Assembly: GCF_000373145.1 (NCBI RefSeq)
Contig: NZ_KB890602.1
Coordinates: forward strand, 214,483 to 278,482
DNA from: Thermus oshimai DSM 12092
GTDB lineage: Bacteria > Deinococcota > Deinococci > Deinococcales > Thermaceae
Reading direction: 5' to 3'
Length of the DNA: 64,000 nucleotides
Each line of letters starts with the position of its first letter. The stretch's first letter is position 1. The notes below the pieces were generated by a model. The model saw only the letters and a list, made by a program, of their open reading frames with translations, had not been told where the DNA came from and ran no database searches. Shown here piece by piece: positions 1-64,000 of the stretch. The position numbers and the translations under genes were made by a program.

Positions 1-604
1 AGAGCTCGGTGATGGCCCCCGTGGGCAGGCCCCCAGACCAGAAGAAGGCGTCTATGGTGCCCTCGGAGAGGGCGTTGGCGCTTTCCTGGGCCCCCAGGCG
101 CTCCTGCTTGGCGAAGTCCTTGGGGGAAAGCCCCGCGGCCTGGAGGACGAGGAGGGCCTCCACCTCCGTGCCCGAGCCCGGGGCCCCGGTGGAGACCCGC
201 TTGCCCTTAAGGTCCTGCACCACCCGGATCCCCGCCCCCTCCCGGGTGACGATGTGGAGGTAGTTGGGGTACATGGCGAAGAGGATGCGCACGTTCTTGG
301 CGGGCTTGTCCTTGAAGCGCTCGTGCCCTCCGGTGTAGGCCAGGTAGGCGGAGTCGGGGAGCACCGTGCCGCAGTAGTAGGTGCCCCCGCCCGTGCGGTT
401 TTCCAGGAGGAGGAGGTTGTCTATGGAGGCCGCGGTCTGGGTGGCCTGGGCCTCCGCCACCCCCGCCTTGTTCCAGATCTCCGCCAGGGCGGTGCCGTAG
501 TAGAAGTAGACCCCGCCCACCCCCCCGGTGGCGATGACCACCCGGGGCTTCTGGGCCAGGGCCAGGCCAAAGAGGGCCAGCAGGGCGAGCAACCAGGGTC
601 TCAT
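1..604 (-). CDS. TAXI-family TRAP transporter solute-binding protein (3' part outside window)
   Basis: Periplasmic receptor that binds a solute, probably a carboxylate, and delivers it to a TRAP permease. The visible N-terminal ~200 residues start with a signal peptide (MRPWLLALLALF, cut likely after LALA) and continue with the TAXI-type segments GGVGGVYFYYGTALA and ALSEGTIDAFFWSGG. The ATG at 604 follows AGGAGG by a few bases. The protein closely resembles the receptor at 2809-3798, and the two flank one permease, so this looks like a duplicated receptor sharing a transporter. The C-terminus lies beyond the left edge. The substrate cannot be read from sequence. Confidence 0.9.
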   Translation of the reverse strand, partial: MRPWLLALLALFGLALAQKPRVVIATGGVGGVYFYYGTALAEIWNKAGVAEAQATQTAASIDNLLLLENRTGGGTYYCGTVLPDSAYLAYTGGHERFKDKPAKNVRILFAMYPNYLHIVTREGAGIRVVQDLKGKRVSTGAPGSGTEVEALLVLQAAGLSPKDFAKQERLGAQESANALSEGTIDAFFWSGGLPTGAITEL

Positions 605-632
605 AGGAGCCTCCTTTCCTTTCAGGCCTACC

Positions 633-2753
633 CTAAGCCCCTTGCCCCTTTCCCGTCAAGCCCTTCTTGAGGAAGAAGGGGAGGCCCAGGAGGAAGGCCA
701 CCAGGTTGAGGGTGCTTTGGGGGACGAAGAGGAGGAGGGCGAGGAGGCCCAGGAGCCAGGACTCGAGGCGGGCCAGGGGCCTTCTGGTGTAGCCCGCGGT
801 GGCGGCGGAGAGGTAGACGATGCCTGCGGCCACGGCCAGGAAGCGCTCCAGGATGATGGGCCAGGCCTCCCCTGGGGGGGCGGTTTCCAGCAAGGGGAGG
901 ATGAGGAGGCCGGTGCCGGTGTAGGAGAGGAGGAAGAAGAAGCCGATGAGGTATTTGGAGAGGGCCACCCGGGCGGCGTAGACCCCCGTGGGCAGGGGGT
1001 GGGTGCCGAAGACGCTGGCCGCGGCGTAGGCGGAAAGGGCCACGGGGGGCGTCACGTCCGCCAGGACGGCGTAGTAGAAGAGGAACATGTGGGTGGCGTA
1101 GACCGCGGCCTGGTCGGGGATGCCGTTTTCCCTGGCCAGGGCGATGATGGCCGGGGCGGTGAGGGCGGAGGTGAGCACGTAGGTGGCCGTGGGGGGCACC
1201 CCCATGCCCAGGACCAGGCTGAAGATAGCGGTGATGAGGGTGGCCAGGAGGAGGCTTTCCCCCGAAACCTGCTGCAGGAGCTGGCTGAACTTGGAGGGCA
1301 GGCCGGAGATGACCATCATGGCGAAGATGAGGTTGGCCGAGGTCACCGCGGTGCCGATGGGAAGGAGGCTACGGAAGCCTTCCTCCAGGCCCTGGAAGAG
1401 GGGGCCCACCCCTTTGGGCCTCAAGGTGGGGTCCAGGTAAGCGAGGAGGATGAAGCCCACGAGGGCCAGGCTGGCCGCGGTGCGCACCTCGTAGCCCAGG
1501 TAGAGGAGGACCACGATGAGGAGGATGGGGAGGAAGATGGGGCTATACCGTAGGGCGTAGGCCCGCCGCCCCATCCCCAGCTCCACCGCCACCGCCTTCA
1601 GGCCCGCCTTGCGGGCGTAGAACTCGTTGAAGGCCAGGATGGCGAGAAGGTAGAGGAGGGCCGGCCCCAGGGCCATGATCATCACCTTCAGGTAGGGGAT
1701 CTCCAGGATCTCCACCATGATGAAGGCGATGCTGCCCATGATGGGGGGCATGATGAGGGCGATGGTCCCCGCGGTGGCGGCGATCCCTGCGGCCACCAGG
1801 CGGTCGTAGCCGGACTTCTCGTAAAGGGGCTTGGTGAGGGCGGAGACGAACTGGGTGTCCGCGGCCCCCGAGCCGGAGAACATGCCCATGAAGACCCCGG
1901 CCAGGCCCGTGACCCGGCCCGGGGTGGCGGGGCTTTTGCCCACCAGGGCCAGGGCCAGGTTGGCCACCACCCGGCCGAGGCCTAAGGCGGTGATCATCCC
2001 CGAAAGGAGGGTGAAGTAGACCAGGTACTTGGCGGAAACCCCCGTGATGAGGCCGTAGATGCCGGCCTCCGTCTCGTTGAAGGTCTTGCCCAGGAGGAGG
2101 TCTATGGGTTGGGGGGTGCCCCGGAAGGGCCCGGGGAAGGCCTGGGCGTGGAGGTTGTAGCTGAAGAAGAAGAGGACCAGAACCGGCATTACCGGGCCCA
2201 ATAGGCGGTAGACCACCCCGAGGAGGAGGAGGATGAGGGAGAGGCTCATCCCCGCGTCCCAGGCCTCGGGGATCACCGCCCGGTACACCAGCTCCTCAAA
2301 GTAGCGGGCCTGGTACCAGGCGGGAAGGAGGGCTAAAAGGGCCCCGAGGAGGGCGGTGGGGCGCTGGAGCGGGGGCGCCACCGCGGGCAGGACGGACACG
2401 GCCCAGACGAAAAGCCCAAAGAGCCGCACCTCCAGGGGGAGGGCCATGGCGGGGGGCTTGGGGAAGAGGAAGGCGTAGAGGGGCACCAGGCTGAAGAGGA
2501 GGAAGGCCCAAGACCCCAAGGTGGCCTTCCGGGGCGGGGCGAAGAAGCTCACCAAATAGGCCCCGAGGAGGAGGAAGAGGACGTGGGTGCTCCGCTGGAG
2601 CTGGACGATGTCCAGGAGGTTGATGTGGGCCTGGGCCAGGGGGGTGAAGGGGTGGAGGACCAGGTAGAGGCTGTAGAGGGAACCCAGGATAAGAATCCCT
2701 CGGGTAAGCCGCCCTAGGGGGCTTGGGGGTAGGGAAGCGTGGACTTCGGCCAT
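633..2753 (-). CDS. TRAP transporter permease, fused small and large membrane subunits
   Basis: Inner-membrane part of a sodium- or proton-driven TRAP importer, about 706 residues. The first ~200 residues form several hydrophobic segments (DctQ-like part); the remaining ~500 are the DctM-like part, with TGVSAKYLVYFTLLSGM and the loop FMGMFSGSGAADTQ typical of TAXI-linked fused permeases. I chose ATG 2753 (MAEVHASLP) because GGAGGT lies 5 bases upstream; an ATG at 2801 in the same frame lacks such a site. It lies between two TAXI receptors on the same strand, in the order receptor (2809-3798), permease, receptor (1-604). Confidence 0.92.
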   Translation of the reverse strand: MAEVHASLPPSPLGRLTRGILILGSLYSLYLVLHPFTPLAQAHINLLDIVQLQRSTHVLFLLLGAYLVSFFAPPRKATLGSWAFLLFSLVPLYAFLFPKPPAMALPLEVRLFGLFVWAVSVLPAVAPPLQRPTALLGALLALLPAWYQARYFEELVYRAVIPEAWDAGMSLSLILLLLGVVYRLLGPVMPVLVLFFFSYNLHAQAFPGPFRGTPQPIDLLLGKTFNETEAGIYGLITGVSAKYLVYFTLLSGMITALGLGRVVANLALALVGKSPATPGRVTGLAGVFMGMFSGSGAADTQFVSALTKPLYEKSGYDRLVAAGIAATAGTIALIMPPIMGSIAFIMVEILEIPYLKVMIMALGPALLYLLAILAFNEFYARKAGLKAVAVELGMGRRAYALRYSPIFLPILLIVVLLYLGYEVRTAASLALVGFILLAYLDPTLRPKGVGPLFQGLEEGFRSLLPIGTAVTSANLIFAMMVISGLPSKFSQLLQQVSGESLLLATLITAIFSLVLGMGVPPTATYVLTSALTAPAIIALARENGIPDQAAVYATHMFLFYYAVLADVTPPVALSAYAAASVFGTHPLPTGVYAARVALSKYLIGFFFLLSYTGTGLLILPLLETAPPGEAWPIILERFLAVAAGIVYLSAATAGYTRRPLARLESWLLGLLALLLFVPQSTLNLVAFLLGLPFFLKKGLTGKGQGA

Positions 2754-2808
2754 CTTGACCTCCAAAAGGGCCCGGGGGTCCTCCCCGGGCCCCGAGGGCA
2801 CCTTGCCC

Positions 2809-3798
2809 TTACTTCACCGCGCCTACTTCCTTCAGGTACCGCTCAGCCCCGGGGTGGAAGGGGATGATGAACTTCCCGTAAAGCTTGGCGGTGTTGGCCA
2901 CGGAGGTGTCCTTGGCCGCGGCCACCGCGCTTCTCAGGGTCTGGAGGTTGTCAAAGGTGGCCTTCATCATGGCGTGGGCCACCTCCTGGGGCAGGCTTTC
3001 CGGGCAGACCAGGATGTTGCCGGTGTTCAGGCCGGGCACGTCCGTGCGGGTGCCGTAGACGCTCTTGGGGACCACCGTGGGGTCTAAAAGGCCCGGGAAG
3101 CGCTTCAGGGCCACCTGGGCGGTGGTGCTCTTGGGGTCAATGGGGATGAGGTAGACCCGGTCCCCCTTGCGGGCCAGGGTCTGGCCCAGCTCCACGATGG
3201 AGCCCGTGGGCACCCCGCCCACCCAGAAGAAGGCGTCCAGGGTGCCCTCCGCCAGGGCCTTGGCCCCCTCGGCCACCGGGAGGCGCTCCCGCTTGGCGAA
3301 GCTTTCGGGCTTCACCCCTGCGGCCTGGAGGACGAGGAGGGCCAGGTTCTCCGTGCTGGAGCCGGGCTGGCCGGTGGAGACCCGCTTGCCCTTGAGGTCC
3401 TGGAGGACCTTGATGCCGCTTTTTTCGCTGGTGACGATGTGGATGAAGGAGGGGTACATGTAGAAGAGAACCCGCTGTTCCTTGGCGGGCTTGGCCTTGA
3501 AGCGGGGTTCCTCCCCGGTGTAGGCCACGTAGGCGGAGTCGGTGGTGGTGAGGGCGCAGTAGTAGGTGTTGGCCTTGGGGTCCGTCCGGTCGCGGAGGAG
3601 GAGGAGGTTGTCGTAGGAGCCCCCGGTCTGGACGGGTTGGAACTCCGCCACCCCGGCCTTGTTGTAGATGTCCGCCAAGGCGGTGCCGTAGTAGAAGAAG
3701 ACCCCGCCCGTGCTCCCCGTGCCGATGACCACCTTGGGCTTCTGCGCAAGCCCGGCGCCAAGCACCAGGGCCACCCCTAAGATAAGCGCGCTTCTCAT
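2809..3798 (-). CDS. TAXI-family TRAP transporter solute-binding protein
   Basis: Secreted receptor of about 329 residues feeding the permease encoded just downstream. Signal peptide MRSALILGVALVLGAG-LAQ, then GTGSTGGVFFYYGTALAD, the TAXI signature region. The ATG at 3798 is preceded by GGAGGTGAGC; the frame is open further upstream, but that part reads through the promoter. A TTGACA/TAGGGT promoter (3827-3855) lies directly upstream, so transcription of the receptor-permease-receptor unit probably starts here. A second, very similar receptor follows the permease. Function as TAXI receptor is firm; the ligand is unknown. Confidence 0.93.
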   Translation of the reverse strand: MRSALILGVALVLGAGLAQKPKVVIGTGSTGGVFFYYGTALADIYNKAGVAEFQPVQTGGSYDNLLLLRDRTDPKANTYYCALTTTDSAYVAYTGEEPRFKAKPAKEQRVLFYMYPSFIHIVTSEKSGIKVLQDLKGKRVSTGQPGSSTENLALLVLQAAGVKPESFAKRERLPVAEGAKALAEGTLDAFFWVGGVPTGSIVELGQTLARKGDRVYLIPIDPKSTTAQVALKRFPGLLDPTVVPKSVYGTRTDVPGLNTGNILVCPESLPQEVAHAMMKATFDNLQTLRSAVAAAKDTSVANTAKLYGKFIIPFHPGAERYLKEVGAVK

Positions 3799-3826
3799 GC
3801 TCACCTCCGCATAAGTTTGCGCCTTT

Positions 3827-3855
3827 ACCCTACTCGGGCTTCCCCGGGCTGTCAA
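3827..3855 (-). promoter_or_regulatory. SigA-type promoter of the TRAP operon
   Basis: On the minus strand TTGACA (3855-3850), a 17-base spacer and TAGGGT (3832-3827). It lies about 30 bases before the receptor start at 3798 and its GGAGGT site. Near-consensus -35 and ideal spacing. Confidence 0.8.
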
Positions 3856-3865
3856 GGCAGGATAA

Positions 3866-3875
3866 TGACCGGTCA
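3866..3875. promoter_or_regulatory. Perfect palindrome TGACCGGTCA between divergent promoters
   Basis: Ten-base perfect inverted repeat, followed by another GTCA. It sits between the TRAP promoter (3827-3855) and the -10-like TAGGAT (3884-3889) that ends 6 bases before the GTG of the MFS gene. The size and position suit a TetR-like dimer site controlling one or both genes; no such regulator is encoded next to it. Confidence 0.45.
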
Positions 3876-3895
3876 GTCAGGAGTAGGATAGGGGG

Positions 3896-5069
3896 GTGCT
3901 GGCCCTCCGTCTCCTCCAGGACCCCCTCTACCGGCGCTACTGGCTGGCCCTCTTCGTCTCCCAGCTCGGCACCTGGATGCAGGCCGCCTCCATGGGGTGG
4001 CTGGTCCTCCTCCTCACGGGGAGCGCCGAAAGGCTGGGGCTGGTGGTGGCCTTCCAGTTCCTGCCCTCCCTCCTCTTTTCCCTGCCCGCGGGGGTCTTGG
4101 CGGACCGCTACCCCAAGCGCACCCTCCTCCTCCTAACCCAGGGGGGGATGGCCCTGCTCGCCCTCCTCATGGCCCTGGGGATCTTCGCGGGGGTCCTCCG
4201 CTACCCCCATGTGCTCCTCTTCGCCCTCCTCTACGGGGCCCTGAACGCCATGGACCAGCCCGTGCGCCAGAGCTTCACCGTGGAGCTGGCGGGGCGGGAG
4301 CGCTACCCCGGGGCCATCGCCCTGAACTCCTTTGGCTTCAACACCAGCCGCCTGGTGGGCCCCGCGCTAGCGGGCCTCCTCATCGCCCGGTATGGGGTGG
4401 GGGCCTCCTTTCTGGCCAACGCCCTTTCCTTCCTGCCTCTCCTCCTGGTCCTCCTGCGCCTGCCGGGAGGGAGGGGGAACGGGGGGGAGGACCTCCCCTG
4501 GTGGCGGGAGGCCGGGGAGGGGCTGGCCTTCGTCCGGGGCCACCCCGTGGTGCGGCGGGTGGTGGGGCTCGTCCTCTTCGCAAGCCTCTTGGGGATGAAC
4601 TTCCAGACCCTGGTGCCGGCCTACGCCCGGCTGGTCCTTGGCCTCGAGGCCCAAGGCTTCGGCCTCCTCCTCTCCAGCGTGGGGGTGGGGGCGGTGCTGG
4701 CCGCCCTGGTCATGGCCTTCACGGGGAGGCCCAGGCCCCACCGGCTCCTCCTCGGGGTCTTCTTCCTGGCCCTGGCCCACCTAGGGCTTTTCTTCAAGCC
4801 CTTCCCCCTCATCCCCCTTTTCCTCGCCCTGGGGGGTTTTGGGATGATCTCCGTGCTCATCAACGCCAACACCCTGGTGCAGCTTTCCGTCCCCGACCGC
4901 CTAAGGGGCCGGGTCATGGCCGTCTACACCCTGGTCATGCTGGGTACGGGGCCCCTCGGGGCCTACCTCACGGGCCTCCTCTTTGAGCTTTTAGGGGGGG
5001 AGAAGGCGGCCCTCCTCCTGGGGGGAAGCCTCCTCCTTCTTGGGGCCCACCAGCTCCGGCGGGGCTGGC

Positions 5070-5095
<26 letters not shown>
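3896..5095 (+). CDS. MFS transporter, DHA3/EntS-like exporter
   Basis: Twelve-helix inner-membrane transporter of 399 residues, likely proton-driven efflux. The N-terminus has [17 protein letters not shown] and the loop 2-3 motif [14 protein letters not shown]; the second half repeats the pattern ([16 protein letters not shown]), as in the EntS/DHA3 group. The start is GTG 3896, 6 bases after TAGGAT, which suggests a leaderless message. Its last 26 bases overlap the convergent wecB gene. The substrate is unknown. Confidence 0.87.
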
Positions 5096-6188
<1,093 letters not shown>

Positions 6189-6191
6189 GGG

Positions 6192-7274
6192 CTATTCTAC
6201 CTCCCGCAGAAGGGCCCTAAGCCGCCGGTAGGTGACCCAGCCCAGGCCCAGGAGGATGGCCAGCAGGGTGGCCAGGATGGCCTCCCAGGGCATCCTTAGG
6301 TAGGCCATGGCCAGGAGGTTGAAGAGGAGGGCCAGCCCCCAAAGGAGGAAGGCCACCCGCCTTTGGGAAAGCCCCCGGGCCAGGAGGCGGTGGTGCAGGT
6401 GGTCCTTCCCCGGGGTGGAAAGGGGGTTTTTGCCCTCTAAAAGCCTTCGCACCACCACCTGGGCGGTGTCCAGGATGGGGAGGAGGAGGAAGAGGGCTGG
6501 GGGAAGGAGGCCTAAGAAGGTGGTGAGCTTGAGGTTCCCGAGGAGGGCCGTGGCCGCCAGGGTGTAGCCCAGGAAGTAGGCCCCCGCGTCCCCCAGGATG
6601 ATGCGGCTCGGGTGGAGGTTGTGCCTCAGGAAGCCCAAGGCGCCCCCCGCCAAGGCGGCGAGGAGGAGGGTCCCCGCGGCCCAGTAGGGGAACTGGGCGC
6701 TCACCGCCAGGAGGCTCATGGCGCTGATGAAGGCGATGCCCCCCGCAAGCCCGTCCAGGCCGTCCATGAGGTTTAAGGCGTTGGTGATCCCCACCACCCA
6801 AAGCCAGGTGAGGAAGACCCCCAGGAGGGGGTCCAGGGGGGTGCCGAAGGCGGTCTCAAAGCGCACGCCCACCGCCACCAGGAGGAGGGCGGAAAGGGTC
6901 TGCACCAGGAGGCGGAAGAGGGGCGGCAGGCCGAACTGGTCGTCGATAAAGCCCACCAGGACGAGCCACGCCCCCCCCAGGAGGATGGCCAGGACCTGGA
7001 TGAGGACCCCCTCCACCAGGATGGGCCTTAGGGCCGCGGCCAGGACCAGGGCCACCACCACCCCGGCGTAGACCGCAAGCCCCCCGGCGTTGGGCAGGGG
7101 CTCCTTGTTCAGGCGCCGCTCATTGGGCTGGTCCGCCCAGCCCACCTTCAGGGCGAAGCGGCGCACGGGGGGGATGAAGCGCCAGGTGGTGAGGAGGGCC
7201 ACCAGGAAGACGAAGAGCACGGAAAGCCAGCCCGTACCCGCCGGCTCCGCGATCCCCAGGCGTTCCCAGATCAT
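6192..7274 (-). CDS. WecA/TagO-like undecaprenyl-phosphate sugar-1-phosphate transferase
   Basis: Polytopic membrane enzyme (360 residues) of the MraY/WecA family that transfers a sugar-1-phosphate, most likely GlcNAc-1-P, to the lipid carrier. Visible signatures: [10 protein letters not shown] (Asp pair), [25 protein letters not shown] and the cytosolic DHLHHRL. It overlaps upp by 4 bases upstream and precedes wecB, which supplies the epimerised sugar. The choice of WecA/TagO over MraY rests on this neighbourhood and the lack of other cell-division genes here. Confidence 0.88.
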
Positions 7275-7897
7275 TTCGTCCCGTAGATGCGGTCCCCCGC
7301 GTCCCCCAGCCCCGGCACGATGTAGCCGTGCTCGTTGAGCCTCTCGTCAATGGCCGCCACCACCACCTCGGTCTCGGGGTGGTCCTTGGCGATGCGCTCC
7401 AGGCCCTCCGGGGCGGCGATGAGGCACATGAGCTTGACCCCCGTGGCCCCCTTGTCCTTGAGGAGCCTTAGGGCGTGGCTGGCGCTTCCCCCCGTGGCCA
7501 GCATGGGGTCTAAGAGGAAGACCCGACGCTCGGCGATGTCCGGGGGGAGCTTGGCGTAGTACTGCACCGGGCTTAGGGACTCGGGGTCCCGGTAGAGGCC
7601 GATGTGCCCCACCCGGGCGTGGGGCACCAGCTTGAGGATCCCCTCCACCATGACAAGCCCCGCCCGCAGGATGGCCACCAGGGCGAGCTTCTTCCCCGAG
7701 AGCACCCGCACCCGGGCCGGGGCCACGGGGGTTTCCACCACCCGTTCCTCTAGCTCCAGGTCCCGCATGGCCTCGTAGGCCATGAGCATGGCGATCTCCT
7801 CGGCCAGCTCCCGGAAGTCCTTGGGGCCTGTGCTCTTGTCCCGGAGGTGGGCCAGCTTGTGTTGGACCAGGGGGTGGTCCACCAGGGTGATCTTCAT
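7271..7897 (-). CDS. upp: Uracil phosphoribosyltransferase
   Basis: Salvage enzyme making UMP from uracil and PRPP; 208 residues, full length. The PRPP loop [16 protein letters not shown] near residue 130 and the uracil-binding C-terminal [13 protein letters not shown] are clear. It starts at ATG 7897, 10 bases after the phosphotransferase gene, and overlaps the WecA-like gene by 4 bases. It is apart from the pyr operon (20-23 kb), which makes UMP de novo. Confidence 0.96.
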
Positions 7898-7907
7898 CCA
7901 GTAGAGG

Positions 7908-8726
7908 CTAACACGCCCCCTTTCTAAAGGCCAAGCCTTCCCGGTAGAAGGCCTGGGCGCGGGGGAGCTTTTCCCTTAGGGCCTCCAAAAAGCCCCCCGG
8001 GGCCTTGGTCTTGAACCAGTAGAGGTCGTGGAGGTAGGTGAGGGGCACGTAGAAGAAAAGCCGCTCCCGCACCTCCTTAGGGTAAAAGCGGGCGATGCGG
8101 AAGAGGGCCTCCCGGGCCCTATCCTCCCCCAAGAGGTCCAGGCTTCCCGTCTTCAGGAGGGCCAGGTCGCGGGCGGGGTCGTCCCCCCCGGCCCGGGCCC
8201 AGTCCACCAGCATCACCAAAGGCCCCTGGGCCCCGGGCTGCTTTAGGAGGAGGTTTCCCGCCCAGGCGTCCCGGTGGCAGAAGCGCTTCTCCACCCCCGC
8301 CACGGAGGCCACCTCCTTCTTCAGGTCCCGGATGAGCCCTCTAGCCTCCGGGTGGAGGCTTAGGGCCTCCTCAAAGCGCTCCAGGCGCTCTAGGAGGTCT
8401 TCCGCCCGCACCACCCCCGGCTCGGGCAGGCGGTGGAGGTGGAGGAAGAGGTGGGCCAAGGCGGCCAGGGTCTCGGGGCGGAAAAGCTCGGGTCGGAAGG
8501 GCTCGCCGGGAAAGCGGCGGAGGATGAGGAGGCCGTGGCCCTCCACCTCCTCCACCCCCAGGACGAAGGACCCAAGCCCGGCGCGGGCCAGGTTCCTGGC
8601 CTCGAGGCGGGCCAAGGCCTTCTCCCTGGGGCTATAGACCTTGTACACCCGCGTTTCGTCCCCGTAGACCCGGGCCTCAAAGCCGCCCAAGGGGGTGAGC
8701 CGGGCGAGGAGGGCGGAAAGCGCCAC
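7908..8726 (-). CDS. Aminoglycoside/choline-kinase-like phosphotransferase (APH fold)
   Basis: About 272 residues. Kinase-like motifs: [13 protein letters not shown] (catalytic HxD...N) and [19 protein letters not shown] (metal-binding D and the following loop). The substrate is unknown; related proteins phosphorylate small alcohols or amines. The open frame extends to 8975, but that part covers the divergent radical SAM gene. I place the start at GTG 8726, 7 bases after TAGAAT (8739-8734), giving a leaderless message. Only 18 bases separate this GTG from the GTG of the divergent gene. Confidence 0.78.
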
Positions 8727-8732
8727 GGGGCT

Positions 8733-8739
8733 TATTCTA
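8733..8739. promoter_or_regulatory. Shared bidirectional -10 box
   Basis: TTATTCTAA (8732-8740) reads TATTCT on plus (8733-8738) and TAGAAT on minus (8739-8734). Each hexamer ends 6-7 bases before a GTG start (8745 plus, 8726 minus), as expected for two leaderless messages. No clear -35 is visible on either side. Confidence 0.55.
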
Positions 8740-8744
8740 AGGGC

Positions 8745-9818
8745 GTGGAGCTCCTCCGGCCCGAGGCCACCCTCCTCTCCTTGGAGGATCGGGTCCTCTC
8801 CTTTGACCGGGAGGGGCGGCCCTACCACTACTTCCGCCGGGGGCTTACCTTTAAGCGCGCCCTGGACGGCACCCTCCACCTCCGCTTCCGGGAAGGGGAG
8901 AGGAGGAGGGCTGTTCTCGCCCGGGAGGAGGCCCTTGCGGTCTACGGGGAGATCCTGGCCCTGGCGGAGGCCCACCTACGGGACGGGGAAAGGCGAAAGG
9001 AGGTCCTCCGCTGGACCCCGGAGGCCCTGGCCGACCCCACGCCCTACCGCCGGGCCTACCCCCATCCGGTGAGCATCCTCCCCCCGGACGCGTACCTCTC
9101 CGTGGTCCTCCAGGCCACCACGGGGTGCACCTGGAACCGGTGCGCCTTTTGCGCCTTCTACCAGGACCGCCCTTTCAGAAAAAAGAGCCTCCCCGAGTTC
9201 CGGGAACACCTGGAGGCCGTCCTCCGCCTCCTCGGCCGGGGGCGGGCCCTGAGGCGGGGGGTGTTCCTGGCGGACGGGAACGCCCTGGCCCTTTCCGAGC
9301 CCCTCCTGCCCCTTATGGAGGAGGTAAAAAGGCGCTTCCCCGGGGAGGAGGTGTACGGGTTTTTGGACCTCTGGACGGGGCTTAAGAAGGACCCCAGGTG
9401 GTGGGAAAGGCTCCGGGGCCTGGGCCTTAAGCGGGTCCACCTGGGCCTGGAGACGGGGCACGCCCCCCTCCTCGCCCTCCTCCACAAGCCCGGCCACCCG
9501 GAGGAGGCCCTCTCCTTGGTGCGGGCCTTGAAGGAGGCGGGGCTCTCCTTGGGCCTCATCTTCCTGGTGGGGGTGGGGGGGGAGGCCTACCGGGAGGCCC
9601 ACTTCCGGGACACCCTGGCCCTCCTTGCCCGCCTGCCCCTGGACGGGGAGGACCTGGTCTACCTCTCCCCCTTCCAGGTGGAGGAGAACACCCCCTACGC
9701 CCGCATGGGCCTGGGGGTGGTGGGGGACCTCGAGGGGGAGCTCCGCCGCTTCGCCCAGGCGGTGCGCCGCTTAGGGCTCAAGGCCGCCCGGTACGATATC
9801 CGGGAGTTCATCTATTAA
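8745..9818 (+). CDS. Radical SAM protein with CX4CX2C cluster motif
   Basis: About 357 residues. The iron-sulfur motif [13 protein letters not shown] has four rather than three residues between the first two cysteines, a variant seen in some radical SAM proteins. Downstream, [17 protein letters not shown] and [11 protein letters not shown] fit the SAM barrel. The start is taken as GTG 8745 because it follows TATTCT by 6 bases; the open frame further upstream overlaps the divergent phosphotransferase. Its last 48 bases overlap the convergent CDGSH gene. The reaction is unknown. Confidence 0.82.
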
Positions 9819-10013
9819 AAGCGCCCCCTCTTCCGCCCGGAAGCCCAGGCGCTTGTGGCTCCCGTCGCAGAAGGGCTTGTCCTGGGACCCCCCGCAGCGG
9901 CAGAGGGCGAGCTTGGCCCTTTCCAAGCGCCTTTCCTCCCCGTTGTAGCGGAAGGTGCTCCCCTCGGGCAGGTCCAGGACGTAGGGGCCGTCTTGGCGGA
10001 AGCGGAGCTTCAT
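9771..10013 (-). CDS. CDGSH iron-sulfur domain protein (mitoNEET-like)
   Basis: Small soluble 80-residue protein. The motif [16 protein letters not shown] has the three cysteines and the histidine that hold a redox-active, pH-labile 2Fe-2S cluster. It resembles the single-CDGSH protein structurally studied in T. thermophilus. TAAACT (10025-10020) ends 6 bases before ATG 10013, so the message is probably leaderless. The 3' end overlaps the radical SAM gene by 48 bases. The cellular role is not established. Confidence 0.93.
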
Positions 10014-10019
10014 GCCCTA

Positions 10020-10025
10020 AGTTTA
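10020..10025 (-). promoter_or_regulatory. -10 box of the CDGSH gene
   Basis: TAAACT on the minus strand, 6 bases before the ATG. This is the leaderless arrangement; no convincing -35 is seen. Confidence 0.5.
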
Positions 10026-10081
10026 AGGTGCTATCTTGGGAAGGATGGGCCCGGGATCCCCCCGGTCGCCCGGGAGGAAGC

Positions 10082-11404
10082 ATGCGCGCACACCTCATCA
10101 CCTACGGTTGCCAGATGAACGAGTACGACTCCCACCTGGTGGCGAGCGAGCTGGTGAGCCTCGGGTGGGAGCTGGTGGACTCCGTTGAGGAGGCGGACTT
10201 CGTCTTGGTGAACACCTGCGCGGTGCGGGGCAAGCCCGTGGAGAAGGTGCGGGCCCTGTTGGGGCAACTGCGCAAGGAGAAGGAGCGCCGGGGCCTCCTC
10301 GTGGGGATGATGGGCTGCCTGGCCCAGCTGGACGAGGGCCAGCAGATGGCGAGGAAGTTCGGGGTGGACATCCTCCTGGGCCCCGGAGCGCTTACCTCCC
10401 TCCCTGAGGCCTTGAAGAAGCACGAGCGCTTCTTTGACCTCACCTTCCGCCAGGACCTCCTGGACTACATCCCCCCGCCCCCCAAGGGGGCCCTTTCCGC
10501 CCACGTGACCATCATCCGGGGGTGCAACCACCACTGCACCTACTGCATCGTCCCCACCACCCGGGGCCCGGAGGTCTCCCGCCACCCCGACCTCATCCTG
10601 AAGGAGATCGAGATGCTCAAGGCCGCGGGGGTGGTGGAGGTCACCCTCCTGGGGCAGAACGTGAACTCCTACGGCAAGGACCAGCCGGGCTTCCCCTCCT
10701 TCGCCGAGCTCCTAAGGATGGTGGGCCGGATGGGGATCCCCCGGGTGCGCTTCCTCACCAGCCACCCCGTGAACTTCACCGACGACATCATCGAGGCCAT
10801 CGCGGAGACCCCGGCCATCTGCCGCTACATCCACCTTCCCGTGCAGTCGGGCTCGGACCGGATCCTAAGGCGCATGGCCCGGGAGTACCGCCGGGCGCAC
10901 TATCTGGAAAGAATACGCAAGATTCGGGAAGCCCTCCCGGATGCGGTGCTTTCCACGGACATCATCGTGGGCTTCCCCGGGGAGACGGAGGAGGACTTCC
11001 AGGAGACCCTCTCCCTCTACGACGAGGTGGGCTACGACCAGGCCTACATGTTCATCTACTCCCCCCGCCCCGGCACCCCCGCCTACAAGCACTTCCAGGA
11101 CCTGCCCCGGGAGGTGAAGGTGGAGCGGCTCATGCGCCTCATTGAGAAGCAGAAGGAGTGGAGCTACCGCCGGAACCAGGCCTGGGTGGGGAAGACCGTG
11201 GAGGTCCTGGTGCGGGGGGAGGCCAAGGAGGAGGGGTACGTCCAGGGCCACGACCGGGGGAACCACCCCGTCCTCCTCCCCGCCCACCAGGCCCCCACCC
11301 CTGGGCTTTACCAGGTGGAGATCAAGCAGGCCACGCCCCACCTCCTCTTCGGGGAGGTGGTGGGGGCAGAGGCCCCTGCCCCCATTCCCCTGCCGGTGGC
11401 ATGA
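10082..11404 (+). CDS. miaB: tRNA-2-methylthio-N6-dimethylallyladenosine synthase
   Basis: Radical SAM methylthiotransferase modifying A37 of tRNAs that read UNN codons; 440 residues. The N-terminal UPF0004 domain starts [12 protein letters not shown] and has NTCAV and GCLAQ cysteines for the auxiliary cluster. The radical SAM motif is [13 protein letters not shown], and a TRAM domain ([17 protein letters not shown]) ends the protein. ATG 10082 follows GGGAGG; the upstream in-frame ATG at 10028 has none. The next gene starts in its stop codon (ATGA). Confidence 0.96.
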
Positions 11405-11733
11405 GGCCCCTTTTGCCCCTTTCCGGCGCGCTGGGGCTTTTCCTCCTCCTCTTCGCCGCGTTCCGCTTCACCCTAGGGGGGCTTCTCCTGGCCCTTCTCC
11501 TTTCCGCCTTCCTCTTCCTCCTCCTGGACCGCTGGCAGGGGGGGTTCCTCCGAAGGGGGCCTTCCCCCTGGGCCAGGGAGCGCCTGGCCATGAAGGAGGC
11601 CTGGCGGCGGGGGGGGTTCCTGCGCCCCGAGGACCTTAGCCCCTACATGCCCCTTTCCGAGGCCCAGGCCCTTCTCCAGGCCCTGGCGGGGCGGGGGATT
11701 TGCCGGAGGGAAGGGGAAGGGTACCGCTTTTAG
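11401..11733 (+). CDS. Small membrane protein coupled to miaB
   Basis: 110 residues, not recognised. The first ~42 residues form two hydrophobic helices in a hairpin. The rest is soluble, with a helical [20 protein letters not shown] stretch resembling a small winged-helix end. ATG 11401 overlaps the miaB stop, so it is probably translationally coupled. A hairpin starts right after its stop codon. Confidence 0.72.
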
Positions 11734-11776
11734 CCCCATCGCGGCTTGCGCTGCGATGGGGGCCCCAAAGATGGGG
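11734..11776 (+). terminator. Intergenic hairpin followed by a GCCCC...GGGG tail
   Basis: CCCCATCGC (11734-11742) pairs with GCGATGGGG (11753-11761) around a 10-base loop, starting at the base after a stop codon. It continues GCCCCAAAGATGGGG. No U-tract follows, so termination is uncertain. The hairpin plus GCCCCARAG...GGGG tail recurs near 29598. Confidence 0.45.
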
Positions 11777-11781
11777 TGGAT

Positions 11782-12648
11782 ATGGGGGGTGTAGTGGTGG
11801 TGGGCGCGGGGGTGGCGGGGGCCGCGGCCGCCTTGGCCCTGAAGGGGGCGGGCCTTCCCGTCCTCTGGGTGGCGGAGGGGGTGGGGGATGCGAGCCGCGT
11901 CCCCGTGGCCCTGGTGAACCCCGTGCGGGGGAAGCGGGGGACCTTGGTGCCGGAAGGCGCTTTGGCCCTCGAGGCCGCCCTCGCCCTCTATAGCCGCTAC
12001 GTGCCCCTCCACAAGGGCCTCCTCCGCCCCGTCCCCGAGGGGGAGCGGGCGGCCTGGGAGAGGCGCCTTGGGGCAAGCGGCCTCCCCTACCGCTGGACCC
12101 GGGAGGGGCTTTTCCTGCCCGAGGCCTTCTGGCTGGAGCCCCGGCCCTTTTTGGAAAGGGTTTGGGCCGAGCTCGGAGGCCTCAGGGATCGGGTGGTGGC
12201 CTACGCCCCGGGGGAGGTGGGGTTGGAGGGGGGAAGGCGGCTAAGGCCCGAGCTCGTGGTCTGGGCGGGGGGGGCCCGGGGGGCCGGGGTCTTGGGCCTC
12301 GAGGGGCGGATGGTGGCGGGGCTGGAGCTCCTCCTTCTGGAGTACCGGGAGGTGGCCCTGAGCTATAGGGTCTTCCTAGCGGGGCCGGCCCTTGGGGGGA
12401 GCTACCTGGACCTCCCCGGCTACGCCGAGCCGCCCCCTTCGGAGGGGGAGGCGGAGTGGCTCCTTAGGGGGGCGGAGGCCCTTCTGGGCTACCGGCCCCG
12501 GGTAGCCGGGGCCTGGCGGGGGGTGCGCTTCCGCAGGCCCCACCCCCTCACCCCCATCCCCGGGGGGTACGCCCTCACGGGCTTCGGCTCCACGGGCTTT
12601 CTCCTGGTCCCCCTTTGGGCCAGGCGGCTGGTGGAGGCCTTAGGCTAA
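11782..12648 (+). CDS. FAD-dependent oxidoreductase, D-amino-acid-oxidase (DAO) family
   Basis: About 288 residues. The N-terminal Rossmann motif VVVVGAGVAGAAAALAL binds FAD. The end, GYALTGFGSTGFLLVPLWA, is the typical closing FAD contact of DAO/GlyOx/MnmC-type oxidases. ATG 11782 immediately precedes the Rossmann strand; an earlier ATG at 11746 falls in the intergenic hairpin. It lies 4 bases before mobA. Given the preceding miaB, a role related to the oxidase half of MnmC is possible but unproved; glycine or other amine oxidation is equally likely. Confidence 0.75.
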   Translation: MGGVVVVGAGVAGAAAALALKGAGLPVLWVAEGVGDASRVPVALVNPVRGKRGTLVPEGALALEAALALYSRYVPLHKGLLRPVPEGERAAWERRLGASGLPYRWTREGLFLPEAFWLEPRPFLERVWAELGGLRDRVVAYAPGEVGLEGGRRLRPELVVWAGGARGAGVLGLEGRMVAGLELLLLEYREVALSYRVFLAGPALGGSYLDLPGYAEPPPSEGEAEWLLRGAEALLGYRPRVAGAWRGVRFRRPHPLTPIPGGYALTGFGSTGFLLVPLWARRLVEALG

Positions 12649-12652
12649 GGGT

Positions 12653-13210
12653 ATGTACACCGGCGCGGTGCTGGCGGGGGGGCTTTCCAAGCGCTTCGGG
12701 GAGGACAAGGCCCTTTACCCCTACCGGGGGAAGCCCCTCCTCCTTTGGGTTCTGGAAAGCCTTTCGGGGGCGGGGGAACGGTTCATCGTGGCGAACCGCC
12801 CCTACGAGGGGTTCGGGGTGCCCGTCTACCCCGACCTCCTGCCGGGGGGGGATAGCCTCTCGGGGCTCCACACCGCTCTGGTCCAGGCCCGCTTCCCCTG
12901 GGTGGCCGTGGCCGCCACGGACCTTCCCTTCCTCACCCGGGCCTACTGGGACTACCTCTACGAGAGGGCCCTGGCCTCCCCCCACCCCGTGGTGGTGCCC
13001 CTAAACCCCGAGGGCCACCTGGAGCCCCTCATGGCCCTTTACCACAAAGACTGCCTGCCCCAGGTGGAGCGCCAGCTCCGGGAGGGGGATTTCCTCCTTA
13101 GGCGGGTGATGGAGGCCTTGGGGGCCACCTACCTCCCCGCGGAGGAGGTGGTGGCCCGCTTTGGGCGGGAGGTTTTCCTCAACGCCAACCGCAAGGAGGA
13201 GTTGCCCTAG
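12653..13210 (+). CDS. mobA: Molybdenum cofactor guanylyltransferase
   Basis: Adds GMP to molybdopterin to form the MGD cofactor of nitrate and formate-type enzymes. 185 residues, slightly short but typical. The N-terminal nucleotide-binding motif is LAGGLSKRFGEDKAL; the metal site is AATDLPFLTRAYW, with GHLEPLMALY further on. It starts at ATG 12653, 4 bases after the FAD oxidoreductase, and is the last gene of the plus-strand run from miaB. Confidence 0.92.
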   Translation: MYTGAVLAGGLSKRFGEDKALYPYRGKPLLLWVLESLSGAGERFIVANRPYEGFGVPVYPDLLPGGDSLSGLHTALVQARFPWVAVAATDLPFLTRAYWDYLYERALASPHPVVVPLNPEGHLEPLMALYHKDCLPQVERQLREGDFLLRRVMEALGATYLPAEEVVARFGREVFLNANRKEELP

Positions 13211-13267
13211 TCTCGCACCCGGAGCCAGCTAAGGGCTAGGAAGGCTCGATTCCCGGAGGGCAAGGGG

Positions 13268-13388
13268 GCGTTAAGGGTTTGTTAAGGGGGGATCTCCTAT
13301 GCTGCTGGTCAAACTTGCCCCCTCCGTTAAACCCAGGGGGTAAGATGGGACCGAGCTTAACGCCTCCATAGCGCCTCTGGTTAACGCC
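13268..13388. repeat. Cluster of GTTAA/TTAAC repeats before the SARP-like gene
   Basis: The gap 13211-13441 has two direct GTTAAGG heptamers at 13270 and 13281 (11-base period), GTTAA at 13326, and inverted TTAACGCC copies at 13357 and 13381. GGCGTTAAG (13268-13276) and CTTAACGCC (13356-13364) are exact inverted repeats. A TAAGAT -10-like hexamer lies at 13341. An 11-base period of direct heptamers is how SARP-type activators bind, so these may be autoregulatory sites. I see no other gene in this stretch. Confidence 0.5.
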
Positions 13389-15148
13389 TAGGGAAGGATG
13401 GCACTCATGGTGTGCATGGAACGTATAGGAGGTGGAAAGCCGTGCCGGTGCGGTATGAAGGAAGGTTCCGGCTGGTCCTCTCTGGCCCCGCCCGCCTGGA
13501 GCGGGGGGGACAAGCGGTGCGGGTCCGGCGGAAGGCCCTCGCCCTCCTCTACTACCTGGCCCTGGAGGGCCCCGCGCGCCGGGCCCTTCTGGCCGATCTC
13601 CTTTGGGGCCACGGGGCCGCGTTGCAAAACCTTCGGGTGGAGCTTCACCACCTGAACGAGGTTTTGGGGGGTGCTTTCTTTAGGGGGCAGGACCCCTTGA
13701 GCCTGCCCCCGGTGGTGGAGCTGGCGGAGGGGACGGGGGAGGTGCCCTTGGAGGGCCTCGAGGGCCTCTCCCCCGAGTGGGACGGGTGGCTCCAGGGCCT
13801 GAGGGCCCGGTTGGGCTCGAGGCCCCAGCTCCAACCCCTTCCCGAACGCCTCCGGGGCGTGGGCCCGCCCCACTTGCTCCTCCTCATCTCCCCTTTGGGG
13901 TCGGACCCCGAGGGGGTGGCCCGGGCCCTGGCCCGCCACCTGGGCCTTCCCTTCCGGATGGGCCTGGGGCGGGGGCGTGGGGTTTTCTACCTCTCCGAAC
14001 CCTTCCCCCCGGCGGAGCGGGCCGCGCAGATGGCGGAGAACCGGGAGGGGGTGTACGTGCTGGCCCGGAGCGCCCTGGGCGAGGATCCCCCTTTTTTCCT
14101 CGCCGCCCGGGTCCAGTACCCCCCCGCCCGGACCCGGGTGGTGACCCTGGAGCCCCTTTCCTGGCTCGAGGCCCGACGGGGGCCCCTAAAGGGGATGCCC
14201 TTTGAGGAGGCCGCCCGCTACTACCTCCATAGCGGGGGGTGGCCCCTTTTTCTGGCGGAGCTCCTGGCGGTGGGGAACCCCGAGGCCCTGCCCCAAAGGG
14301 TGCGGGCCGCGGTCATGCTGGAGGCGAGCCGCCTTACGCCCGAGGAGCGCCTGGCTTTGGAGCGGCTTTCCGTGCACCCTGGGCCTCTAGAAGAGGGCCT
14401 GGTGGAGGCCCTAGGGGCTTCGGAGGTGCTGGAGCGGCTGGAGGCCCTGCACTGGCTTTCCTACCGGGAAGGGGGGTGGGTTTTCGCGGACGAGGTGGTG
14501 CGCCGGGTGTTCTGCTCGGCCCTGGAGCCGGGGGTGAAAAGACGCCTCCACCGTCTGGCGGCGGAGTGGCTGGAGGCCAAGGGGAGGCTTTGGGCCGCCT
14601 TCTACCACCGGATGCAGCTGGGGGAAGGCCCCCAGGACCCTCCTCCCCTGCCCCCCTTCCTGGAACCCCTCTTCTTCCCGGAAGGGCGGCTGGTGCTGGA
14701 CTCCTGGCCCCAGGAAGGGGTGGGCCGGGGAAGGAGGCTCCACCCCGAGCTCCTTCCCCAGGGCCCCGTGGTTTTAGAGGGGGAGGAGGCGGCCTGGACC
14801 CAGCGGGATGGGGTTCCCTCGGCCCTTTCCTGGAGCCTCGAGGCCCCCGCCCTCCTGGAGCTGGAAGCCCGGGTCTTCCTGGCGAGCCCCCTCCGGGTGG
14901 GGCTTAGCGGGGCGGGGTGGCCCCTGGTCCTGCAACACCCCTTGGGGGCGGTGTACTTCCTCCCCTACGGGCAGGCGGGCAGGAGGGGCAACCAGGGGGT
15001 TTTGCCCCTGGAAGGGGGCCCTTTCCGGCTCTTCCTTCCCCCCGGGTTTTACCAACTCCAAAGCCATGCGGAGAGGGCGTTGGTGGAGCTCCGCTTGAGG
15101 TTCTACGAGGCCCAGCCGGGGGAGGAGGCCGCCTTCAGCCTCGAGGCC

Positions 15149-17530
<2,382 letters not shown>

Positions 17531-17549
17531 CTACCCCCATGATACGGGA

Positions 17550-17578
17550 TGCCCCGGGGCCAAAGGCACCCGGGGGCA
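17550..17578 (-). terminator. GC-rich hairpin between lipoprotein gene and lon
   Basis: On minus, TGCCCCCGGG (17578-17569) pairs with CCCGGGGCA (17558-17550), with one bulge, around a 10-base loop. It follows the lipoprotein gene and precedes the lon promoter. There is no clear U-tract; terminator function is likely but not certain. Confidence 0.45.
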
Positions 17579-17589
17579 CAAAAGGGCCC

Positions 17590-18096
17590 TTAGAAGCCCA
17601 CGGTGACCGTGGCCTTCATGCCCTTGAAGGTCAGGGTGAGGGGGGTGGAGGGGAGGCCCTGGTATTTCAGACCAAGCCAGAGCCTTCCCTGCCGGATGCC
17701 CTGCGCGAGGGTTTCCCCTTGAAGGGTGAAGGCGGTGCGGCTGGTACCGCTGAAGGTGGCTTCCCCTACCTTTTCGTCGTCCGGCCCAATGGCGCAGAGG
17801 TAGACCGAAGGGGCCACGGGGGGGACGGGGTCGCAGTCGCCAGGGTCTTCCGTGCGGGCGTAGAACTCCAGGGTGGCGGTGAGGAGTTGGGAAGCCTCCA
17901 GGATCCCATCCACCCTAACCCCCCTCACCACATCCACGGGGGGCGGGGTGAAGGAGAGGCCCTCCTGGGGGTAGACCACCCTCCCGCCGGTGTCCCCAAG
18001 GCCAGGAAGGTTTAGGGTCTGGTCGGGCAGAACCACGGTGAGGGAAAGGGAGCAGGCGGAGAGGAGAAGCCCGAGGAGGAAAAGGGCACGCCGCAT
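17590..18096 (-). CDS. Putative lipoprotein
   Basis: 168 residues, not recognised. The signal peptide MRRALFLLGLLLSAC ends in a lipobox (LLSAC), so it is likely acylated and anchored outside the inner membrane. The remainder is beta-rich with two cysteines (GDCDP, YLCAI) that could pair. A similar short lipoprotein start is seen at 35320. ATG 18096 is only 14 bases from the divergent pyrD ATG; TATCGT (18108-18103) ends 6 bases before it, so the message is probably leaderless. Confidence 0.7.
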   Translation of the reverse strand: MRRALFLLGLLLSACSLSLTVVLPDQTLNLPGLGDTGGRVVYPQEGLSFTPPPVDVVRGVRVDGILEASQLLTATLEFYARTEDPGDCDPVPPVAPSVYLCAIGPDDEKVGEATFSGTSRTAFTLQGETLAQGIRQGRLWLGLKYQGLPSTPLTLTFKGMKATVTVGF

Positions 18097-18110
18097 GGGA
18101 AAACGATACC

Positions 18111-19160
18111 ATGGAAAGGATGCACCGCGCCCTCTTCCTCCTGGAGCCGGAAACCGCCCACGAGCTTACCCTGGAGGCCTTGCGCCTCTGGTCGGGGTGC
18201 GGGCCCCTCCTGGAGGTGCCGGCCCGTTTGCTCCGGGTGGAGGACCCGCGCCTTAGGGTGGAGGCCTTGGGGCTTTCCTTCCCCAACCCCTTGGGCCTCG
18301 CCGCGGGGATGGACAAGGACGCCCGGGCCCTGGGGGCCTGGTGGGCCTTGGGCTTCGGCTTCGCCGAGGTGGGGACCCTCACCCCAAGGCCCCAAGGGGG
18401 AAACCCGAGGCCGAGGCTTTTCCGCCTCCCCGAGGACGGGGCCCTCATCAACCGCATGGGCTTCAACAACGAGGGGGCCTTAAGGGCGGCGGAGCGCCTA
18501 AAGGCCTTCCGGGCCCGGGGGCTTCCTTTGCCGGTGGGGGTGAACCTGGGCAAGAACTGGGACACCCCTTTGGAGCGGGCGGCGGAGGACTACCTGGAGG
18601 CCCTGAGGATCCTCGAGGCCCACGGGGACTACTTCGTCCTGAACGTGAGCTCCCCCAACACCCCCGGGCTTCGCACCCTCCAGGAGGGGCCTTTTCTGGA
18701 CGAGCTCCTTTCCCGCCTCCGCCCGGCCACGGAAAAGCCCCTCCTTCTGAAAGTGGCCCCGGACCTCTCTCCGGAGGCCCTGGACAGCGTCTTGGAGCTC
18801 GCCCTCAAGCACCGCCTCCAGGGCCTGGTGGCGGTGAACACCACCCTGGGCCGGGAAGGGCTCAAAAGCCCCCTCGCCCGGGAGGCCGGGGGGCTTTCCG
18901 GCCGCCCCTTGAAGGGGAGGGCCTTGGAGGTCCTCCGCCACCTGGCCCAAGGGGGAAAGGGCCTCACCCTGGTCTCCGTGGGGGGGGTGGAGACCCCGGA
19001 GGACCTCTGGGCGAGGCTTAGGGCGGGGGCTCGGCTGGTCCAGGCCTACACCGGCTTCGTCTACGGGGGGCCTCTTTTCCCGAGGAGGATGCTGAAGGGG
19101 CTTTTGCGGATTCTGGAGGCCGAGGGGGTGGCCCGGCTTCAGGACCTCTTCACACCGTAA
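18111..19160 (+). CDS. pyrD: Dihydroorotate dehydrogenase, class 2 (quinone)
   Basis: Fourth step of pyrimidine synthesis, membrane-associated, passing electrons to the quinone pool; 349 residues. The N-terminal helix (residues 1-40) and PNPLGLAAGMDKDA, GFGFAEVGTLTPRPQ, NRMGFNNEG and the catalytic-serine loop NVSSPNTPGLR mark class 2. Start: ATG 18111; ATG 18120 is possible. It is divergent from the lipoprotein gene and separate from pyrRBC, and overlaps the convergent Uma2 gene by 11 bases. Confidence 0.96.
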   Translation: MERMHRALFLLEPETAHELTLEALRLWSGCGPLLEVPARLLRVEDPRLRVEALGLSFPNPLGLAAGMDKDARALGAWWALGFGFAEVGTLTPRPQGGNPRPRLFRLPEDGALINRMGFNNEGALRAAERLKAFRARGLPLPVGVNLGKNWDTPLERAAEDYLEALRILEAHGDYFVLNVSSPNTPGLRTLQEGPFLDELLSRLRPATEKPLLLKVAPDLSPEALDSVLELALKHRLQGLVAVNTTLGREGLKSPLAREAGGLSGRPLKGRALEVLRHLAQGGKGLTLVSVGGVETPEDLWARLRAGARLVQAYTGFVYGGPLFPRRMLKGLLRILEAEGVARLQDLFTP

Positions 19161-19626
19161 GGGTGCACCCGCAAAGGAGGGGGATCTCCACCGGGGAGAC
19201 GAGCCGTTCCGCCCGGTCTTGGCGCAGGTGGAGGACGAGGAGGGTGTGGGGGTCGAAGACCACCACGTCCTTCACCCCTTGGGAGAGGTAAAAGCGGGGG
19301 GCGATCTCCAGGTCCTTAGCCTCGTAGCCCCGGCTCACCACCTCCACCACCGCCTCGGGGAGGAGGGTGATGGCCTCGTCCAGCTCCTCGGGCTCCCGGC
19401 AGAAGAGGGCGATGTCGGGCCTCTTATAGGACCCGTCGGGAAAGCGCACGTAGACGTTGGCCACGTGGACGCACCCGCAGGCCCCCTCCTCCTTGCGGAT
19501 GCTCTGCCGGATGCGGTCCACGGCCTTCTGGTGGCGGTAGGTGGGGTGGGCCTCCCACAGGGGAAGCCCGCCCACCCACTCCAGCCTTAGGCCGAGCTCG
19601 TCCGCCTTGAGGAGGGTTTCCAGCAC
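19150..19626 (-). CDS. Uma2-family (DUF820) restriction-endonuclease-fold protein
   Basis: 158 residues. The PD-(D/E)XK-like core is visible: RPDIALF, then PEAVVEVVS and the Lys in YEAKD. The family is common in Cyanobacteria and Thermus, often in stand-alone copies of unclear function. Start GTG 19626; TAGGAT (19638-19633) ends 6 bases before it and overlaps the end of pyrC, so it may have its own leaderless message as well as read-through from the pyr operon. Confidence 0.82.
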   Translation of the reverse strand: MLETLLKADELGLRLEWVGGLPLWEAHPTYRHQKAVDRIRQSIRKEEGACGCVHVANVYVRFPDGSYKRPDIALFCREPEELDEAITLLPEAVVEVVSRGYEAKDLEIAPRFYLSQGVKDVVVFDPHTLLVLHLRQDRAERLVSPVEIPLLCGCTLTV

Positions 19627-19630
19627 CCCC

Positions 19631-20914
19631 TTATCCTACCGCCCGGTGCACGGCCCGCCCCGCCACCAGGGTGAGCACCGGCCAGCCCGAAAGGCTCTGG
19701 CCTGCCCAAGGGGAGTAGCGGGCCTTGGAGGCGAAGCGGCTTGGGTCCACGGGGCGCGCCTTGGGGCTTAAGAGCACCAGGCTCGCCTCCGCCCCTACCT
19801 CCAGGTGGAGGGGGGGAAGCCCCAGGACCCGCCTGGGCCCGTCGGTGAAGAGCTCTATAAGCCTCGGGAGGGGGAAGCCCCGCTTGAGGTGGAGCTCGGT
19901 GTAGAGGAGGGGGAAGGCCACCTCTAGGCTCGGGATCCCGAAGGGGGCCCTTAGGAGGTCCATCTCCTTCTCTGCCAGGGTGTGGGGGGCGTGGTCGGTG
20001 GCGATGGCGTCTACCGTTCCGTCCAGAAGTCCTTCCAGGAGGGCCTCCCGGTCGGCCTCCGTCCGGAGGGGCGGGGCCACCTTGAAGAGGGGGTCCAGGC
20101 CCCTTAGGGCCTCCTCCGTGAGGGTGAGGTGGTGGGGGGTGGCCTCCGCGGTCACGGGGAGGCCCAACCGCTTGGCCTCCCGGAGGAGCCCCAGGCCCCT
20201 TTCCGTGGAGAGGTGCTGGACGTGAAGGCGGGGGGTGCCCCCCTGGGCCCGCCTTAGGGCGTAGCGGAGGACCTCGAGGTCGCGGGCGATGCGGGCCGCC
20301 TCGGCCTCCGGGGGGTTCCCAGGGAGGCCCAGGGCGTCCGCAAGGGGCCCGTCGTTCATGACCCCGCCCCGCCTCAAGGAGGCGTCCTCCGCGTGCACGG
20401 CCACGGGGACCCCTAAGGCCCCGGCCTGGAGGAGGCCTAGGGCCAGGGTCCCGGCGTCCTCGTTGGTCCGCCCGTCGTCCGTGAAGAGGATGGCCCCAGC
20501 TGCCTTAAGGAGGCCCAAGGGGGCGAGGGCCTTCCCCTCCTGCCCTTGGGTGAGGGCCGCGGCGGGGTGGAGGCGGGCGAGGCCCAGGCCCTCGGCCTTT
20601 TCCCGTAGGGCCCTCACCGTCTCCGGCTGGTCCACGGGGGGCGCGGTGTTGGGCATGGAGACCACGTCCGTATACCCGCCCCGGGCCGCGGCGAGAAGCC
20701 CCGTGAAGAGGTCCTCCTTCACCTCCTGCCCGGGCTCGCGCAGGTGGGCGTGGAGGTCCAAAAACCCAGGGGCCAGGAGGAGCTCCGTGCCGTCTATGAC
20801 CTCCCGGGCCTCCCCCCCTTCCAGGGAGAGGATCCGGCCCTCGCCGATGAGGACGTCCGCGGGGCCCCGTTGGCCCTGGGCGTCCACCAAAAGGACGTTC
20901 TTGATCAGCAGCAT
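19631..20914 (-). CDS. pyrC: Dihydroorotase
   Basis: Third step of pyrimidine synthesis, cyclising carbamoyl-aspartate; 427 residues (class I, multifunctional-type length). Metal-binding [12 protein letters not shown] near residue 55 and the later [14 protein letters not shown] are diagnostic, with [12 protein letters not shown] between. It has a GGAGAAC site before ATG 20914 and follows the PIN gene by 12 bases. It is the last biosynthetic gene of the pyrR-pyrB-pyrC operon. Confidence 0.96.
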
Positions 20915-20926
20915 GGTTCTCCTTTC

Positions 20927-21403
20927 CTATGGGTTTTCCTCAAACTCCGGAATAGGGTAGACCTCGAGGAACCCCTTGGCCACCCGGTACTGGGCCCGAT
21001 CCAGGGTGAAGAAGCGGATGGGGAAAGGTCCTCGGCGGGCAAAGGCCAGGGCCGCCGCCAGGTGAACGGCATCGGCCCCTTTGAGGGGATGGCGCTGGGC
21101 AAGAAGGCCTGCGGCCCGCATGAGGGCGGGGACGCTTTCCACCAAGTAGAGGCTGGACCAGAGGTCCTCTAGCCCCCGAAGCGCCTGGAGAAACCCTTTT
21201 TGGGTGAGCCGTTGTTGGTCTTTGCGCGCCCTAAGGGCTGCGATGGCCTCGGGGTAGAAGAGGTCGCAGGCGGCCAAGGGTGCGCTTTCCAGAATCTCCT
21301 TCACCCAAGCAAAGGGCTCTCCCGGATGGTCGGCCACCAGGTAGAGGAGGGCGCTGGTGTCGGCGAAAAAGCCGCTAGCGCCGTTCTTGGATGAGGAGCT
21401 CAT
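20927..21403 (-). CDS. PIN-domain protein, VapC-like (equivalent of Thermus bbc)
   Basis: 158 residues. PIN core: FFADTSALLYLVA (first Asp), FYPEAIAALRA (Glu), LKGADAVHLAAALAFA (Asp) and FFTLDRAQYRVAK (last Asp), all consistent with an RNase. It lies between pyrB and pyrC, the place of the unidentified bbc frame reported in the pyr cluster of Thermus strain ZO5. It overlaps the small gene 21375-21524 by 29 bases, as toxin-antitoxin partners do. G+C is visibly lower than in the pyr genes, hinting at later insertion. Confidence 0.82.
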   Translation of the reverse strand: MSSSSKNGASGFFADTSALLYLVADHPGEPFAWVKEILESAPLAACDLFYPEAIAALRARKDQQRLTQKGFLQALRGLEDLWSSLYLVESVPALMRAAGLLAQRHPLKGADAVHLAAALAFARRGPFPIRFFTLDRAQYRVAKGFLEVYPIPEFEENP

Positions 21404-21524
21404 GGAGGTAGGGCTTTTCCCCCTTTAGGAGTACCCGCTTACCCCGTCGCTTTCGCCTGGGGGGGCGGATGGGCACCCTTTCCAAAAGGATTTCCAGGTT
21501 CTCCCCTTCCTTGGCCCGAGGCAT
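21375..21524 (-). CDS. Small basic protein, putative antitoxin partner of the PIN protein
   Basis: 49 codons read directly from sequence. It begins MPRAKEGENLEILLERVPI, has a strongly basic centre (RPPRRKRRGKR) and ends LHELLIQERR. No family was recognised. It immediately precedes and overlaps the PIN gene. TATCCT (21536-21531) ends exactly 6 bases before its ATG, so the pair can be transcribed leaderless, independently of the pyr promoter. The antitoxin role is inferred from position and size only. Confidence 0.6.
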   Translation of the reverse strand: MPRAKEGENLEILLERVPIRPPRRKRRGKRVLLKGEKPYLHELLIQERR

Positions 21525-21530
21525 ACCCTA

Positions 21531-21536
21531 AGGATA
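21531..21536 (-). promoter_or_regulatory. Internal -10 box for the PIN pair
   Basis: TATCCT on minus, 6 bases (TAGGGT) before ATG 21524, right at the end of pyrB. It gives the toxin-antitoxin-like pair its own leaderless promoter inside the pyr operon. Confidence 0.5.
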
Positions 21537-21538
21537 CC

Positions 21539-23148
<1,610 letters not shown>

Positions 23149-23478
23149 TTAGGCCGCCTTGGGCTTCTCCCGGGCCACGCTTAGGGCCAGGGCGCCCACC
23201 AAGAGGCCCACCACCACCGCGTTCCAGGTGGCGTTCCCTTGGGCGCTAAAGCCCAGGATCCAGGGGGAGAGGATGAGCCAGACCCCCAGGACCACGTTCA
23301 CCCATTCCTCCCAGAGGGGGCCGTTTTGGAGGTGCAAGAAGGCCATAAGCCCCACCACCACCCCCACGATGAGGGCGTTCCAGAGCGCGGCGGAGGTGGC
23401 GCTGTACCCCAGGATCCAGGGGGAGAGGATGAGCCAAATCCCCAAGACCAGGTTGGCCCAGTCCTGCCAGCGCCGCAT
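23149..23478 (-). CDS. SPW-repeat membrane protein
   Basis: 109 residues, four transmembrane helices as two copies of the SPW unit: WANLVLGIWLILSPWILGYS near residue 10 and WVNVVLGVWLILSPWILGFS near residue 60. The family has no established function. A strong AGGAGGTG site precedes ATG 23478. The upstream gap 23479-23542 contains an unusually AT-rich stretch (AATGTAATAAAAGTTA) for this genome, probably promoter DNA or the 3' end of the tauE message. Confidence 0.9.
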   Translation of the reverse strand: MRRWQDWANLVLGIWLILSPWILGYSATSAALWNALIVGVVVGLMAFLHLQNGPLWEEWVNVVLGVWLILSPWILGFSAQGNATWNAVVVGLLVGALALSVAREKPKAA

Positions 23479-23542
23479 CGCTCTTCACCTCCTTTCCGCC
23501 CTTACCCTTAAACCTTTTGCGCGCGGGAAAATGTAATAAAAG

Positions 23543-24289
23543 TTACCTTTTAGGCCCCACGTACCGCCACCCCGTCCAGAGGAGCACCGCGGCGAACACC
23601 AGCCTCAGCGCCCCCTCGGGGAGGAGGTGGGCGGCCTCCCCCCCCAGGAAGGTCCCCAGGAGGACCCCCGGCACCAGGGCCCGGGCCAGGGGGAGGTCCA
23701 CGTTGCCCAGGCGGAGGTGGGTGTAGGCCCCCACCAGGCTGGCGGGCACCATGGCGAGAAGGCTCGTCCCCTGGGCGGTGTGCTGGGGCAGGCCCAGGAG
23801 GAGGACCATGGCGGGGACCATGACCGTCCCCCCGCCCACCCCCATCATCCCCGAGAGGAAGCCGGTGAAGGCCCCGGCGAGGAGGAGGGCGAGGTCCTGC
23901 GCCGCCTCCCCCCGCACCAGGCCCAGGGGGGCCAGGTAGGGCCTCAGGAGGAGAAGGAGGCTTACCGCGATGAGAAACCAGCCAAAGGCCCGTTTCAGGC
24001 CGCGCTCGGAAAGGCCATGGGCGTAGCGGGCCCCGAAGCGGGCGGTGAGGATGGCGCTCGCCGCCAGGAAAAAGGCGGCCTTCAGGCTAAGGGAGCCCTG
24101 GAGGGCGTAGGTGAGGGCCCCCACGAGGCCGGTGAAGAAGACCGCCACCAGGCTGGTGCCGTGGGCCCGGTGCTGGGAGAGCTTTAGGACCCCCACCATG
24201 AGGGGGATCATCACCGTGCCCCCGCCCAGGCCCACCAGCCCGCCGAAGGCCCCGCCCAGGAAACCCACCAGGAAGTTCATGGGGCTCAT
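23543..24289 (-). CDS. TauE/SafE-family sulfite/anion exporter
   Basis: 248-residue membrane protein with about eight helices in two similar halves, each carrying the glycine-rich motif ([15 protein letters not shown] near residue 20; [14 protein letters not shown] near residue 150). The family moves sulfite, sulfoacetate or related anions; the substrate is unknown here. ATG 24289 overlaps the stop of the dehydrogenase gene (ATGA). It is the last gene of a run reaching back to holA. Confidence 0.88.
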
Positions 24290-25224
24290 GCTACCGGGTT
24301 TGGGGGCTCCTCGCCCTTTAGGACCGCCAGGAGGTTTTCCACCGCCACCTCCGCCATGCGCGCCCGGGTCCTCACGCCGGCCGAGCCGATGTGGGGGGTG
24401 ATCACCGCGTTGGGCAGGGCGTAGAGGGGGTGGCCTGGGGGCAGGGGCTCGGGGTCCGTCACGTCCAGCCCCGCCCCGAAGAGGTGGCCCCTCAGGGCCT
24501 CCACCAGGGCCTCGGTGTCCACCAGGGCCCCGCGGGCGGTGTTCAGGAGGATGGCCCCCTTCTTCATGGAAAAAAGCCGCCTCCGGTCCATCAGGCGGTG
24601 GGTTTCCGGGGTGAGGGGGGTGTGGAGGCTTAGGATGTCCGCTTCCCGGATGAGGTCCTCCAGGGGAAGGAAGGGGTAGGGGAGGGGCTTTGCCTCTTTG
24701 CTGGTGTAGGCGATGCGGAGGCCGAAGGCCTCGGCCCTTTGCGCCACGGCCTGGCCGATGCGCCCCATGCCCACGATCCCCAGGGTGAGCCCCTTTAGGT
24801 CCAGCCCCAGGAGGAGCTCGGGGTGCCAGGCCCGCCAGCGCCCCCTTCGGGCGTAGTCCACCCCCTCCACCACCCGCCGGGCCACGGCGAGGAGGAGGGC
24901 GAAGGTGAGGTCCGCGGTGGCCTCGGTGAGGACGTCCGGGGTGTGGGTGACCCGGATGCCCCGCTTCCGGGCGGCCTTTAGGTCCACGTGGTCCACCCCC
25001 ACGCTGTAGCAGGCGATGACCTTAAGGCTAGGCCCCGCGCGGTCCATGACCTCGGCGTCTATCCGGTCCTCCACCGTGGGGATGAGGCCAAAGGCCCCTT
25101 CCACCTTCCGCAAGAGCTCCTCCCGGGGGAGGAAGAGGCCCTCGTGGACCAAAACCTCGAGGCCCTCCTCCTTAAGCCGATCCAGGGCTTTTCCCGGAAG
25201 GGTGCGGGTAACGAGGACCTTCAC
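24286..25224 (-). CDS. D-2-hydroxyacid dehydrogenase (glyoxylate/hydroxypyruvate reductase type)
   Basis: NAD(P)H-dependent cytosolic enzyme of 312 residues. Rossmann motif [21 protein letters not shown] near residue 145, then [17 protein letters not shown] with the catalytic Arg, the Glu in [10 protein letters not shown] and the His in ITPHIGSAG. Closest in look to glyoxylate reductase (GyaR). It overlaps vapC and the tauE-like gene by 4 bases each. The substrate range cannot be told from sequence. Confidence 0.9.
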
Positions 25225-25619
25225 GGCAATACCTCCAGTTCGGGAAAGGCCACGCGGTAGTGAACGGGGTCAAAGGTGGCTAGGGCCAGGTGGTGATGAA
25301 GAGCATGGGCTCCGATTAAAAAGTCCGCAAGGATGCGGCGGGGAAGACCGGTGGTGCGCCTTTTCCGGGCGTACTGGCCAAAGCGTTCCCCAGCTAACTC
25401 CCAAACGGCCATGGGCATTTCTCCGTGAAGTTGGACATGCAAGCCCTTCAAAAAGGCCTCCACCGCGGGCCAACCCTCGCCTGCCCTAAGCTCGGCGTAG
25501 ACCGGCAAGGAAACGCACAGATTGGATGAGGTGGCCTCAAGAAAAGAGAGCGCGTCCTCGTGACGGATGTCTTTCGGGTCCAAGGCCGCTAGGATCAGGT
25601 TGGTGTCCAGGCTGATCAT
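25221..25619 (-). CDS. vapC: VapC-type PIN ribonuclease toxin
   Basis: 132 residues. PIN acidic residues: [11 protein letters not shown] (Asp at the N-terminus), [10 protein letters not shown] (Glu), [12 protein letters not shown] (Asp) and [15 protein letters not shown] (last Asp). It overlaps the AbrB-type antitoxin by 4 bases (ATGA) and the following dehydrogenase by 4. Base composition is less GC-rich than the surrounding genes, in keeping with transfer. Expected to cleave a structured RNA such as tRNA when free of VapB. Confidence 0.9.
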
Positions 25620-25870
25620 CCTTCCCTAAGGCCCCGCACGTACCGTACGGCGTCGTGCTCCGTGGCTCTGCCCAGAGCCTCGAGCTCCTTTGGGTAGGTT
25701 TTCTGGAGGTTCTTCAGGAGCTCCCTAACCGAAGGGCGTAGAGGGCGAAGGCGGATCTCCCCCTCCACCAACTCCACCTGGAGCTTCTCCCCGGGTCGGA
25801 GGCCGAGGGCCTGGCGCACCTCCTTGGGAAGGGTGATCTGGAACTTGGAGCGTACGGTAACCTCGGCCAT
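25616..25870 (-). CDS. vapB: VapB antitoxin, AbrB/SpoVT type
   Basis: 84 residues. The N-terminal swapped-hairpin DNA-binding domain reads VRSKFQITLPKEVRQALGLR and EKLQVELVEGEIRLRPL. The C-terminal ~35 residues are helical and would wrap VapC. TAAAAT (25882-25877) ends 6 bases before ATG 25870, giving the pair its own leaderless promoter. A CCCCTTGGGG palindrome (25884-25893) just upstream could be the autoregulatory operator. Confidence 0.9.
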   Translation of the reverse strand: MAEVTVRSKFQITLPKEVRQALGLRPGEKLQVELVEGEIRLRPLRPSVRELLKNLQKTYPKELEALGRATEHDAVRYVRGLREG

Positions 25871-25876
25871 GGGTTT

Positions 25877-25893
25877 ATTTTAGCCCCTTGGGG
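25877..25893 (-). promoter_or_regulatory. vapBC -10 box and adjacent palindrome
   Basis: TAAAAT on minus (25882-25877), 6 bases before the vapB ATG, next to the perfect palindrome CCCCTTGGGG (25884-25893). The layout fits a leaderless, self-repressed toxin-antitoxin promoter inside the tldE-gyaR gap. Confidence 0.55.
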
Positions 25894-25898
25894 TTCGC

Positions 25899-27209
25899 TT
25901 ACGCCCCCGCGAAGGAAAGCTCCGCCACCGCCACGGTGGGGCTCCCGAAGGCCGAACCCCAGAAGACCCAGTCCAGGTCGCTTCCCACGCCCTCTATCCC
26001 CTGGAGGAGTTCCAGGAGGTTCCCGGACACGGCGAAGTTCTCCACCGCGTACCGCACCCCCCCCTCCTCCACCCAAAGGCCCAAGGCCTGGAGGGAGAAG
26101 TCCAGGGAGACGGGGTTGGCCCCTGCGTGGAGGCCCATGAACTCGGTGATGAGGACCCCTTCGGTGAAGGCCAGGTTGCCCAGGGGCTCCAGGTACAGGT
26201 TGCTCGGGGCCACCCCCAGGACCCCCCGGTAGTTCCGGGCCCCGTGGCCGGTGTTCTCCTGGCCCAGGGCCTCTGCGGTCTCCCGGTTGTGGAGGAAGGT
26301 CTTGAAGACCCCCTTTTCCACCACCACCGTTCGTCTCGCGGGGGTGCCCTCGTCGTCAAAGGGGCGGCGGAGGAGGCCCCCTTCCAAAAGGGGGTCGTCC
26401 ACCAGGGTCACGAGGGGGCTCGCGATCCGTTCCCCAAGCCGGCCAAGGAGGCGGCTTTTCCCCTCCAGGGCGTTTTTCCCGGAAAGGGCCTGGGCGAAGA
26501 CCATGAGGAGGCTTCCCATGGCCTCGGGCTCCAGGTAGGCCCGGTAGCGCCCGGTCCTTAAGGGCTTGGCGTTGAGGAGCCTCGCCGTCTTCTCCCGGAA
26601 CTCCAAAGCGGTGCGCCCGGGCTCCAGGGCGTGGAACTCCCGGCTCGGTTTAAAATCCCAGCCCTGCTTGACGCTCTCCCCCTCGGCCATGACGAAGCTG
26701 CCCATGAGGGCGGCAAACCCCGTGCGGTAGGCCCCTTCCAGGCCCTTCGTGCTCGCCAGGAGGGCCTGGGCCTCCCGCTCCATGTACCCCCCCATGAGGA
26801 CCGCCCGCACCTTGGGGTCTTCCCGGAGGGCCTTCTCCAGCTCCAGGGCCTTGGCCTTCTTGGCCTCTAAGGGGGCGGAAAGCCCCTCGCCCAGGAGGTC
26901 ATGGCTTCCCAAGGGGCGCCCTTCCGGGAGGCTGCCCCTTTTCCCCGAAAGGAGGGCGTTCTCCCGGGCCTCCTCCAGGGCCCAGTCCAGGGCCCTGGGG
27001 GAGAGCTCCTCCGTGTAGGCGTAGCCCACCCGGCCCTCCGCCACCACCCTCAGGCCCACCCCCCGTTGCCGGGCCTCCTTGATCTCCTCCAAGGCCCCGT
27101 TCCTGGCCCTCAAGGAGAGCTCCCTCTCCTCCTGGAAGAGGAGCTCGGCCTCCACCCCGAGGGCCCTGGCCCGCTCTAAGAGGTACCGCTTGGCCTCTTC
27201 CCTGGTCAT
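25899..27209 (-). CDS. pmbA: TldE/PmbA metalloprotease subunit
   Basis: 436 residues. It pairs with TldD to form a zinc protease that trims peptides, including microcin B17-like precursors in other bacteria. This subunit lacks the HExxxH motif, as TldE should, and shows RNGALEEIKEARQRGVGLR near the N-terminus and FSLQALGLWVEEGG near the end. ATG 27209 overlaps the tldD stop (ATGA); the frame open to 27293 would lie in tldD. No RiPP precursor is seen nearby. Confidence 0.92.
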   Translation of the reverse strand: MTREEAKRYLLERARALGVEAELLFQEERELSLRARNGALEEIKEARQRGVGLRVVAEGRVGYAYTEELSPRALDWALEEARENALLSGKRGSLPEGRPLGSHDLLGEGLSAPLEAKKAKALELEKALREDPKVRAVLMGGYMEREAQALLASTKGLEGAYRTGFAALMGSFVMAEGESVKQGWDFKPSREFHALEPGRTALEFREKTARLLNAKPLRTGRYRAYLEPEAMGSLLMVFAQALSGKNALEGKSRLLGRLGERIASPLVTLVDDPLLEGGLLRRPFDDEGTPARRTVVVEKGVFKTFLHNRETAEALGQENTGHGARNYRGVLGVAPSNLYLEPLGNLAFTEGVLITEFMGLHAGANPVSLDFSLQALGLWVEEGGVRYAVENFAVSGNLLELLQGIEGVGSDLDWVFWGSAFGSPTVAVAELSFAGA

Positions 27210-28600
27210 GCCCTTCCCCCCACCACGATCTCCGAGACCAGCACGTGGGGCTGGCCCACCTCCACGGGCACCGCCCCGGAGAGGCTTCCGCACATGCCGG
27301 GGGCGTTTTCCCAGTCGTCCGCCACCGCCACCACCTTTTTCAGGGTCTCGGGGCCCTTGCCCACCAGCATGGCCCCCCGCACGGGCTCCTCGATGCGCCC
27401 CTTGCGGATGATGTACCCCTCCTGCACCGCGAAGTTGTACTCCCCGCTCCCCGGCTTCACCTGCCCGCCCCCCATCTCCTTGGCGTAGAGGCCGAACTCA
27501 ATGCCCTCAAAGAGCTCCTCGGGCTTCTTGTCCCCAGGGGCGATGAAGGTGTTGCGCATCCTCGAGGTGGGGGCGAAGGTGTAGTCCTGCCGCCTGCCCG
27601 AGCCCGAGAGGGGGTAGCCCGTGAGGAGGTGGCCCAGCCGGTCCACCATGTAGGCCTTGAGGATGCCCCCTTCTATGAGCACGGTGCGCTCCGTGGGCCG
27701 GCCCTCGTCGTCTATCTCCGTGGAGCCCCAGGCGTGGGGCAGGGTGCCGTCGTCGATGTAGGTGACCGCGGGGCTGGCGATGGCCTCCCCCAGCTTGTCC
27801 GCAAGGACGCTCGCCTTCTTGGCCACGCTGGTGGTCTCCAGGAGGTGGCCCACCGCCTCGTGGAAGAGCACCCCGCCAAACCCAGGGCCCACCACCACCG
27901 GGAAGGTGCCCGCGGGGGCGGGGCGGGCCTTTAGGTTGGTGAGGGCCTGCCTGGCCGCCTTTTCCCCCACGGCCTTAGGGGGGTAAAGCTCAAAGAGCTC
28001 CAGGCCCACGCTCTTCCCGGGGCCGGCGTAGCCGGTTTGGACCTCGCCCCCGTCCTCGGCCACCGCCAGGACGAAAAGCCGGGTGCGGACCCGCTTCTCC
28101 TCCGCCCACACCCCTTCCGTGTTGGCGATGAGGACCTCCTGCTCCCACTCCAGGAGGCTAGATTCCACCTGGCGGATCTCGGGGGCGATTTTGGCCCCGG
28201 CCTCGGCCTCCAAGAGCCTTTCCAGGCGGTAGCGCTTGTCCTTTTGGGAAAGGGGCACCTTGGGGGCGTGGAGGCCCTTAGGGGCCTCTTTGCGGAAGTC
28301 CAGCCCCCCCCTTCCCCCCTCGTCCACCCGCCCCAGGGCCCCCTTGGCCCTTAGGAGGGTTTCCAGGGCTTCCATAAGGCCTTCTTTGCTCAGGTCGTTG
28401 GTGTAGGCGTAGACCACCTCGTGCCCGAAGAAGAGCCTTATCCCCGCCCCGTAGTCCAGGCCGCTCAGGGCTTCCTCCAGCCTCCCCGAAAGGACCTTCA
28501 TCCGCCGCCTTAGGGAGCGCTCGGCGTAGACCTCGGCGAAGTCGGCCCCGCCGGAAAGCGCCCGCTTTAAGACGGCCTCCACCGCCTCCGGTTCTAGCAT
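27206..28600 (-). CDS. tldD: TldD metalloprotease subunit
   Basis: 464 residues, full length. The zinc-binding HEAVGHLLE (HExxxH) is near residue 235 and the partner cysteine region ENAPGMCGSLSGA near the end. It is the catalytic half of the TldD/TldE protease. It starts 9 bases after holA and overlaps pmbA by 4 bases, forming one transcription unit. Confidence 0.95.
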   Translation of the reverse strand: MLEPEAVEAVLKRALSGGADFAEVYAERSLRRRMKVLSGRLEEALSGLDYGAGIRLFFGHEVVYAYTNDLSKEGLMEALETLLRAKGALGRVDEGGRGGLDFRKEAPKGLHAPKVPLSQKDKRYRLERLLEAEAGAKIAPEIRQVESSLLEWEQEVLIANTEGVWAEEKRVRTRLFVLAVAEDGGEVQTGYAGPGKSVGLELFELYPPKAVGEKAARQALTNLKARPAPAGTFPVVVGPGFGGVLFHEAVGHLLETTSVAKKASVLADKLGEAIASPAVTYIDDGTLPHAWGSTEIDDEGRPTERTVLIEGGILKAYMVDRLGHLLTGYPLSGSGRRQDYTFAPTSRMRNTFIAPGDKKPEELFEGIEFGLYAKEMGGGQVKPGSGEYNFAVQEGYIIRKGRIEEPVRGAMLVGKGPETLKKVVAVADDWENAPGMCGSLSGAVPVEVGQPHVLVSEIVVGGRA

Positions 28601-28609
28601 GCCCCCACT

Positions 28610-29506
28610 CTACCCGGCGCTGACCCGCGGGTCAATAAGCCCCAGCACCGCCTCCTCCAGGGCGAGCCAGGGGTCTTTCCCCCCTTTGGCCCTTTCCTCC
28701 GCGGCCATGAGGAGGTCCAGGGCCCTTTTGAGCTCCTCCAGCCCCAGCCCCTTCGCCCGCTCCAGGGCCTTCCTGGCCGCGAAGGGGTGGGCCTCGAGGC
28801 GGGCGAGGTCCTCCTCCTTTGGCCTTGGGTTCTCCTTGAGGAGCATCCAGGCCCGGGCCAGGAGGGCGTACTGCCAGGAAAGGGCCCCAAGGACCCTTAA
28901 GGGCTCCTCCCCCTCCTCCCTTAGGGCCCTCAGGCGGCGGAAGGCCTCCTTGGCGTTCCCCTCCAGGACCGCCCCCACCAGCTGGAACCCGGTCACGGGG
29001 GGCCTTAGGGCCACCACCCGTTCCACCTTCTCCAGGGTGAGGGGGGGCTCCAGGAGGGCGAGCTTCTCCAGCTCCCTTTCCAGGGCCTCCAGGTCGGGCT
29101 CGAGGCCCGCCAGGTGCTGGGCCACCCCCGCGGGGAGGCGAAAGCCCAGGCGCTTAGCCCGGTGTTCCAGGTGGCGCACCAGGTCCTTCCCCTTGGGGGT
29201 GGGGAAGTCCCGCCGCTCCCGGGCGCGGTAGAAGGCGGCCCGGGCGGGGGTGGGCTTGGGGTCCAGGAGGAGGACCGGGACCTCCTCCGGAACCCCCTCC
29301 AGAAGGGGCTTCAGGGTCTTCCACTCCGCCTCCCCCACCTCCCTCAGGTCCAGCATGGCCCCAGCCCCCCCGAAAAGCCCCGGGCTCAGGGCCTGGGCCA
29401 GGGCCTCCGGGGTGGGCTCGGTGAAGCGGGTAAGGCCCCGGAGCCGGGCCTCCTCCAAAAGGGCCTCCCGGGCCAGGAAGGGGTCGCCGGTGAAGGCCAC
29501 GACCAT
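28610..29506 (-). CDS. holA: DNA polymerase III subunit delta
   Basis: Clamp-loader subunit that opens the beta ring; 298 residues. The start VVAFTGDPFLAREALLEEA and the three-domain AAA+-like layout without a usable P-loop fit HolA. The C-terminal region (RLRALREEGEEPLRVLGALSWQ) is the collar domain. It is the first gene of the minus-strand run holA-tldD-pmbA-vapBC. The 91-base stretch upstream can fold (see 29515-29597). Confidence 0.88.
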   Translation of the reverse strand: MVVAFTGDPFLAREALLEEARLRGLTRFTEPTPEALAQALSPGLFGGAGAMLDLREVGEAEWKTLKPLLEGVPEEVPVLLLDPKPTPARAAFYRARERRDFPTPKGKDLVRHLEHRAKRLGFRLPAGVAQHLAGLEPDLEALERELEKLALLEPPLTLEKVERVVALRPPVTGFQLVGAVLEGNAKEAFRRLRALREEGEEPLRVLGALSWQYALLARAWMLLKENPRPKEEDLARLEAHPFAARKALERAKGLGLEELKRALDLLMAAEERAKGGKDPWLALEEAVLGLIDPRVSAG

Positions 29507-29514
29507 GCCTTTAG

Positions 29515-29597
29515 CCTAGAGGGTTCCGAGTGCCACCGCGGTGAGAAGGCCCCGTTAGGCCTGTGGCAAAGCAGGCCATGGGCTTCCCCTCTGGGGC
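29515..29597. other. Potential structured intergenic segment
   Basis: CTAGAGGG and CCCTCTGG at the two ends can form a closing stem. Inside are TGCCAC/GTGGCA, the self-complementary CACCGCGGTG, and GGCCTG...CAGGCC. It lies between the terminator of the acyl-CoA dehydrogenase gene and the holA start. No known riboswitch signature was recognised. Confidence 0.35.
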
Positions 29598-29625
29598 CCC
29601 CGCCGAAGCGAAAGCTTCGGCGGGG
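29598..29625 (-). terminator. Terminator after the acyl-CoA dehydrogenase gene
   Basis: CCCCGCCGAAGC (29598-29609) and GCTTCGGCGGGG (29614-29625) pair perfectly over 12 bases with a 4-base loop. It starts 3 bases after the stop codon at 29629. On minus it is followed by GCCCCAGAGGGG rather than by U residues. Confidence 0.65.
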
Positions 29626-29628
29626 TAC

Positions 29629-30786
29629 TCAGAAGGCGTTCTCCCCCGTGGCCTCCCGGCCCAGGACCAGGGTGTGCACGTCGTGGGTGCCCTCGTAGGT
29701 GTAGACCGTTTCCAGGTTCAGGAGGTGGCGGATGGCGTGGTACTCCAGGGTGATGCCGCTCCCCCCCAAGAGCTCCCGGGCGAGGCGGGCCCCTTGGAGG
29801 GCCTTCCAGGTGTTCTGCCGCTTGGCCAGGGAGACCTGCACCGGGCTGAGCTTCCCCTCGTCCTTAAGCCGGGCAAGCCGCCAGGCCAGGAGGAGCCCCT
29901 CCGTGTGCCAGGCGAGCATCTCCGCAAGCTTCTCCTGCACCAGCTGCTTCCGGGCCAAAGGCTCGCCGAAGCTAAACCGTTCCTTCACGAAGGCCCTCGC
30001 CTCCTCGTAGACCGCCTCCAGGGCCCCCAAAACCCCCCAGGCGATGCCGAAGCGGGCCTGGGTGAGGCAGGAAAGGGGCGCTTTTAGCCCTTCCGCCTTG
30101 GGGAGGCGCAGGTGCTCCGGCACGCGCACGTCCTCCAAGATGAGCTCGCTCGTGGCCGAGGCCCTCAGGCTCATCTTCCGCTTCACCTCCACCGCCTTGA
30201 AGCCCGGGGTGTCCGTGGGGACGATGAAGCCCCGCACCACCCCTTCCTCGTCCTTGGCCCAAAGGATGGCGATCTGGGCCAGGTGGCCGTTGGTGATCCA
30301 CATCTTGGTGCCGTTTAGGACCCAGGTGTCCCCCTCCCTTCGGGCCCGGGTCTTCATGTTCCCGTAGGGGTCCGAGCCCCCGTCGGGCTCGGTGAGGCCG
30401 AAGCACCCCACCATCTCCCCCCGGGCAAGCCTCGGGAGGAACTCCCGTTTTTGCTCCTCGCTCCCGAAGGCGAAGATGGGGTACATGACCAGGGAGCTCT
30501 GCACGCTGACGAAGCTCCTAAGCCCCGAGTCCACCCGCTCCAGTTCGTAGGCGATGAGGCCGTAGGCGGCGCTACTCACCCCTGCCCCCCCGTACTCCGG
30601 GGGCAGGGTGGGGCCTAGGAAGCCGAGCTCGGCGAAGCGGGGGATGAGGTGGGTGGGGAAGGTCCCCGCCTCCCACCAGTCGCGGATATAGGGCAGGGCC
30701 TCGGCCTCCAGAAAGCGCCGGGCGGCCTGGCGGATGGCCCTTTCCTCCGGGGTCAGGAGATCCTCCACTCTGTAAAGGTCCAGCAT
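29629..30786 (-). CDS. Acyl-CoA dehydrogenase, glutaryl-CoA dehydrogenase-like
   Basis: FAD enzyme of 385 residues. GCFGLTEPDGGSDP binds FAD, and MWITNGHLAQIAILWA follows. The active-site base lies in TVYTYEGTHDVHTLVLGR, which matches the YEGTHD...ILGR pattern of glutaryl-CoA dehydrogenases better than ordinary short-chain enzymes. It could therefore oxidise glutaryl-CoA from lysine or tryptophan breakdown. It stands alone with its own terminator. Confidence 0.87.
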   Translation of the reverse strand: MLDLYRVEDLLTPEERAIRQAARRFLEAEALPYIRDWWEAGTFPTHLIPRFAELGFLGPTLPPEYGGAGVSSAAYGLIAYELERVDSGLRSFVSVQSSLVMYPIFAFGSEEQKREFLPRLARGEMVGCFGLTEPDGGSDPYGNMKTRARREGDTWVLNGTKMWITNGHLAQIAILWAKDEEGVVRGFIVPTDTPGFKAVEVKRKMSLRASATSELILEDVRVPEHLRLPKAEGLKAPLSCLTQARFGIAWGVLGALEAVYEEARAFVKERFSFGEPLARKQLVQEKLAEMLAWHTEGLLLAWRLARLKDEGKLSPVQVSLAKRQNTWKALQGARLARELLGGSGITLEYHAIRHLLNLETVYTYEGTHDVHTLVLGREATGENAF

Positions 30787-30829
30787 GGCGTGCCTCCGCC
30801 CTTAGCCTAAGGGCCTTTGGGGGGCGCGT

Positions 30830-31453
30830 CTATAGCTCCTTCACCCAGACCTCGTGGATCACCGGCCGGCCCCGGTAGGGGGCCCAGAAGGGGCTCGCCC
30901 GCTTGGCCCAGAGGCGGAAGCCCAGGGCCCGGTAAAGCCCCCGGGCGGCCCGGTTGGCCCGGGTGGTGGAAAGCTGCACCCCCCGCACCCCCTTGGCCTG
31001 TAGGCAGTTCAAAAAAGCTTCCAGAAGGGCTTTTCCCAGGCCCTTTCCTTGCGCCTTGGGGTCCACCCCGATGTGCAGGTGGGCGGGGAAGCGCTTCCCG
31101 GGGGCGTGGGGCCCAGGGAAGAGGAGGAGCCTCAGGAGGTAGCGGAGGTGGGGCCAGGGGGGGCCGTAGCGGAAGAGGAGGAGCTTAAGGAGGATAAGGG
31201 GCAGCCGGGGGAGGAGGTAAAGGAGGAGGGGGAGGCGGCCGCAGGCCCCCAGGATGTACCCCACCACCTCCCCGTCCACCTCCGCCACCAGGCTGCAGCA
31301 CCCCCGGTGGAGGTAAGGGGCCACGAAGAGCTCCCCCCAAAGGGCCTGGCTGGGGAAGACCTCCGGGCCCGGACCCCCCAGGAGGAGGGTGGCGTGGGCG
31401 ATGCGGGCGATGGCCGGGAGGTCCTCCTTTCGGGCGGGGCGGAGGCGGGCCAT
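30830..31453 (-). CDS. GNAT-family N-acetyltransferase
   Basis: 207 residues. Acetyl-CoA loop: IGVDPKAQGKGLGKALLEAF (Q/RxxGxG/A motif) near residue 140, followed by VQLSTTRANRAARGLYRALGF. A hydrophobic, Leu-rich insert at ~75-110 (LPLLLYLLPRLPLILLKLLL) is unusual and could attach it to the membrane. ATG 31453 lies 9 bases after TATTGT. The 21-base gap to the divergent PIG-L gene holds both -10 boxes. Confidence 0.83.
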   Translation of the reverse strand: MARLRPARKEDLPAIARIAHATLLLGGPGPEVFPSQALWGELFVAPYLHRGCCSLVAEVDGEVVGYILGACGRLPLLLYLLPRLPLILLKLLLFRYGPPWPHLRYLLRLLLFPGPHAPGKRFPAHLHIGVDPKAQGKGLGKALLEAFLNCLQAKGVRGVQLSTTRANRAARGLYRALGFRLWAKRASPFWAPYRGRPVIHEVWVKEL

Positions 31454-31461
31454 CCTGCCCC

Positions 31462-31468
31462 TACAATA
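31462..31468. promoter_or_regulatory. Shared bidirectional -10 box
   Basis: TACAATA gives TACAAT on plus (31462-31467), 7 bases before GTG 31475, and TATTGT on minus (31468-31463), 9 bases before ATG 31453. One AT-rich core serves two nearly or fully leaderless divergent genes. Confidence 0.55.
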
Positions 31469-31474
31469 GCCCTT

Positions 31475-32545
31475 GTGCGCCGGTTGGCCCCCTGGCAGTG
31501 GCTTCTCCTCCTCCTGGCCCTTTCGGTGGCCCTGGTGGAGGGCTTCCGGCTCTGGCTGGGCCTGGTCTGGGCGGAGCGGGTGGCCCTTCTCCTCCTGGCC
31601 CTCACCCTTTGGGCCTTCATCAACGGCCGCTTCGTCTTCGCCTACTACCACGCCCTCCTCACCTCCTGGCGCACCCAGGACCTGCCCCTCTGGCCGGAGC
31701 CCAAGGGGGAGCACCTCCTCCTCCTCGCCCCCCACCCCGACGACGAGGTCCTGGCCGCGGCCGGCCTCATCCAGAGGACCCTCCAGGCGGGGGGCCGGGT
31801 GAGCGTGGTCTACCTCACCTCGGGGGACGCCTTTGACCTGGCCGCGGGGGGGCCCCTGCCCTCCAAGGCGGCCATGCGCCGCCTGGCCCTGAGGCGCATG
31901 GTGGAGGCCCGGCGGGGGATGGAGGCCCTGGGGGTGGGGCGGGAGAGCCTTTACTTTTTGGGCTTCCCCGACCAGGGGCTTTTCCCCCTCTTCACCACCC
32001 ACTACTACCTCCCCTACGAGAGCCCCTACACGGGCCTAAGGGCCGTGGCCTACCCGGGGTGCTACCGGGTGGGCCTCCCCTACACGGGGAAGGCCCTGGA
32101 GGAGACCCTTTTGGCCCTTTTCCGGGCCCTTAGGCCGAGCCGGATCCTCCTCCCAAGCCCCCTGGACGCCCACCGGGACCACCAGGCCACGGCCTACTTC
32201 GGCATGCAGGCCGCGGCGGCCTTGGGCCTCGAGGACTGCCTTCTTTACTACCTCATCCACGGGGGATACCAGTACCCCCTGCCCAAGGGCCTCCACCCCC
32301 GCCTGCCCCTTTACCCCCCGCCTAGGGGCCGGGGGCTTCCCTGGCACCGGTTTCCCCTTACGCCCGAGGAGGTGGCCTTGAAGGAGAAGGCCATCCGCGC
32401 CCACCGGAGCCAGGTGCGGCTTCTCGGGCGGTTCCTCCTGGCCTTTGTGCGGCGGAACGAGCTCTTTAGCCCCCTCCCCATCCCCGCCCGGCTACCCCCG
32501 GAGGAGGAGGGGTGGGCCGTCCTCGAGGGGGGGGAGGTCTTCTAG
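31475..32545 (+). CDS. PIG-L/LmbE-family deacetylase with N-terminal membrane anchor
   Basis: About 356 residues. Two hydrophobic segments (residues ~5-50) precede the zinc hydrolase domain, whose signature LLAPHPDDEVLAAAGLI is near residue 90; the second metal motif is PLDAHRDHQATAYFG. The family removes acetyl groups from GlcNAc-type substrates, here probably at the membrane. Start GTG 31475. The last 54 bases overlap the convergent scpB. Confidence 0.85.
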   Translation: MRRLAPWQWLLLLLALSVALVEGFRLWLGLVWAERVALLLLALTLWAFINGRFVFAYYHALLTSWRTQDLPLWPEPKGEHLLLLAPHPDDEVLAAAGLIQRTLQAGGRVSVVYLTSGDAFDLAAGGPLPSKAAMRRLALRRMVEARRGMEALGVGRESLYFLGFPDQGLFPLFTTHYYLPYESPYTGLRAVAYPGCYRVGLPYTGKALEETLLALFRALRPSRILLPSPLDAHRDHQATAYFGMQAAAALGLEDCLLYYLIHGGYQYPLPKGLHPRLPLYPPPRGRGLPWHRFPLTPEEVALKEKAIRAHRSQVRLLGRFLLAFVRRNELFSPLPIPARLPPEEEGWAVLEGGEVF

Positions 32546-33019
32546 GCTCTCCAGGCCGAAGACCTCCAGGAAGCGCTCCGTGGTGCCGTAGAGCTTGGGG
32601 CGGCCGGGGGCCTCCTTCTCCCCCACCACCCGGATGAGCCCCCGTTCCAAAAGGCCCTCCAGAAGCCCTTCCACGCTCTTCCCCCGCATGGCCTCCAGCT
32701 CTGCCCGGGTCACGGGCTGGTGGTAGGCCACCAGGGCCAGGACCTCTAAAGCGGCCTTGGAGAGCCTGGGCGGGGTGGGCTTGAGCACCCGCTCCACCGC
32801 GGGGAGGGCCCGCTCGTGCACGATGAGGCGCCACCCCCCCGCCACCCGCTCCAGGCCCACCCCCAGGTGGCCCTCCGCCAGGTCGGCTTCCAAGGCCTTA
32901 AGGGCCCTTAAGAGGGCCTCCTCGGGGTAGCCCAGGGCCCGTAGCTCCTTCAGGGCCACGGGCCGGCCCGCGGCGAAGAGGACGGCCAGGATCTGGGCCT
33001 TGAGGCTTAAGGGTTCCAT
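32492..33019 (-). CDS. scpB: Segregation and condensation protein B
   Basis: Winged-helix partner of the SMC-ScpA complex that organises chromosomes; 175 residues. LKAQILAVLFAAGRPVALKELRAL starts the first winged helix, and LEVLALVAYHQPVTRAELEAMRG starts the second. It overlaps tsaC by 13 bases upstream. scpA and smc are not in this window. Confidence 0.93.
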   Translation of the reverse strand: MEPLSLKAQILAVLFAAGRPVALKELRALGYPEEALLRALKALEADLAEGHLGVGLERVAGGWRLIVHERALPAVERVLKPTPPRLSKAALEVLALVAYHQPVTRAELEAMRGKSVEGLLEGLLERGLIRVVGEKEAPGRPKLYGTTERFLEVFGLESLEDLPPLEDGPPLLLRG

Positions 33020-33603
33020 TGGAGGTAGGGGAGGAGGGCTTCTTTAGGGATGGCCCCTTCCCTAAGCACCTCCCCCGTGCGCAGGTCCACCACGCTGGAG
33101 GCCAGGCCCAGGGCCTCCCCTGGGAAGACGTAGTCCACGGGGAAGGCCCGGGCCTCCTCCTCCGAGCGCACGGGGGGCTCGCCGCTCCGGTTTAGGCTGG
33201 TGGCCGCCGCGTACCCCCCCACCCGGCGGAGGAGCTCCCGCAGGAGGTCGTGGGCGGGCATCCTTAGGCCCACGGAGCCGTCCTGGCTGATCCAGGGGGG
33301 GATGTTCCGCCCGGGGACCACCACGGTGAGCCCCCCGGGCCAGAAGGCCTCCACGAGCCTCAGGAAGCGCGCTTCCAGGGGGCCGAGCTCCGCCAGGCCT
33401 AGGGCGCTTTCCAGGTCCGCCACCAGGACCTGGAGGGGCTTCTTCTCCTCCCGCCCTTTGAGGGCGTAGATCCTCCGGCAGGCGGCCTCGTCCTCCATCC
33501 GGGCCAGGACCCCCCAGACGGTGTCGGTGGGAAAGGCCACCAGGCCCCCTTCCTTCAAGGTTTTCGCCGCCTCCTCCAGGGCCTTGGCGTATACTTCTAC
33601 CAT
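33007..33603 (-). CDS. tsaC: Threonylcarbamoyl-AMP synthase (Sua5/YwlC/YrdC family)
   Basis: First step of tRNA t6A37 synthesis; 198 residues, YrdC domain only. GGLVAFPTDTVWGVLA near residue 20, YALKGREEKKPLQVLVAD with the KGR motif, and AATSLNRSGEPP are diagnostic. Its ATG (33603-33601) shares bases with the pilC ATG (33602-33604) on the other strand. TATACT (33620-33615), inside pilC, would start its message about 5 bases before the ATG. Confidence 0.94.
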   Translation of the reverse strand: MVEVYAKALEEAAKTLKEGGLVAFPTDTVWGVLARMEDEAACRRIYALKGREEKKPLQVLVADLESALGLAELGPLEARFLRLVEAFWPGGLTVVVPGRNIPPWISQDGSVGLRMPAHDLLRELLRRVGGYAAATSLNRSGEPPVRSEEEARAFPVDYVFPGEALGLASSVVDLRTGEVLREGAIPKEALLPYLQWNP

Positions 33604-33620
33604 GCCGGTCTACCAGTATA
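33590..33620. promoter_or_regulatory. Face-to-face TATACT boxes around a shared CATG start
   Basis: Plus TATACT at 33590-33595 ends 6 bases before the pilC ATG 33602. Minus TATACT at 33620-33615 ends 11 bases before the tsaC ATG 33603. Each box lies inside the other gene, and the two start codons share the tetranucleotide CATG (33601-33604). Confidence 0.6.
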
Positions 33621-34822
33621 AGGCCCGCGACCGTCAGGGCCGCTTGGTGGAGGCCACCATCGAGGCCGAGGACCTGCGCACCGCGGCCCGCCTCCTCCGG
33701 GACCGGGGGCTTTTCGTGGCGGAGATCAAGGAGCCGGGGCGGGGCCTCCGGGCGGAGGTGCGGATCCCCGCCCTGGAGCGGGGGCCTGGGCTAAAAGACC
33801 TCGCCATCTTCTCCCGCCAGCTCGCCACCATGCTCTCCGCGGGGCTCACCCTCCTCCAGTCCCTTTCCATCCTGGAGCGGCAGACGGAGAACAAGAAGTT
33901 CCGGGAGATCATCAAAAAGGTCCGCACGGACGTGGAAGGGGGTAGCGCCCTCTCCGAGGCCCTTTCCAAGCACAAGCTCTTCTCCCGGCTTTACGTGAAC
34001 CTGGTGCGGGCGGGGGAGACCTCGGGGGGGATGGACGTCATCCTGGACCGCCTGGCCACCTTCTTGGAGAAGGAGCTGGAGCTTCGGGGGAAGATCCGGA
34101 GCGCCATGACCTACCCCACCATCGTCTTCGTCTTCGCGGTGGGCGTGGCCTACTTCCTCCTCACGGGGATCGTGCCCCAGTTCGCCCAGATCCTCACCGA
34201 CCTAGGCTCGGAGCTCCCCCTCCTCACCCGCTTCCTCATCGCCCTCTCTAACCTCCTCCGGGTGGCCACCCTGCCCCTCCTCCTCCTCCTGGTGGTCCTC
34301 TACTTCGTCTACCGCTCCTACTACCGCACCCCCCAGGGAAGGCGGGTCATCGACCGCATCAAGCTCCGGATGCCCGTCTTTGGCAACCTGAACCGCAAGA
34401 CGGCCATCGCCCGCTTCGCCCGCACCCTGGCCCTCCTCCTCCAGAGCGGGGTGAACATCCTGGAGTCCTTGGACATCACCAAGGGCACCGCGGGGAACGC
34501 CATCGTGGAGGACCTGGTGGAGACCGCCAAAAACAAGGTCCAGCAGGGGGAGCCCCTGAACCTCACCCTGGCCCAGAACCCCCTGGTCTTCCCTCCCATG
34601 GTGAGCTCCATGGTGGCCATCGGCGAGGAGACGGGGGCTTTGGACACCCTCCTTTCCAAGATCGCCGACTTCTACGAGCGGGAGGTGGACGAGGCGGTGG
34701 CCAGCCTCACCGCGGCCATCGAGCCCCTCATGATCATCTTCCTGGGCGTCATCGTGGGCATGATCGTGGCGGGGATGTTCCTGCCCCTCTTCAAGATCAT
34801 CGGGACCCTCTCCGTGCAATAA
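33602..34822 (+). CDS. pilC: Type IV pilus inner-membrane platform protein
   Basis: Polytopic platform protein for pilus assembly and natural transformation; 406 residues. Two GspF domains: FSRQLATMLSAGLTLLQSL near residue 75 and FARTLALLLQSGVNILESL near residue 275, with membrane segments after each. N-terminal MPVYQYKARDRQGR is typical. The message is probably leaderless from TATACT. No other pilus genes are adjacent. The last 26 bases overlap the EVE gene. Confidence 0.95.
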   Translation: MPVYQYKARDRQGRLVEATIEAEDLRTAARLLRDRGLFVAEIKEPGRGLRAEVRIPALERGPGLKDLAIFSRQLATMLSAGLTLLQSLSILERQTENKKFREIIKKVRTDVEGGSALSEALSKHKLFSRLYVNLVRAGETSGGMDVILDRLATFLEKELELRGKIRSAMTYPTIVFVFAVGVAYFLLTGIVPQFAQILTDLGSELPLLTRFLIALSNLLRVATLPLLLLLVVLYFVYRSYYRTPQGRRVIDRIKLRMPVFGNLNRKTAIARFARTLALLLQSGVNILESLDITKGTAGNAIVEDLVETAKNKVQQGEPLNLTLAQNPLVFPPMVSSMVAIGEETGALDTLLSKIADFYEREVDEAVASLTAAIEPLMIIFLGVIVGMIVAGMFLPLFKIIGTLSVQ

Positions 34823-35249
34823 GGGCCTCCGCCACCTCTGGGGGAACCGGCATCACGGAAAGCCGGTTCCCCCGTTTTACCAGGGGGTGGTCTTTGGGAA
34901 AAAGGGCCTTCAGCGCCTCCAGGGGGATGAGGGGCCAGGCCTCGAGGAACTCCACCTCCACCGTGAACCAGCGGGGCCTTTCCGGGGTGGCCTTGGGGTC
35001 AAAGTAGGGGCTTTGGGGGTCAAACTGCGTGGGGTCGGGGAGTAGGGTGCGCACCACCCGGCAGAGCCCGGCGATCCCGGGGGGGAGGGCGCGGGAGTGG
35101 TAGAAGAAGCAGAGGTCCCCTTCTTGCATCTGCATCAGGTAGTTCCGGGCCTGGTAGTTCCGCACCCCGTCCCAAAGGGCCCGCCCTTCCCGCTTGAGGT
35201 CCTCAATGCTGTACACCTCCGGCTCGGACTTTAAAAGCCAGTAGGCCAT
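34797..35249 (-). CDS. EVE-domain protein (thymocyte nuclear protein family)
   Basis: 150 residues, a single EVE/PUA-like domain thought to bind modified bases in DNA or RNA. Signatures: MAYWLLKSEPEVYSIEDL at the start, WDGVRNYQARNYL near residue 30 and GDLCFFYHS near residue 47. ATG 35249 lies 7 bases after TAGACT, which has a good -35 (TTGGCC, 17-base spacer). The in-frame ATG at 35285 lies upstream of that promoter and is rejected. Confidence 0.92.
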   Translation of the reverse strand: MAYWLLKSEPEVYSIEDLKREGRALWDGVRNYQARNYLMQMQEGDLCFFYHSRALPPGIAGLCRVVRTLLPDPTQFDPQSPYFDPKATPERPRWFTVEVEFLEAWPLIPLEALKALFPKDHPLVKRGNRLSVMPVPPEVAEALIARRGSR

Positions 35250-35256
35250 GCCCTGG

Positions 35257-35285
35257 AGTCTAAAGGCCGCTTTAGCCCGGGCCAA
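35257..35285 (-). promoter_or_regulatory. Promoter of the EVE gene
   Basis: TTGGCC (35285-35280), 17-base spacer, TAGACT (35262-35257), then 7 bases to the ATG: a complete promoter for a leaderless message. Confidence 0.7.
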
Positions 35286-35307
35286 GTCCCCTTAAGGTCC
35301 TTTCCCC

Positions 35308-35313
35308 TACCCT
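35308..35313 (+). promoter_or_regulatory. -10 box of the lipoprotein gene
   Basis: TACCCT, then TAGGGT (6 bases) and ATG 35320. TACCCTTAGGGT is close to self-complementary. The -35 is weak. Confidence 0.45.
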
Positions 35314-35319
35314 TAGGGT

Positions 35320-35772
35320 ATGCGCGCCCTGGCCCTCCTTGCCCTTTTCCTTTCCGCCTGCACCCTCACCCTGGAGATCGCCCCCGGCCCCGTCTTGGGC
35401 CTTTCCACCCAGGCCACCTACTGCCAGGACCGCCCCACCCGGCTGGACTACCGCCTCTTCCTGGAGGGGCGGGTGGACCGCCTGGAGTTCTTCTGGGTGC
35501 CGGAAGGGGTCCACCCCTCTCGGGCCCGGCCGGAGGAGACCTGGGCCCTTACCGGGCCTTTTTGGGGCCCCGAGGTGGCGGGCTACCTCGAGGCGGCCCC
35601 CACGGGGGAGATCTGGGCCGTTTACCTTGTTCCCCAGGGCATCCGGGTGGACCCCCTCCCCACAAGGCGCCTTTGGGCGCGGGGGGCGGTGGACGGGGTT
35701 TTAGGGCCCTACGTGCGGGCCCAGGACCCGGTGCGGCCTGAGGCCTCTCCCTCCTGCGACCCCGGCTGGTAG
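35320..35772 (+). CDS. Putative lipoprotein
   Basis: 150 residues, family not recognised. The signal peptide MRALALLALFLSAC carries a lipobox (FLSAC), so it is likely exported and lipid-anchored. The mature part has two cysteines, ATYCQD near residue 33 and SPSCDPGW at the end. A leaderless start is likely. glcD follows after 9 bases. Confidence 0.7.
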   Translation: MRALALLALFLSACTLTLEIAPGPVLGLSTQATYCQDRPTRLDYRLFLEGRVDRLEFFWVPEGVHPSRARPEETWALTGPFWGPEVAGYLEAAPTGEIWAVYLVPQGIRVDPLPTRRLWARGAVDGVLGPYVRAQDPVRPEASPSCDPGW

Positions 35773-35781
35773 CCTAGGGGC

Positions 35782-37122
35782 ATGGGGGTTCGGGAGGAGC
35801 TAAGGCGGCGTTTCGGCCCCCGGGCCCTTCTGGCCCGGGCGGAGAAGGAGGTCTACCGCTACGACGCCATCCTGGTGGGGGAAAGCCCCCTGGCGGTGGT
35901 CCTGCCGGAGACGCGGGAGGAGGTCCAGACCCTGGTGCGCTTGGCCCGCCGCTATGGCCTCCCCCTGGTGCCCCGGGGGGCAGGGAGCGGCCTCTCCGGG
36001 GGGGCGGTGCCGGAGGAGGGGGCCATCGTGGTGGCCTTCACCCGCATGACCCGCCTGGAGCTCTTCCCCGAGGCCCGCACGGCCTGGGCCGAGCCCGGGG
36101 TGACCACGGCCCGCCTTTCCGAGGCCGCCCGGCCCTTTGGCCTCTTCTACCCCCCAGACCCCGCCTCCTACCGCACCAGCACCCTGGGGGGGAACCTGGG
36201 GGAGAACGCCGGGGGGCCCCTTTGCTTCAAGTACGGGGTCACGGGGGATTACGTCCTGGAGGTGGAGTTCGTGGACGCGGAAGGGGAGGTGCACCGCCTG
36301 GACCGCAGGGCCTACGACCTCCCGGGCCTCCTCATCGGCTCCGAGGGCACCTTGGGCCTACTTACCGGGGCCAGGCTCCGCCTCCTCCCCCTCCCCCCCC
36401 ACCGGGCCACCCTCATGGCCGCCTTTCCCGGCGTGGAGCCCCTGGCGGAGGCCGTTTCCCAGGCCATCGCCTTGGGGGCGGTGCCGGCCCGCATGGAGTT
36501 CATGGACCCCGCCTGCGTGAACGCGGTGGAGGACTACCTGGGCATGGGCCTCCCCCGGGGGGAGGCCCTCCTCCTGGTGGAGACGGACGGGGAGGAGCGG
36601 GAGGAGGTGGAGGCGGAGCTTGCCCTTTTGCAGGAAACCGCCCTCCGTTTCGGGGCCCGGGTGCGGCGGGCAAAAGACGGGGCGGAGGCGGAGGCCCTCT
36701 GGCGGGCCCGGCGGGCGGTGAGCCCGGCCTTAGGCCGCATCCGCCCCAAGCGGGTGAACGAGGACATCGCCGTGCCCCGCTCCGCCCTCCCTAAGGTGGT
36801 GGCGGAGATCGCCGAGCTGGGCCGGGCCTTTGGCCTCATCGTGGTCCAGTTCGGCCACATCGGGGACGGGAACCTGCACCCCAACATCCTCTTTGACCCA
36901 AAAAGGGAGAGCGAGGAGAGGGTCTGGGAGCTGGCCCACGAGATCGCCCGGGTGGCCCTAAAGCACGGGGGCGTGCTTTCCGGGGAGCACGGCATCGGCC
37001 TCATGAAGCGGGCCTTCCTGGCCGAGGCCCTGGACGGGGAGACCCTTAAGGCCCTCCGGGCGGTCAAAGGGGCTTTGGACCCCCACGGGCTTTTCAACCC
37101 CGGGAAGGTGCTCCCCCCCTAG
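35782..37122 (+). CDS. GlcD-like FAD-linked oxidase (glycolate/D-lactate type)
   Basis: 446 residues. PCMH-type FAD domain: [16 protein letters not shown] near residue 65 and [12 protein letters not shown] near residue 135. The C-terminal oxidase domain has [14 protein letters not shown], and [14 protein letters not shown] with the catalytic histidine region. It oxidises a 2-hydroxyacid such as glycolate or D-lactate. The partners GlcE and GlcF are not adjacent. The preceding TAG stop with the next three bases reads TAGCCT, 6 bases before the ATG, a possible -10. Confidence 0.88.
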
Positions 37123-37156
37123 GGCCCGGGTCATTTTTCACGGCGTTTTCTTAGGT

Positions 37157-38116
37157 GTGGTGGAAGATGGGCCCATGGACTGGGGGCGCGTGCTCTACAC
37201 CGTGGCCTGGGTGGGCCTGCCCATGGGGATAGGGGTCCAGCTCCTCCACAACCCTCCCAAGGACCCCCGCCTGTACCTGGCCTACCCCCTCTTCGGCCTC
37301 CTCTTCGCCTGGGCCCTCCTCCAGGAACCGAGGAAAGCCCCAAAACTCCTCACCCATGCCCTGGGGGCCTACCTCGTCTTTGAGGCCTGGCGGGCGGGGA
37401 GGGAGTACTTCGTGGTGGGCTTCTGGAGCCCCGCCCTCTACCTCCTGGCGGCCTTCGCCTACCCCCTCCCCTATGCCCTTGCCGCAGGTGCCTTCTGGGG
37501 TGGGCTCCTGGTCCTCCTGCCCCTCCTTCTGGGCCAGGGGGGCTTCCCCTTCCCCCACTACGCCCTGGCCCAGCCGGTGCTCCTGGCCCTGAGCCTCCTC
37601 CTTGCCCGCTTCCGGGAGTACTACGGCCAGGTGCGCTTCTGGCGGGAGCAGGCCCTCACCTGCCCCCTCACGGGCCTCCCCAACCGCCGCGCCTTGGAGA
37701 TGGCCCTGGAGCGGGAGGCGGCCCGGGTGGAGCGGGGGGAGAGGCCCTTCAGCCTGGTCCTCATGGACCTGGACGACTTCAAGAAGTTCAACGACGAGCG
37801 GGGCCATCCGGAGGGGGACCGCCTTTTGAAGGAGGTGGCCCGCTACCTGAAAGAGCACGTGCGCCAGGGGGACCTGGTGGGCCGCTGGGGTGGGGAGGAG
37901 TTCGCCCTCCTCCTCCCCGCCACGGACCCCCTCCAGGCCGAGCGCCTTTCGGAGCGCTTGCGGGAGGGGCTCAAGGCCTTGGGGGTGAGCGCCAGCTTCG
38001 GGGTGGCGGGCTACCGGGGGGACCTCGAGGAGCTCTACCGCCGGGCGGACGAGGCCCTGTACCGGGCCAAAGAAAAGGGCAAGGACCGGGTGATGCGCGC
38101 CACCCGGGAGGGTTAA
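37157..38116 (+). CDS. Membrane-bound diguanylate cyclase (GGDEF domain)
   Basis: About 319 residues. Roughly five or six hydrophobic helices (residues ~8-150) form a membrane sensor. The GGDEF domain follows (~170-315), with CPLTGLPNRRALE, DLDDFKKFND, the active site RWGGEEF and an RxxD inhibitory site (RQGD) five residues before it. It should make c-di-GMP and be feedback-inhibited. Start GTG 37157; ATG 37175 is an alternative. It overlaps tyrA by 4 bases at the convergent ends. Confidence 0.9.
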   Translation: MVEDGPMDWGRVLYTVAWVGLPMGIGVQLLHNPPKDPRLYLAYPLFGLLFAWALLQEPRKAPKLLTHALGAYLVFEAWRAGREYFVVGFWSPALYLLAAFAYPLPYALAAGAFWGGLLVLLPLLLGQGGFPFPHYALAQPVLLALSLLLARFREYYGQVRFWREQALTCPLTGLPNRRALEMALEREAARVERGERPFSLVLMDLDDFKKFNDERGHPEGDRLLKEVARYLKEHVRQGDLVGRWGGEEFALLLPATDPLQAERLSERLREGLKALGVSASFGVAGYRGDLEELYRRADEALYRAKEKGKDRVMRATREG

Positions 38117-39192
38117 GGCAGCCGGTAGCCCGCCTTCTGGAGGACCTGCCGGGCCGCTTCCTTCTCCTCCCGGGTGGCGAAGCCGAGCCTCAAGGCCCCC
38201 GCCGCCTCGCGGATGGTGAGGACCTCGATGTCCTTGATGTTGACCCCCGCTTCCCCCAAGGCGGTGGCGATGCGGGCGATCTCCCCGGGGCGGTCGGGCA
38301 CCTGGACCACCAGGTCGTGCATCTCCGGGAGGAGGCTTCGGCGGACGATGGGGAGGCTGTCCCGGGTGCGCTTGGCCGCCTCCGCCGCCTTCAGGAGCTC
38401 TTCTGGTTCGTCCAGAAGCCCTTCCAGCTCTAGAAGGACCGCCCTCAGCTCCTCTATGGCCCCTTTCAGGGCCTCCTTGTTCTCCACCACCATGTCCCGG
38501 CTCATCCTGGGGCTCCCCGAGGCCACCCGGGTGAGGTCCCGGAACCCCCCCGCGGCCAGGAACATGAGGAGGTCCCGGTGGGGGTGGCCGGCCACCAGGC
38601 GGTTTAAGGCCACGGCCAGGAGGTAGGGGAGGTGGGAGACCCGGGCCACCAGCTCGTCGTGGAGGAGGGGGGGCATCTCCAGGGGGTAGGCCCCCAGGGC
38701 CTCCACCAGCCCCCTGATCCCCTCCCTGGCCTTGGGGCTCGTCCTTTCCGTGGGGGTGAGGACCCAGACCGCGTTCTGGAGGAGGCCGGCGTGGGCGTTT
38801 TCCACCCCGGCCCGCTCGCTCCCCGCCATGGGGTGCCCCCCCAGGAAGTGGGGGAGGAGGCCCTCCAGCGTCCCCACCACCTTCCCCTTCACGCTCCCCA
38901 CGTCCGTCCAGAGGCTTTCCGGGTGGGCGAAGGGGGCGATGGCCCCCCCGAGCCCCGCCAACGCCCCCACGGGGGCGGCCAGGACCCCAAGCTCCAGCTC
39001 CCCCACCCAGGGCCCCACCTCCGGGTGCACCCGGTCCGCCGCCCCCAGGAAGAGGGCCTTTTCCAGGGCCTTTGGGTCCCGGTCGTAGGCGTGGACCTCC
39101 TCGGCCAGGAAGCGCTCCTTAAGCCCCAGGGCCACGCTGCCCCCGAGGAGGCCCATCCCGAAGATGCCCACCTTGCGGAAGAGGGGCTTCAT
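38113..39192 (-). CDS. tyrA: Prephenate dehydrogenase with C-terminal ACT domain
   Basis: Tyrosine branch enzyme converting prephenate to hydroxyphenylpyruvate; 359 residues. NAD-binding VGIFGMGLLGGSVALGL at residue 8, the prephenate loop GGHPMAGSERAGVENA near residue 120, and an ACT domain (VQVPDRPGEIARIATAL) for tyrosine feedback at the end. ATG 39192 overlaps the aroF stop (ATGA); the longer frame to 39387 lies inside aroF. It is controlled with aroF by the leader at 40224-40391. Confidence 0.95.
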   Translation of the reverse strand: MKPLFRKVGIFGMGLLGGSVALGLKERFLAEEVHAYDRDPKALEKALFLGAADRVHPEVGPWVGELELGVLAAPVGALAGLGGAIAPFAHPESLWTDVGSVKGKVVGTLEGLLPHFLGGHPMAGSERAGVENAHAGLLQNAVWVLTPTERTSPKAREGIRGLVEALGAYPLEMPPLLHDELVARVSHLPYLLAVALNRLVAGHPHRDLLMFLAAGGFRDLTRVASGSPRMSRDMVVENKEALKGAIEELRAVLLELEGLLDEPEELLKAAEAAKRTRDSLPIVRRSLLPEMHDLVVQVPDRPGEIARIATALGEAGVNIKDIEVLTIREAAGALRLGFATREEKEAARQVLQKAGYRLP

Positions 39193-40223
39193 CCCAGCAC
39201 GGGGCGGGAAAGGGTCTTGCCCAGGGCCTGGCTCAGGCGGCGCACCTTCTCCATGAGCTCGGCGAACTCGTGCTCGTGGAGCTGTTGCGCGGCGTCGGAA
39301 AGGGCCCGTTCCGGCTCGGGGTGGGTTTCCACGATGAGCCCGTCCGCCCCCGCGGCGAGCCCCGCCAGGGCCAAGGGCGTGACCCACTCCCGCTTCCCCG
39401 CAGGGTGGGAGGGGTCAACCCAGACGGGGAGGTGGGTCCAGCTCTTGAGGACGGGCACCGCGGAGACGTCCAGGGTGAAGCGGGTGGCCCGCTCAAAGGT
39501 GCGGATGCCCCGCTCCACCAGGATCACCTGCATGTTGCCCCGGCCCAGGATGTACTCCGCGCTCATGAGAAGCTCCTCCAGGGTCATGCTCATGCCCCGC
39601 TTGAGGAGCACGGGCTTTCTGGCCTCCCCCACCGCCTGCAGGAGGGCAAAGTTCTGGGCGTTCCTGGCCCCGATCTGGAAGGCGTCCGCGTACTCCGCCA
39701 CCAGCTCCACCTGTTCTGGGGAGAGGACCTCGGTGACCACGGGGAGGCCCGTTTCCTTTCTGGCCTCGGCCAGGATCTTAAGCCCCTCCACCCCCAGGCC
39801 CTGGAAGGCGTAGGGGCTGGTGCGGGGCTTGAAGGCGCCCCCCCGGAGCATGTGGGCCCCGTGGGCCTTCACGTAGTGGGCCGCGGTGAGGGTCTGCTCC
39901 CGGCTTTCCACCCCGCAGGGCCCCGCGGCCACCATCACGTGCCCGCCCCCCGTCTTCCCCGTGGGGAACTCCAGCACCGTGGGGAAGGGCTGGACATCGG
40001 TGCTGGCCAGCTTCCAGGGCTTGGAGATGGGGATGACCTCGGCCACGCCGGGCAGGGCCCGGAAGTGCTCCATGAGCTCCGGGGTGGGCCCCCGGCCGAT
40101 GGCCCCCACCAGGGTGGTTTCCACCCCTTGGGAGACGTGGGGCCGGTAGCCCACCTTCTCAATCTCCCGGATCACGTCCTGAAGCTCCTTTTCCGTGTGG
40201 TCCTTGCGCATCACGATCAGCAT
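39189..40223 (-). CDS. aroF: 3-deoxy-7-phosphoheptulonate synthase (type I-beta DAHP synthase)
   Basis: First step of aromatic amino acid synthesis; 344 residues. An N-terminal ~70-residue regulatory ferredoxin-like domain (MLIVMRKDHTEKELQDV) precedes the barrel, which has AAGPCGVESREQ, LRGGAFKPRTSPYAFQG and GADGLIVETHPEP. ATG 40223 has GAGGAGG 8 bases upstream. It is followed by tyrA with a 4-base overlap. Expression appears attenuated through a Phe/Tyr leader peptide. Confidence 0.96.
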   Translation of the reverse strand: MLIVMRKDHTEKELQDVIREIEKVGYRPHVSQGVETTLVGAIGRGPTPELMEHFRALPGVAEVIPISKPWKLASTDVQPFPTVLEFPTGKTGGGHVMVAAGPCGVESREQTLTAAHYVKAHGAHMLRGGAFKPRTSPYAFQGLGVEGLKILAEARKETGLPVVTEVLSPEQVELVAEYADAFQIGARNAQNFALLQAVGEARKPVLLKRGMSMTLEELLMSAEYILGRGNMQVILVERGIRTFERATRFTLDVSAVPVLKSWTHLPVWVDPSHPAGKREWVTPLALAGLAAGADGLIVETHPEPERALSDAAQQLHEHEFAELMEKVRRLSQALGKTLSRPVLG

Positions 40224-40244
40224 GCCGCCCTCCTCTAAAGCGCG

Positions 40245-40268
40245 GGGCGCCCCCGATTGGGGGCGCCC
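40245..40268 (-). terminator. Attenuator hairpin before aroF
   Basis: On minus, GGGCGCCCCC (40268-40259), loop AATC, GGGGGCGCCC (40254-40245): a perfect 10-bp stem followed by CGCGCTTT. The first arm can instead pair perfectly with GGGGGCGCCC at 40309-40300, inside the leader peptide. The U-tract is weak, so action at the nearby ribosome site is also possible. Confidence 0.65.
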
Positions 40269-40285
40269 TTCCTTGCGGTGAAACC

Positions 40286-40351
40286 CTATGCGGGCCGCAG
40301 GGCGCCCCCGCCGGGACGATAAAAGCCGAAGGGGCACCCTAGGGTCCGCAT
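40286..40351 (-). CDS. aroF-tyrA leader peptide with Phe-Gly-Phe-Tyr run
   Basis: 21 codons plus TAG, starting ATG 40351. Residues 7-11 read PFGFY (codons TTC GGC TTT TAT), followed by a Gly/Pro/Arg end. A stalled ribosome at these codons would leave the segment 40309-40300 free to pair with 40268-40259; a ribosome reaching the stop would cover it. This is the arrangement of amino-acid-sensing attenuation, and Phe and Tyr are end products of the aroF-tyrA pathway. Confidence 0.7.
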   Translation of the reverse strand: MRTLGCPFGFYRPGGGALRPA

Positions 40352-40361
40352 ATTGCCCCCA

Positions 40362-40391
40362 AGTTTAGGGGACGCCCCCTCCTTCCGTCAA
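40362..40391 (-). promoter_or_regulatory. aroF-tyrA promoter
   Basis: TTGACG (40391-40386), 18-base spacer, TAAACT (40367-40362) on minus; the leader-peptide ATG is 10 bases further. The promoter lies in the last codons of the preceding VOC gene. Confidence 0.75.
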
Positions 40392-41138
40392 GACCTCCAC
40401 CCGCGCCCCCGTGGGGTCCAGTAGGCGCCCCGGGGCCACCCCCCTGGGCGCCAGGAGGGTATAGGAGAGAAGGCCCGTGGCCCCGGGCGGCGCCTTCCCC
40501 TGCCCGGCCCAGGTGTTGGCCCCCATGTGGTGGTGGTAGCCGTCCCAGGCGAAGAAGAGGGCCCCGGGGTAGGTGCGCAGGGTCACGGCCATGCCGAGCC
40601 TGCCCGCAAAGAAGGCCTCCGCCTCCTCCAGGCGTTCCACGTGCAGGTGGAGGTGGCCAAGGCGGGTCTCGGGGGGAAGGGGGGCGGGGTGGGGGGCTTC
40701 CAGGAGGAGCCTTTCCAGGTTTAGGGGGGCGGTGAACATCAGGGGGCCTTTGGGCCAGGCCCCTTCCGGCCGGTCCCGGTAGAGCTCGAGGCCACTCCCC
40801 TCCGGGTCGCGGAAGTAGAGGGCCTCGGAGACCCCGTGGTCCGCGGCCCCCTCAAAGTGGGCCCCCGCTTCCCAAAGCCTCCGGAAGACCCCCGCCAGGG
40901 CCTTCCGGTGGGGCAGGAGGAGGGCCACGTGGTAAAGGCCCACGCTGGGGTAGGGCCTTAGGGGGGCTTGGGGGTCGTGGAGGAGGAAGAGGCTAAAGGC
41001 CCCGCCTTCGGGGAAGAGGCGGTGGCGGGGCGGGTCCGCCTCGTGCTTTAGGCCCAGGAGGTCCCGGTAGAAGGCGAGCATGGGCTCCAGGGCCCGCACC
41101 CTTAGGGTGAGGCTCTGGAGCCTTAGGGGGAAGCCCAC
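40365..41138 (-). CDS. VOC-family (glyoxalase/extradiol dioxygenase-like) protein
   Basis: 257 residues in two VOC halves. Metal-ligand positions: VGLYHVALLLP and GSGLELYRDRP in the N-terminal half, LGHLHLHVERLEEAEAFF and the end of the second half (DPTGARVEVL). It resembles CatE/YfiE-type dioxygenases. GTG 41138 starts 3 bases after yceI. The substrate is unknown. The promoter of the aroF operon overlaps its last codons. Confidence 0.82.
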   Translation of the reverse strand: MGFPLRLQSLTLRVRALEPMLAFYRDLLGLKHEADPPRHRLFPEGGAFSLFLLHDPQAPLRPYPSVGLYHVALLLPHRKALAGVFRRLWEAGAHFEGAADHGVSEALYFRDPEGSGLELYRDRPEGAWPKGPLMFTAPLNLERLLLEAPHPAPLPPETRLGHLHLHVERLEEAEAFFAGRLGMAVTLRTYPGALFFAWDGYHHHMGANTWAGQGKAPPGATGLLSYTLLAPRGVAPGRLLDPTGARVEVLTEGGGVP

Positions 41139-41141
41139 GGC

Positions 41142-41678
41142 TTAGCGCGAAACCGCCTCCTGGGCCTTCACCGCCTCCGTGTCCACGCTGAAGCGGACCT
41201 CCTCCCCCACGAGAAGCCCCCCCATCTCCAGGGGCACGTTCCAGGTGAGGCCGAAGTCCTTACGGTTCAGCTTCCCTTCAAAGTGGGCGGCCATGCGCTC
41301 GTTCCCCCAGGGGTCCTTGGCGGGGCCATAGGTTTCCACCTCAAAGCCGAGGGGCCGGGTCACCCCGCGGAGGGTGAGGTGCCCCTCCACCCGGTAGCGC
41401 CCCTCCCCCAAAGGGGTGATCCTCTCGCTCTGGAAGACGATCTCCGGGTGGTTCTCCGCGTCTAGGAAGTCGGGGGAACGGAGGTGGTGGTCCCGGTCGG
41501 CCACCCCGGTGTGGATGCTCTGGGCGTCCAGGCGGGCCTCCACCCGGATGGGCCTGCCCGCCTCGTCCGTTTCCACGTAGCCCTCCTTGAGGTTCAGGGT
41601 GCCCTTCACCGTGGCGATCATCATATGGCGCACCGCGAACTCCACGCTGGTGTGGGTGGGGTCCAGGTTCCACCGCAT
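41142..41678 (-). CDS. YceI-family polyisoprenoid-binding protein
   Basis: 178 residues, a lipocalin-like barrel that in T. thermophilus (TT1927b) binds a polyisoprenoid. [24 protein letters not shown] opens the barrel, and [20 protein letters not shown] closes it. No signal peptide is visible, so it is probably cytosolic. It has a strong promoter with a GGAGAG ribosome site. Isoprenoid binding fits its place beside the menaquinone genes. Confidence 0.93.
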
Positions 41679-41711
41679 AGGCTCTCCTTTCTGGCCCTAG
41701 GGCCAGTTGCT

Positions 41712-41745
41712 ACATTAAGCCAAGCGCTTTTAAAAGTCAAGCGCT
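41712..41745 (-). promoter_or_regulatory. yceI promoter with AGCGCTTG direct repeats
   Basis: TTGACT (41740-41735), 17-base spacer, TAATGT (41717-41712). AGCGCTTG occurs at 41745-41738, overlapping the -35, and again at 41728-41721, inside the spacer, 17 bases apart. Each holds the palindrome AGCGCT. The placement suggests a repressor site. Confidence 0.75.
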
Positions 41746-42549
41746 ATAAAAAGAAGGCCGGAAGGGAAGCCCCAGGGCCTCCGCAAAGGCCTTAAGCCCC
41801 AGGCGGTCGGGCTCTTCCAGGTGGTAGCGGAAGTTCCAGAGGTAGTGCTCCAGAAGGGCGGGGTGCACCCCTAAGCGCTCCGCTTCCCCCCGGGCCACCT
41901 CTCCCAGCTGGGCCAGGCCCTTCCGCCGGGCCCGCCTCAGGGCCTGGACCACGGCCTTGGGGGGCGGGTCCTCGAGGCGGTAGGCCCAGACGGCGAAGAC
42001 GAAGGGGAGGCGGGTGCGGCGGAACCAGGCCATGGCGAGGTCCGTCACCCTAAGCGCCCCGAAGGCGCTGGGGAGGGCGTGGGGGGTTTCGGGCAGAGCC
42101 TTCAGGAGCCCCGCGTAGGCCCTAATGGCCCGGTCCCCGATGAGGAGGACCCCGTCGTAGGCCTCCAGGAGTTCCAGCCCCCCTTCCTCCCGCCGGTACT
42201 CGGGCTTTCCTCCCGCCTCCTTCAGAAGGAGCTTCAGAAGGGCCACGCTGGTGGCGCTTTCCGTGGTGAGGGCCACGCGGTGGAGCTCCGAGAGGGGCTT
42301 TTTATGGAATAGATTCACTGAATACACGGGCCCCAGCACCGCCACGGAGAAGTCGGGGAGGAGGCCTAAGGCCTCCTGGTGGGTGAGGTAAAAGAAGCTG
42401 GAGGCCAAGGAGAGCCCGATCTCCCCTTCCAGGAGGAGCCGGTTCAGGGCGGTGGGGGGGGCGTGGACCACCTCGAGGCCCTCCCCTTCCAAAAAGCGCA
42501 CCAAGGGGGCCACGTTGGCGTAGGGGGGGAAGCCCAGGCGGTAGCTCAT
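41737..42549 (-). CDS. mqnA: Chorismate dehydratase of the futalosine pathway
   Basis: Converts chorismate to 3-enolpyruvyl-benzoate, first step of futalosine menaquinone synthesis; 270 residues. Periplasmic-binding-protein-like fold: LGFPPYANVAPLVRFLEG, SLASSFFYLTHQEALGLLP and VALTTESATSVALLKLLL. It overlaps mqnE by 4 bases (ATGA). It uses chorismate, as do the aromatic genes 1.5 kb away. Confidence 0.95.
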   Translation of the reverse strand: MSYRLGFPPYANVAPLVRFLEGEGLEVVHAPPTALNRLLLEGEIGLSLASSFFYLTHQEALGLLPDFSVAVLGPVYSVNLFHKKPLSELHRVALTTESATSVALLKLLLKEAGGKPEYRREEGGLELLEAYDGVLLIGDRAIRAYAGLLKALPETPHALPSAFGALRVTDLAMAWFRRTRLPFVFAVWAYRLEDPPPKAVVQALRRARRKGLAQLGEVARGEAERLGVHPALLEHYLWNFRYHLEEPDRLGLKAFAEALGLPFRPSFYSA

Positions 42550-43664
42550 GCCTCCACGGCGTCCCAGACCCGGACCTCCCGGTAGAGGGCGTCCCGCTCC
42601 ACGGGGATGCGGCCCGCCCGCAGGATGATGCGGGCCAGCTCCCCCTTGGTGAGGCCCTTAGGGGTGGGGCTTCCCGCCATGTGGACGATCCGTTCCTCAA
42701 TGAGGGTGCCGTCGATGTCCGTCACCCCCCAGTCCAGGGACACCTGGGCCAGCTCGGGGGTCAGGGTGGCCCAGTAGCCCTTGATGTGGGGGAAGTTGTC
42801 CAGGTAGATGCGGGCCACGGCGAGGTTTTTCAGGTCGTCCACCCCGGTGGTGAACCCCTTCTTCCCAAGCTCCCGGGCAAGCGGGTTCCCGTCGGGCTGG
42901 AAGGCCAGGGGGATGAAGCTCATGAACCCACCGGTCTCGTCCTGGAGCCGCCTTAAGCGCTCCATGTGGTCCAGGCGCTCCTCCAGGGTCTCGATGTGCC
43001 CGTAGAGCATGGTGGCGTTGGTGGGGAGGCCCAGGGCGTGGGCCGTGCGGTGCACCTCCAGCCACCCCTCCGCGCTCACCTTGGCCCGGGCTATGCGCTT
43101 CCGCACCCGCTCGGCGAAGATCTCCGCCCCGCCCCCCGGCATGGCGTCCAGGCCCGCCTCCTTCAGGGCCTGGAGCACCTCCCGGTAGGGGAGGCGGGCG
43201 ATCTTGGAGAAGTGGTGGATCTCCGCCGCGGTCCAGGCCTTCACCTGGGCTTCGGGGAAGTTCGCTTTGAGGGCCCGCACCAGGTCCAGGTAGTACTGGA
43301 AGGGCCTCTTGGGGTGGTGCCCCGCGGTGAGGTGGATCTCCTTTAACCCCGGCTGGTAGCGGGCCTTGATCCAGGCCACCACCTCCTCCACGTCCCAGTC
43401 CCAGGCCCCTTCCTCCCCGAACCTTCGCTGGAAGGCGCAGAAGGTGCACCCCACGTAGCAGATGTTGGTCTGGGAGACCCGTATGGAGTGGACGAAGTAG
43501 GTCTTGTGCCCGTGCTTCCTTTCCCGCACCCAGTTGGCCAGGCGCATGAGGGTGGGGAGGTCTTGGGTCTGGTAGAGGACGAGGCCCTCCTCAAAGCTGA
43601 CCCGTTCGCCCGCCAGGACCTTTTCGGCGATGGGGACGAGACGGGGGTCTTGGATCCCCTTCAT
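42546..43664 (-). CDS. mqnE: Aminofutalosine synthase (radical SAM)
   Basis: 372 residues. The radical SAM motif CYVGCTFCAFQ is near residue 70, then HLTAGHHPKRPFQYY and the family marker MPGGGAEIFAERV near residue 175. MqnE rather than MqnC is preferred for the GGGAEIF context and pairing with mqnA; the two families are related, so some doubt remains. It follows the PIN-like gene by 10 bases and overlaps mqnA. Confidence 0.9.
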   Translation of the reverse strand: MKGIQDPRLVPIAEKVLAGERVSFEEGLVLYQTQDLPTLMRLANWVRERKHGHKTYFVHSIRVSQTNICYVGCTFCAFQRRFGEEGAWDWDVEEVVAWIKARYQPGLKEIHLTAGHHPKRPFQYYLDLVRALKANFPEAQVKAWTAAEIHHFSKIARLPYREVLQALKEAGLDAMPGGGAEIFAERVRKRIARAKVSAEGWLEVHRTAHALGLPTNATMLYGHIETLEERLDHMERLRRLQDETGGFMSFIPLAFQPDGNPLARELGKKGFTTGVDDLKNLAVARIYLDNFPHIKGYWATLTPELAQVSLDWGVTDIDGTLIEERIVHMAGSPTPKGLTKGELARIILRAGRIPVERDALYREVRVWDAVEA

Positions 43665-43674
43665 CCCCCCGAGT

Positions 43675-44340
43675 CTACTCCCCCTCGAGGCTTCGGGCTA
43701 GGGCCTCCACCTCCTTTTTCCTTCCCCCCACCGCCCGCTCCTGGAGGAGGTTTTTCAGGTAGCGGTCCGTGAGGAGGAGGTCCACGTAGGGGTGGACCGT
43801 GGCCGCCATGACGAAGTCCAGGAGGTCCGAGGGGCGGGGCCTGCGGGTGGGGTCCTTGCGGCTTCGGGCGACGAGGCGGGCGAGAAGCCGCACGAAGGGG
43901 ACCTCCTTAAGCCCGGTGCGCCGCCTGATCTCCTCCCGCACCCAGGCCTCGAGGGCCCGTTCGGGAAGAGGGGGCAGGCCTTCCAGGAGGCCTTGGAAAG
44001 GGGAGAGGTCGGCCGGGGCCTCCCAGCTTCCCCCCCGCCAGAGGAAGTCCTCCCGGTAAAGCCCCCGCGCCTGCTTCCAGGCGATCTCCTCCCAGGGGCG
44101 CACCCAGTAGCCTCCGGAGAGGGCGGCGAAGACCTCCTGGAGGGCTGGGAGAAGGTAGCCCGCCTTCTCCTCCGGCCCCCGTACCGGGTGGAGGGTCTCC
44201 AGCACGTGGAAGGGGCTTGGGGGGGCGAGGGCCTTCCCCTTTAGGGCCCGGAAGAGGCGGCCGAAGGCCTCGTGCCCCTTCTGGCCCAGGAGGTGCTTGG
44301 CCATGCGGCTGGCGTAGTTCTGGTCCAGGTAGAGGAGCAC
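43675..44340 (-). CDS. PIN-like domain protein of unknown role
   Basis: About 221 residues. Weak PIN-like spacing of acidic residues: VLLYLDQNYASRMAKHL at the start, PSPFHVLETLHP near residue 45, DLLDFVMAATVHPYVDLLLTDR near residue 190. The last part resembles the closing helix and strand of PIN nucleases. I place the start at GTG 44340, which shares the G of the preceding TAG stop (TAGTG); a TTG at 44358 is also open. It lies in an operon with lacI, a UPF0114 protein and mqnEA. Confidence 0.6.
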   Translation of the reverse strand: MLLYLDQNYASRMAKHLLGQKGHEAFGRLFRALKGKALAPPSPFHVLETLHPVRGPEEKAGYLLPALQEVFAALSGGYWVRPWEEIAWKQARGLYREDFLWRGGSWEAPADLSPFQGLLEGLPPLPERALEAWVREEIRRRTGLKEVPFVRLLARLVARSRKDPTRRPRPSDLLDFVMAATVHPYVDLLLTDRYLKNLLQERAVGGRKKEVEALARSLEGE

Positions 44341-44789
44341 TACTTGCGGGTAAGCCAAAGGGCCAGGGCCAGAAGGGCCACCCCGGCGGCGAAGAGGAGG
44401 AAGTCCAGGGCTTCTTGGGGCTTGAAGACCAGGGCCTTCTCAAAGAACTTCACCACCAGGATCATGACCACCACCTGGCCCAGCTTCTCCTTGAGGTCCG
44501 AAAGGCTTTCCACCGCCAGGACGTTCTCCAGGGGGAGGTCCAGCTTCCTCAGGAAAAGCTCAAAAAGCCCCAGGCCGAAAAGGAGGAAGACCGCCGCCAA
44601 AAGGGCCAGGTCCACCGCCCCCACCATCTTGGGGAGGGCGGCCTCGAGGCCTAGGGGAAGGGCCAGGAGGACCTCCTTGAGGGCATGGTAGGCGAAGTAG
44701 AGCGCCCCTAGGAGGAGGCCCGCCACGGGCAGGAGCATGCTCCAGCGGGCCAGGTGGGCCAGGGTCTCCCAGCGGAGCCTAGGGGACAT
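44340..44789 (-). CDS. UPF0114/YqhA-like membrane protein
   Basis: 149 residues with about four membrane helices (near 15-40, 55-80, 100-120, 130-147). ARWSMLLPVAGLLLGAL and ESLSDLKEKLGQVVVMILVV match the family, whose function is not known. ATG 44789 lies in the end of lacI (11-base overlap); the frame open to 44843 would lie deeper in lacI. It is coupled to the PIN-like gene through TAGTG. Confidence 0.75.
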   Translation of the reverse strand: MSPRLRWETLAHLARWSMLLPVAGLLLGALYFAYHALKEVLLALPLGLEAALPKMVGAVDLALLAAVFLLFGLGLFELFLRKLDLPLENVLAVESLSDLKEKLGQVVVMILVVKFFEKALVFKPQEALDFLLFAAGVALLALALWLTRK

Positions 44790-45810
44790 AGGGGGCCTCC
44801 TTGGAGGGGGCGGTGGAGGAGCGCTCGATGAGGGTGGGCTCAAAGCGCACCGCCCTCGGGGGCCCCGCGTAGCCCTGCATCCTCTCCAAAAGGAGCTGGG
44901 CCGCCCGGGCCCCCATGGCCTCCACGGGCTGGGCCACGGTGGAAAGCCCGAGCTCCTCCGTGAAGGGGTGGCCGTCGTACCCCAGGACCCGCACCTCCTT
45001 CCCCGGGGTGAGGCCCAGGCGCTGGGCCTCCTCCAGGACCCCTAGGGCCACCTGGTCCGCCCCGGCGAAGACGTTGATGGGCGGGGAGGCCTTTTCCAGG
45101 AAGTGGCGCAGGGCGAGCCTGCCCCCTTCTGGGGAGAGCCGGGTGACGTAGAGGTGGTCTTCGGGGAAGGGCCGGCCCGCCTCCAGGAGGGCTTCCCGGA
45201 AGCCCGCCATGCGCTCGCTGAAGACGGTGTGGCGGAAGACCCGGTCGGGCTCCTCCTCCACCTTGATGGCGAAGACGGCCCCGGGGAAGCGGGCCAGGTA
45301 CGCCCCCGCCATCCTCCCCCCTAGGCGGTTGTCCAGGTAGACGGAGTCGTACTGGGGGTTCTTGGCGTCCACCAGGACCACGGGCCGGTCGGTGGGCAGG
45401 CGCCCCCCTTCAAAGCGCTCGGAGAGGTCGTAGGAGGCCAGGATGAGGCCGTCCGTGAGGTAGGCCAGGGTGGTGCTCTCCAGGTAGCGCTCCAGCCGGG
45501 CCAGGGAGAGGATGGGGAAGAGGGCCAGGTCGTAGCGCTTTTCCAAAAGGACCCCCTCCAGGCCTTCCAGAAGCCTCCGGTAGAACTCCGTGGCCACGAA
45601 GGGGAGGAGGACGGAAACCGTGTAGCTCCTTCCCCCGGCGATGCGGCGGGCGTGGGGGTTTGGGGTGTAGCCCAGCTCCTCCATGGCCTTAAGCACCCGG
45701 GCCCGGGTTTCGGGCCGCACGGCGGGGTGGTTGTTCAGCACCCGGCTCACGGTGCCGATGCCCACCCCCGCCCGCTCGGCCACCTCGTGGATGGTGGGTT
45801 TCCGCTTCAT
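44779..45810 (-). CDS. LacI-family transcriptional repressor
   Basis: 343 residues. N-terminal helix-turn-helix TIHEVAERAGVGIGTVSRVL at residues 6-25, hinge NPHARRIAGG, and a periplasmic-binding-like effector domain (VFAGADQVALGVLEEA, VLGYDGHPFTEELGLSTVAQP). The ligand is unknown, probably a sugar. GTGGAAG/CTTCCAC and TGGAAACTTCCA repeats just upstream are likely its operator. It heads an operon leading to mqnE and mqnA. Confidence 0.92.
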   Translation of the reverse strand: MKRKPTIHEVAERAGVGIGTVSRVLNNHPAVRPETRARVLKAMEELGYTPNPHARRIAGGRSYTVSVLLPFVATEFYRRLLEGLEGVLLEKRYDLALFPILSLARLERYLESTTLAYLTDGLILASYDLSERFEGGRLPTDRPVVLVDAKNPQYDSVYLDNRLGGRMAGAYLARFPGAVFAIKVEEEPDRVFRHTVFSERMAGFREALLEAGRPFPEDHLYVTRLSPEGGRLALRHFLEKASPPINVFAGADQVALGVLEEAQRLGLTPGKEVRVLGYDGHPFTEELGLSTVAQPVEAMGARAAQLLLERMQGYAGPPRAVRFEPTLIERSSTAPSKEAPYVP

Positions 45811-45818
45811 GGCTGGGA

Positions 45819-45845
45819 GTGGAAGCCCTTCATGGAAACTTCCAC
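45819..45845. promoter_or_regulatory. Probable LacI-family operator
   Basis: GTGGAAG (45819-45825) and CTTCCAC (45839-45845) form an inverted repeat with 13 bases between; the right arm overlaps TGGAAACTTCCA (45833-45844), itself nearly symmetric. It lies between the divergent lacI and plsY-like genes. Confidence 0.6.
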
Positions 45846-45901
45846 GCTTCCAGGATAGGGCCTTTTCCGCCTTTCCGCCAGCCCCCTGGCAGAATGGGCC
45901 T

Positions 45902-46432
45902 ATGGGCTACCTCCTCCTGGCCTACCTCCTGGGCTCCTTGGTGGGGGGGCTCCTCTTCTTCCCGGAGGTGCGGGGGAAGGACCTGCCCGGGGGGTCCGGG
46001 GTCTTTCGGAAAAAGGGCCCTTGGGCGGCCCTCCTGGTGGTGCTTTGGGACGTGGGGAAGGGGGTGTTGGCCCTCCTCCTCACCCCCGAGCCCCTCCGCC
46101 CCTACGCGGGGGCGGCCCTGGTGGCCGGGCACACCTGGCCCCTCTTCTTCCGCTTCCGGGGGGGTGGGGGGATCGCGCCCTCCTTGGGCTACTTCCTGGC
46201 CTGGTACCCCCGGGAGACCCTCCTGGCCTCGGCCCTGGCCCTCGGGGTGGCGGGGGCCTACCACCTCCTTTGGTGGCGGAAAAGGCGGGGGGTTTACCCC
46301 ATCCCCTTTGGGGCCATCTTCGGCTACCTGGCCCTTCTCTTCCTCCTGCCCTCCCCGGGGCGGCTTGGGGCCTTGTGGGTGGCCGGGGTGGTCCTCCTTC
46401 GGGGTTTGGAAATCCTAAGGGGCAGGTGGTAG
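45902..46432 (+). CDS. PlsY-like acyltransferase-family membrane protein, degenerate motifs
   Basis: 176 residues, about five or six helices. It aligns with PlsY (acyl-phosphate:glycerol-3-phosphate acyltransferase) through YLLAYLLGSLVGG, LPGGSGVFRKKGPW, DVGKGVLALLL and AGHTWPLFFRFRGGGGIAPS. The usual GNxGATN and GGKGVAT motifs read GVFRKKG and GGGGIAP, so the phosphate-binding lysine is missing. It may be a diverged paralogue rather than the main PlsY. ATG 45902 lies 6 bases after CAGAAT. Confidence 0.7.
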   Translation: MGYLLLAYLLGSLVGGLLFFPEVRGKDLPGGSGVFRKKGPWAALLVVLWDVGKGVLALLLTPEPLRPYAGAALVAGHTWPLFFRFRGGGGIAPSLGYFLAWYPRETLLASALALGVAGAYHLLWWRKRRGVYPIPFGAIFGYLALLFLLPSPGRLGALWVAGVVLLRGLEILRGRW

Positions 46433-46441
46433 GTTAGGGCC

Positions 46442-47227
46442 ATGAAGATCCTACGGTTCAACGAAGGGCGCTGGGGCATCTTGGAAGGGGAGATGGTTCT
46501 GGAAACGGACGCCCCCGGGGGGAACCCCACGGGGAGGCGGTACGACCTGGCCTCGGTGACCCTCCTCCCCCCGGCCACCCCCAGCAAGATCGTCTGCGTG
46601 GGGCGGAACTACCGGGAGCACATCCGGGAGATGGGGTACGATTTCGGCCACGACCTCCCCAAGGAGCCGGGCCTTTTCCTCAAGGCCCCCAACACCCTGG
46701 CCCGCCCCGGGAACCCCAGGGACCCCTGGGGGAGCGCGGAGCCCGTGCCCTACCCCGCCTTCACGCAGGAGCTCCACTACGAGGGGGAGCTCGCCGTGGT
46801 CATCGGGGACCGGATGCGGAGGGTCCCGCCCGAACGGGCCCTGGACCACGTGCTGGGCTACACCATCGGCCTAGACATCACCGCCCGGGACGTGCAGAAG
46901 AAGGACCTCCAGTGGGTCCGGGCCAAGAGCGCGGACGGGTTCCTCCCCCTAGGCCCCTGGATTGAGACCGACCTGGACCCCCAGGCCACCTGGGTGCGCA
47001 CCTGGGTGAACGGGGAGCTCCGCCAGGAGGCCCCCACCTCGGCCATGATCTTCACCGTGGCCGAGATCCTCTCCTACATCTCCTCCTTCATGACCTTGGA
47101 GCCTTTGGACGTGGTCCTCACCGGGACCCCCGAGGGGGTGGGGCCTTTGAGCCCGGGGGACCGCCTCGAGGTGGGGGTGGAGGGCATCGGGACGCTTTTC
47201 AGCGTCATCGGGCCCAGGGAGGGGTAG
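46442..47227 (+). CDS. Fumarylacetoacetate hydrolase-family protein
   Basis: 261 residues. The FAH fold is shown by [30 protein letters not shown] with metal-binding Glu, [14 protein letters not shown] and [13 protein letters not shown]. Members hydrolyse or decarboxylate acylpyruvates or open aromatic breakdown products. It starts 9 bases after the PlsY-like gene and 3 bases before an MBL hydrolase. The exact substrate is unknown. Confidence 0.9.
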
Positions 47228-47230
47228 GCC

Positions 47231-48127
47231 ATGGAGGTCCGGGTGCTGGACTGCCGCTTCCAGGGGGCAGAAGGGGTCATCGCGAGCTTCCTCCTGAAGA
47301 CGGAGGCGGGGCCCATTCTGATTGAAACCGGCCCCGAGCGCACCTTCCCCGCCCTGGTGGAGGCCTTGGGGAGGGAAGGGGTGGCCCCGGAGGAGGTGGG
47401 CCACGTCTTCGTCACCCACATCCACCTGGACCACGCGGGGGCCGCCTGGCGCTTTGCGGAGCTTGGGGCCACGGTCTACGTCCACCCCAAGGGGGCCCCG
47501 CACCTTATAGACCCTTCCAGGCTCCTCGCCTCCGCGGAGCGGATCTACGGGGACCTCCTGAAGCCCCTTTGGGGGGAGGTGAGGCCCATCCCTGAGGGAA
47601 GGGTCCGGGCCCTCACGGACGGGGAGGAGGTACGGATCGGCGGGGTCACGGTCCAGGCCCTGGAGACCTTGGGCCACGCGGTCCACCACCACGCCTACCG
47701 GGTGGGGGAGGCCCTCTTCGCGGGGGACATCGCCGGGGTGCGCATCGCCCCGGGGCCCGTCCTTCCCCCCACCCCGCCCCCCGACATCCACCTGGAAAGC
47801 TGGTACGCCTCCCTAGACCGCCTCAAGGCCCTCCGCCCGGAGGTCCTCTACCTCACCCACTTCGGCCCCTACACCGATGTGGAGGCCCACCTGGAGGCCC
47901 TGAGGGCAAGGCTTAGGGCCTGGGCGGACTGGGTCCTGGCCCGGCTTAGGGAGGGGAGGGACCCCCAAAGCCTCACCCCCGAGTTTGAAGCCTACTGGCG
48001 GCAGGGGCTGGAGGAGGAAGGGGTGGACGGGGCCCTGGCCCGGCTCTACGAGCTCGCCGACCCCCCCTACATGAACCTCCAGGGCCTCGTGCGCTACTGG
48101 CAGAAGCACCACCCCGAGGCCCTATGA
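47231..48127 (+). CDS. Metallo-beta-lactamase-fold hydrolase
   Basis: 298 residues. The zinc site HIHLDHAGAAW is near residue 60, with later ligands in LETLGHAVHHHAYRVG, FAGDIAG and YLTHFGPYTD. The C-terminal ~80 residues are helical. It resembles glyoxalase II-like and thioesterase-like MBL enzymes. It overlaps purN by 4 bases. The substrate is unknown. Confidence 0.88.
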   Translation: MEVRVLDCRFQGAEGVIASFLLKTEAGPILIETGPERTFPALVEALGREGVAPEEVGHVFVTHIHLDHAGAAWRFAELGATVYVHPKGAPHLIDPSRLLASAERIYGDLLKPLWGEVRPIPEGRVRALTDGEEVRIGGVTVQALETLGHAVHHHAYRVGEALFAGDIAGVRIAPGPVLPPTPPPDIHLESWYASLDRLKALRPEVLYLTHFGPYTDVEAHLEALRARLRAWADWVLARLREGRDPQSLTPEFEAYWRQGLEEEGVDGALARLYELADPPYMNLQGLVRYWQKHHPEAL

Positions 48128-49011
48128 CCCCCTTTCCCCTGGGCCGCCCGGCCCGCATCGCCGTCCTCGCCTCCGGGCGGGGGACGAACCTGAAGGCCCT
48201 CATGGAGGCCTTCCCCAAGGGCCACCCCCTGGGGGAGGTGGCCCTGGTCCTTTCGGACAACCCCGAGGCCCTAGCCCTCCGGCGGGCCCAGGAGGGGGGG
48301 GTGGAGGCGGTGGCCCTCCCCTGGCGGGGGCGGCGGGCCTTTGAGGAGGAGGCCTTGGCCCTTTTGGAGGCGAAGGGCATAGACCTGGTGGCCCTGGCGG
48401 GCTTCATGCGCCTCCTCTCCCCCCGGTTCGTGGACCCCTGGTACGGCCGCCTCCTGAACCTCCACCCCTCCCTCCTCCCCGACTACCCCGGCCTAAACGT
48501 TCACCGGCGGGTCCTGGAGGCGGGGGAGGCCTGGACGGGGACCACGGTGCACTTCGTGGACCGGGGGATGGACACCGGGCCCATCCTCCTCCAGGCCCGG
48601 GTGCCCGTCCTGCCCACGGACACCCCGGAGGCCCTGGAAGCCCGGGTCCTCAGGCGGGAGCACCGCCTCTACCCCAAAGCCCTCCGCCTGGTCCTCCTGG
48701 GCTACGGCTTCCCGCCAGAAGGCCTAAGGCCCCTTGTGGGGGAGGAGGCCTGGGCCCGCCTCCAGGCCCTTTCCCCCCGGGTGCGCCCCTTCCACCTCCT
48801 GGCCTCGGGCTTCCTCCTCCAGGCCGGGAAGGCCCACCTGGCCCCCGAAGCCCTCTTGGGAAGAGGGGGCCCCTGGGCCCGGGGGGCCTTCCTCTTCGCC
48901 CGGCTTGTGACCGAGGAGGACCCCCTTCTTAGGGAAGAGCTCCTGGAGCTCCCCGAGGAGGTGGGGCGGGCGGTGGCGGAGGCCCTCTTCCGGGTAGAAT
49001 CCCCCTTATGA
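48124..49011 (+). CDS. purN: Phosphoribosylglycinamide formyltransferase with C-terminal extension
   Basis: Third step of purine synthesis using 10-formyl-THF; 295 residues. The core (~1-200) has IAVLASGRGTNLKALMEA, AGFMRLLSP, the catalytic NLHPSLLPDYPG and HFVDRGMDTGPILLQ. About 90 further residues (LLASGFLLQAGKAHLAPEALL onward) have no counterpart in typical ~200-residue PurN. It is coupled to purD by a 4-base overlap. Confidence 0.94.
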   Translation: MTPFPLGRPARIAVLASGRGTNLKALMEAFPKGHPLGEVALVLSDNPEALALRRAQEGGVEAVALPWRGRRAFEEEALALLEAKGIDLVALAGFMRLLSPRFVDPWYGRLLNLHPSLLPDYPGLNVHRRVLEAGEAWTGTTVHFVDRGMDTGPILLQARVPVLPTDTPEALEARVLRREHRLYPKALRLVLLGYGFPPEGLRPLVGEEAWARLQALSPRVRPFHLLASGFLLQAGKAHLAPEALLGRGGPWARGAFLFARLVTEEDPLLREELLELPEEVGRAVAEALFRVESPL

Positions 49012-50258
49012 AGGTCCTGGTGGTGGGTTCGGGGGGGCGGGAGCACGCCCTCCTCTGGAAGGCGGCCCAAAGCCCCCTGGTGGAACGGCTCTACGCCGCC
49101 CCCGGCAACGCGGGGATGGCGGAGCTCGCCGAGCTCGTCCCCTGGAACGGGGAGGTGGAGGCCCTGGCGGACTGGGCCCTAGGGGAGGGGATTGACCTCA
49201 CCCTGGTGGGCCCGGAGGCCCCCCTGGTGGAGGGGATTGCGGATGCCTTCCAGGAGCGGGGCCTTAAGATCTTCGGTCCCACCCAGAAGGCGGCCATGAT
49301 TGAGGGCTCCAAGGCCTTCGCCAAGGCCCTCATGGAGCGCTACGGCATCCCCACCGCCCGCCACCGCACCTTCCAGGACCCCCTTCTGGCCCTGGAGTAC
49401 CTGGAGGAGGTGGGGGTGCCCATCGTGGTGAAGGACTCGGGCCTGGCCGCGGGGAAGGGGGTCACGGTGGCCTTTGACCTGCACACCGCCAAGCAGGCGG
49501 TGGCCAACATCCTGAACCGGGCAGAGGGGGGGGAGGTGGTCATCGAGGAGTACCTGGAAGGGGAGGAGGCCACGGTCCTGGCCCTCACCGACGGAAAGAC
49601 CATCCTCCCCCTCCTCCCCTCCCAGGACCACAAGCGCCTCCTGGACGGGGACCAGGGCCCCATGACCGGGGGGATGGGGGCCATCGCCCCCTACCCCATG
49701 GACCCCGCCACCCTAAAGGCGGTGGAGGAGAGGATCCTTAGGCCGCTCCTCGAGGGCCTTGAGGCGGAAGGGGTGGTCTACCGGGGGGTGGTCTACGCGG
49801 GCCTCATGCTCACGAAGGAGGGCCCCAAGGTTCTGGAGTTCAACGCCCGCTTCGGCGACCCCGAGGCCCAGGCCCTCCTGCCCCTCTTGGAGAATGACCT
49901 GGTGGAGCTGGCCCTAAGGGTGGCCGAGGGGCGGCTTGCCGGCACCCGGCTCTCCTGGAAGGAGGGGGCCTCGGCCTGCGTGGTCCTGGCCGCCCCCGGC
50001 TACCCGGAAAGCCCCAGGAAGGGCATCCCCCTCCACCTCCCCGAGCCCCCGGAAGGGGTCCTCCTCTTCCACGCGGGGACCCGGAGGGAGAAAGGGCGGC
50101 TTGTGAGCGCCGGGGGGCGGGTCCTCAACGTGGTGGGCCTCGGGGCCACCCTGGAGGAGGCCCTGGAAAGGGCCTACGGCTTCATCCCCAGGATCGGCTT
50201 CCCGGGGGCGGTCTACCGGAAGGACATCGGGGCCCGGGCCCTCAAGGCTAGTACCTGA
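49008..50258 (+). CDS. purD: Phosphoribosylamine-glycine ligase
   Basis: Second step of purine synthesis; 416 residues, full length. N-terminal VLVVGSGGREHALLWKAAQ, ATP-grasp centre VVKDSGLAAGKGVTVA and LPSQDHKRLLDGDQGPMTGG, then VLEFNARFGDPEAQALLPLL. It is the last gene of the plsY-like-FAH-MBL-purN-purD run and overlaps the convergent exonuclease gene by 11 bases. Confidence 0.97.
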   Translation: MKVLVVGSGGREHALLWKAAQSPLVERLYAAPGNAGMAELAELVPWNGEVEALADWALGEGIDLTLVGPEAPLVEGIADAFQERGLKIFGPTQKAAMIEGSKAFAKALMERYGIPTARHRTFQDPLLALEYLEEVGVPIVVKDSGLAAGKGVTVAFDLHTAKQAVANILNRAEGGEVVIEEYLEGEEATVLALTDGKTILPLLPSQDHKRLLDGDQGPMTGGMGAIAPYPMDPATLKAVEERILRPLLEGLEAEGVVYRGVVYAGLMLTKEGPKVLEFNARFGDPEAQALLPLLENDLVELALRVAEGRLAGTRLSWKEGASACVVLAAPGYPESPRKGIPLHLPEPPEGVLLFHAGTRREKGRLVSAGGRVLNVVGLGATLEEALERAYGFIPRIGFPGAVYRKDIGARALKAST

Positions 50259-52131
50259 GCCGGGCCAAGGGGAGCCCGGCGCAGGCCCGGAGCACCGCCC
50301 CCAGGGTCCGGTACCCCTTCCCCTCTAGGAGGGGGATCATCTTGGCGAAGACCTCCGCGGTCATGAGGGCGTCCCCGAGGGCGGTGTGCCGCCCCAGAAC
50401 GGGCACCCCAAACCGCTCCGCTAAGGCCTCGAGGCGGTGGTCCTCCAGGTCGGGGAAGAGGAGGTGGGAGAGGAGGAGGGTGTCCACCAGGGGGGTCTTC
50501 TCCACGCCCGCCTGCCTCAGGAAGGCCATGTCAAAGGCCCCGTTGTGGGCCACCAGGACGGTTTCCTCTATGAAGGCCATGAAGGCGGGCAGGACCTCCT
50601 CCAGCCTGGGCTTGCCCTTAAGCATCTCCCAGGTGAGGCCGTGGACCTCGGTGGAGGCCTTGGGGATGGGCCGGCCCGGGTCCAGAAGGGCCTCAAAGGT
50701 TTCCCCCTTGAGGACCCGCCTTCCCAGGAGGTGCACCGCCCCCAGGGCGATGATCCGGTCCTCCCTGGGGTTAAGCCCCGTGGTCTCCAGGTCAAAGGCC
50801 GTGTAGAGGAGGCCCCCCAGGGGGGCCTCCTCCAGGGCCTTGGGGGCTTGCAGAAGGCTTAGGTCAAAGACCTCCGCCCTAGGGGGCGGGCCCTCTTCCC
50901 GCACCCGCTTAGGCACGGGGCGGGCGGGAAGGAGGAGGACCAGGCGGGTTCCTTCCCGCCACAGGCTCCCCCCCGCCTCCCCCACCGCCTTCCCCAGGAG
51001 GGGGGTGGGGGTGGGGGCTTCCTCGGCCAGGACCTCGAGGCGGAAAAGCCCCCCCATGGCCTCCCCCCGGAGCCAGACCGCCTCCCCCAGGGGCTTCAGG
51101 CCCTCCAAAAGCCCCCGGGCCAGGGCGAAGGTGTCCACCCGCACCAACAGCCCCCGGGCCTCCTCCGCCAGGGACTGCCCCGGGGCGTAGCCCAGGCCCC
51201 GCTCTATGGCCTCCGAGAGGAGGCGGAGGAGGTCTTCCGAAAGCACCTCCTCCGCCCTCGGGGGTGGGGCGAGGGCCTCCGCGAGCCCCGCCACCTCCTC
51301 CGCGGCGGCCCGGGCCGCCCGTAGAAGGGGGGTGAGCCCTGGGGGCACCTCCCCCTCCAGGGCCTCCACCAACGCCTTGAGCCCCGCCGCCTTGTCCTTC
51401 AGGCGGAAGAGGAGGTCCTCGGGGAGGGCGGCCCCCTCCTCCTCAGGTTCCAGGAGAAGCAAAAACCCCTCCTCCAGGGGCAGGGCCTGGAGCCTCAAGG
51501 CCCCCTTGGGCCCCTGCGCCAGGAAGCGCTCCCCGGGCAGGGCCAGGGCGTGGACCAGAAGGGCCCGGTCCAATAGGCCAAAGAGGCTTTTCCCCGCCCC
51601 AAGCCCCTCCCCCAGAAGGGTCCGGGCCTTGGGGTTGTAGAGGAGGACCTGCCCCCGGGCGTTGGCCACCACCACCCCCTGGGGCAGGTGGCCGATGAGG
51701 GCGGAAAGCTTCTCCCGCTCTTCCTCCAGGAGGGCCCTCGCCTCCTTAGCCCGGGCCTCGGCCTCCTGGAGGAGGCGTTCCTTTTCCTCCGCCAGGCGGT
51801 TGATGAGGTCCGCCAGGGCCTGAAGCTCCAAGGGCCCCCTTAGCTTCAGGCGGTGCCCGGGGTTCGTGAGGAGGACCGCCCCCTCCTGCCCCAGGGCCCG
51901 GGCCGCGGCCAGGTAGCCCAGGAAGAGGGGGCGGAGGAGGAGGGCCAGGACCCCCAGGAAGAGGAAGAGGAGGAGGAGGAGCAGGGGGGCCTTGGCCCGG
52001 GCCACCTGGAGGAGGGCCTCCTTGAGCGCCTCCTCGCCTTGGAGAAGGAGGAAAAGCCCTAAGGCGAGGCTTCCTCCCATGAGGAGAGCCCCCACCAAGA
52101 GGGCCCCCAGGAAGCGGAGGAGATCCCTCAT
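50248..52131 (-). CDS. Membrane PAS/degenerate-kinase protein fused to a DEDDh exonuclease
   Basis: 627 residues. Two hydrophobic segments (~5-30, 48-75), a coiled coil (~105-145), a PAS domain (LSALIGHLPQGVVVANARGQ), then a helical part and a kinase-ATPase-like end (LGKAVGEAGGSL to VLLLPA) without a recognisable phospho-histidine or N-box. The last ~180 residues are an epsilon-type 3'-5' exonuclease with all motifs: TAFDLETTG, LVAHNGAFDMAFL and GRHTALGDALMTA. It overlaps the response regulator by 4 bases. Probably a signal-controlled nuclease; the target is unknown. Confidence 0.85.
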   Translation of the reverse strand: MRDLLRFLGALLVGALLMGGSLALGLFLLLQGEEALKEALLQVARAKAPLLLLLLFLFLGVLALLLRPLFLGYLAAARALGQEGAVLLTNPGHRLKLRGPLELQALADLINRLAEEKERLLQEAEARAKEARALLEEEREKLSALIGHLPQGVVVANARGQVLLYNPKARTLLGEGLGAGKSLFGLLDRALLVHALALPGERFLAQGPKGALRLQALPLEEGFLLLLEPEEEGAALPEDLLFRLKDKAAGLKALVEALEGEVPPGLTPLLRAARAAAEEVAGLAEALAPPPRAEEVLSEDLLRLLSEAIERGLGYAPGQSLAEEARGLLVRVDTFALARGLLEGLKPLGEAVWLRGEAMGGLFRLEVLAEEAPTPTPLLGKAVGEAGGSLWREGTRLVLLLPARPVPKRVREEGPPPRAEVFDLSLLQAPKALEEAPLGGLLYTAFDLETTGLNPREDRIIALGAVHLLGRRVLKGETFEALLDPGRPIPKASTEVHGLTWEMLKGKPRLEEVLPAFMAFIEETVLVAHNGAFDMAFLRQAGVEKTPLVDTLLLSHLLFPDLEDHRLEALAERFGVPVLGRHTALGDALMTAEVFAKMIPLLEGKGYRTLGAVLRACAGLPLARLRY

Positions 52132-52487
52132 CCCTCCCCCAGAAGCCTCCGCACCTCTTCCATCAGGGCCCGGGTGCTGAAGGGCTTGGTCATGAAGGCC
52201 TCCGCCCCTAAGGCCAGGGCCTTGGCCCGGTCCGCCTCCCGGCCCCGGGCGGTGAGGACCAGGACCTTGGGCCTTTCCGGCCTCCCCTTAAGGGCCTCCA
52301 GGACGGAAAACCCGTCCAGGCCCGGGAGCATCAGGTCCAGGACCACCAGGGCGAAGCCCCCTTCCTCCAGGGCCCTTAGGGCCTCCTCCCCCGTGCGCGC
52401 CAGCACCACCTCGTGCCCCCCCTTCCTCAGGAGGAACTCCAGGGGCACCAGGATGCTCTCCTCATCGTCCACCAAGAGAACCCGCAT
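52128..52487 (-). CDS. Receiver-only response regulator
   Basis: 119 residues, a single receiver domain: VLLVDDEESILVPLEF with the acidic pocket, phospho-acceptor in VVLDLMLPGLDGF (about residue 52), VLVLTARG, and the lysine in FMTKPFSTRA. There is no DNA-binding output, so it must act on another protein. ATG 52487 has GGAGGTGGAGG upstream and lies 26 bases inside the kinase gene; it overlaps the exonuclease gene by 4 bases. Confidence 0.92.
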   Translation of the reverse strand: MRVLLVDDEESILVPLEFLLRKGGHEVVLARTGEEALRALEEGGFALVVLDLMLPGLDGFSVLEALKGRPERPKVLVLTARGREADRAKALALGAEAFMTKPFSTRALMEEVRRLLGEG

Positions 52488-54984
52488 CCTCCACCTCCAG
52501 GGGCAGGGTGAAGGCGAAGCGCCCGCCGGGCCCCGCCTCCGCCCAGATCCTGCCTCCCATGGCCTCCACCATCCGCCGGGCCAGGGAAAGCCCCAGGCCC
52601 AGCCCGCCGGTTTTGCTCTGGAAGGGCTCAAACACCCGCTCCACCTCCTCCGCCCCAAGCCCCGGCCCGTCGTCCTCCACCCGGAAGAGGGCCTCCTGGC
52701 CCTCTTTCCTCAGGGTAAGCCGGACCTCCCTCCTGGCGTGGCGGAGGGCGTTGGAGAGGAGGTTGAGGAGGACCTGGAGGAGCCGGTCCCGGTCGGTCTG
52801 GGCGGAAAGGGCCTCCAGCCTTCCCGAAAGGACCACCCCCCTTTCCCCCGCCAGGGGGGCCACCAGGGCCAGGGCCTCCTCCGAAAGGGCCTTCAGGTCC
52901 ACCCGTTCCCGCTTGAGGGGGAGGGCCTGGAGGCGGGAAAGCTCCAAGACCTCCTCCACCAGCCGGGAAAGCCGTTCCATCTCTTTGCGCACCAAGGTGG
53001 TGAACCGGGCCCTTTCCTCCTCCGGGAGGTCCTTGTGGTCCTCCAGGATCTCCACCAGGGCCCGGGCCGCGGCCAGGGGGGTGCGGAGCTCGTGGGCCAC
53101 CGCGGCCAGGAACTCGTCCTTCGCCTGGTCCATGGCCTTGAGGCGCTCGTAGGCCTCGGAAAGTTCCGCCCGGGCCTCCTCCAGGGCCTTGGCGTAGGCC
53201 CTCACCGCCTGGGATTCCTGGGCGGCTTCCGCCACGGCCTCGAGGGGGGCCTCCTGGGTCACGGAGAGGAGGAGGAGGCGGGCGGTGGCGGGCCCCACCG
53301 CCCCCGCCAGGAGGGCCTCCGCCCGGGCGGCCAGCTCCGCCCCTTCCCCAAGCCCCCGGGCCTCTTCCAAAAAGGCCCGCTTGGCCTCAGGGCCCAGGAC
53401 CCTTTCCAAAAGCTCCGCAAGCTCCTCCGCCTTCCCCAGCCGGGAGAGGGCGGGCACCCCTTGGGTGAAGGCCAAGGCCTCCCGGGCCTCCTCCTTCCGG
53501 GGGCGGGTGAGGTGGGAGACCAGGAGGTGCAGGGCCAGGTTGAGGGTGAGGCTTGCCAGGAAGCCGTGGGTCACGGGGTCCAGGTCTCTCACGCCCAAAA
53601 GCCCCTCGGGGCGGAGGAGGGGGTGGGGGCCCTCCAGGAAGGCCTCGGGAAGCCAGCCGGAGCGGGCTAGGGCGGGGAGGAAGAGGGTGTAGGCCCACAC
53701 GCCCATCCCTCCCAGAAGCCCCGCCAGGGCCCCCTGCCTGGTGCTTCCCGTCCAGAAGAGGCCGAGAAGCCCCGCCGGGGCCAGCTGGGCCACGGCCACG
53801 AAGGAGATGAGCCCCATGGCCACCAGGGCGTAGGCCTCCCCCGCCAGGCGGAAGTAGAGGTAGCTCAGGAGGAGGATGAGGAGGATGGAGGCCCGCCGCC
53901 AGAAGAGGAGGCTTCCCAAAGCCCGGTAGCGGAGGAGGAAAGGGGAGAGGAGGTGGTTGGAGACCATGACCGAAAGGGCCAGGGTTTCCACGATGACCAT
54001 GGCCGTGGCCGCGGAAACCCCCCCCAAAAAGGCCAGGAAGGCCAGGGCCTCGCTTCCCAAGGAAAGGGGCAGGGCCAGGACGTAGAGGTCCGGGGGGGCC
54101 TCGAGGCGGAGCCGCCCCCAAAGGGCCAGGGGGAGCACCGGGAGGTTGATGAGGAAGAGGTAGAGGGGAAAGGCCCAGGCCGCCTGGGGGAGGTGGCGCT
54201 CCTCCTGGTTCTCCACCACCGCCATGTGGAACTGCCGGGGGAGGAAGAGGAAGGCCAGGCCCGAAAGCAGGGTGAGGCTCACCCAGGCCAGGTGCCCCCC
54301 AAGCCCCTCAGGGGGGAGGAGGAGGGGGTGGAGCTCGGGCCGGGCCAGGGCCTCGGGGAAGGGGTTCCCGAGCTTCAGGAGCACCCACCCCCCCACCAGG
54401 AGGAAGGCGAAGAGCTTCACCAAGGACTCAAAGGCCACCGCCAGCACCAGCCCCTCGTGCCTTTCCGAGGGGTCCAGGCGGCGGGTGCCGAAGAGGATGG
54501 CGAAAAGGGCGAGGCTTAGGGCCACCACCAGGGCCACGTCCCCCAAAGGGCGGCTTTCCCCTTCCAGGTAGAGGAACCCCTGGGCGATGGCCTTCAGCTG
54601 GAGGGCCAGGTAGGGGAGGAGGCCCACCACCAAAAACCCCGCCACCAAGGCCCCGACAAGGGGGTCCCGGCCGTAGCGCACGGAGAGGAGGTCGGCCCAG
54701 GAGGTGAGGCGGTAGGCCCGGGCAAGCCTCAAAAGCCGGAGGTGCAAAAAAGGCCAGAGGGTGAGGACCAGGGTGGGCCCGAGGTAGACGGGGAGGAAGG
54801 TGGCCCCTTCCGTGGCCGCCCGCCCCACGCTCCCAAAAAAGGTCCAGGCCGTGGCGTAGACCGCGAGGGATAACGCGTAGGTCCAGGGGCTTCGCACCAG
54901 GGCCCGCCCCCGGCCCTCCCCCAGGAGGCCCACCAGGAAGAGGAGGCCCAGGTAGAGGAGGAGGCCCAGAAGGAGCCCGCTCAT
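52462..54984 (-). CDS. Sodium/solute symporter-histidine kinase fusion (CrbS-like)
   Basis: 840 residues. The first ~500 are an SSS-family symporter with about 13 helices (TAWTFFGSVGRAATEGATFLP, ISFVAVAQLAPAGLLGLFW). A helical linker leads to the kinase: H-box VAHELRTPLAAARALVEIL, N-box VLLNLLSNALRHA, G-boxes VEDDGPGLGAEE and GGLGLGLSLARRMVEA. It resembles CrbS, the acetate-linked sensor of Gammaproteobacteria. It is read with the receiver gene (26-base overlap). It probably senses transport or level of acetate or a similar acid. Confidence 0.93.
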   Translation of the reverse strand: MSGLLLGLLLYLGLLFLVGLLGEGRGRALVRSPWTYALSLAVYATAWTFFGSVGRAATEGATFLPVYLGPTLVLTLWPFLHLRLLRLARAYRLTSWADLLSVRYGRDPLVGALVAGFLVVGLLPYLALQLKAIAQGFLYLEGESRPLGDVALVVALSLALFAILFGTRRLDPSERHEGLVLAVAFESLVKLFAFLLVGGWVLLKLGNPFPEALARPELHPLLLPPEGLGGHLAWVSLTLLSGLAFLFLPRQFHMAVVENQEERHLPQAAWAFPLYLFLINLPVLPLALWGRLRLEAPPDLYVLALPLSLGSEALAFLAFLGGVSAATAMVIVETLALSVMVSNHLLSPFLLRYRALGSLLFWRRASILLILLLSYLYFRLAGEAYALVAMGLISFVAVAQLAPAGLLGLFWTGSTRQGALAGLLGGMGVWAYTLFLPALARSGWLPEAFLEGPHPLLRPEGLLGVRDLDPVTHGFLASLTLNLALHLLVSHLTRPRKEEAREALAFTQGVPALSRLGKAEELAELLERVLGPEAKRAFLEEARGLGEGAELAARAEALLAGAVGPATARLLLLSVTQEAPLEAVAEAAQESQAVRAYAKALEEARAELSEAYERLKAMDQAKDEFLAAVAHELRTPLAAARALVEILEDHKDLPEEERARFTTLVRKEMERLSRLVEEVLELSRLQALPLKRERVDLKALSEEALALVAPLAGERGVVLSGRLEALSAQTDRDRLLQVLLNLLSNALRHARREVRLTLRKEGQEALFRVEDDGPGLGAEEVERVFEPFQSKTGGLGLGLSLARRMVEAMGGRIWAEAGPGGRFAFTLPLEVEDAGSLGGR

Positions 54985-55151
54985 CGCCGCACCCCCAGGT
55001 AGAGGAGGAGGATGAGTCCCCCCCAGGCCAGGAAGAGGTAGAGGTAGAAGGGGGGCAGGCCCAAGGGCCCCTGAGGGCCGAAGAAGAGGGGAAAGGGCAG
55101 GCTGAAGAGGAAAGCCCCCAAGAGAAAGAGGAGAACGCTTCGCACCCTCAT
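54981..55151 (-). CDS. 56-residue two-helix membrane protein
   Basis: Short gene read directly from sequence: MRVRSVLLFLLGAFLFSLPF at the start, a second hydrophobic helix (FYLYLFLAWGGLILLLYLGV) at the end. Its ATG lies in the stop of the DUF294 gene and its stop in the ATG of the symporter-kinase (ATGA at both ends), so it is surely translated with them. It is probably an accessory subunit of the symporter-kinase, as DUF4212 is of ActP-type symporters. Confidence 0.8.
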   Translation of the reverse strand: MRVRSVLLFLLGAFLFSLPFPLFFGPQGPLGLPPFYLYLFLAWGGLILLLYLGVRR

Positions 55152-56890
55152 CGGAGCTGGAACCGGACGGCGGTGTTCTCCTGCACCTCCTGGATGGCCC
55201 GGAAGCCCTCCAGGGCCCGCCTCTTCTCCCCCGGGGAGAGGGCCTCCCAGCGCACGCGGTTTTCCGGAGGCCGCCCCTCCTCCAGGGCCTGGAGCTGGGC
55301 CTTGAGGCGGAGCCCGAAGAAAAAGCCGAAGGCCTCCTCCAGCCGTTCCGCCCCTTCCCGGCTTAGGGTGCCCCCCTGGGCCGCGGCCCTAAGCCGCGCC
55401 CCGGTGCCCTTGGCGGGGCTTCCCGCCATGAGGGCGTAGAGGCGGGCCAGGGCCACGATGGGGGCCAGGGCCTGCCGCTTTAGATCTATGAAGCCCCCTT
55501 CCGTGCGCACCCGTCCAAAGAGCCCCAGGGGAGGGCGGAACTCCAGGGCGGCCTGGGCCAGGTGGTAGAGGAAGACCCCCCGCTTGGCCCCCTGGAGGAT
55601 GGCCTCCTCCAGGGGGGCGAGGGGGAGGCTTCCCCCCACGGGCCGCAGGTCAAAGAAGATCTGGGTTTCCAGGAGGGCCTTGGGTTCCGGGGCCTCCATC
55701 CAGCGGCGGAAGGTGTCCACCCATTCCTTTAGGGGCATCCGCCAGCGGGTGGCCATGTACCCCCCCTTGCACTCCGGGATGCCCGCCTGGATCAGCCCCC
55801 CCACCACCGCCTCGGCCAGGGGGGCGAAGTAGGCCTCATGCCCCCCCTCCGAAAGGACCAGGGCGTTGTCCTGGTCCGTGAGGAGGGCCTGCTCCCGCCG
55901 CCCTTCCGAGCCGAAGACCATGAAGCTGTAGGGCACAGGGGGCGGGCCCAGGCGGGCCTCCGCTTCCTTTAGGAGCCTCTTGATGAGGGCGTCGTTCAGC
56001 CCCGCCACCACCCGGCCGATGTCCCAGGGGGAAACCCCCCCCTGGAAGAGGTGGGCCACCAGCCGGGCCACCTCCTCCGCGTAGCGGGAAAGCTCCAGCC
56101 GCTCCACCCGCCTCAGGAGGACCAGGGGGCTTTCCATGCTGGGGAGGAGGTCGGTGTGGGTCACCACCCCCACCACCCGCTCCCCCTCCACGAGCACCAG
56201 GTGGTGGATGCCCCGCTCCACCATGGCCGCCAGGGCCTCGTAGAGGGGGGTGTCCGTGGGCAGGGCGAAGAGGGGCCGGGTGGCCACCTCCCCCACGGGG
56301 GTGGAGGGGGGAAGGCCCTGGGCCAGGACCCGGTTCCTCAGGTCCCGGTCCGTGAGGATGCCCAAGGGCTCCCCCTCCACCAGGAGGCTGGAAACCCCCT
56401 CCTGGGCCATCTGCCGGGCGGCCTCCTCCACCGTGGCCGTGGGGGCGATGAAAAGGGGCGCGCGGCGCACCAGCCGCCCCACGGGGGTGAAGAGGTTCGC
56501 CCGAAAGCCCTGGAGGCGCCCCCGTTCGGAGAGCCCCTCCAAGAAGAAGCGGGCGGCCTCGGGGAAGGTGAGGAGCCAGAAGAAGACCTCCTTGGGCCAG
56601 CGAAGGACCTCCACGGGCTCGAGGGCCTCCACCCCCAGGGCCGGGGGCTCCCCTAGGAGCAGGGAGGGGAAGCCGAAAAAGCGCCCTGGCCCTAAGACCT
56701 CCACCGGCCGCTCCCCGTCCTTCAGGGCCACCCGGCCCTGGGCCACCAGGTAGAGGTGGCGGGCGGGCTCCCCCCCCTGGACCAGGATCTCCGCCCCTTC
56801 GGGGTAGGTGGCCCGCTCCGCCTGGGCCCGTAGGCGCTCCAAGGCCGCCTCAGGCAGGGCCTTTAGGGGTGGGATCCGGGCGAGGTCCAT
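55148..56890 (-). CDS. cNMP-binding/CBS/DUF294 putative nucleotidyltransferase
   Basis: About 580 residues. Cyclic-nucleotide-binding-like domain (~5-115: ILVQGGEPARHLYLVAQGRV), two CBS motifs (~150-265: VGVVTHTDLLPSME ends the pair), the DUF294 nucleotidyltransferase core FMVFGSEGRREQALLTDQDNA near residue 335, and a helical C-terminal DUF294 domain. GSxGRxE and DxD resemble GlnD. ATG 56890 lies inside the end of the upstream gene; ATG 56923 is also open. In other bacteria such genes accompany SSS symporter-kinases. Confidence 0.88.
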   Translation of the reverse strand: MDLARIPPLKALPEAALERLRAQAERATYPEGAEILVQGGEPARHLYLVAQGRVALKDGERPVEVLGPGRFFGFPSLLLGEPPALGVEALEPVEVLRWPKEVFFWLLTFPEAARFFLEGLSERGRLQGFRANLFTPVGRLVRRAPLFIAPTATVEEAARQMAQEGVSSLLVEGEPLGILTDRDLRNRVLAQGLPPSTPVGEVATRPLFALPTDTPLYEALAAMVERGIHHLVLVEGERVVGVVTHTDLLPSMESPLVLLRRVERLELSRYAEEVARLVAHLFQGGVSPWDIGRVVAGLNDALIKRLLKEAEARLGPPPVPYSFMVFGSEGRREQALLTDQDNALVLSEGGHEAYFAPLAEAVVGGLIQAGIPECKGGYMATRWRMPLKEWVDTFRRWMEAPEPKALLETQIFFDLRPVGGSLPLAPLEEAILQGAKRGVFLYHLAQAALEFRPPLGLFGRVRTEGGFIDLKRQALAPIVALARLYALMAGSPAKGTGARLRAAAQGGTLSREGAERLEEAFGFFFGLRLKAQLQALEEGRPPENRVRWEALSPGEKRRALEGFRAIQEVQENTAVRFQLR

Positions 56891-57209
56891 GGTCTGGGGT
56901 GAGCCAGGCGAAGAGGGGGACAATAAAGTGCAGGGCCACCTGGGCCTGGAAGAGGATCAAAAGGCCGATCCCCAGCATGAAGGCCGGGGGGAGGAGGACG
57001 AAAAGCCGCACCACCCGGCCAAGCCCTGGGGGGGGCAGGGGCCAGAGGCGGTGGTAAAGGAGGCCAAGCCCCATGCCTATCCCTACCCCAAGGGCCACCT
57101 GGAAGAGGTGGAGGGGTGTGGGGAAGGGGAACCCCAAAAGGTAGTGCCCGAGGAGGTAGAAGGCGAAAAGCAGGCTTAGGCTTCCCAGAAAGAACCTTAG
57201 ATGGCGCAT
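56850..57209 (-). CDS. Small multi-helix membrane protein heading the signalling operon
   Basis: 119 residues, not recognised. About four hydrophobic stretches: FFLGSLSLLFAFYLLGHYLL, the Gly-rich ALGVGIGMGLGLLYH, VVRLFVLLPPAFMLGIGLLIL, and the last near residue 95 (VALHFIVPLFAWL). ATG 57209 follows GAGGTGAGG. Its end overlaps the DUF294 gene by 41 bases. A terminator (57242-57273) separates it from the actP operon upstream, so its promoter is probably close to 57220. Confidence 0.72.
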   Translation of the reverse strand: MRHLRFFLGSLSLLFAFYLLGHYLLGFPFPTPLHLFQVALGVGIGMGLGLLYHRLWPLPPPGLGRVVRLFVLLPPAFMLGIGLLILFQAQVALHFIVPLFAWLTPDHGPRPDPTPKGPA

Positions 57210-57241
57210 AGCCTCACCTCTTAGCTTAAGCCGGGGGGCTG

Positions 57242-57273
57242 AACCCCCCAGGCCCTAAAGGGCCTGGGGGGTT
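57242..57273 (-). terminator. Terminator of the actP operon
   Basis: AACCCCCCAGGCCCT (57242-57256) and AGGGCCTGGGGGGTT (57259-57273) form a perfect 15-bp stem with a 2-base centre, 13 bases after the actP stop. Strongly symmetric, so it could work on both strands. Confidence 0.75.
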
Positions 57274-57285
57274 AGCCGGAAGGCG

Positions 57286-58956
57286 TTAGTGGTCCACCGC
57301 GGCCCCGCTCCCCTTGGGGGTGCGGATCTCGTCCACCAGCTTCTGGATCTCCGCGGGGGGCGGTGGCGTGGCCCGGGAGACCAGGTAGGCCACCAGGAAG
57401 TTGAGGAGCATGCCCACGGTGCCGATGCCCTCCGCGGTGATGCCCAGGATGAAGTTGGGCCAGCCCAGGTACTTGGTGCCGATGATGTAGGCGGCGGTGA
57501 AGACCAGGCCCACCACCATGCCCGCCACCGCCCCTTGCATGTTCATCCGGCGGTCAAAGATCCCCAGGAGCAGGGCGGGGAAGAAGGTGCTGGCGGCCAG
57601 GCCGAAGGCGAAGGCCACCAGCTGGGCGATGAAGGCCGGGGGGTTGATGCCGAAGGGGGCGGCCAGGATCACCACCAGGGCGATGATCACCCGGGCAATG
57701 GTGAGCTTGGTGCCCTCCGAGGCCTGGGGGTTGATCATGCGGGTGTAGAGGTCGTGGGAGATGGCGCTGGCGATGACGATGAGAAGCCCCGCGGCGGTGG
57801 AAAGGGCCGCGGCCAGGCCCCCGGCGGCCACCAGGCCCACGATGAAGGGGGCCAGCTTGGCCACCTCCGGGGTGGAGAGGACGATGATGTCCCGGTCAAT
57901 GGTGACCTCGTTTGCGTCCGCCTGCCCGCTCATCTGGAGGATGCCGTCCCCGTTCTTGTCCTCAAACTTGAGGAGGCCGGTCTTCTCCCACTTGGCCACC
58001 CAGTCGATCTGGCGCACCTCCTCTAAGGGCTTGTTCGCCAGGGTGTTCAGGAGGTTGTACTTGGAGAAGACGGCCACCGCGGGGGCGGTGGTGTAGAGGA
58101 GGCCGATGAAGAGCAGGGCCCACCCCGCGCTCCAGCGGGCATCGGAGGCCTTAGGCACCGTGTAGAAGCGGATGATCACGTGGGGCAGGCCGGCCGTGCC
58201 CACCATGAGGGTCAGGGTGATGAGGAGCACGTTGAGGGCCGAGAGGTTCTGGAAGGGGGCCACGTACTCCTTGAAGCCCAGCTCCACCTGGAGCTGGCTC
58301 AGGCGCACGGCGAAGTCGGAGAAGGTGAAGGAGAGCTGGGGGATGGGGTTGCCGGTGAGGAGGTTGGAGAGGGCGATGCCCATGATGAGGTAGGCGGTGA
58401 TGAGCACCGCGTACTGGGCCACCTGGGTCCAGGTGATGCCCTTCATCCCCCCGATGACGGCGATGAAGGCGGTGACCAGAACCGCCGCCCAGACCCCCGT
58501 GGCCACGTCCACCCCCAGGTAGCGGGAGAGGACGATGCCCACACCCCTGAGCTGGGGCACCATGTACACGAAGGAGACGAAGATGGCGCTGATGATGGCC
58601 ACCACCCGGGCCAGGTTGGAGTAGTAGCGGTCCCCCACGAACTCGGGCACCGTGTACTTGCCGTACTTCCGGAGGTACGGGGCGAAGAGAAGGGCCAGGA
58701 GCACGTACCCCCCTGTCCAGCCCATGAGGTAGACCGCCCCGTCGTAGCCCAGGAAGGAGATGAGGCCCGCCATGGAGATGTAGCTGGCCCCGGACATCCA
58801 GTCCGCGGCGGTGGCGGCCCCGTTGGCCACAGGGGGCACCCCCCGGCCGGCCACGTAGAAGCCCGCGGTCTCCCGCACGCGGGCCCAGTACCCGATGCCC
58901 AGATAGAGGGCGAAGCTCAAAAGAACGATAGTCCAGGTCCAAACTTCCGCGTTCAT
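57286..58956 (-). CDS. actP: Cation/acetate-type sodium symporter, large subunit
   Basis: SSS-family transporter of 556 residues with about 13 helices, probably importing acetate or a related acid with sodium. AGRGVPPVANGAATAADWMSGAS near residue 40 and PHVIIRFYTVP near residue 235 are typical. A soluble insert near residue 325 reads FEDKNGDGILQM, an EF-hand-like DxNxDG loop. DUF4212 (58967-59224) is its small subunit. The name rests on similarity and on the CrbS-like neighbours; the substrate is not proved. Confidence 0.88.
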   Translation of the reverse strand: MNAEVWTWTIVLLSFALYLGIGYWARVRETAGFYVAGRGVPPVANGAATAADWMSGASYISMAGLISFLGYDGAVYLMGWTGGYVLLALLFAPYLRKYGKYTVPEFVGDRYYSNLARVVAIISAIFVSFVYMVPQLRGVGIVLSRYLGVDVATGVWAAVLVTAFIAVIGGMKGITWTQVAQYAVLITAYLIMGIALSNLLTGNPIPQLSFTFSDFAVRLSQLQVELGFKEYVAPFQNLSALNVLLITLTLMVGTAGLPHVIIRFYTVPKASDARWSAGWALLFIGLLYTTAPAVAVFSKYNLLNTLANKPLEEVRQIDWVAKWEKTGLLKFEDKNGDGILQMSGQADANEVTIDRDIIVLSTPEVAKLAPFIVGLVAAGGLAAALSTAAGLLIVIASAISHDLYTRMINPQASEGTKLTIARVIIALVVILAAPFGINPPAFIAQLVAFAFGLAASTFFPALLLGIFDRRMNMQGAVAGMVVGLVFTAAYIIGTKYLGWPNFILGITAEGIGTVGMLLNFLVAYLVSRATPPPPAEIQKLVDEIRTPKGSGAAVDH

Positions 58957-58966
58957 CCCCCACCCC

Positions 58967-59224
58967 CTAGTCGTGGACGTCGTACTCCCGGTCCAGCTTG
59001 GCCATGCGGTTGGCGTAGACGAAGATCAGGATGATGAAGACCCAGATGGCCCCCTGCTGGGCGATCCAGAAGCCCAAGGGGGCTCCCCCGAACACCCGTA
59101 CCCCGTTGAGGGCTGGGGCTAGGAGGATGCCGAGCCCGTAGGCCACCACCGCCCAGATCACCAGGAGGTTGCGGATGAGGGCCAGGTTCTTCTGCCAGTA
59201 CTCTTCCAGCCTTTTTCCGTCCAT
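58967..59224 (-). CDS. DUF4212 small subunit of the sodium symporter
   Basis: 85 residues, two membrane helices (LLVIWAVVAYGLGILLA and FWIAQQGAIWVFIILIFVYA) with an N-terminal YWQKNLALIRNLL stretch, as in DUF4212 proteins always paired with this symporter type. It has GGGAGG before the ATG and is followed by actP after 10 bases. Confidence 0.93.
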   Translation of the reverse strand: MDGKRLEEYWQKNLALIRNLLVIWAVVAYGLGILLAPALNGVRVFGGAPLGFWIAQQGAIWVFIILIFVYANRMAKLDREYDVHD

Positions 59225-59237
59225 AGCCTCCCTCCCT

Positions 59238-59283
59238 ACGCAAACCCGGCGCTTGGGGAAGAAGGGCGCCCTTTGGTTTGCGT
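59238..59283 (-). promoter_or_regulatory. Inverted repeat at the 5' end of the actP message
   Basis: ACGCAAACC (59238-59246) and GGTTTGCGT (59275-59283) are exact complements 28 bases apart. The promoter predicts a start near 59284, so the first bases of the RNA could pair with the segment just before the ribosome site. It may stabilise the message, hide the site, or be a protein-binding site. Confidence 0.5.
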
Positions 59284-59290
59284 GGGGGCC

Positions 59291-59319
59291 ATCTTAGAGA
59301 GGGATGAGGGGCCTGTCAA
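59291..59319 (-). promoter_or_regulatory. Promoter of the DUF4212-actP operon
   Basis: TTGACA (59319-59314), 17-base spacer, TAAGAT (59296-59291) on minus. Near-consensus SigA promoter; the leader is about 60 bases. Confidence 0.85.
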
Positions 59320-59376
59320 GAAAAGGGGGTTTTTTCGCTATGCGCCAAAGGTGGGGTTTTTAAAGGGAAAGCGAAA

Positions 59377-59398
59377 GGGGACGCCCTTGGGCGCCCCC
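59377..59398 (-). terminator. Terminator of yebC
   Basis: GGGGGCGCCC (59398-59389), loop AA, GGGCGTCCCC (59386-59377) on minus, followed by TTTCGCTTT. It lies 18 bases after the yebC stop. Confidence 0.7.
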
Positions 59399-59415
59399 TT
59401 CGTCCCTAAGGAGGG

Positions 59416-60150
59416 TTAGGCCTCCACCTGCAAGGAGGCCGGGTCCAGGTTGGTGTAGACGTTTTGCACGTCGTCTAGGTCTTCCAGGGCCTCCACCAGA
59501 CGCAGGACCTTGGCCGCCTCCTCGGGGGAGAGGGCCACGGTGTTCTGGGGGTGCTGGACCACCTCCACCGCCTCCACCCGGATGCCCTTCCCCTTTAGGG
59601 CCTCGGCGATGCGGTAGGCCTCCGCGGGCTCCGTGTAGACGGTGAGGGTTTCCCCTTCCTCCTCCAGGTCCAAGGCCCCCAGCTCAATGGCGGCCTCCTG
59701 GGCGGCCTCGGTGTTCTCCGTCACGATGACCCCTTTGCGCTCAAACTGCCAGGCCACGCTCCCCGAGGCCCCCAAGGAGCCCCCGTACTTGCTGAAGACG
59801 TGGCGCACCTCGCTAGCGGTGCGGTTGCGGTTGTCCGTGAGGGCGTAGACCAGAAGGGCCACCCCTCCAGGGGCGTAGCCCTCGTAGACGATCTCCTCGT
59901 ACTGCTCCCCGCCTTCCCCGCCCCCCTGGAGCTTCTGGAGAAGGCGCTCAATGTTTTCCATGGGGACGTCGTCCGCCCGGGCGGCCTCGATGGCGTTTCT
60001 TAGCTGGACGTTGGCCTCCGGGTAGGGGCTTCCCCCCGCGCGGGCCGCCGCCTGGATGGCCCTCAGGTGCTTGGAGATGATTTTGCCCCGTTTCAGGTCG
60101 TTGGCGGCCTTTTTGCGCTTAATCTGAGCCCATTTGCTGTGACCGGCCAT
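59416..60150 (-). CDS. yebC: YebC/PmpR-family regulatory protein
   Basis: 244 residues. MAGHSKWAQIKRKKAANDLKRG start and YEGYAPGGVALLVYALTDNRNRT centre are family signatures. Members act as transcription regulators or, in recent work, help ribosomes through proline-rich stretches. Its first 32 bases overlap the antiporter gene. It has its own terminator. Which role applies here is not shown by sequence. Confidence 0.94.
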   Translation of the reverse strand: MAGHSKWAQIKRKKAANDLKRGKIISKHLRAIQAAARAGGSPYPEANVQLRNAIEAARADDVPMENIERLLQKLQGGGEGGEQYEEIVYEGYAPGGVALLVYALTDNRNRTASEVRHVFSKYGGSLGASGSVAWQFERKGVIVTENTEAAQEAAIELGALDLEEEGETLTVYTEPAEAYRIAEALKGKGIRVEAVEVVQHPQNTVALSPEEAAKVLRLVEALEDLDDVQNVYTNLDPASLQVEA

Positions 60151-61675
60151 AGCTCACCCTATCCATTATAGCCGCCGCCTCCAGAACCCTTTCCGCCAGC
60201 TTTTCCCCTGCCTCCCGGAAGGGGTGGAAGATGAGGTCCACCCCCGCCCCTTCCAGGGCCGGGTCCTCCTCCAGGTGGAAGCTGGTGGCGGCGAGGAGCC
60301 CAGAAAAGCCCCGCTCCTTCAGCCAGCGGGCGGCGAGGAGCTTGGCCTCGAGGTCGGGCAGGGCCAGGACCACCCCCTTAAGCCCCTTTAGGTCCAGCCT
60401 TTCCCAAAGCTCCGGGTCCTCCGCGTCCCCGTAGAGGACCCGCCGCCCCTTGGCCCGGTGCCGCTCCACCTTCTCGGGGTCCGCGTCCAGGCCTACGGGA
60501 ACCTCCCCTCGCTCCTCTAGCACCCGGTAGACCGCCCCCCCGGTGCGCCCCATGCCCACCACCAAGAAGGTGGCCCCGTCCAGCCGGGTGGGCTCCTGGT
60601 CCGGGTGGTGGCCCCTCCGCTCCAGGCGGAGGAGCCGGGGTTCCAGCCGCTTGTAGAGGGGGTGGGCGTACCGGGCGAGGAAGGCGGTGAAGGCCATGCT
60701 CAGGGCCACCCCCAGGGCCAGGGTGGAGAGAAGGCCCGGGGCCAGGCCCCCCGCCAGGGGCAGGGCCACGATGAGGGCGAACTCGGAGTGGCTGCCCAGG
60801 TAGGTGCCCGCCACGAAGGCCGTGCGGGCCCGAAGGCCAAAGAGGAGGAAGAGGGCGAAGAAGAGGGGGGATTTCAGAAGGTTCAGGGCCAAAAGGGCCA
60901 GGAGAAAGCCCCCTTCCACCCCCTTTAGCCCTTCCCGGAGGCCGATTTCCAGGAAAAACCCCACCAGGAAGGCTTCCTTCAGGCTCCAAAGGGCCTTGGA
61001 GAGCTCCGTGCCCCGTTCGTGCCCGGAGAGGAGGGCCCCCATCAGGAGGGCCCCGAGCTCCGGGGAAAGCCCCAGGGCCCTGAACCCCTCCCCCCCCGCC
61101 AGGGCCAGGGTGAGGCCGAAGAGGACCAAAAGCTCCTCGTGCCCGCTCCGCTCCAGGAGCCAGGCCACCCCCTGCCGGAGGAGGGGAAAGAGGAGAACGA
61201 GAAGGGCCCAGGGGCTTGGGGCCTTCTCCCCTCCAAAGGCCAAAAGCCCCACGGCCACCAGGTCCTGGAGGACCAAAACGCCGATGGCCAGGCGCCCGTG
61301 GTAGGTGGAAAGCTCCTTCTTGTCCTCCAGGACCTTGGCCACCAGCACGGTGCTGGAAAAGGCCAGTGCGAGGGCCAGGGCCAAGGGAAGCCCCGGGATG
61401 AGGAGGAAGGCCAGAAGGCCGAAGGCGAGGATCTCCACCCCCCCTACCCCCAGGACCTTGGGGTCCAGGAGGTCCTTGAGCCGGAGCTTAAGCCCCACGC
61501 TGAAGAGGAGGAGCAAAACCCCCACCTCCGCCGCCTGGTGCAAAAAGGGGGTGCTCCGCACCCCCAGGGCGTGGAGGAGGAAGCCCGCCAGGAGGTAGCC
61601 CACCAGGGCGGGCAGGCCCAGGCGGTTCACCAGAAGGCCCAAAAGGAAAGCCGTCCCCACCCACAGGGCTTCCAT
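60119..61675 (-). CDS. CPA2 cation/proton antiporter with TrkA-N domain (KefB/C-like)
   Basis: 518 residues. About 12 helices (LPALVGYLLAGFLLHALGV, LLLLFSVGLKLRLKDLL, FSSTVLVAKVLEDKKEL) followed by a NAD-binding TrkA-N domain (FLVVGMGRTGGAVYRVLEER near residue 380). It exports K+ or Na+ against protons and may be gated by nucleotides. It overlaps yebC by 32 bases; a terminator of the dsbA-like gene lies upstream. Confidence 0.91.
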   Translation of the reverse strand: MEALWVGTAFLLGLLVNRLGLPALVGYLLAGFLLHALGVRSTPFLHQAAEVGVLLLLFSVGLKLRLKDLLDPKVLGVGGVEILAFGLLAFLLIPGLPLALALALAFSSTVLVAKVLEDKKELSTYHGRLAIGVLVLQDLVAVGLLAFGGEKAPSPWALLVLLFPLLRQGVAWLLERSGHEELLVLFGLTLALAGGEGFRALGLSPELGALLMGALLSGHERGTELSKALWSLKEAFLVGFFLEIGLREGLKGVEGGFLLALLALNLLKSPLFFALFLLFGLRARTAFVAGTYLGSHSEFALIVALPLAGGLAPGLLSTLALGVALSMAFTAFLARYAHPLYKRLEPRLLRLERRGHHPDQEPTRLDGATFLVVGMGRTGGAVYRVLEERGEVPVGLDADPEKVERHRAKGRRVLYGDAEDPELWERLDLKGLKGVVLALPDLEAKLLAARWLKERGFSGLLAATSFHLEEDPALEGAGVDLIFHPFREAGEKLAERVLEAAAIMDRVSYGRSQQMGSD

Positions 61676-61693
61676 GGCCTAAGGGTAGCAGGG

Positions 61694-61719
61694 AAAAGCC
61701 CTGGGGACACCCCCAGGGC
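61694..61719 (-). terminator. Terminator of the DsbA-like gene
   Basis: GCCCTGGGG (61719-61711), 4-base loop, CCCCAGGGC (61706-61698) on minus, followed by TTTT (61697-61694). It lies 17 bases after the stop at 61736. Confidence 0.8.
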
Positions 61720-61735
61720 CTCGGGGTTTTTTACG

Positions 61736-62368
61736 CTACTTTCCTTCCAGGGCCTTGTCCAGAAGGGCCTTCCACTCCTCGTAGGGGAGGAAGCCCGTCT
61801 TTTTCTCCCCGGCGATGAAGAAGGTGGGGGTGCCGGTGAGGCCCAGGTCCGTGGCCGCCTTCTGGTCCGCCAGGACCCCGGCCCGCTTCTCCCCCGAGGC
61901 CAGGCAGGCCTGGAAGGCCCCCTGGTCTAGGCCCAGCTGGCCCGAAAGGTCCACCAGGTAGCGGTCCAAGGCCTCCCCCTGGAGGTTCCCCCAGGAAGCG
62001 GCCGCGCGGAAGAGGACCTCGTGGTACTCGTAGTACCGGCCCTGGTCAGCGGCGCAGGCCGCGGCCTCGCTCGCGCGGATCACCTGGGCCTGGCCGGGGA
62101 AGGGGAAGTCGCGGAAGAGGTAGCGGACCTTGCCCGTGTCGATGTACTCCGCCTTGAGCCGGGGCAGGACGTTCAGGGCGTGGTTCTGGCAGTGGGGGCA
62201 GAGGTAGTTGGAGAAGTCCACCACGGTTACGGGCGCGTCCTCCCGCCCCAGGGCGAACCGGGCCCCCTGGGCGGGGTCCAAGCCCTTCTGCCCCTTGGGA
62301 CCGAAGAAGATCCAACCCAGGGCCAGGAGGGTCAGAAGGGCCACTATAAACGCTATAGCGCGCGGCAT
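61736..62368 (-). CDS. DsbA-like thiol-disulfide oxidoreductase, membrane-anchored
   Basis: 210 residues. An N-terminal membrane anchor (IAFIVALLTLLALGWIFF), then a thioredoxin fold with helical insert. The active site SNYLCPHCQNHA (CPHC) is near residue 58 and the cis-proline loop LTGTPTFFIAGE near residue 180. It acts outside the membrane, making or isomerising disulfides. A DsbB/VKOR partner is not seen here. Two more cysteines (AAACAAD, FQACLAS) are present. Confidence 0.91.
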   Translation of the reverse strand: MPRAIAFIVALLTLLALGWIFFGPKGQKGLDPAQGARFALGREDAPVTVVDFSNYLCPHCQNHALNVLPRLKAEYIDTGKVRYLFRDFPFPGQAQVIRASEAAACAADQGRYYEYHEVLFRAAASWGNLQGEALDRYLVDLSGQLGLDQGAFQACLASGEKRAGVLADQKAATDLGLTGTPTFFIAGEKKTGFLPYEEWKALLDKALEGK

Positions 62369-62401
62369 GGCCTTACTTTACCACGCCCTCCATGAGAGGG
62401 C

Positions 62402-63747
<1,346 letters not shown>

Positions 63748-63766
63748 AAGCCCCCATGTTAGCACA

Positions 63767-64000
63767 CTAGCCGAAGAAGTCCTTGAGCTGGTCCTTGGTG
63801 ATGAGGACCTCCCGGGGCTTGGACCCTCGGGCGGGCCCCACGATGCCCATGGCCTCCAGGGCATCCATGAGCTTCCCCGCGCGGGCGTGGCCGATGGAAA
63901 GCCGGCGCTGGAGGCGGCTTACGGAGCCGTACCCTTCCTCCACCACGATCTCCGCCGCCTTCCTCAGGAGGGGGTCGGAGAAGTCCACCTCCCCCGGGCC
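63767..64000 (-). CDS. ftsK: DNA translocase FtsK, C-terminal gamma domain (5' part outside window)
   Basis: The visible ~77 residues are the winged-helix gamma domain that reads KOPS-type sequences: [40 protein letters not shown] and [18 protein letters not shown]. The frame is open to the right edge, so the motor domain lies outside. Its stop is followed closely by the speD-like gene. Confidence 0.9.

Follow-up and report, generated by a model that had tools for sequence, protein, structure and literature searches.

What does a transporter-like sensor kinase control when its neighboring, overlapping genes encode an exonuclease and a nucleotidyltransferase? The question is raised by a six-gene block of Thermus oshimai DSM 12092, which lies in the 64,000-nucleotide stretch of contig NZ_KB890602.1 that was analyzed here (the window). 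An earlier note had interpreted this block as a phosphorelay that has no DNA-binding output and alters nucleic acid or nucleotide turnover in response to acetate-like carbon. The gene families, overlaps, acetate context and linkage behind that interpretation were upheld by our analysis, but neither the phosphorelay nor, for the genome as a whole, the lack of a DNA-binding output was.

Layout and gene content of the operon

All six open reading frames were found at their expected coordinates on the minus strand, directly downstream of a DUF4212 and VC_2705-family symporter gene pair (Table 1), and the families previously assigned to them were borne out by domain-model searches and inspection of catalytic residues. 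The 119-aa and DUF294 genes overlap by 41 nt, counting from the ATG at 56890, which is favored over a TTG at 56923 as the DUF294 start. The kinase and receiver genes overlap by 26 nt when the receiver is read from the ATG at 52487; an open reading frame called at 52128-52658 starts too early, and the receiver was taken as 52487-52128. The DUF294/56-aa, 56-aa/kinase and receiver/exonuclease junctions are each ATGA overlaps.

Table 1. Features of the operon and its upstream region, in window coordinates
Feature	Position	Strand	Basis or remark
Palindrome-like element TTTGGCGCATAGCGAAAAA	59331..59349	-	~24 bp upstream of -35 box in related promoters
Probable sigma-A promoter TTGACA-17-TAAGAT	59291..59319	-	10/12 matches; kept in relatives
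DUF4212 small symporter subunit	58967..59224	-	PF13937 E=2e-34; TIGR03647 above cut-off
VC_2705-family sodium/solute (acetate-type) symporter	57286..58956	-	TIGR03648 791 bits vs cut-off 320.75
G+C-rich hairpin	57242..57273	-	In 76-nt symporter/119-aa gene gap; without T tract
Six-gene block	57209-50248	-	Overlap at each junction
119-aa membrane protein	56850..57209	-	Kept in Thermaceae and in L192
cNMP-binding/CBS-CBS/DUF294/DUF294_C protein	55148..56890	-	Pfam
56-aa membrane protein	54981..55151	-	CbrX-like by position, size, topology (PMC13022988, PMC6591292)
SLC5-type histidine kinase with putative STAC part, non-hybrid, 840 aa	52462..54984	-	CbrA 10ed match; HisKA, HATPase above cut-off
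Receiver-only response regulator, 119 aa	52128..52487	-	PF00072 E=7e-25
TM-TM-PAS-pseudo-histidine-kinase-DEDDh 3'-5' exonuclease, 627 aa	50248..52131	-	RNase_T exonuclease domain

The symporter was placed in the VC_2705 family by its TIGR03648 score together with its DUF4212 partner gene. A promoter scan of 9.6 kb gave the putative sigma-A site as its sole promoter-like match. The palindrome-like element above it was defined by alignment of orthologous promoters from 7 Thermaceae alone; the T. oshimai copy is imperfect, and a pattern scan of the window gave no excess of the element over chance. The hairpin between the symporter and 119-aa genes, a gap that has hairpins in 5 relatives as well, was rejected as a canonical terminator, having no T tract and being absent from the terminator scan, and is possibly an attenuator or stability element.

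Residues 10-543 of the kinase matched the CbrA structure 10ed with E=1.9e-72 (phmmer), and Pfam SSF itself gave only E=0.03. The phospho-acceptor motif HELRTP is intact. As in CrbS/CrbR, an SLC5 transporter domain is fused to a histidine kinase, but the protein ends after HATPase and the receiver is a separate gene, so this is not a CrbS-type hybrid. A helical segment (residues ~505-610), a candidate STAC domain of which most lies beyond the end of the CbrA match, is kept among kinases of the 56-aa/kinase/receiver cassette, including those of surveyed loci L059 and L192. The receiver retains its catalytic residues (D7, D8, D51 and the K of KPF). Neither small membrane protein matched a family in domain-model searches. 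The 56-aa protein, whose count of two helices is predicted from its sequence alone, is hydrophobic and, like the CbrX micro-protein, is encoded by a gene that overlaps the 5' end of the kinase gene; in a search for CbrX homology it gave no profile match to any chain of the PDB set, and its relatives are present in four phyla.

As claimed earlier for the last gene, a PAS/pseudo-histidine-kinase region without working kinase motifs precedes an intact DEDDh exonuclease (D447, E449, D534, H582 and D587). These five residues were retained in 29 of 29 aligned fusions and lost in L226, L227 and L233. At the H-box position, T. oshimai has F242; 12 of 14 sequences from its genus have His there, and 11 of 14 from outside Thermaceae have Glu. 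The N-box Asn and the G1 and G2 motifs are lost, which sets the region apart from the histidine kinases proper. The pseudokinase nevertheless matched the cassette kinases in a profile-profile comparison (probability 96%, P=5e-9), and the pseudo-DHp profile gave cassette kinases higher scores than most other kinases. Because a single-sequence AlphaFold model reached only pLDDT 43, the fold proposed for the fusion is drawn from these profiles.

The DUF294 protein was assigned to its family by PF03445 (151 bits) and PF10335 (148 bits). Its nucleotidyltransferase motifs, GS..R.E and DQD, are intact, and the G, S, R, D and D residues are invariant in 36 proteins. The nearest multi-domain PDB folds to its predicted structure (pLDDT 89) include GlnE (3k7d/1v4a). 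The modeled protein thus resembles protein adenylyltransferases, and AMP transfer to protein would be a putative function suggested by this similarity of fold only.

Conservation of the gene set

A linkage survey found the cluster conserved outside T. oshimai, removing the objection that the arrangement is peculiar to one genome. The symporter, 119-aa, DUF294 and exonuclease genes form a core set kept in Thermaceae; G032 and 24 of the 27 genomes from this genus have the cassette inserted into it. The whole eight-gene cluster is present in one Chloroflexota genome (L192), two gammaproteobacterial loci (L224 and L225) hold the DUF294, 56-aa, kinase, receiver and exonuclease genes in the same order, and Alphaproteobacteria carry rearranged versions. 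Among Gammaproteobacteria (n=321), 10 of the 13 genomes that have this kinase class also have the fusion, compared with 2 of the remaining 308 (Fisher P=7e-15), related and hence non-independent genomes being included in this test and in the survey counts. Of the 21 assessable active fusions from outside Thermaceae, 18 adjoin the 56-aa/kinase cassette, and in 13 the exonuclease gene directly follows that of the receiver. Cassettes without the fusion were also found (L059, L174-L176, L180, L193-L195 and L261-L263).

Three kinds of variant bear on the fusion itself. In G071, which is without kinase and receiver, the pseudo-DHp helices are deleted from the fusion. The receiver-exonuclease pair is retained in L226, L227 and L233 with both members degenerate, and since the exonuclease is catalytically dead in these three relatives, nuclease activity is not always needed. 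In Longimonas (L173), the gene order is receiver, a separate PAS-pseudokinase without exonuclease, and AcsA. An exonuclease gene lies directly after the DUF294 gene in 78 of 80 loci from several phyla, and none was detected with DUF294 in L046, L048, L084 and L087; long "fused" exonuclease reading frames in the 80 loci were discarded as read-back artifacts of G+C-rich frames.

The proposed acetate context was likewise supported, with the VC_2705 symporter, AcsA-type genes and ActP-DUF485 nearby. Acetyl-CoA synthetase (AcsA-type) genes adjoin the cassette in six loci from three phyla, which supports an acetate-type role, and ActP-DUF485 adjoins two fusion genes.

The signaling path and its alternatives

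The genes present, the catalytic residues that are intact, the kinase motifs missing from the pseudokinase and the conserved linkage are directly established above. From these we infer an acetate-type nutrient-response unit with a receiver-gated exonuclease output, an explanation that we hold with evenly balanced confidence. The unit would be the genus-wide version of a widespread response to acetate or a similar short-chain acid, which would be imported by the VC_2705 symporter and sensed by the SLC5-type kinase, with the CbrX-like 56-residue protein as partner of the transporter domain. The kinase would phosphorylate the stand-alone receiver, which, rather than binding DNA, would dock on the pseudo-histidine-kinase part of the membrane-tethered exonuclease and switch it on or off. 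Docking fits better than the phosphate transfer of the earlier phosphorelay, because the pseudokinase in the window is without a phospho-acceptor His and most relatives have Glu there. The GlnE-like DUF294 nucleotidyltransferase, under cNMP/CBS (energy-state) control, would join the same response, possibly as the enzyme that adds a nucleotidyl mark for the exonuclease to trim or remove.

It appears unlikely that the system is an ordinary transcriptional one, in which a LuxR-type regulator encoded elsewhere would answer to the kinase in the way that CrbR answers to CrbS, the receiver would serve as a phosphate sink or an inhibitor, comparable to a detached hybrid-CrbS receiver, and the exonuclease would simply be co-expressed. 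The absence of a DNA-binding output holds for the operon, which encodes no LuxR-type partner, but the genome has two orphan receiver-LuxR genes (C1:178.7-179.4 kb and C18), and a LuxR-type regulator adjoins the cassette in L059 and L176. The C1 orphan is not an obvious dedicated partner, because 108 of the phylum's 111 genomes have it and 25 have the kinase, and its candidacy is unsupported by this phyletic pattern. The output of MxtR/ErdR in Pseudomonas is transcriptional, and MxtR targets are expressed more strongly once its receiver domain is deleted (PMC5436829); the cassette receivers, however, cluster as their own group, to which hybrid-CrbS receivers showed either a weak match (41 bits) or none. 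Some regulator may act at the operon promoter, as the conserved element there suggests, yet that element is also seen in relatives without the kinase and differs in sequence from the ACTU motif of CrbS/CrbR, and the pairing of receiver and exonuclease genes would stay unexplained. That pairing, together with co-occurrence of the fusion and this kinase class, and the presence of a pseudokinase where a receiver would dock, also makes it distinctly unlikely that the receiver acts on the kinase/transporter or on DUF294 and so tunes uptake while the exonuclease, expressed from the same promoter, has an unrelated housekeeping role on RNA or DNA, even though fusion-less cassettes exist and the DUF294 gene directly follows the receiver in L059, L174 and L176.

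Compatible with receiver gating is a specific chemistry, in our view unlikely, in which DUF294 adds AMP or another nucleotide to a protein (e.g., Acs or the symporter) or to the end of an RNA, an addition that the exonuclease would then remove or trim. GlnE takes off AMP by phosphorolysis, with no exonuclease involved, which counts against such a pair, as do the DUF294 loci without a detected exonuclease. The 78 adjacent pairs, the invariant nucleotidyltransferase motif, the predicted fold near GlnE and the placing of DUF294_C and GlnD/GlnE domains in one family (PMC3710099) favor it, but P. putida DUF294 and exonuclease mutants differ in phenotype (PMC9927547). Finally, unrelated genes often share bacterial operons and compact genomes usually show tight overlaps, so that separately acting genes could be together by chance or co-expression only; this is highly improbable, as the same set has been rebuilt in several orders in four phyla, and the gene linkage is not chance.

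Relation to known systems

DivK, which consists of a receiver only, exerts its output by binding to the histidine-kinase-like protein DivL, as we propose for the receiver here, but DivL feeds a kinase relay, whereas this pseudokinase is fused to an exonuclease. CrbS/CrbR (MxtR/ErdR) of Vibrio and Pseudomonas similarly ties an SLC5-type sensor kinase to an acetate-type symporter and Acs, and the Pseudomonas DUF294/exonuclease pair is a published member of its regulon (pflu5625 and pp_0354 for DUF294, pp_0353 for the exonuclease); in PA3232-PA3235, these genes adjoin actP-yjcH (PMC5715377, PMC9927547, PMC9765439). Conversely, CrbS is a hybrid kinase that carries its receiver at the C-terminus and acts through a LuxR regulator that binds DNA, the stand-alone exonucleases of our survey lack the TM/PAS/pseudokinase part, and the genes are scattered rather than in a single overlapping operon. 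In CbrX-CbrA-CbrB of Pseudomonas, a 2-TM micro-protein gene likewise precedes and overlaps the SLC5/STAC kinase gene, and the structure shows CbrX bound to the SLC5 domain (PMC13022988, PMC6591292), but CbrB is a sigma-54 activator. GlnE/GlnD share with the DUF294 protein a polymerase-beta-type nucleotidyltransferase and a related C-terminal domain and fold (PMC3710099); the latter differs in its cNMP and CBS sensory domains and in being paired with an exonuclease rather than carrying a removal domain in cis.

Somewhat more tentatively than the nutrient-response unit itself, we propose a two-component system with nuclease output and a GlnE-like nucleotidyltransferase that would parallel CrbS/CrbR at the post-transcriptional level in several phyla. 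No description of the receiver/pseudokinase/exonuclease unit was found in the literature searched, and no paper in it brought pseudokinase, exonuclease, receiver domain and histidine kinase together. Those SLC5/STAC kinases that have been studied (CrbS, CbrA and RpuS) lead to a transcription factor; if the proposal is true, two-component signaling would gain a new output in the form of a receiver and a pseudokinase-exonuclease. The gene set is compact, thermostable and genetically tractable for biochemistry, and a conserved branch of this kind would help account for the exonuclease and DUF294 protein whose place in the Pseudomonas acetate regulon is unexplained.

Operon layout and its transporter-kinase

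The genome that holds the window (C1:214483-278482) is 2.26 Mb in size, and the same region was present in further genomes of the genus and the family. All six of the overlapping genes proposed in the earlier note were found, on the minus strand and with an overlap at each junction; the automatic ORF call had placed the receiver start too far 5' and was corrected. Between this run and the symporter block lie 76 nt that include a G+C-rich hairpin. Since the sole promoter-like site found precedes DUF4212, the eight genes from DUF4212 through the exonuclease are probably one transcription unit. An inverted repeat in its 5' leader showed no conservation among the aligned relatives.

Features of the region and of related loci (G, surveyed genome, G000 being the source; C, contig; L, fetched locus of a relative; bare numbers, window positions)
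Feature	Location	Strand	Remarks
Six-gene run	57209-50248	minus	each gene overlaps the next
Gene 1		minus	119-aa membrane protein
Gene 2		minus	cNMP-binding/CBS/CBS/DUF294/DUF294_C protein
Gene 3		minus	56-aa membrane protein
Gene 4		minus	840-aa transporter-kinase
Gene 5	52487-52128	minus	119-aa receiver, corrected span
Gene 6		minus	627-aa fusion: two TM segments, PAS, kinase-like part, DEDDh exonuclease
VC_2705-family symporter			directly upstream of the six genes; 791 bits (cut-off 320.75)
DUF4212 gene			symporter partner, same upstream block
Palindrome-like element	59331-59349		CTTTTGCGCATANCnGCAAA
Inverted repeat	within the 5' leader, 59290-59225		ACGCAAACC/GGTTTGCGT, near ribosome-binding site of DUF4212 gene
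Second orphan receiver-LuxR regulator	G000:C18:98.6-99.2 kb (L200:3579-4229)		adjoins rplS-like gene
Fusion relatives	L226:662-2737; L227:7118-9193; L233:7198-9246		exonuclease domain lacking all catalytic motifs
Fusions matched as two separate pieces	G047:C3:641270-643176; G052:C1:52826-54735; G060:C1:1210940-1212810		frameshift or assembly error
CBS-DUF294 proteins without cNMP domain	L174:9046-10536; L176:9975-11429		immediately 3' of receiver

The transporter domain of the kinase matched the CbrA structure 10ed (E=1.9e-72), and the DHp and CA domains of this non-hybrid protein are intact. In its position beside the kinase, the 56-aa protein corresponds to CbrX beside CbrA. Translation of CbrX, a two-helix peptide, is coupled to that of cbrA (PMC6591292), and the peptide binds the SLC5 domain (PMC13022988); sequence homology between CbrX and the 56-aa protein could not be shown. 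The DUF294 protein retains its polymerase-beta nucleotidyltransferase motif, and the multi-domain PDB folds nearest to its predicted model (pLDDT 89) were protein adenylyltransferases, both halves of E. coli GlnE among them.

The pseudokinase-exonuclease and the stand-alone receiver

The N-terminal 435 residues of the fusion matched the HAMP-PAS-DHp kinase 4i5s (E=1e-6) and, across DHp and CA, aligned with the cassette kinases, those encoded beside the 56-aa and receiver genes (hhalign probability 96%, P=5e-9). The N-box, G1 and G2 are lost. At the H-box position the window protein has Phe; 12 of 14 same-genus sequences have His there, and 11 of 14 from outside the Thermaceae have Glu. Lacking features that a kinase requires, this part is a predicted pseudokinase, and the phosphorelay that had been proposed, if read literally as a relay into the exonuclease, is unlikely because the acceptor His is not conserved. 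The exonuclease catalytic residues were retained in 29/29 aligned fusions. Broken exonuclease frames occurred in some genomes of the genus, and three fusions were matched in two pieces.

Scores with the pseudo-DHp profile were 28 to 50 bits for most cassette kinases, a few falling as low as 18, and 21 to 34 for other kinases; the sole hybrid CrbS matched reached 13 when the longer pseudokinase profile was used. The cassette receivers clustered as one group. The gene order in Longimonas (L173) is receiver, PAS-pseudokinase without any exonuclease, AcsA. Both proteins have decayed in L226, L227 and L233, where the acidic pocket is gone from the receiver and the catalytic residues from the exonuclease, yet their genes remain neighbours. 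Together, these profile scores, the Longimonas arrangement and the joint decay point to a pairing of receiver and pseudokinase. L226, L227 and L233, with the fusion relative directly behind the receiver gene and no cassette kinase nearby, encode a putative pseudo-exonuclease family. A single genome, G071, has the fusion without kinase or receiver, and its pseudo-DHp helices are deleted with the flanking parts kept, as expected if the receiver docks there.

Conservation of the linkage

The gene-neighbourhood survey that the earlier note had called for found the linkage conserved beyond the source genome. Kinase, DUF294 and exonuclease occurred together in 24/27 genomes of the genus, which are related to one another and many of them draft, and in G032 of another genus. 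The cassette is missing in most of the remaining Thermaceae examined and in G009, which belongs to another family; these have the core set of DUF4212, symporter, 119-aa protein, DUF294 and a stand-alone exonuclease. In two same-genus genomes (G050, G058), the set is limited to a short exonuclease and a CBS-DUF294 protein that lacks the cNMP domain. In L038 and L041 (from G069 and G032), a different symporter (42% identity) lies ahead of DUF294, and the stretch fetched yielded no DUF4212 gene. The sister-genus loci L046 and L048 carry second, more divergent cNMP/CBS/DUF294 paralogues with no adjoining exonuclease match.

Outside the phylum, a stand-alone exonuclease gene directly followed DUF294 in 78 of the best 80 loci found with DUF294 as anchor, which span Actinomycetota, Chloroflexota, Rhodothermota, and Gamma- and Alphaproteobacteria. 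Among 321 Gammaproteobacteria, 15 were positive for the TM-PAS-pseudokinase and 13 had the kinase class; an active fusion was present in 10/13 kinase-class genomes versus 2/308 others (Fisher P=7e-15, the genomes being related to one another). Nine of these ten fusions lay within about 5 kb of the kinase, and the tenth was cut by a contig end. The 190 Alphaproteobacteria yielded five full-length and two shorter fusions, all near genes for the kinase, the 56-aa protein and the receiver. Among 301 Chloroflexota, a single one (L192) has the complete eight-gene cluster in unchanged order, with an AcsA/PrpE-like gene alongside. L224 and L225 likewise run DUF294, 56-aa, kinase, receiver, exonuclease, and L223 holds AcsA, these five genes and symporter-DUF4212 inside 13 kb. 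Of 21 assessable active fusions outside the Thermaceae, 18 adjoined the 56-aa/kinase cassette, including cases where a contig edge left its 56-aa gene alone, and 13 had the receiver gene directly 5', as counted by tblastn with cassette proteins, which very divergent neighbours may escape. The genomes of L174 and L176, whose receivers precede a CBS-DUF294 gene, have an additional cNMP-containing DUF294 gene by the symporter.

Signal and output

AcsA or AcsA/PrpE-like genes adjoin the cassette in L173, L192, L193, L223, L261 and L263, and ActP-DUF485 adjoins two fusion genes. In P. putida, pp_0354 (DUF294) and pp_0353 (exonuclease) form an operon under MxtR/ErdR control, and a mutant in the exonuclease shows poor growth on pyruvate and normal growth on acetate; in PAO1, the homologues of both adjoin actP-yjcH (PMC9927547). 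pflu5625 is controlled by CrbR (PMC5715377). The suggested response to acetate-like carbon thus gained support from the VC_2705 symporter, these neighbours and the Pseudomonas work. A short-chain monocarboxylate is the safer wording, acetate, propionate and pyruvate being indistinguishable here.

The main rival explanation is that the output is transcription, through a regulator acting in trans. The source genome has two orphan receiver-LuxR genes, and LuxR-type regulators adjoin the cassette in L059 and L176, but the orphan tested is a phylum-wide gene whose distribution does not track the kinase. The palindrome-like element, in the same place in L039, L040, L042, L056, L057 and L045 at a near-constant 24 bp 5' of the symporter operon's -35 box, suggests that a regulator acts on the operon; it also occurs, however, in kinase-less relatives, and it differs from the ACTU motif.

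The gene families and part of their association are already known; no description of the receiver/pseudokinase/exonuclease unit, or of its spread, was found in the literature searched. In the best-supported reading, which draws on gene pairing and domain content, the kinase would signal to the receiver and the receiver to the pseudokinase-exonuclease, with the DUF294 protein taking part in the same response.
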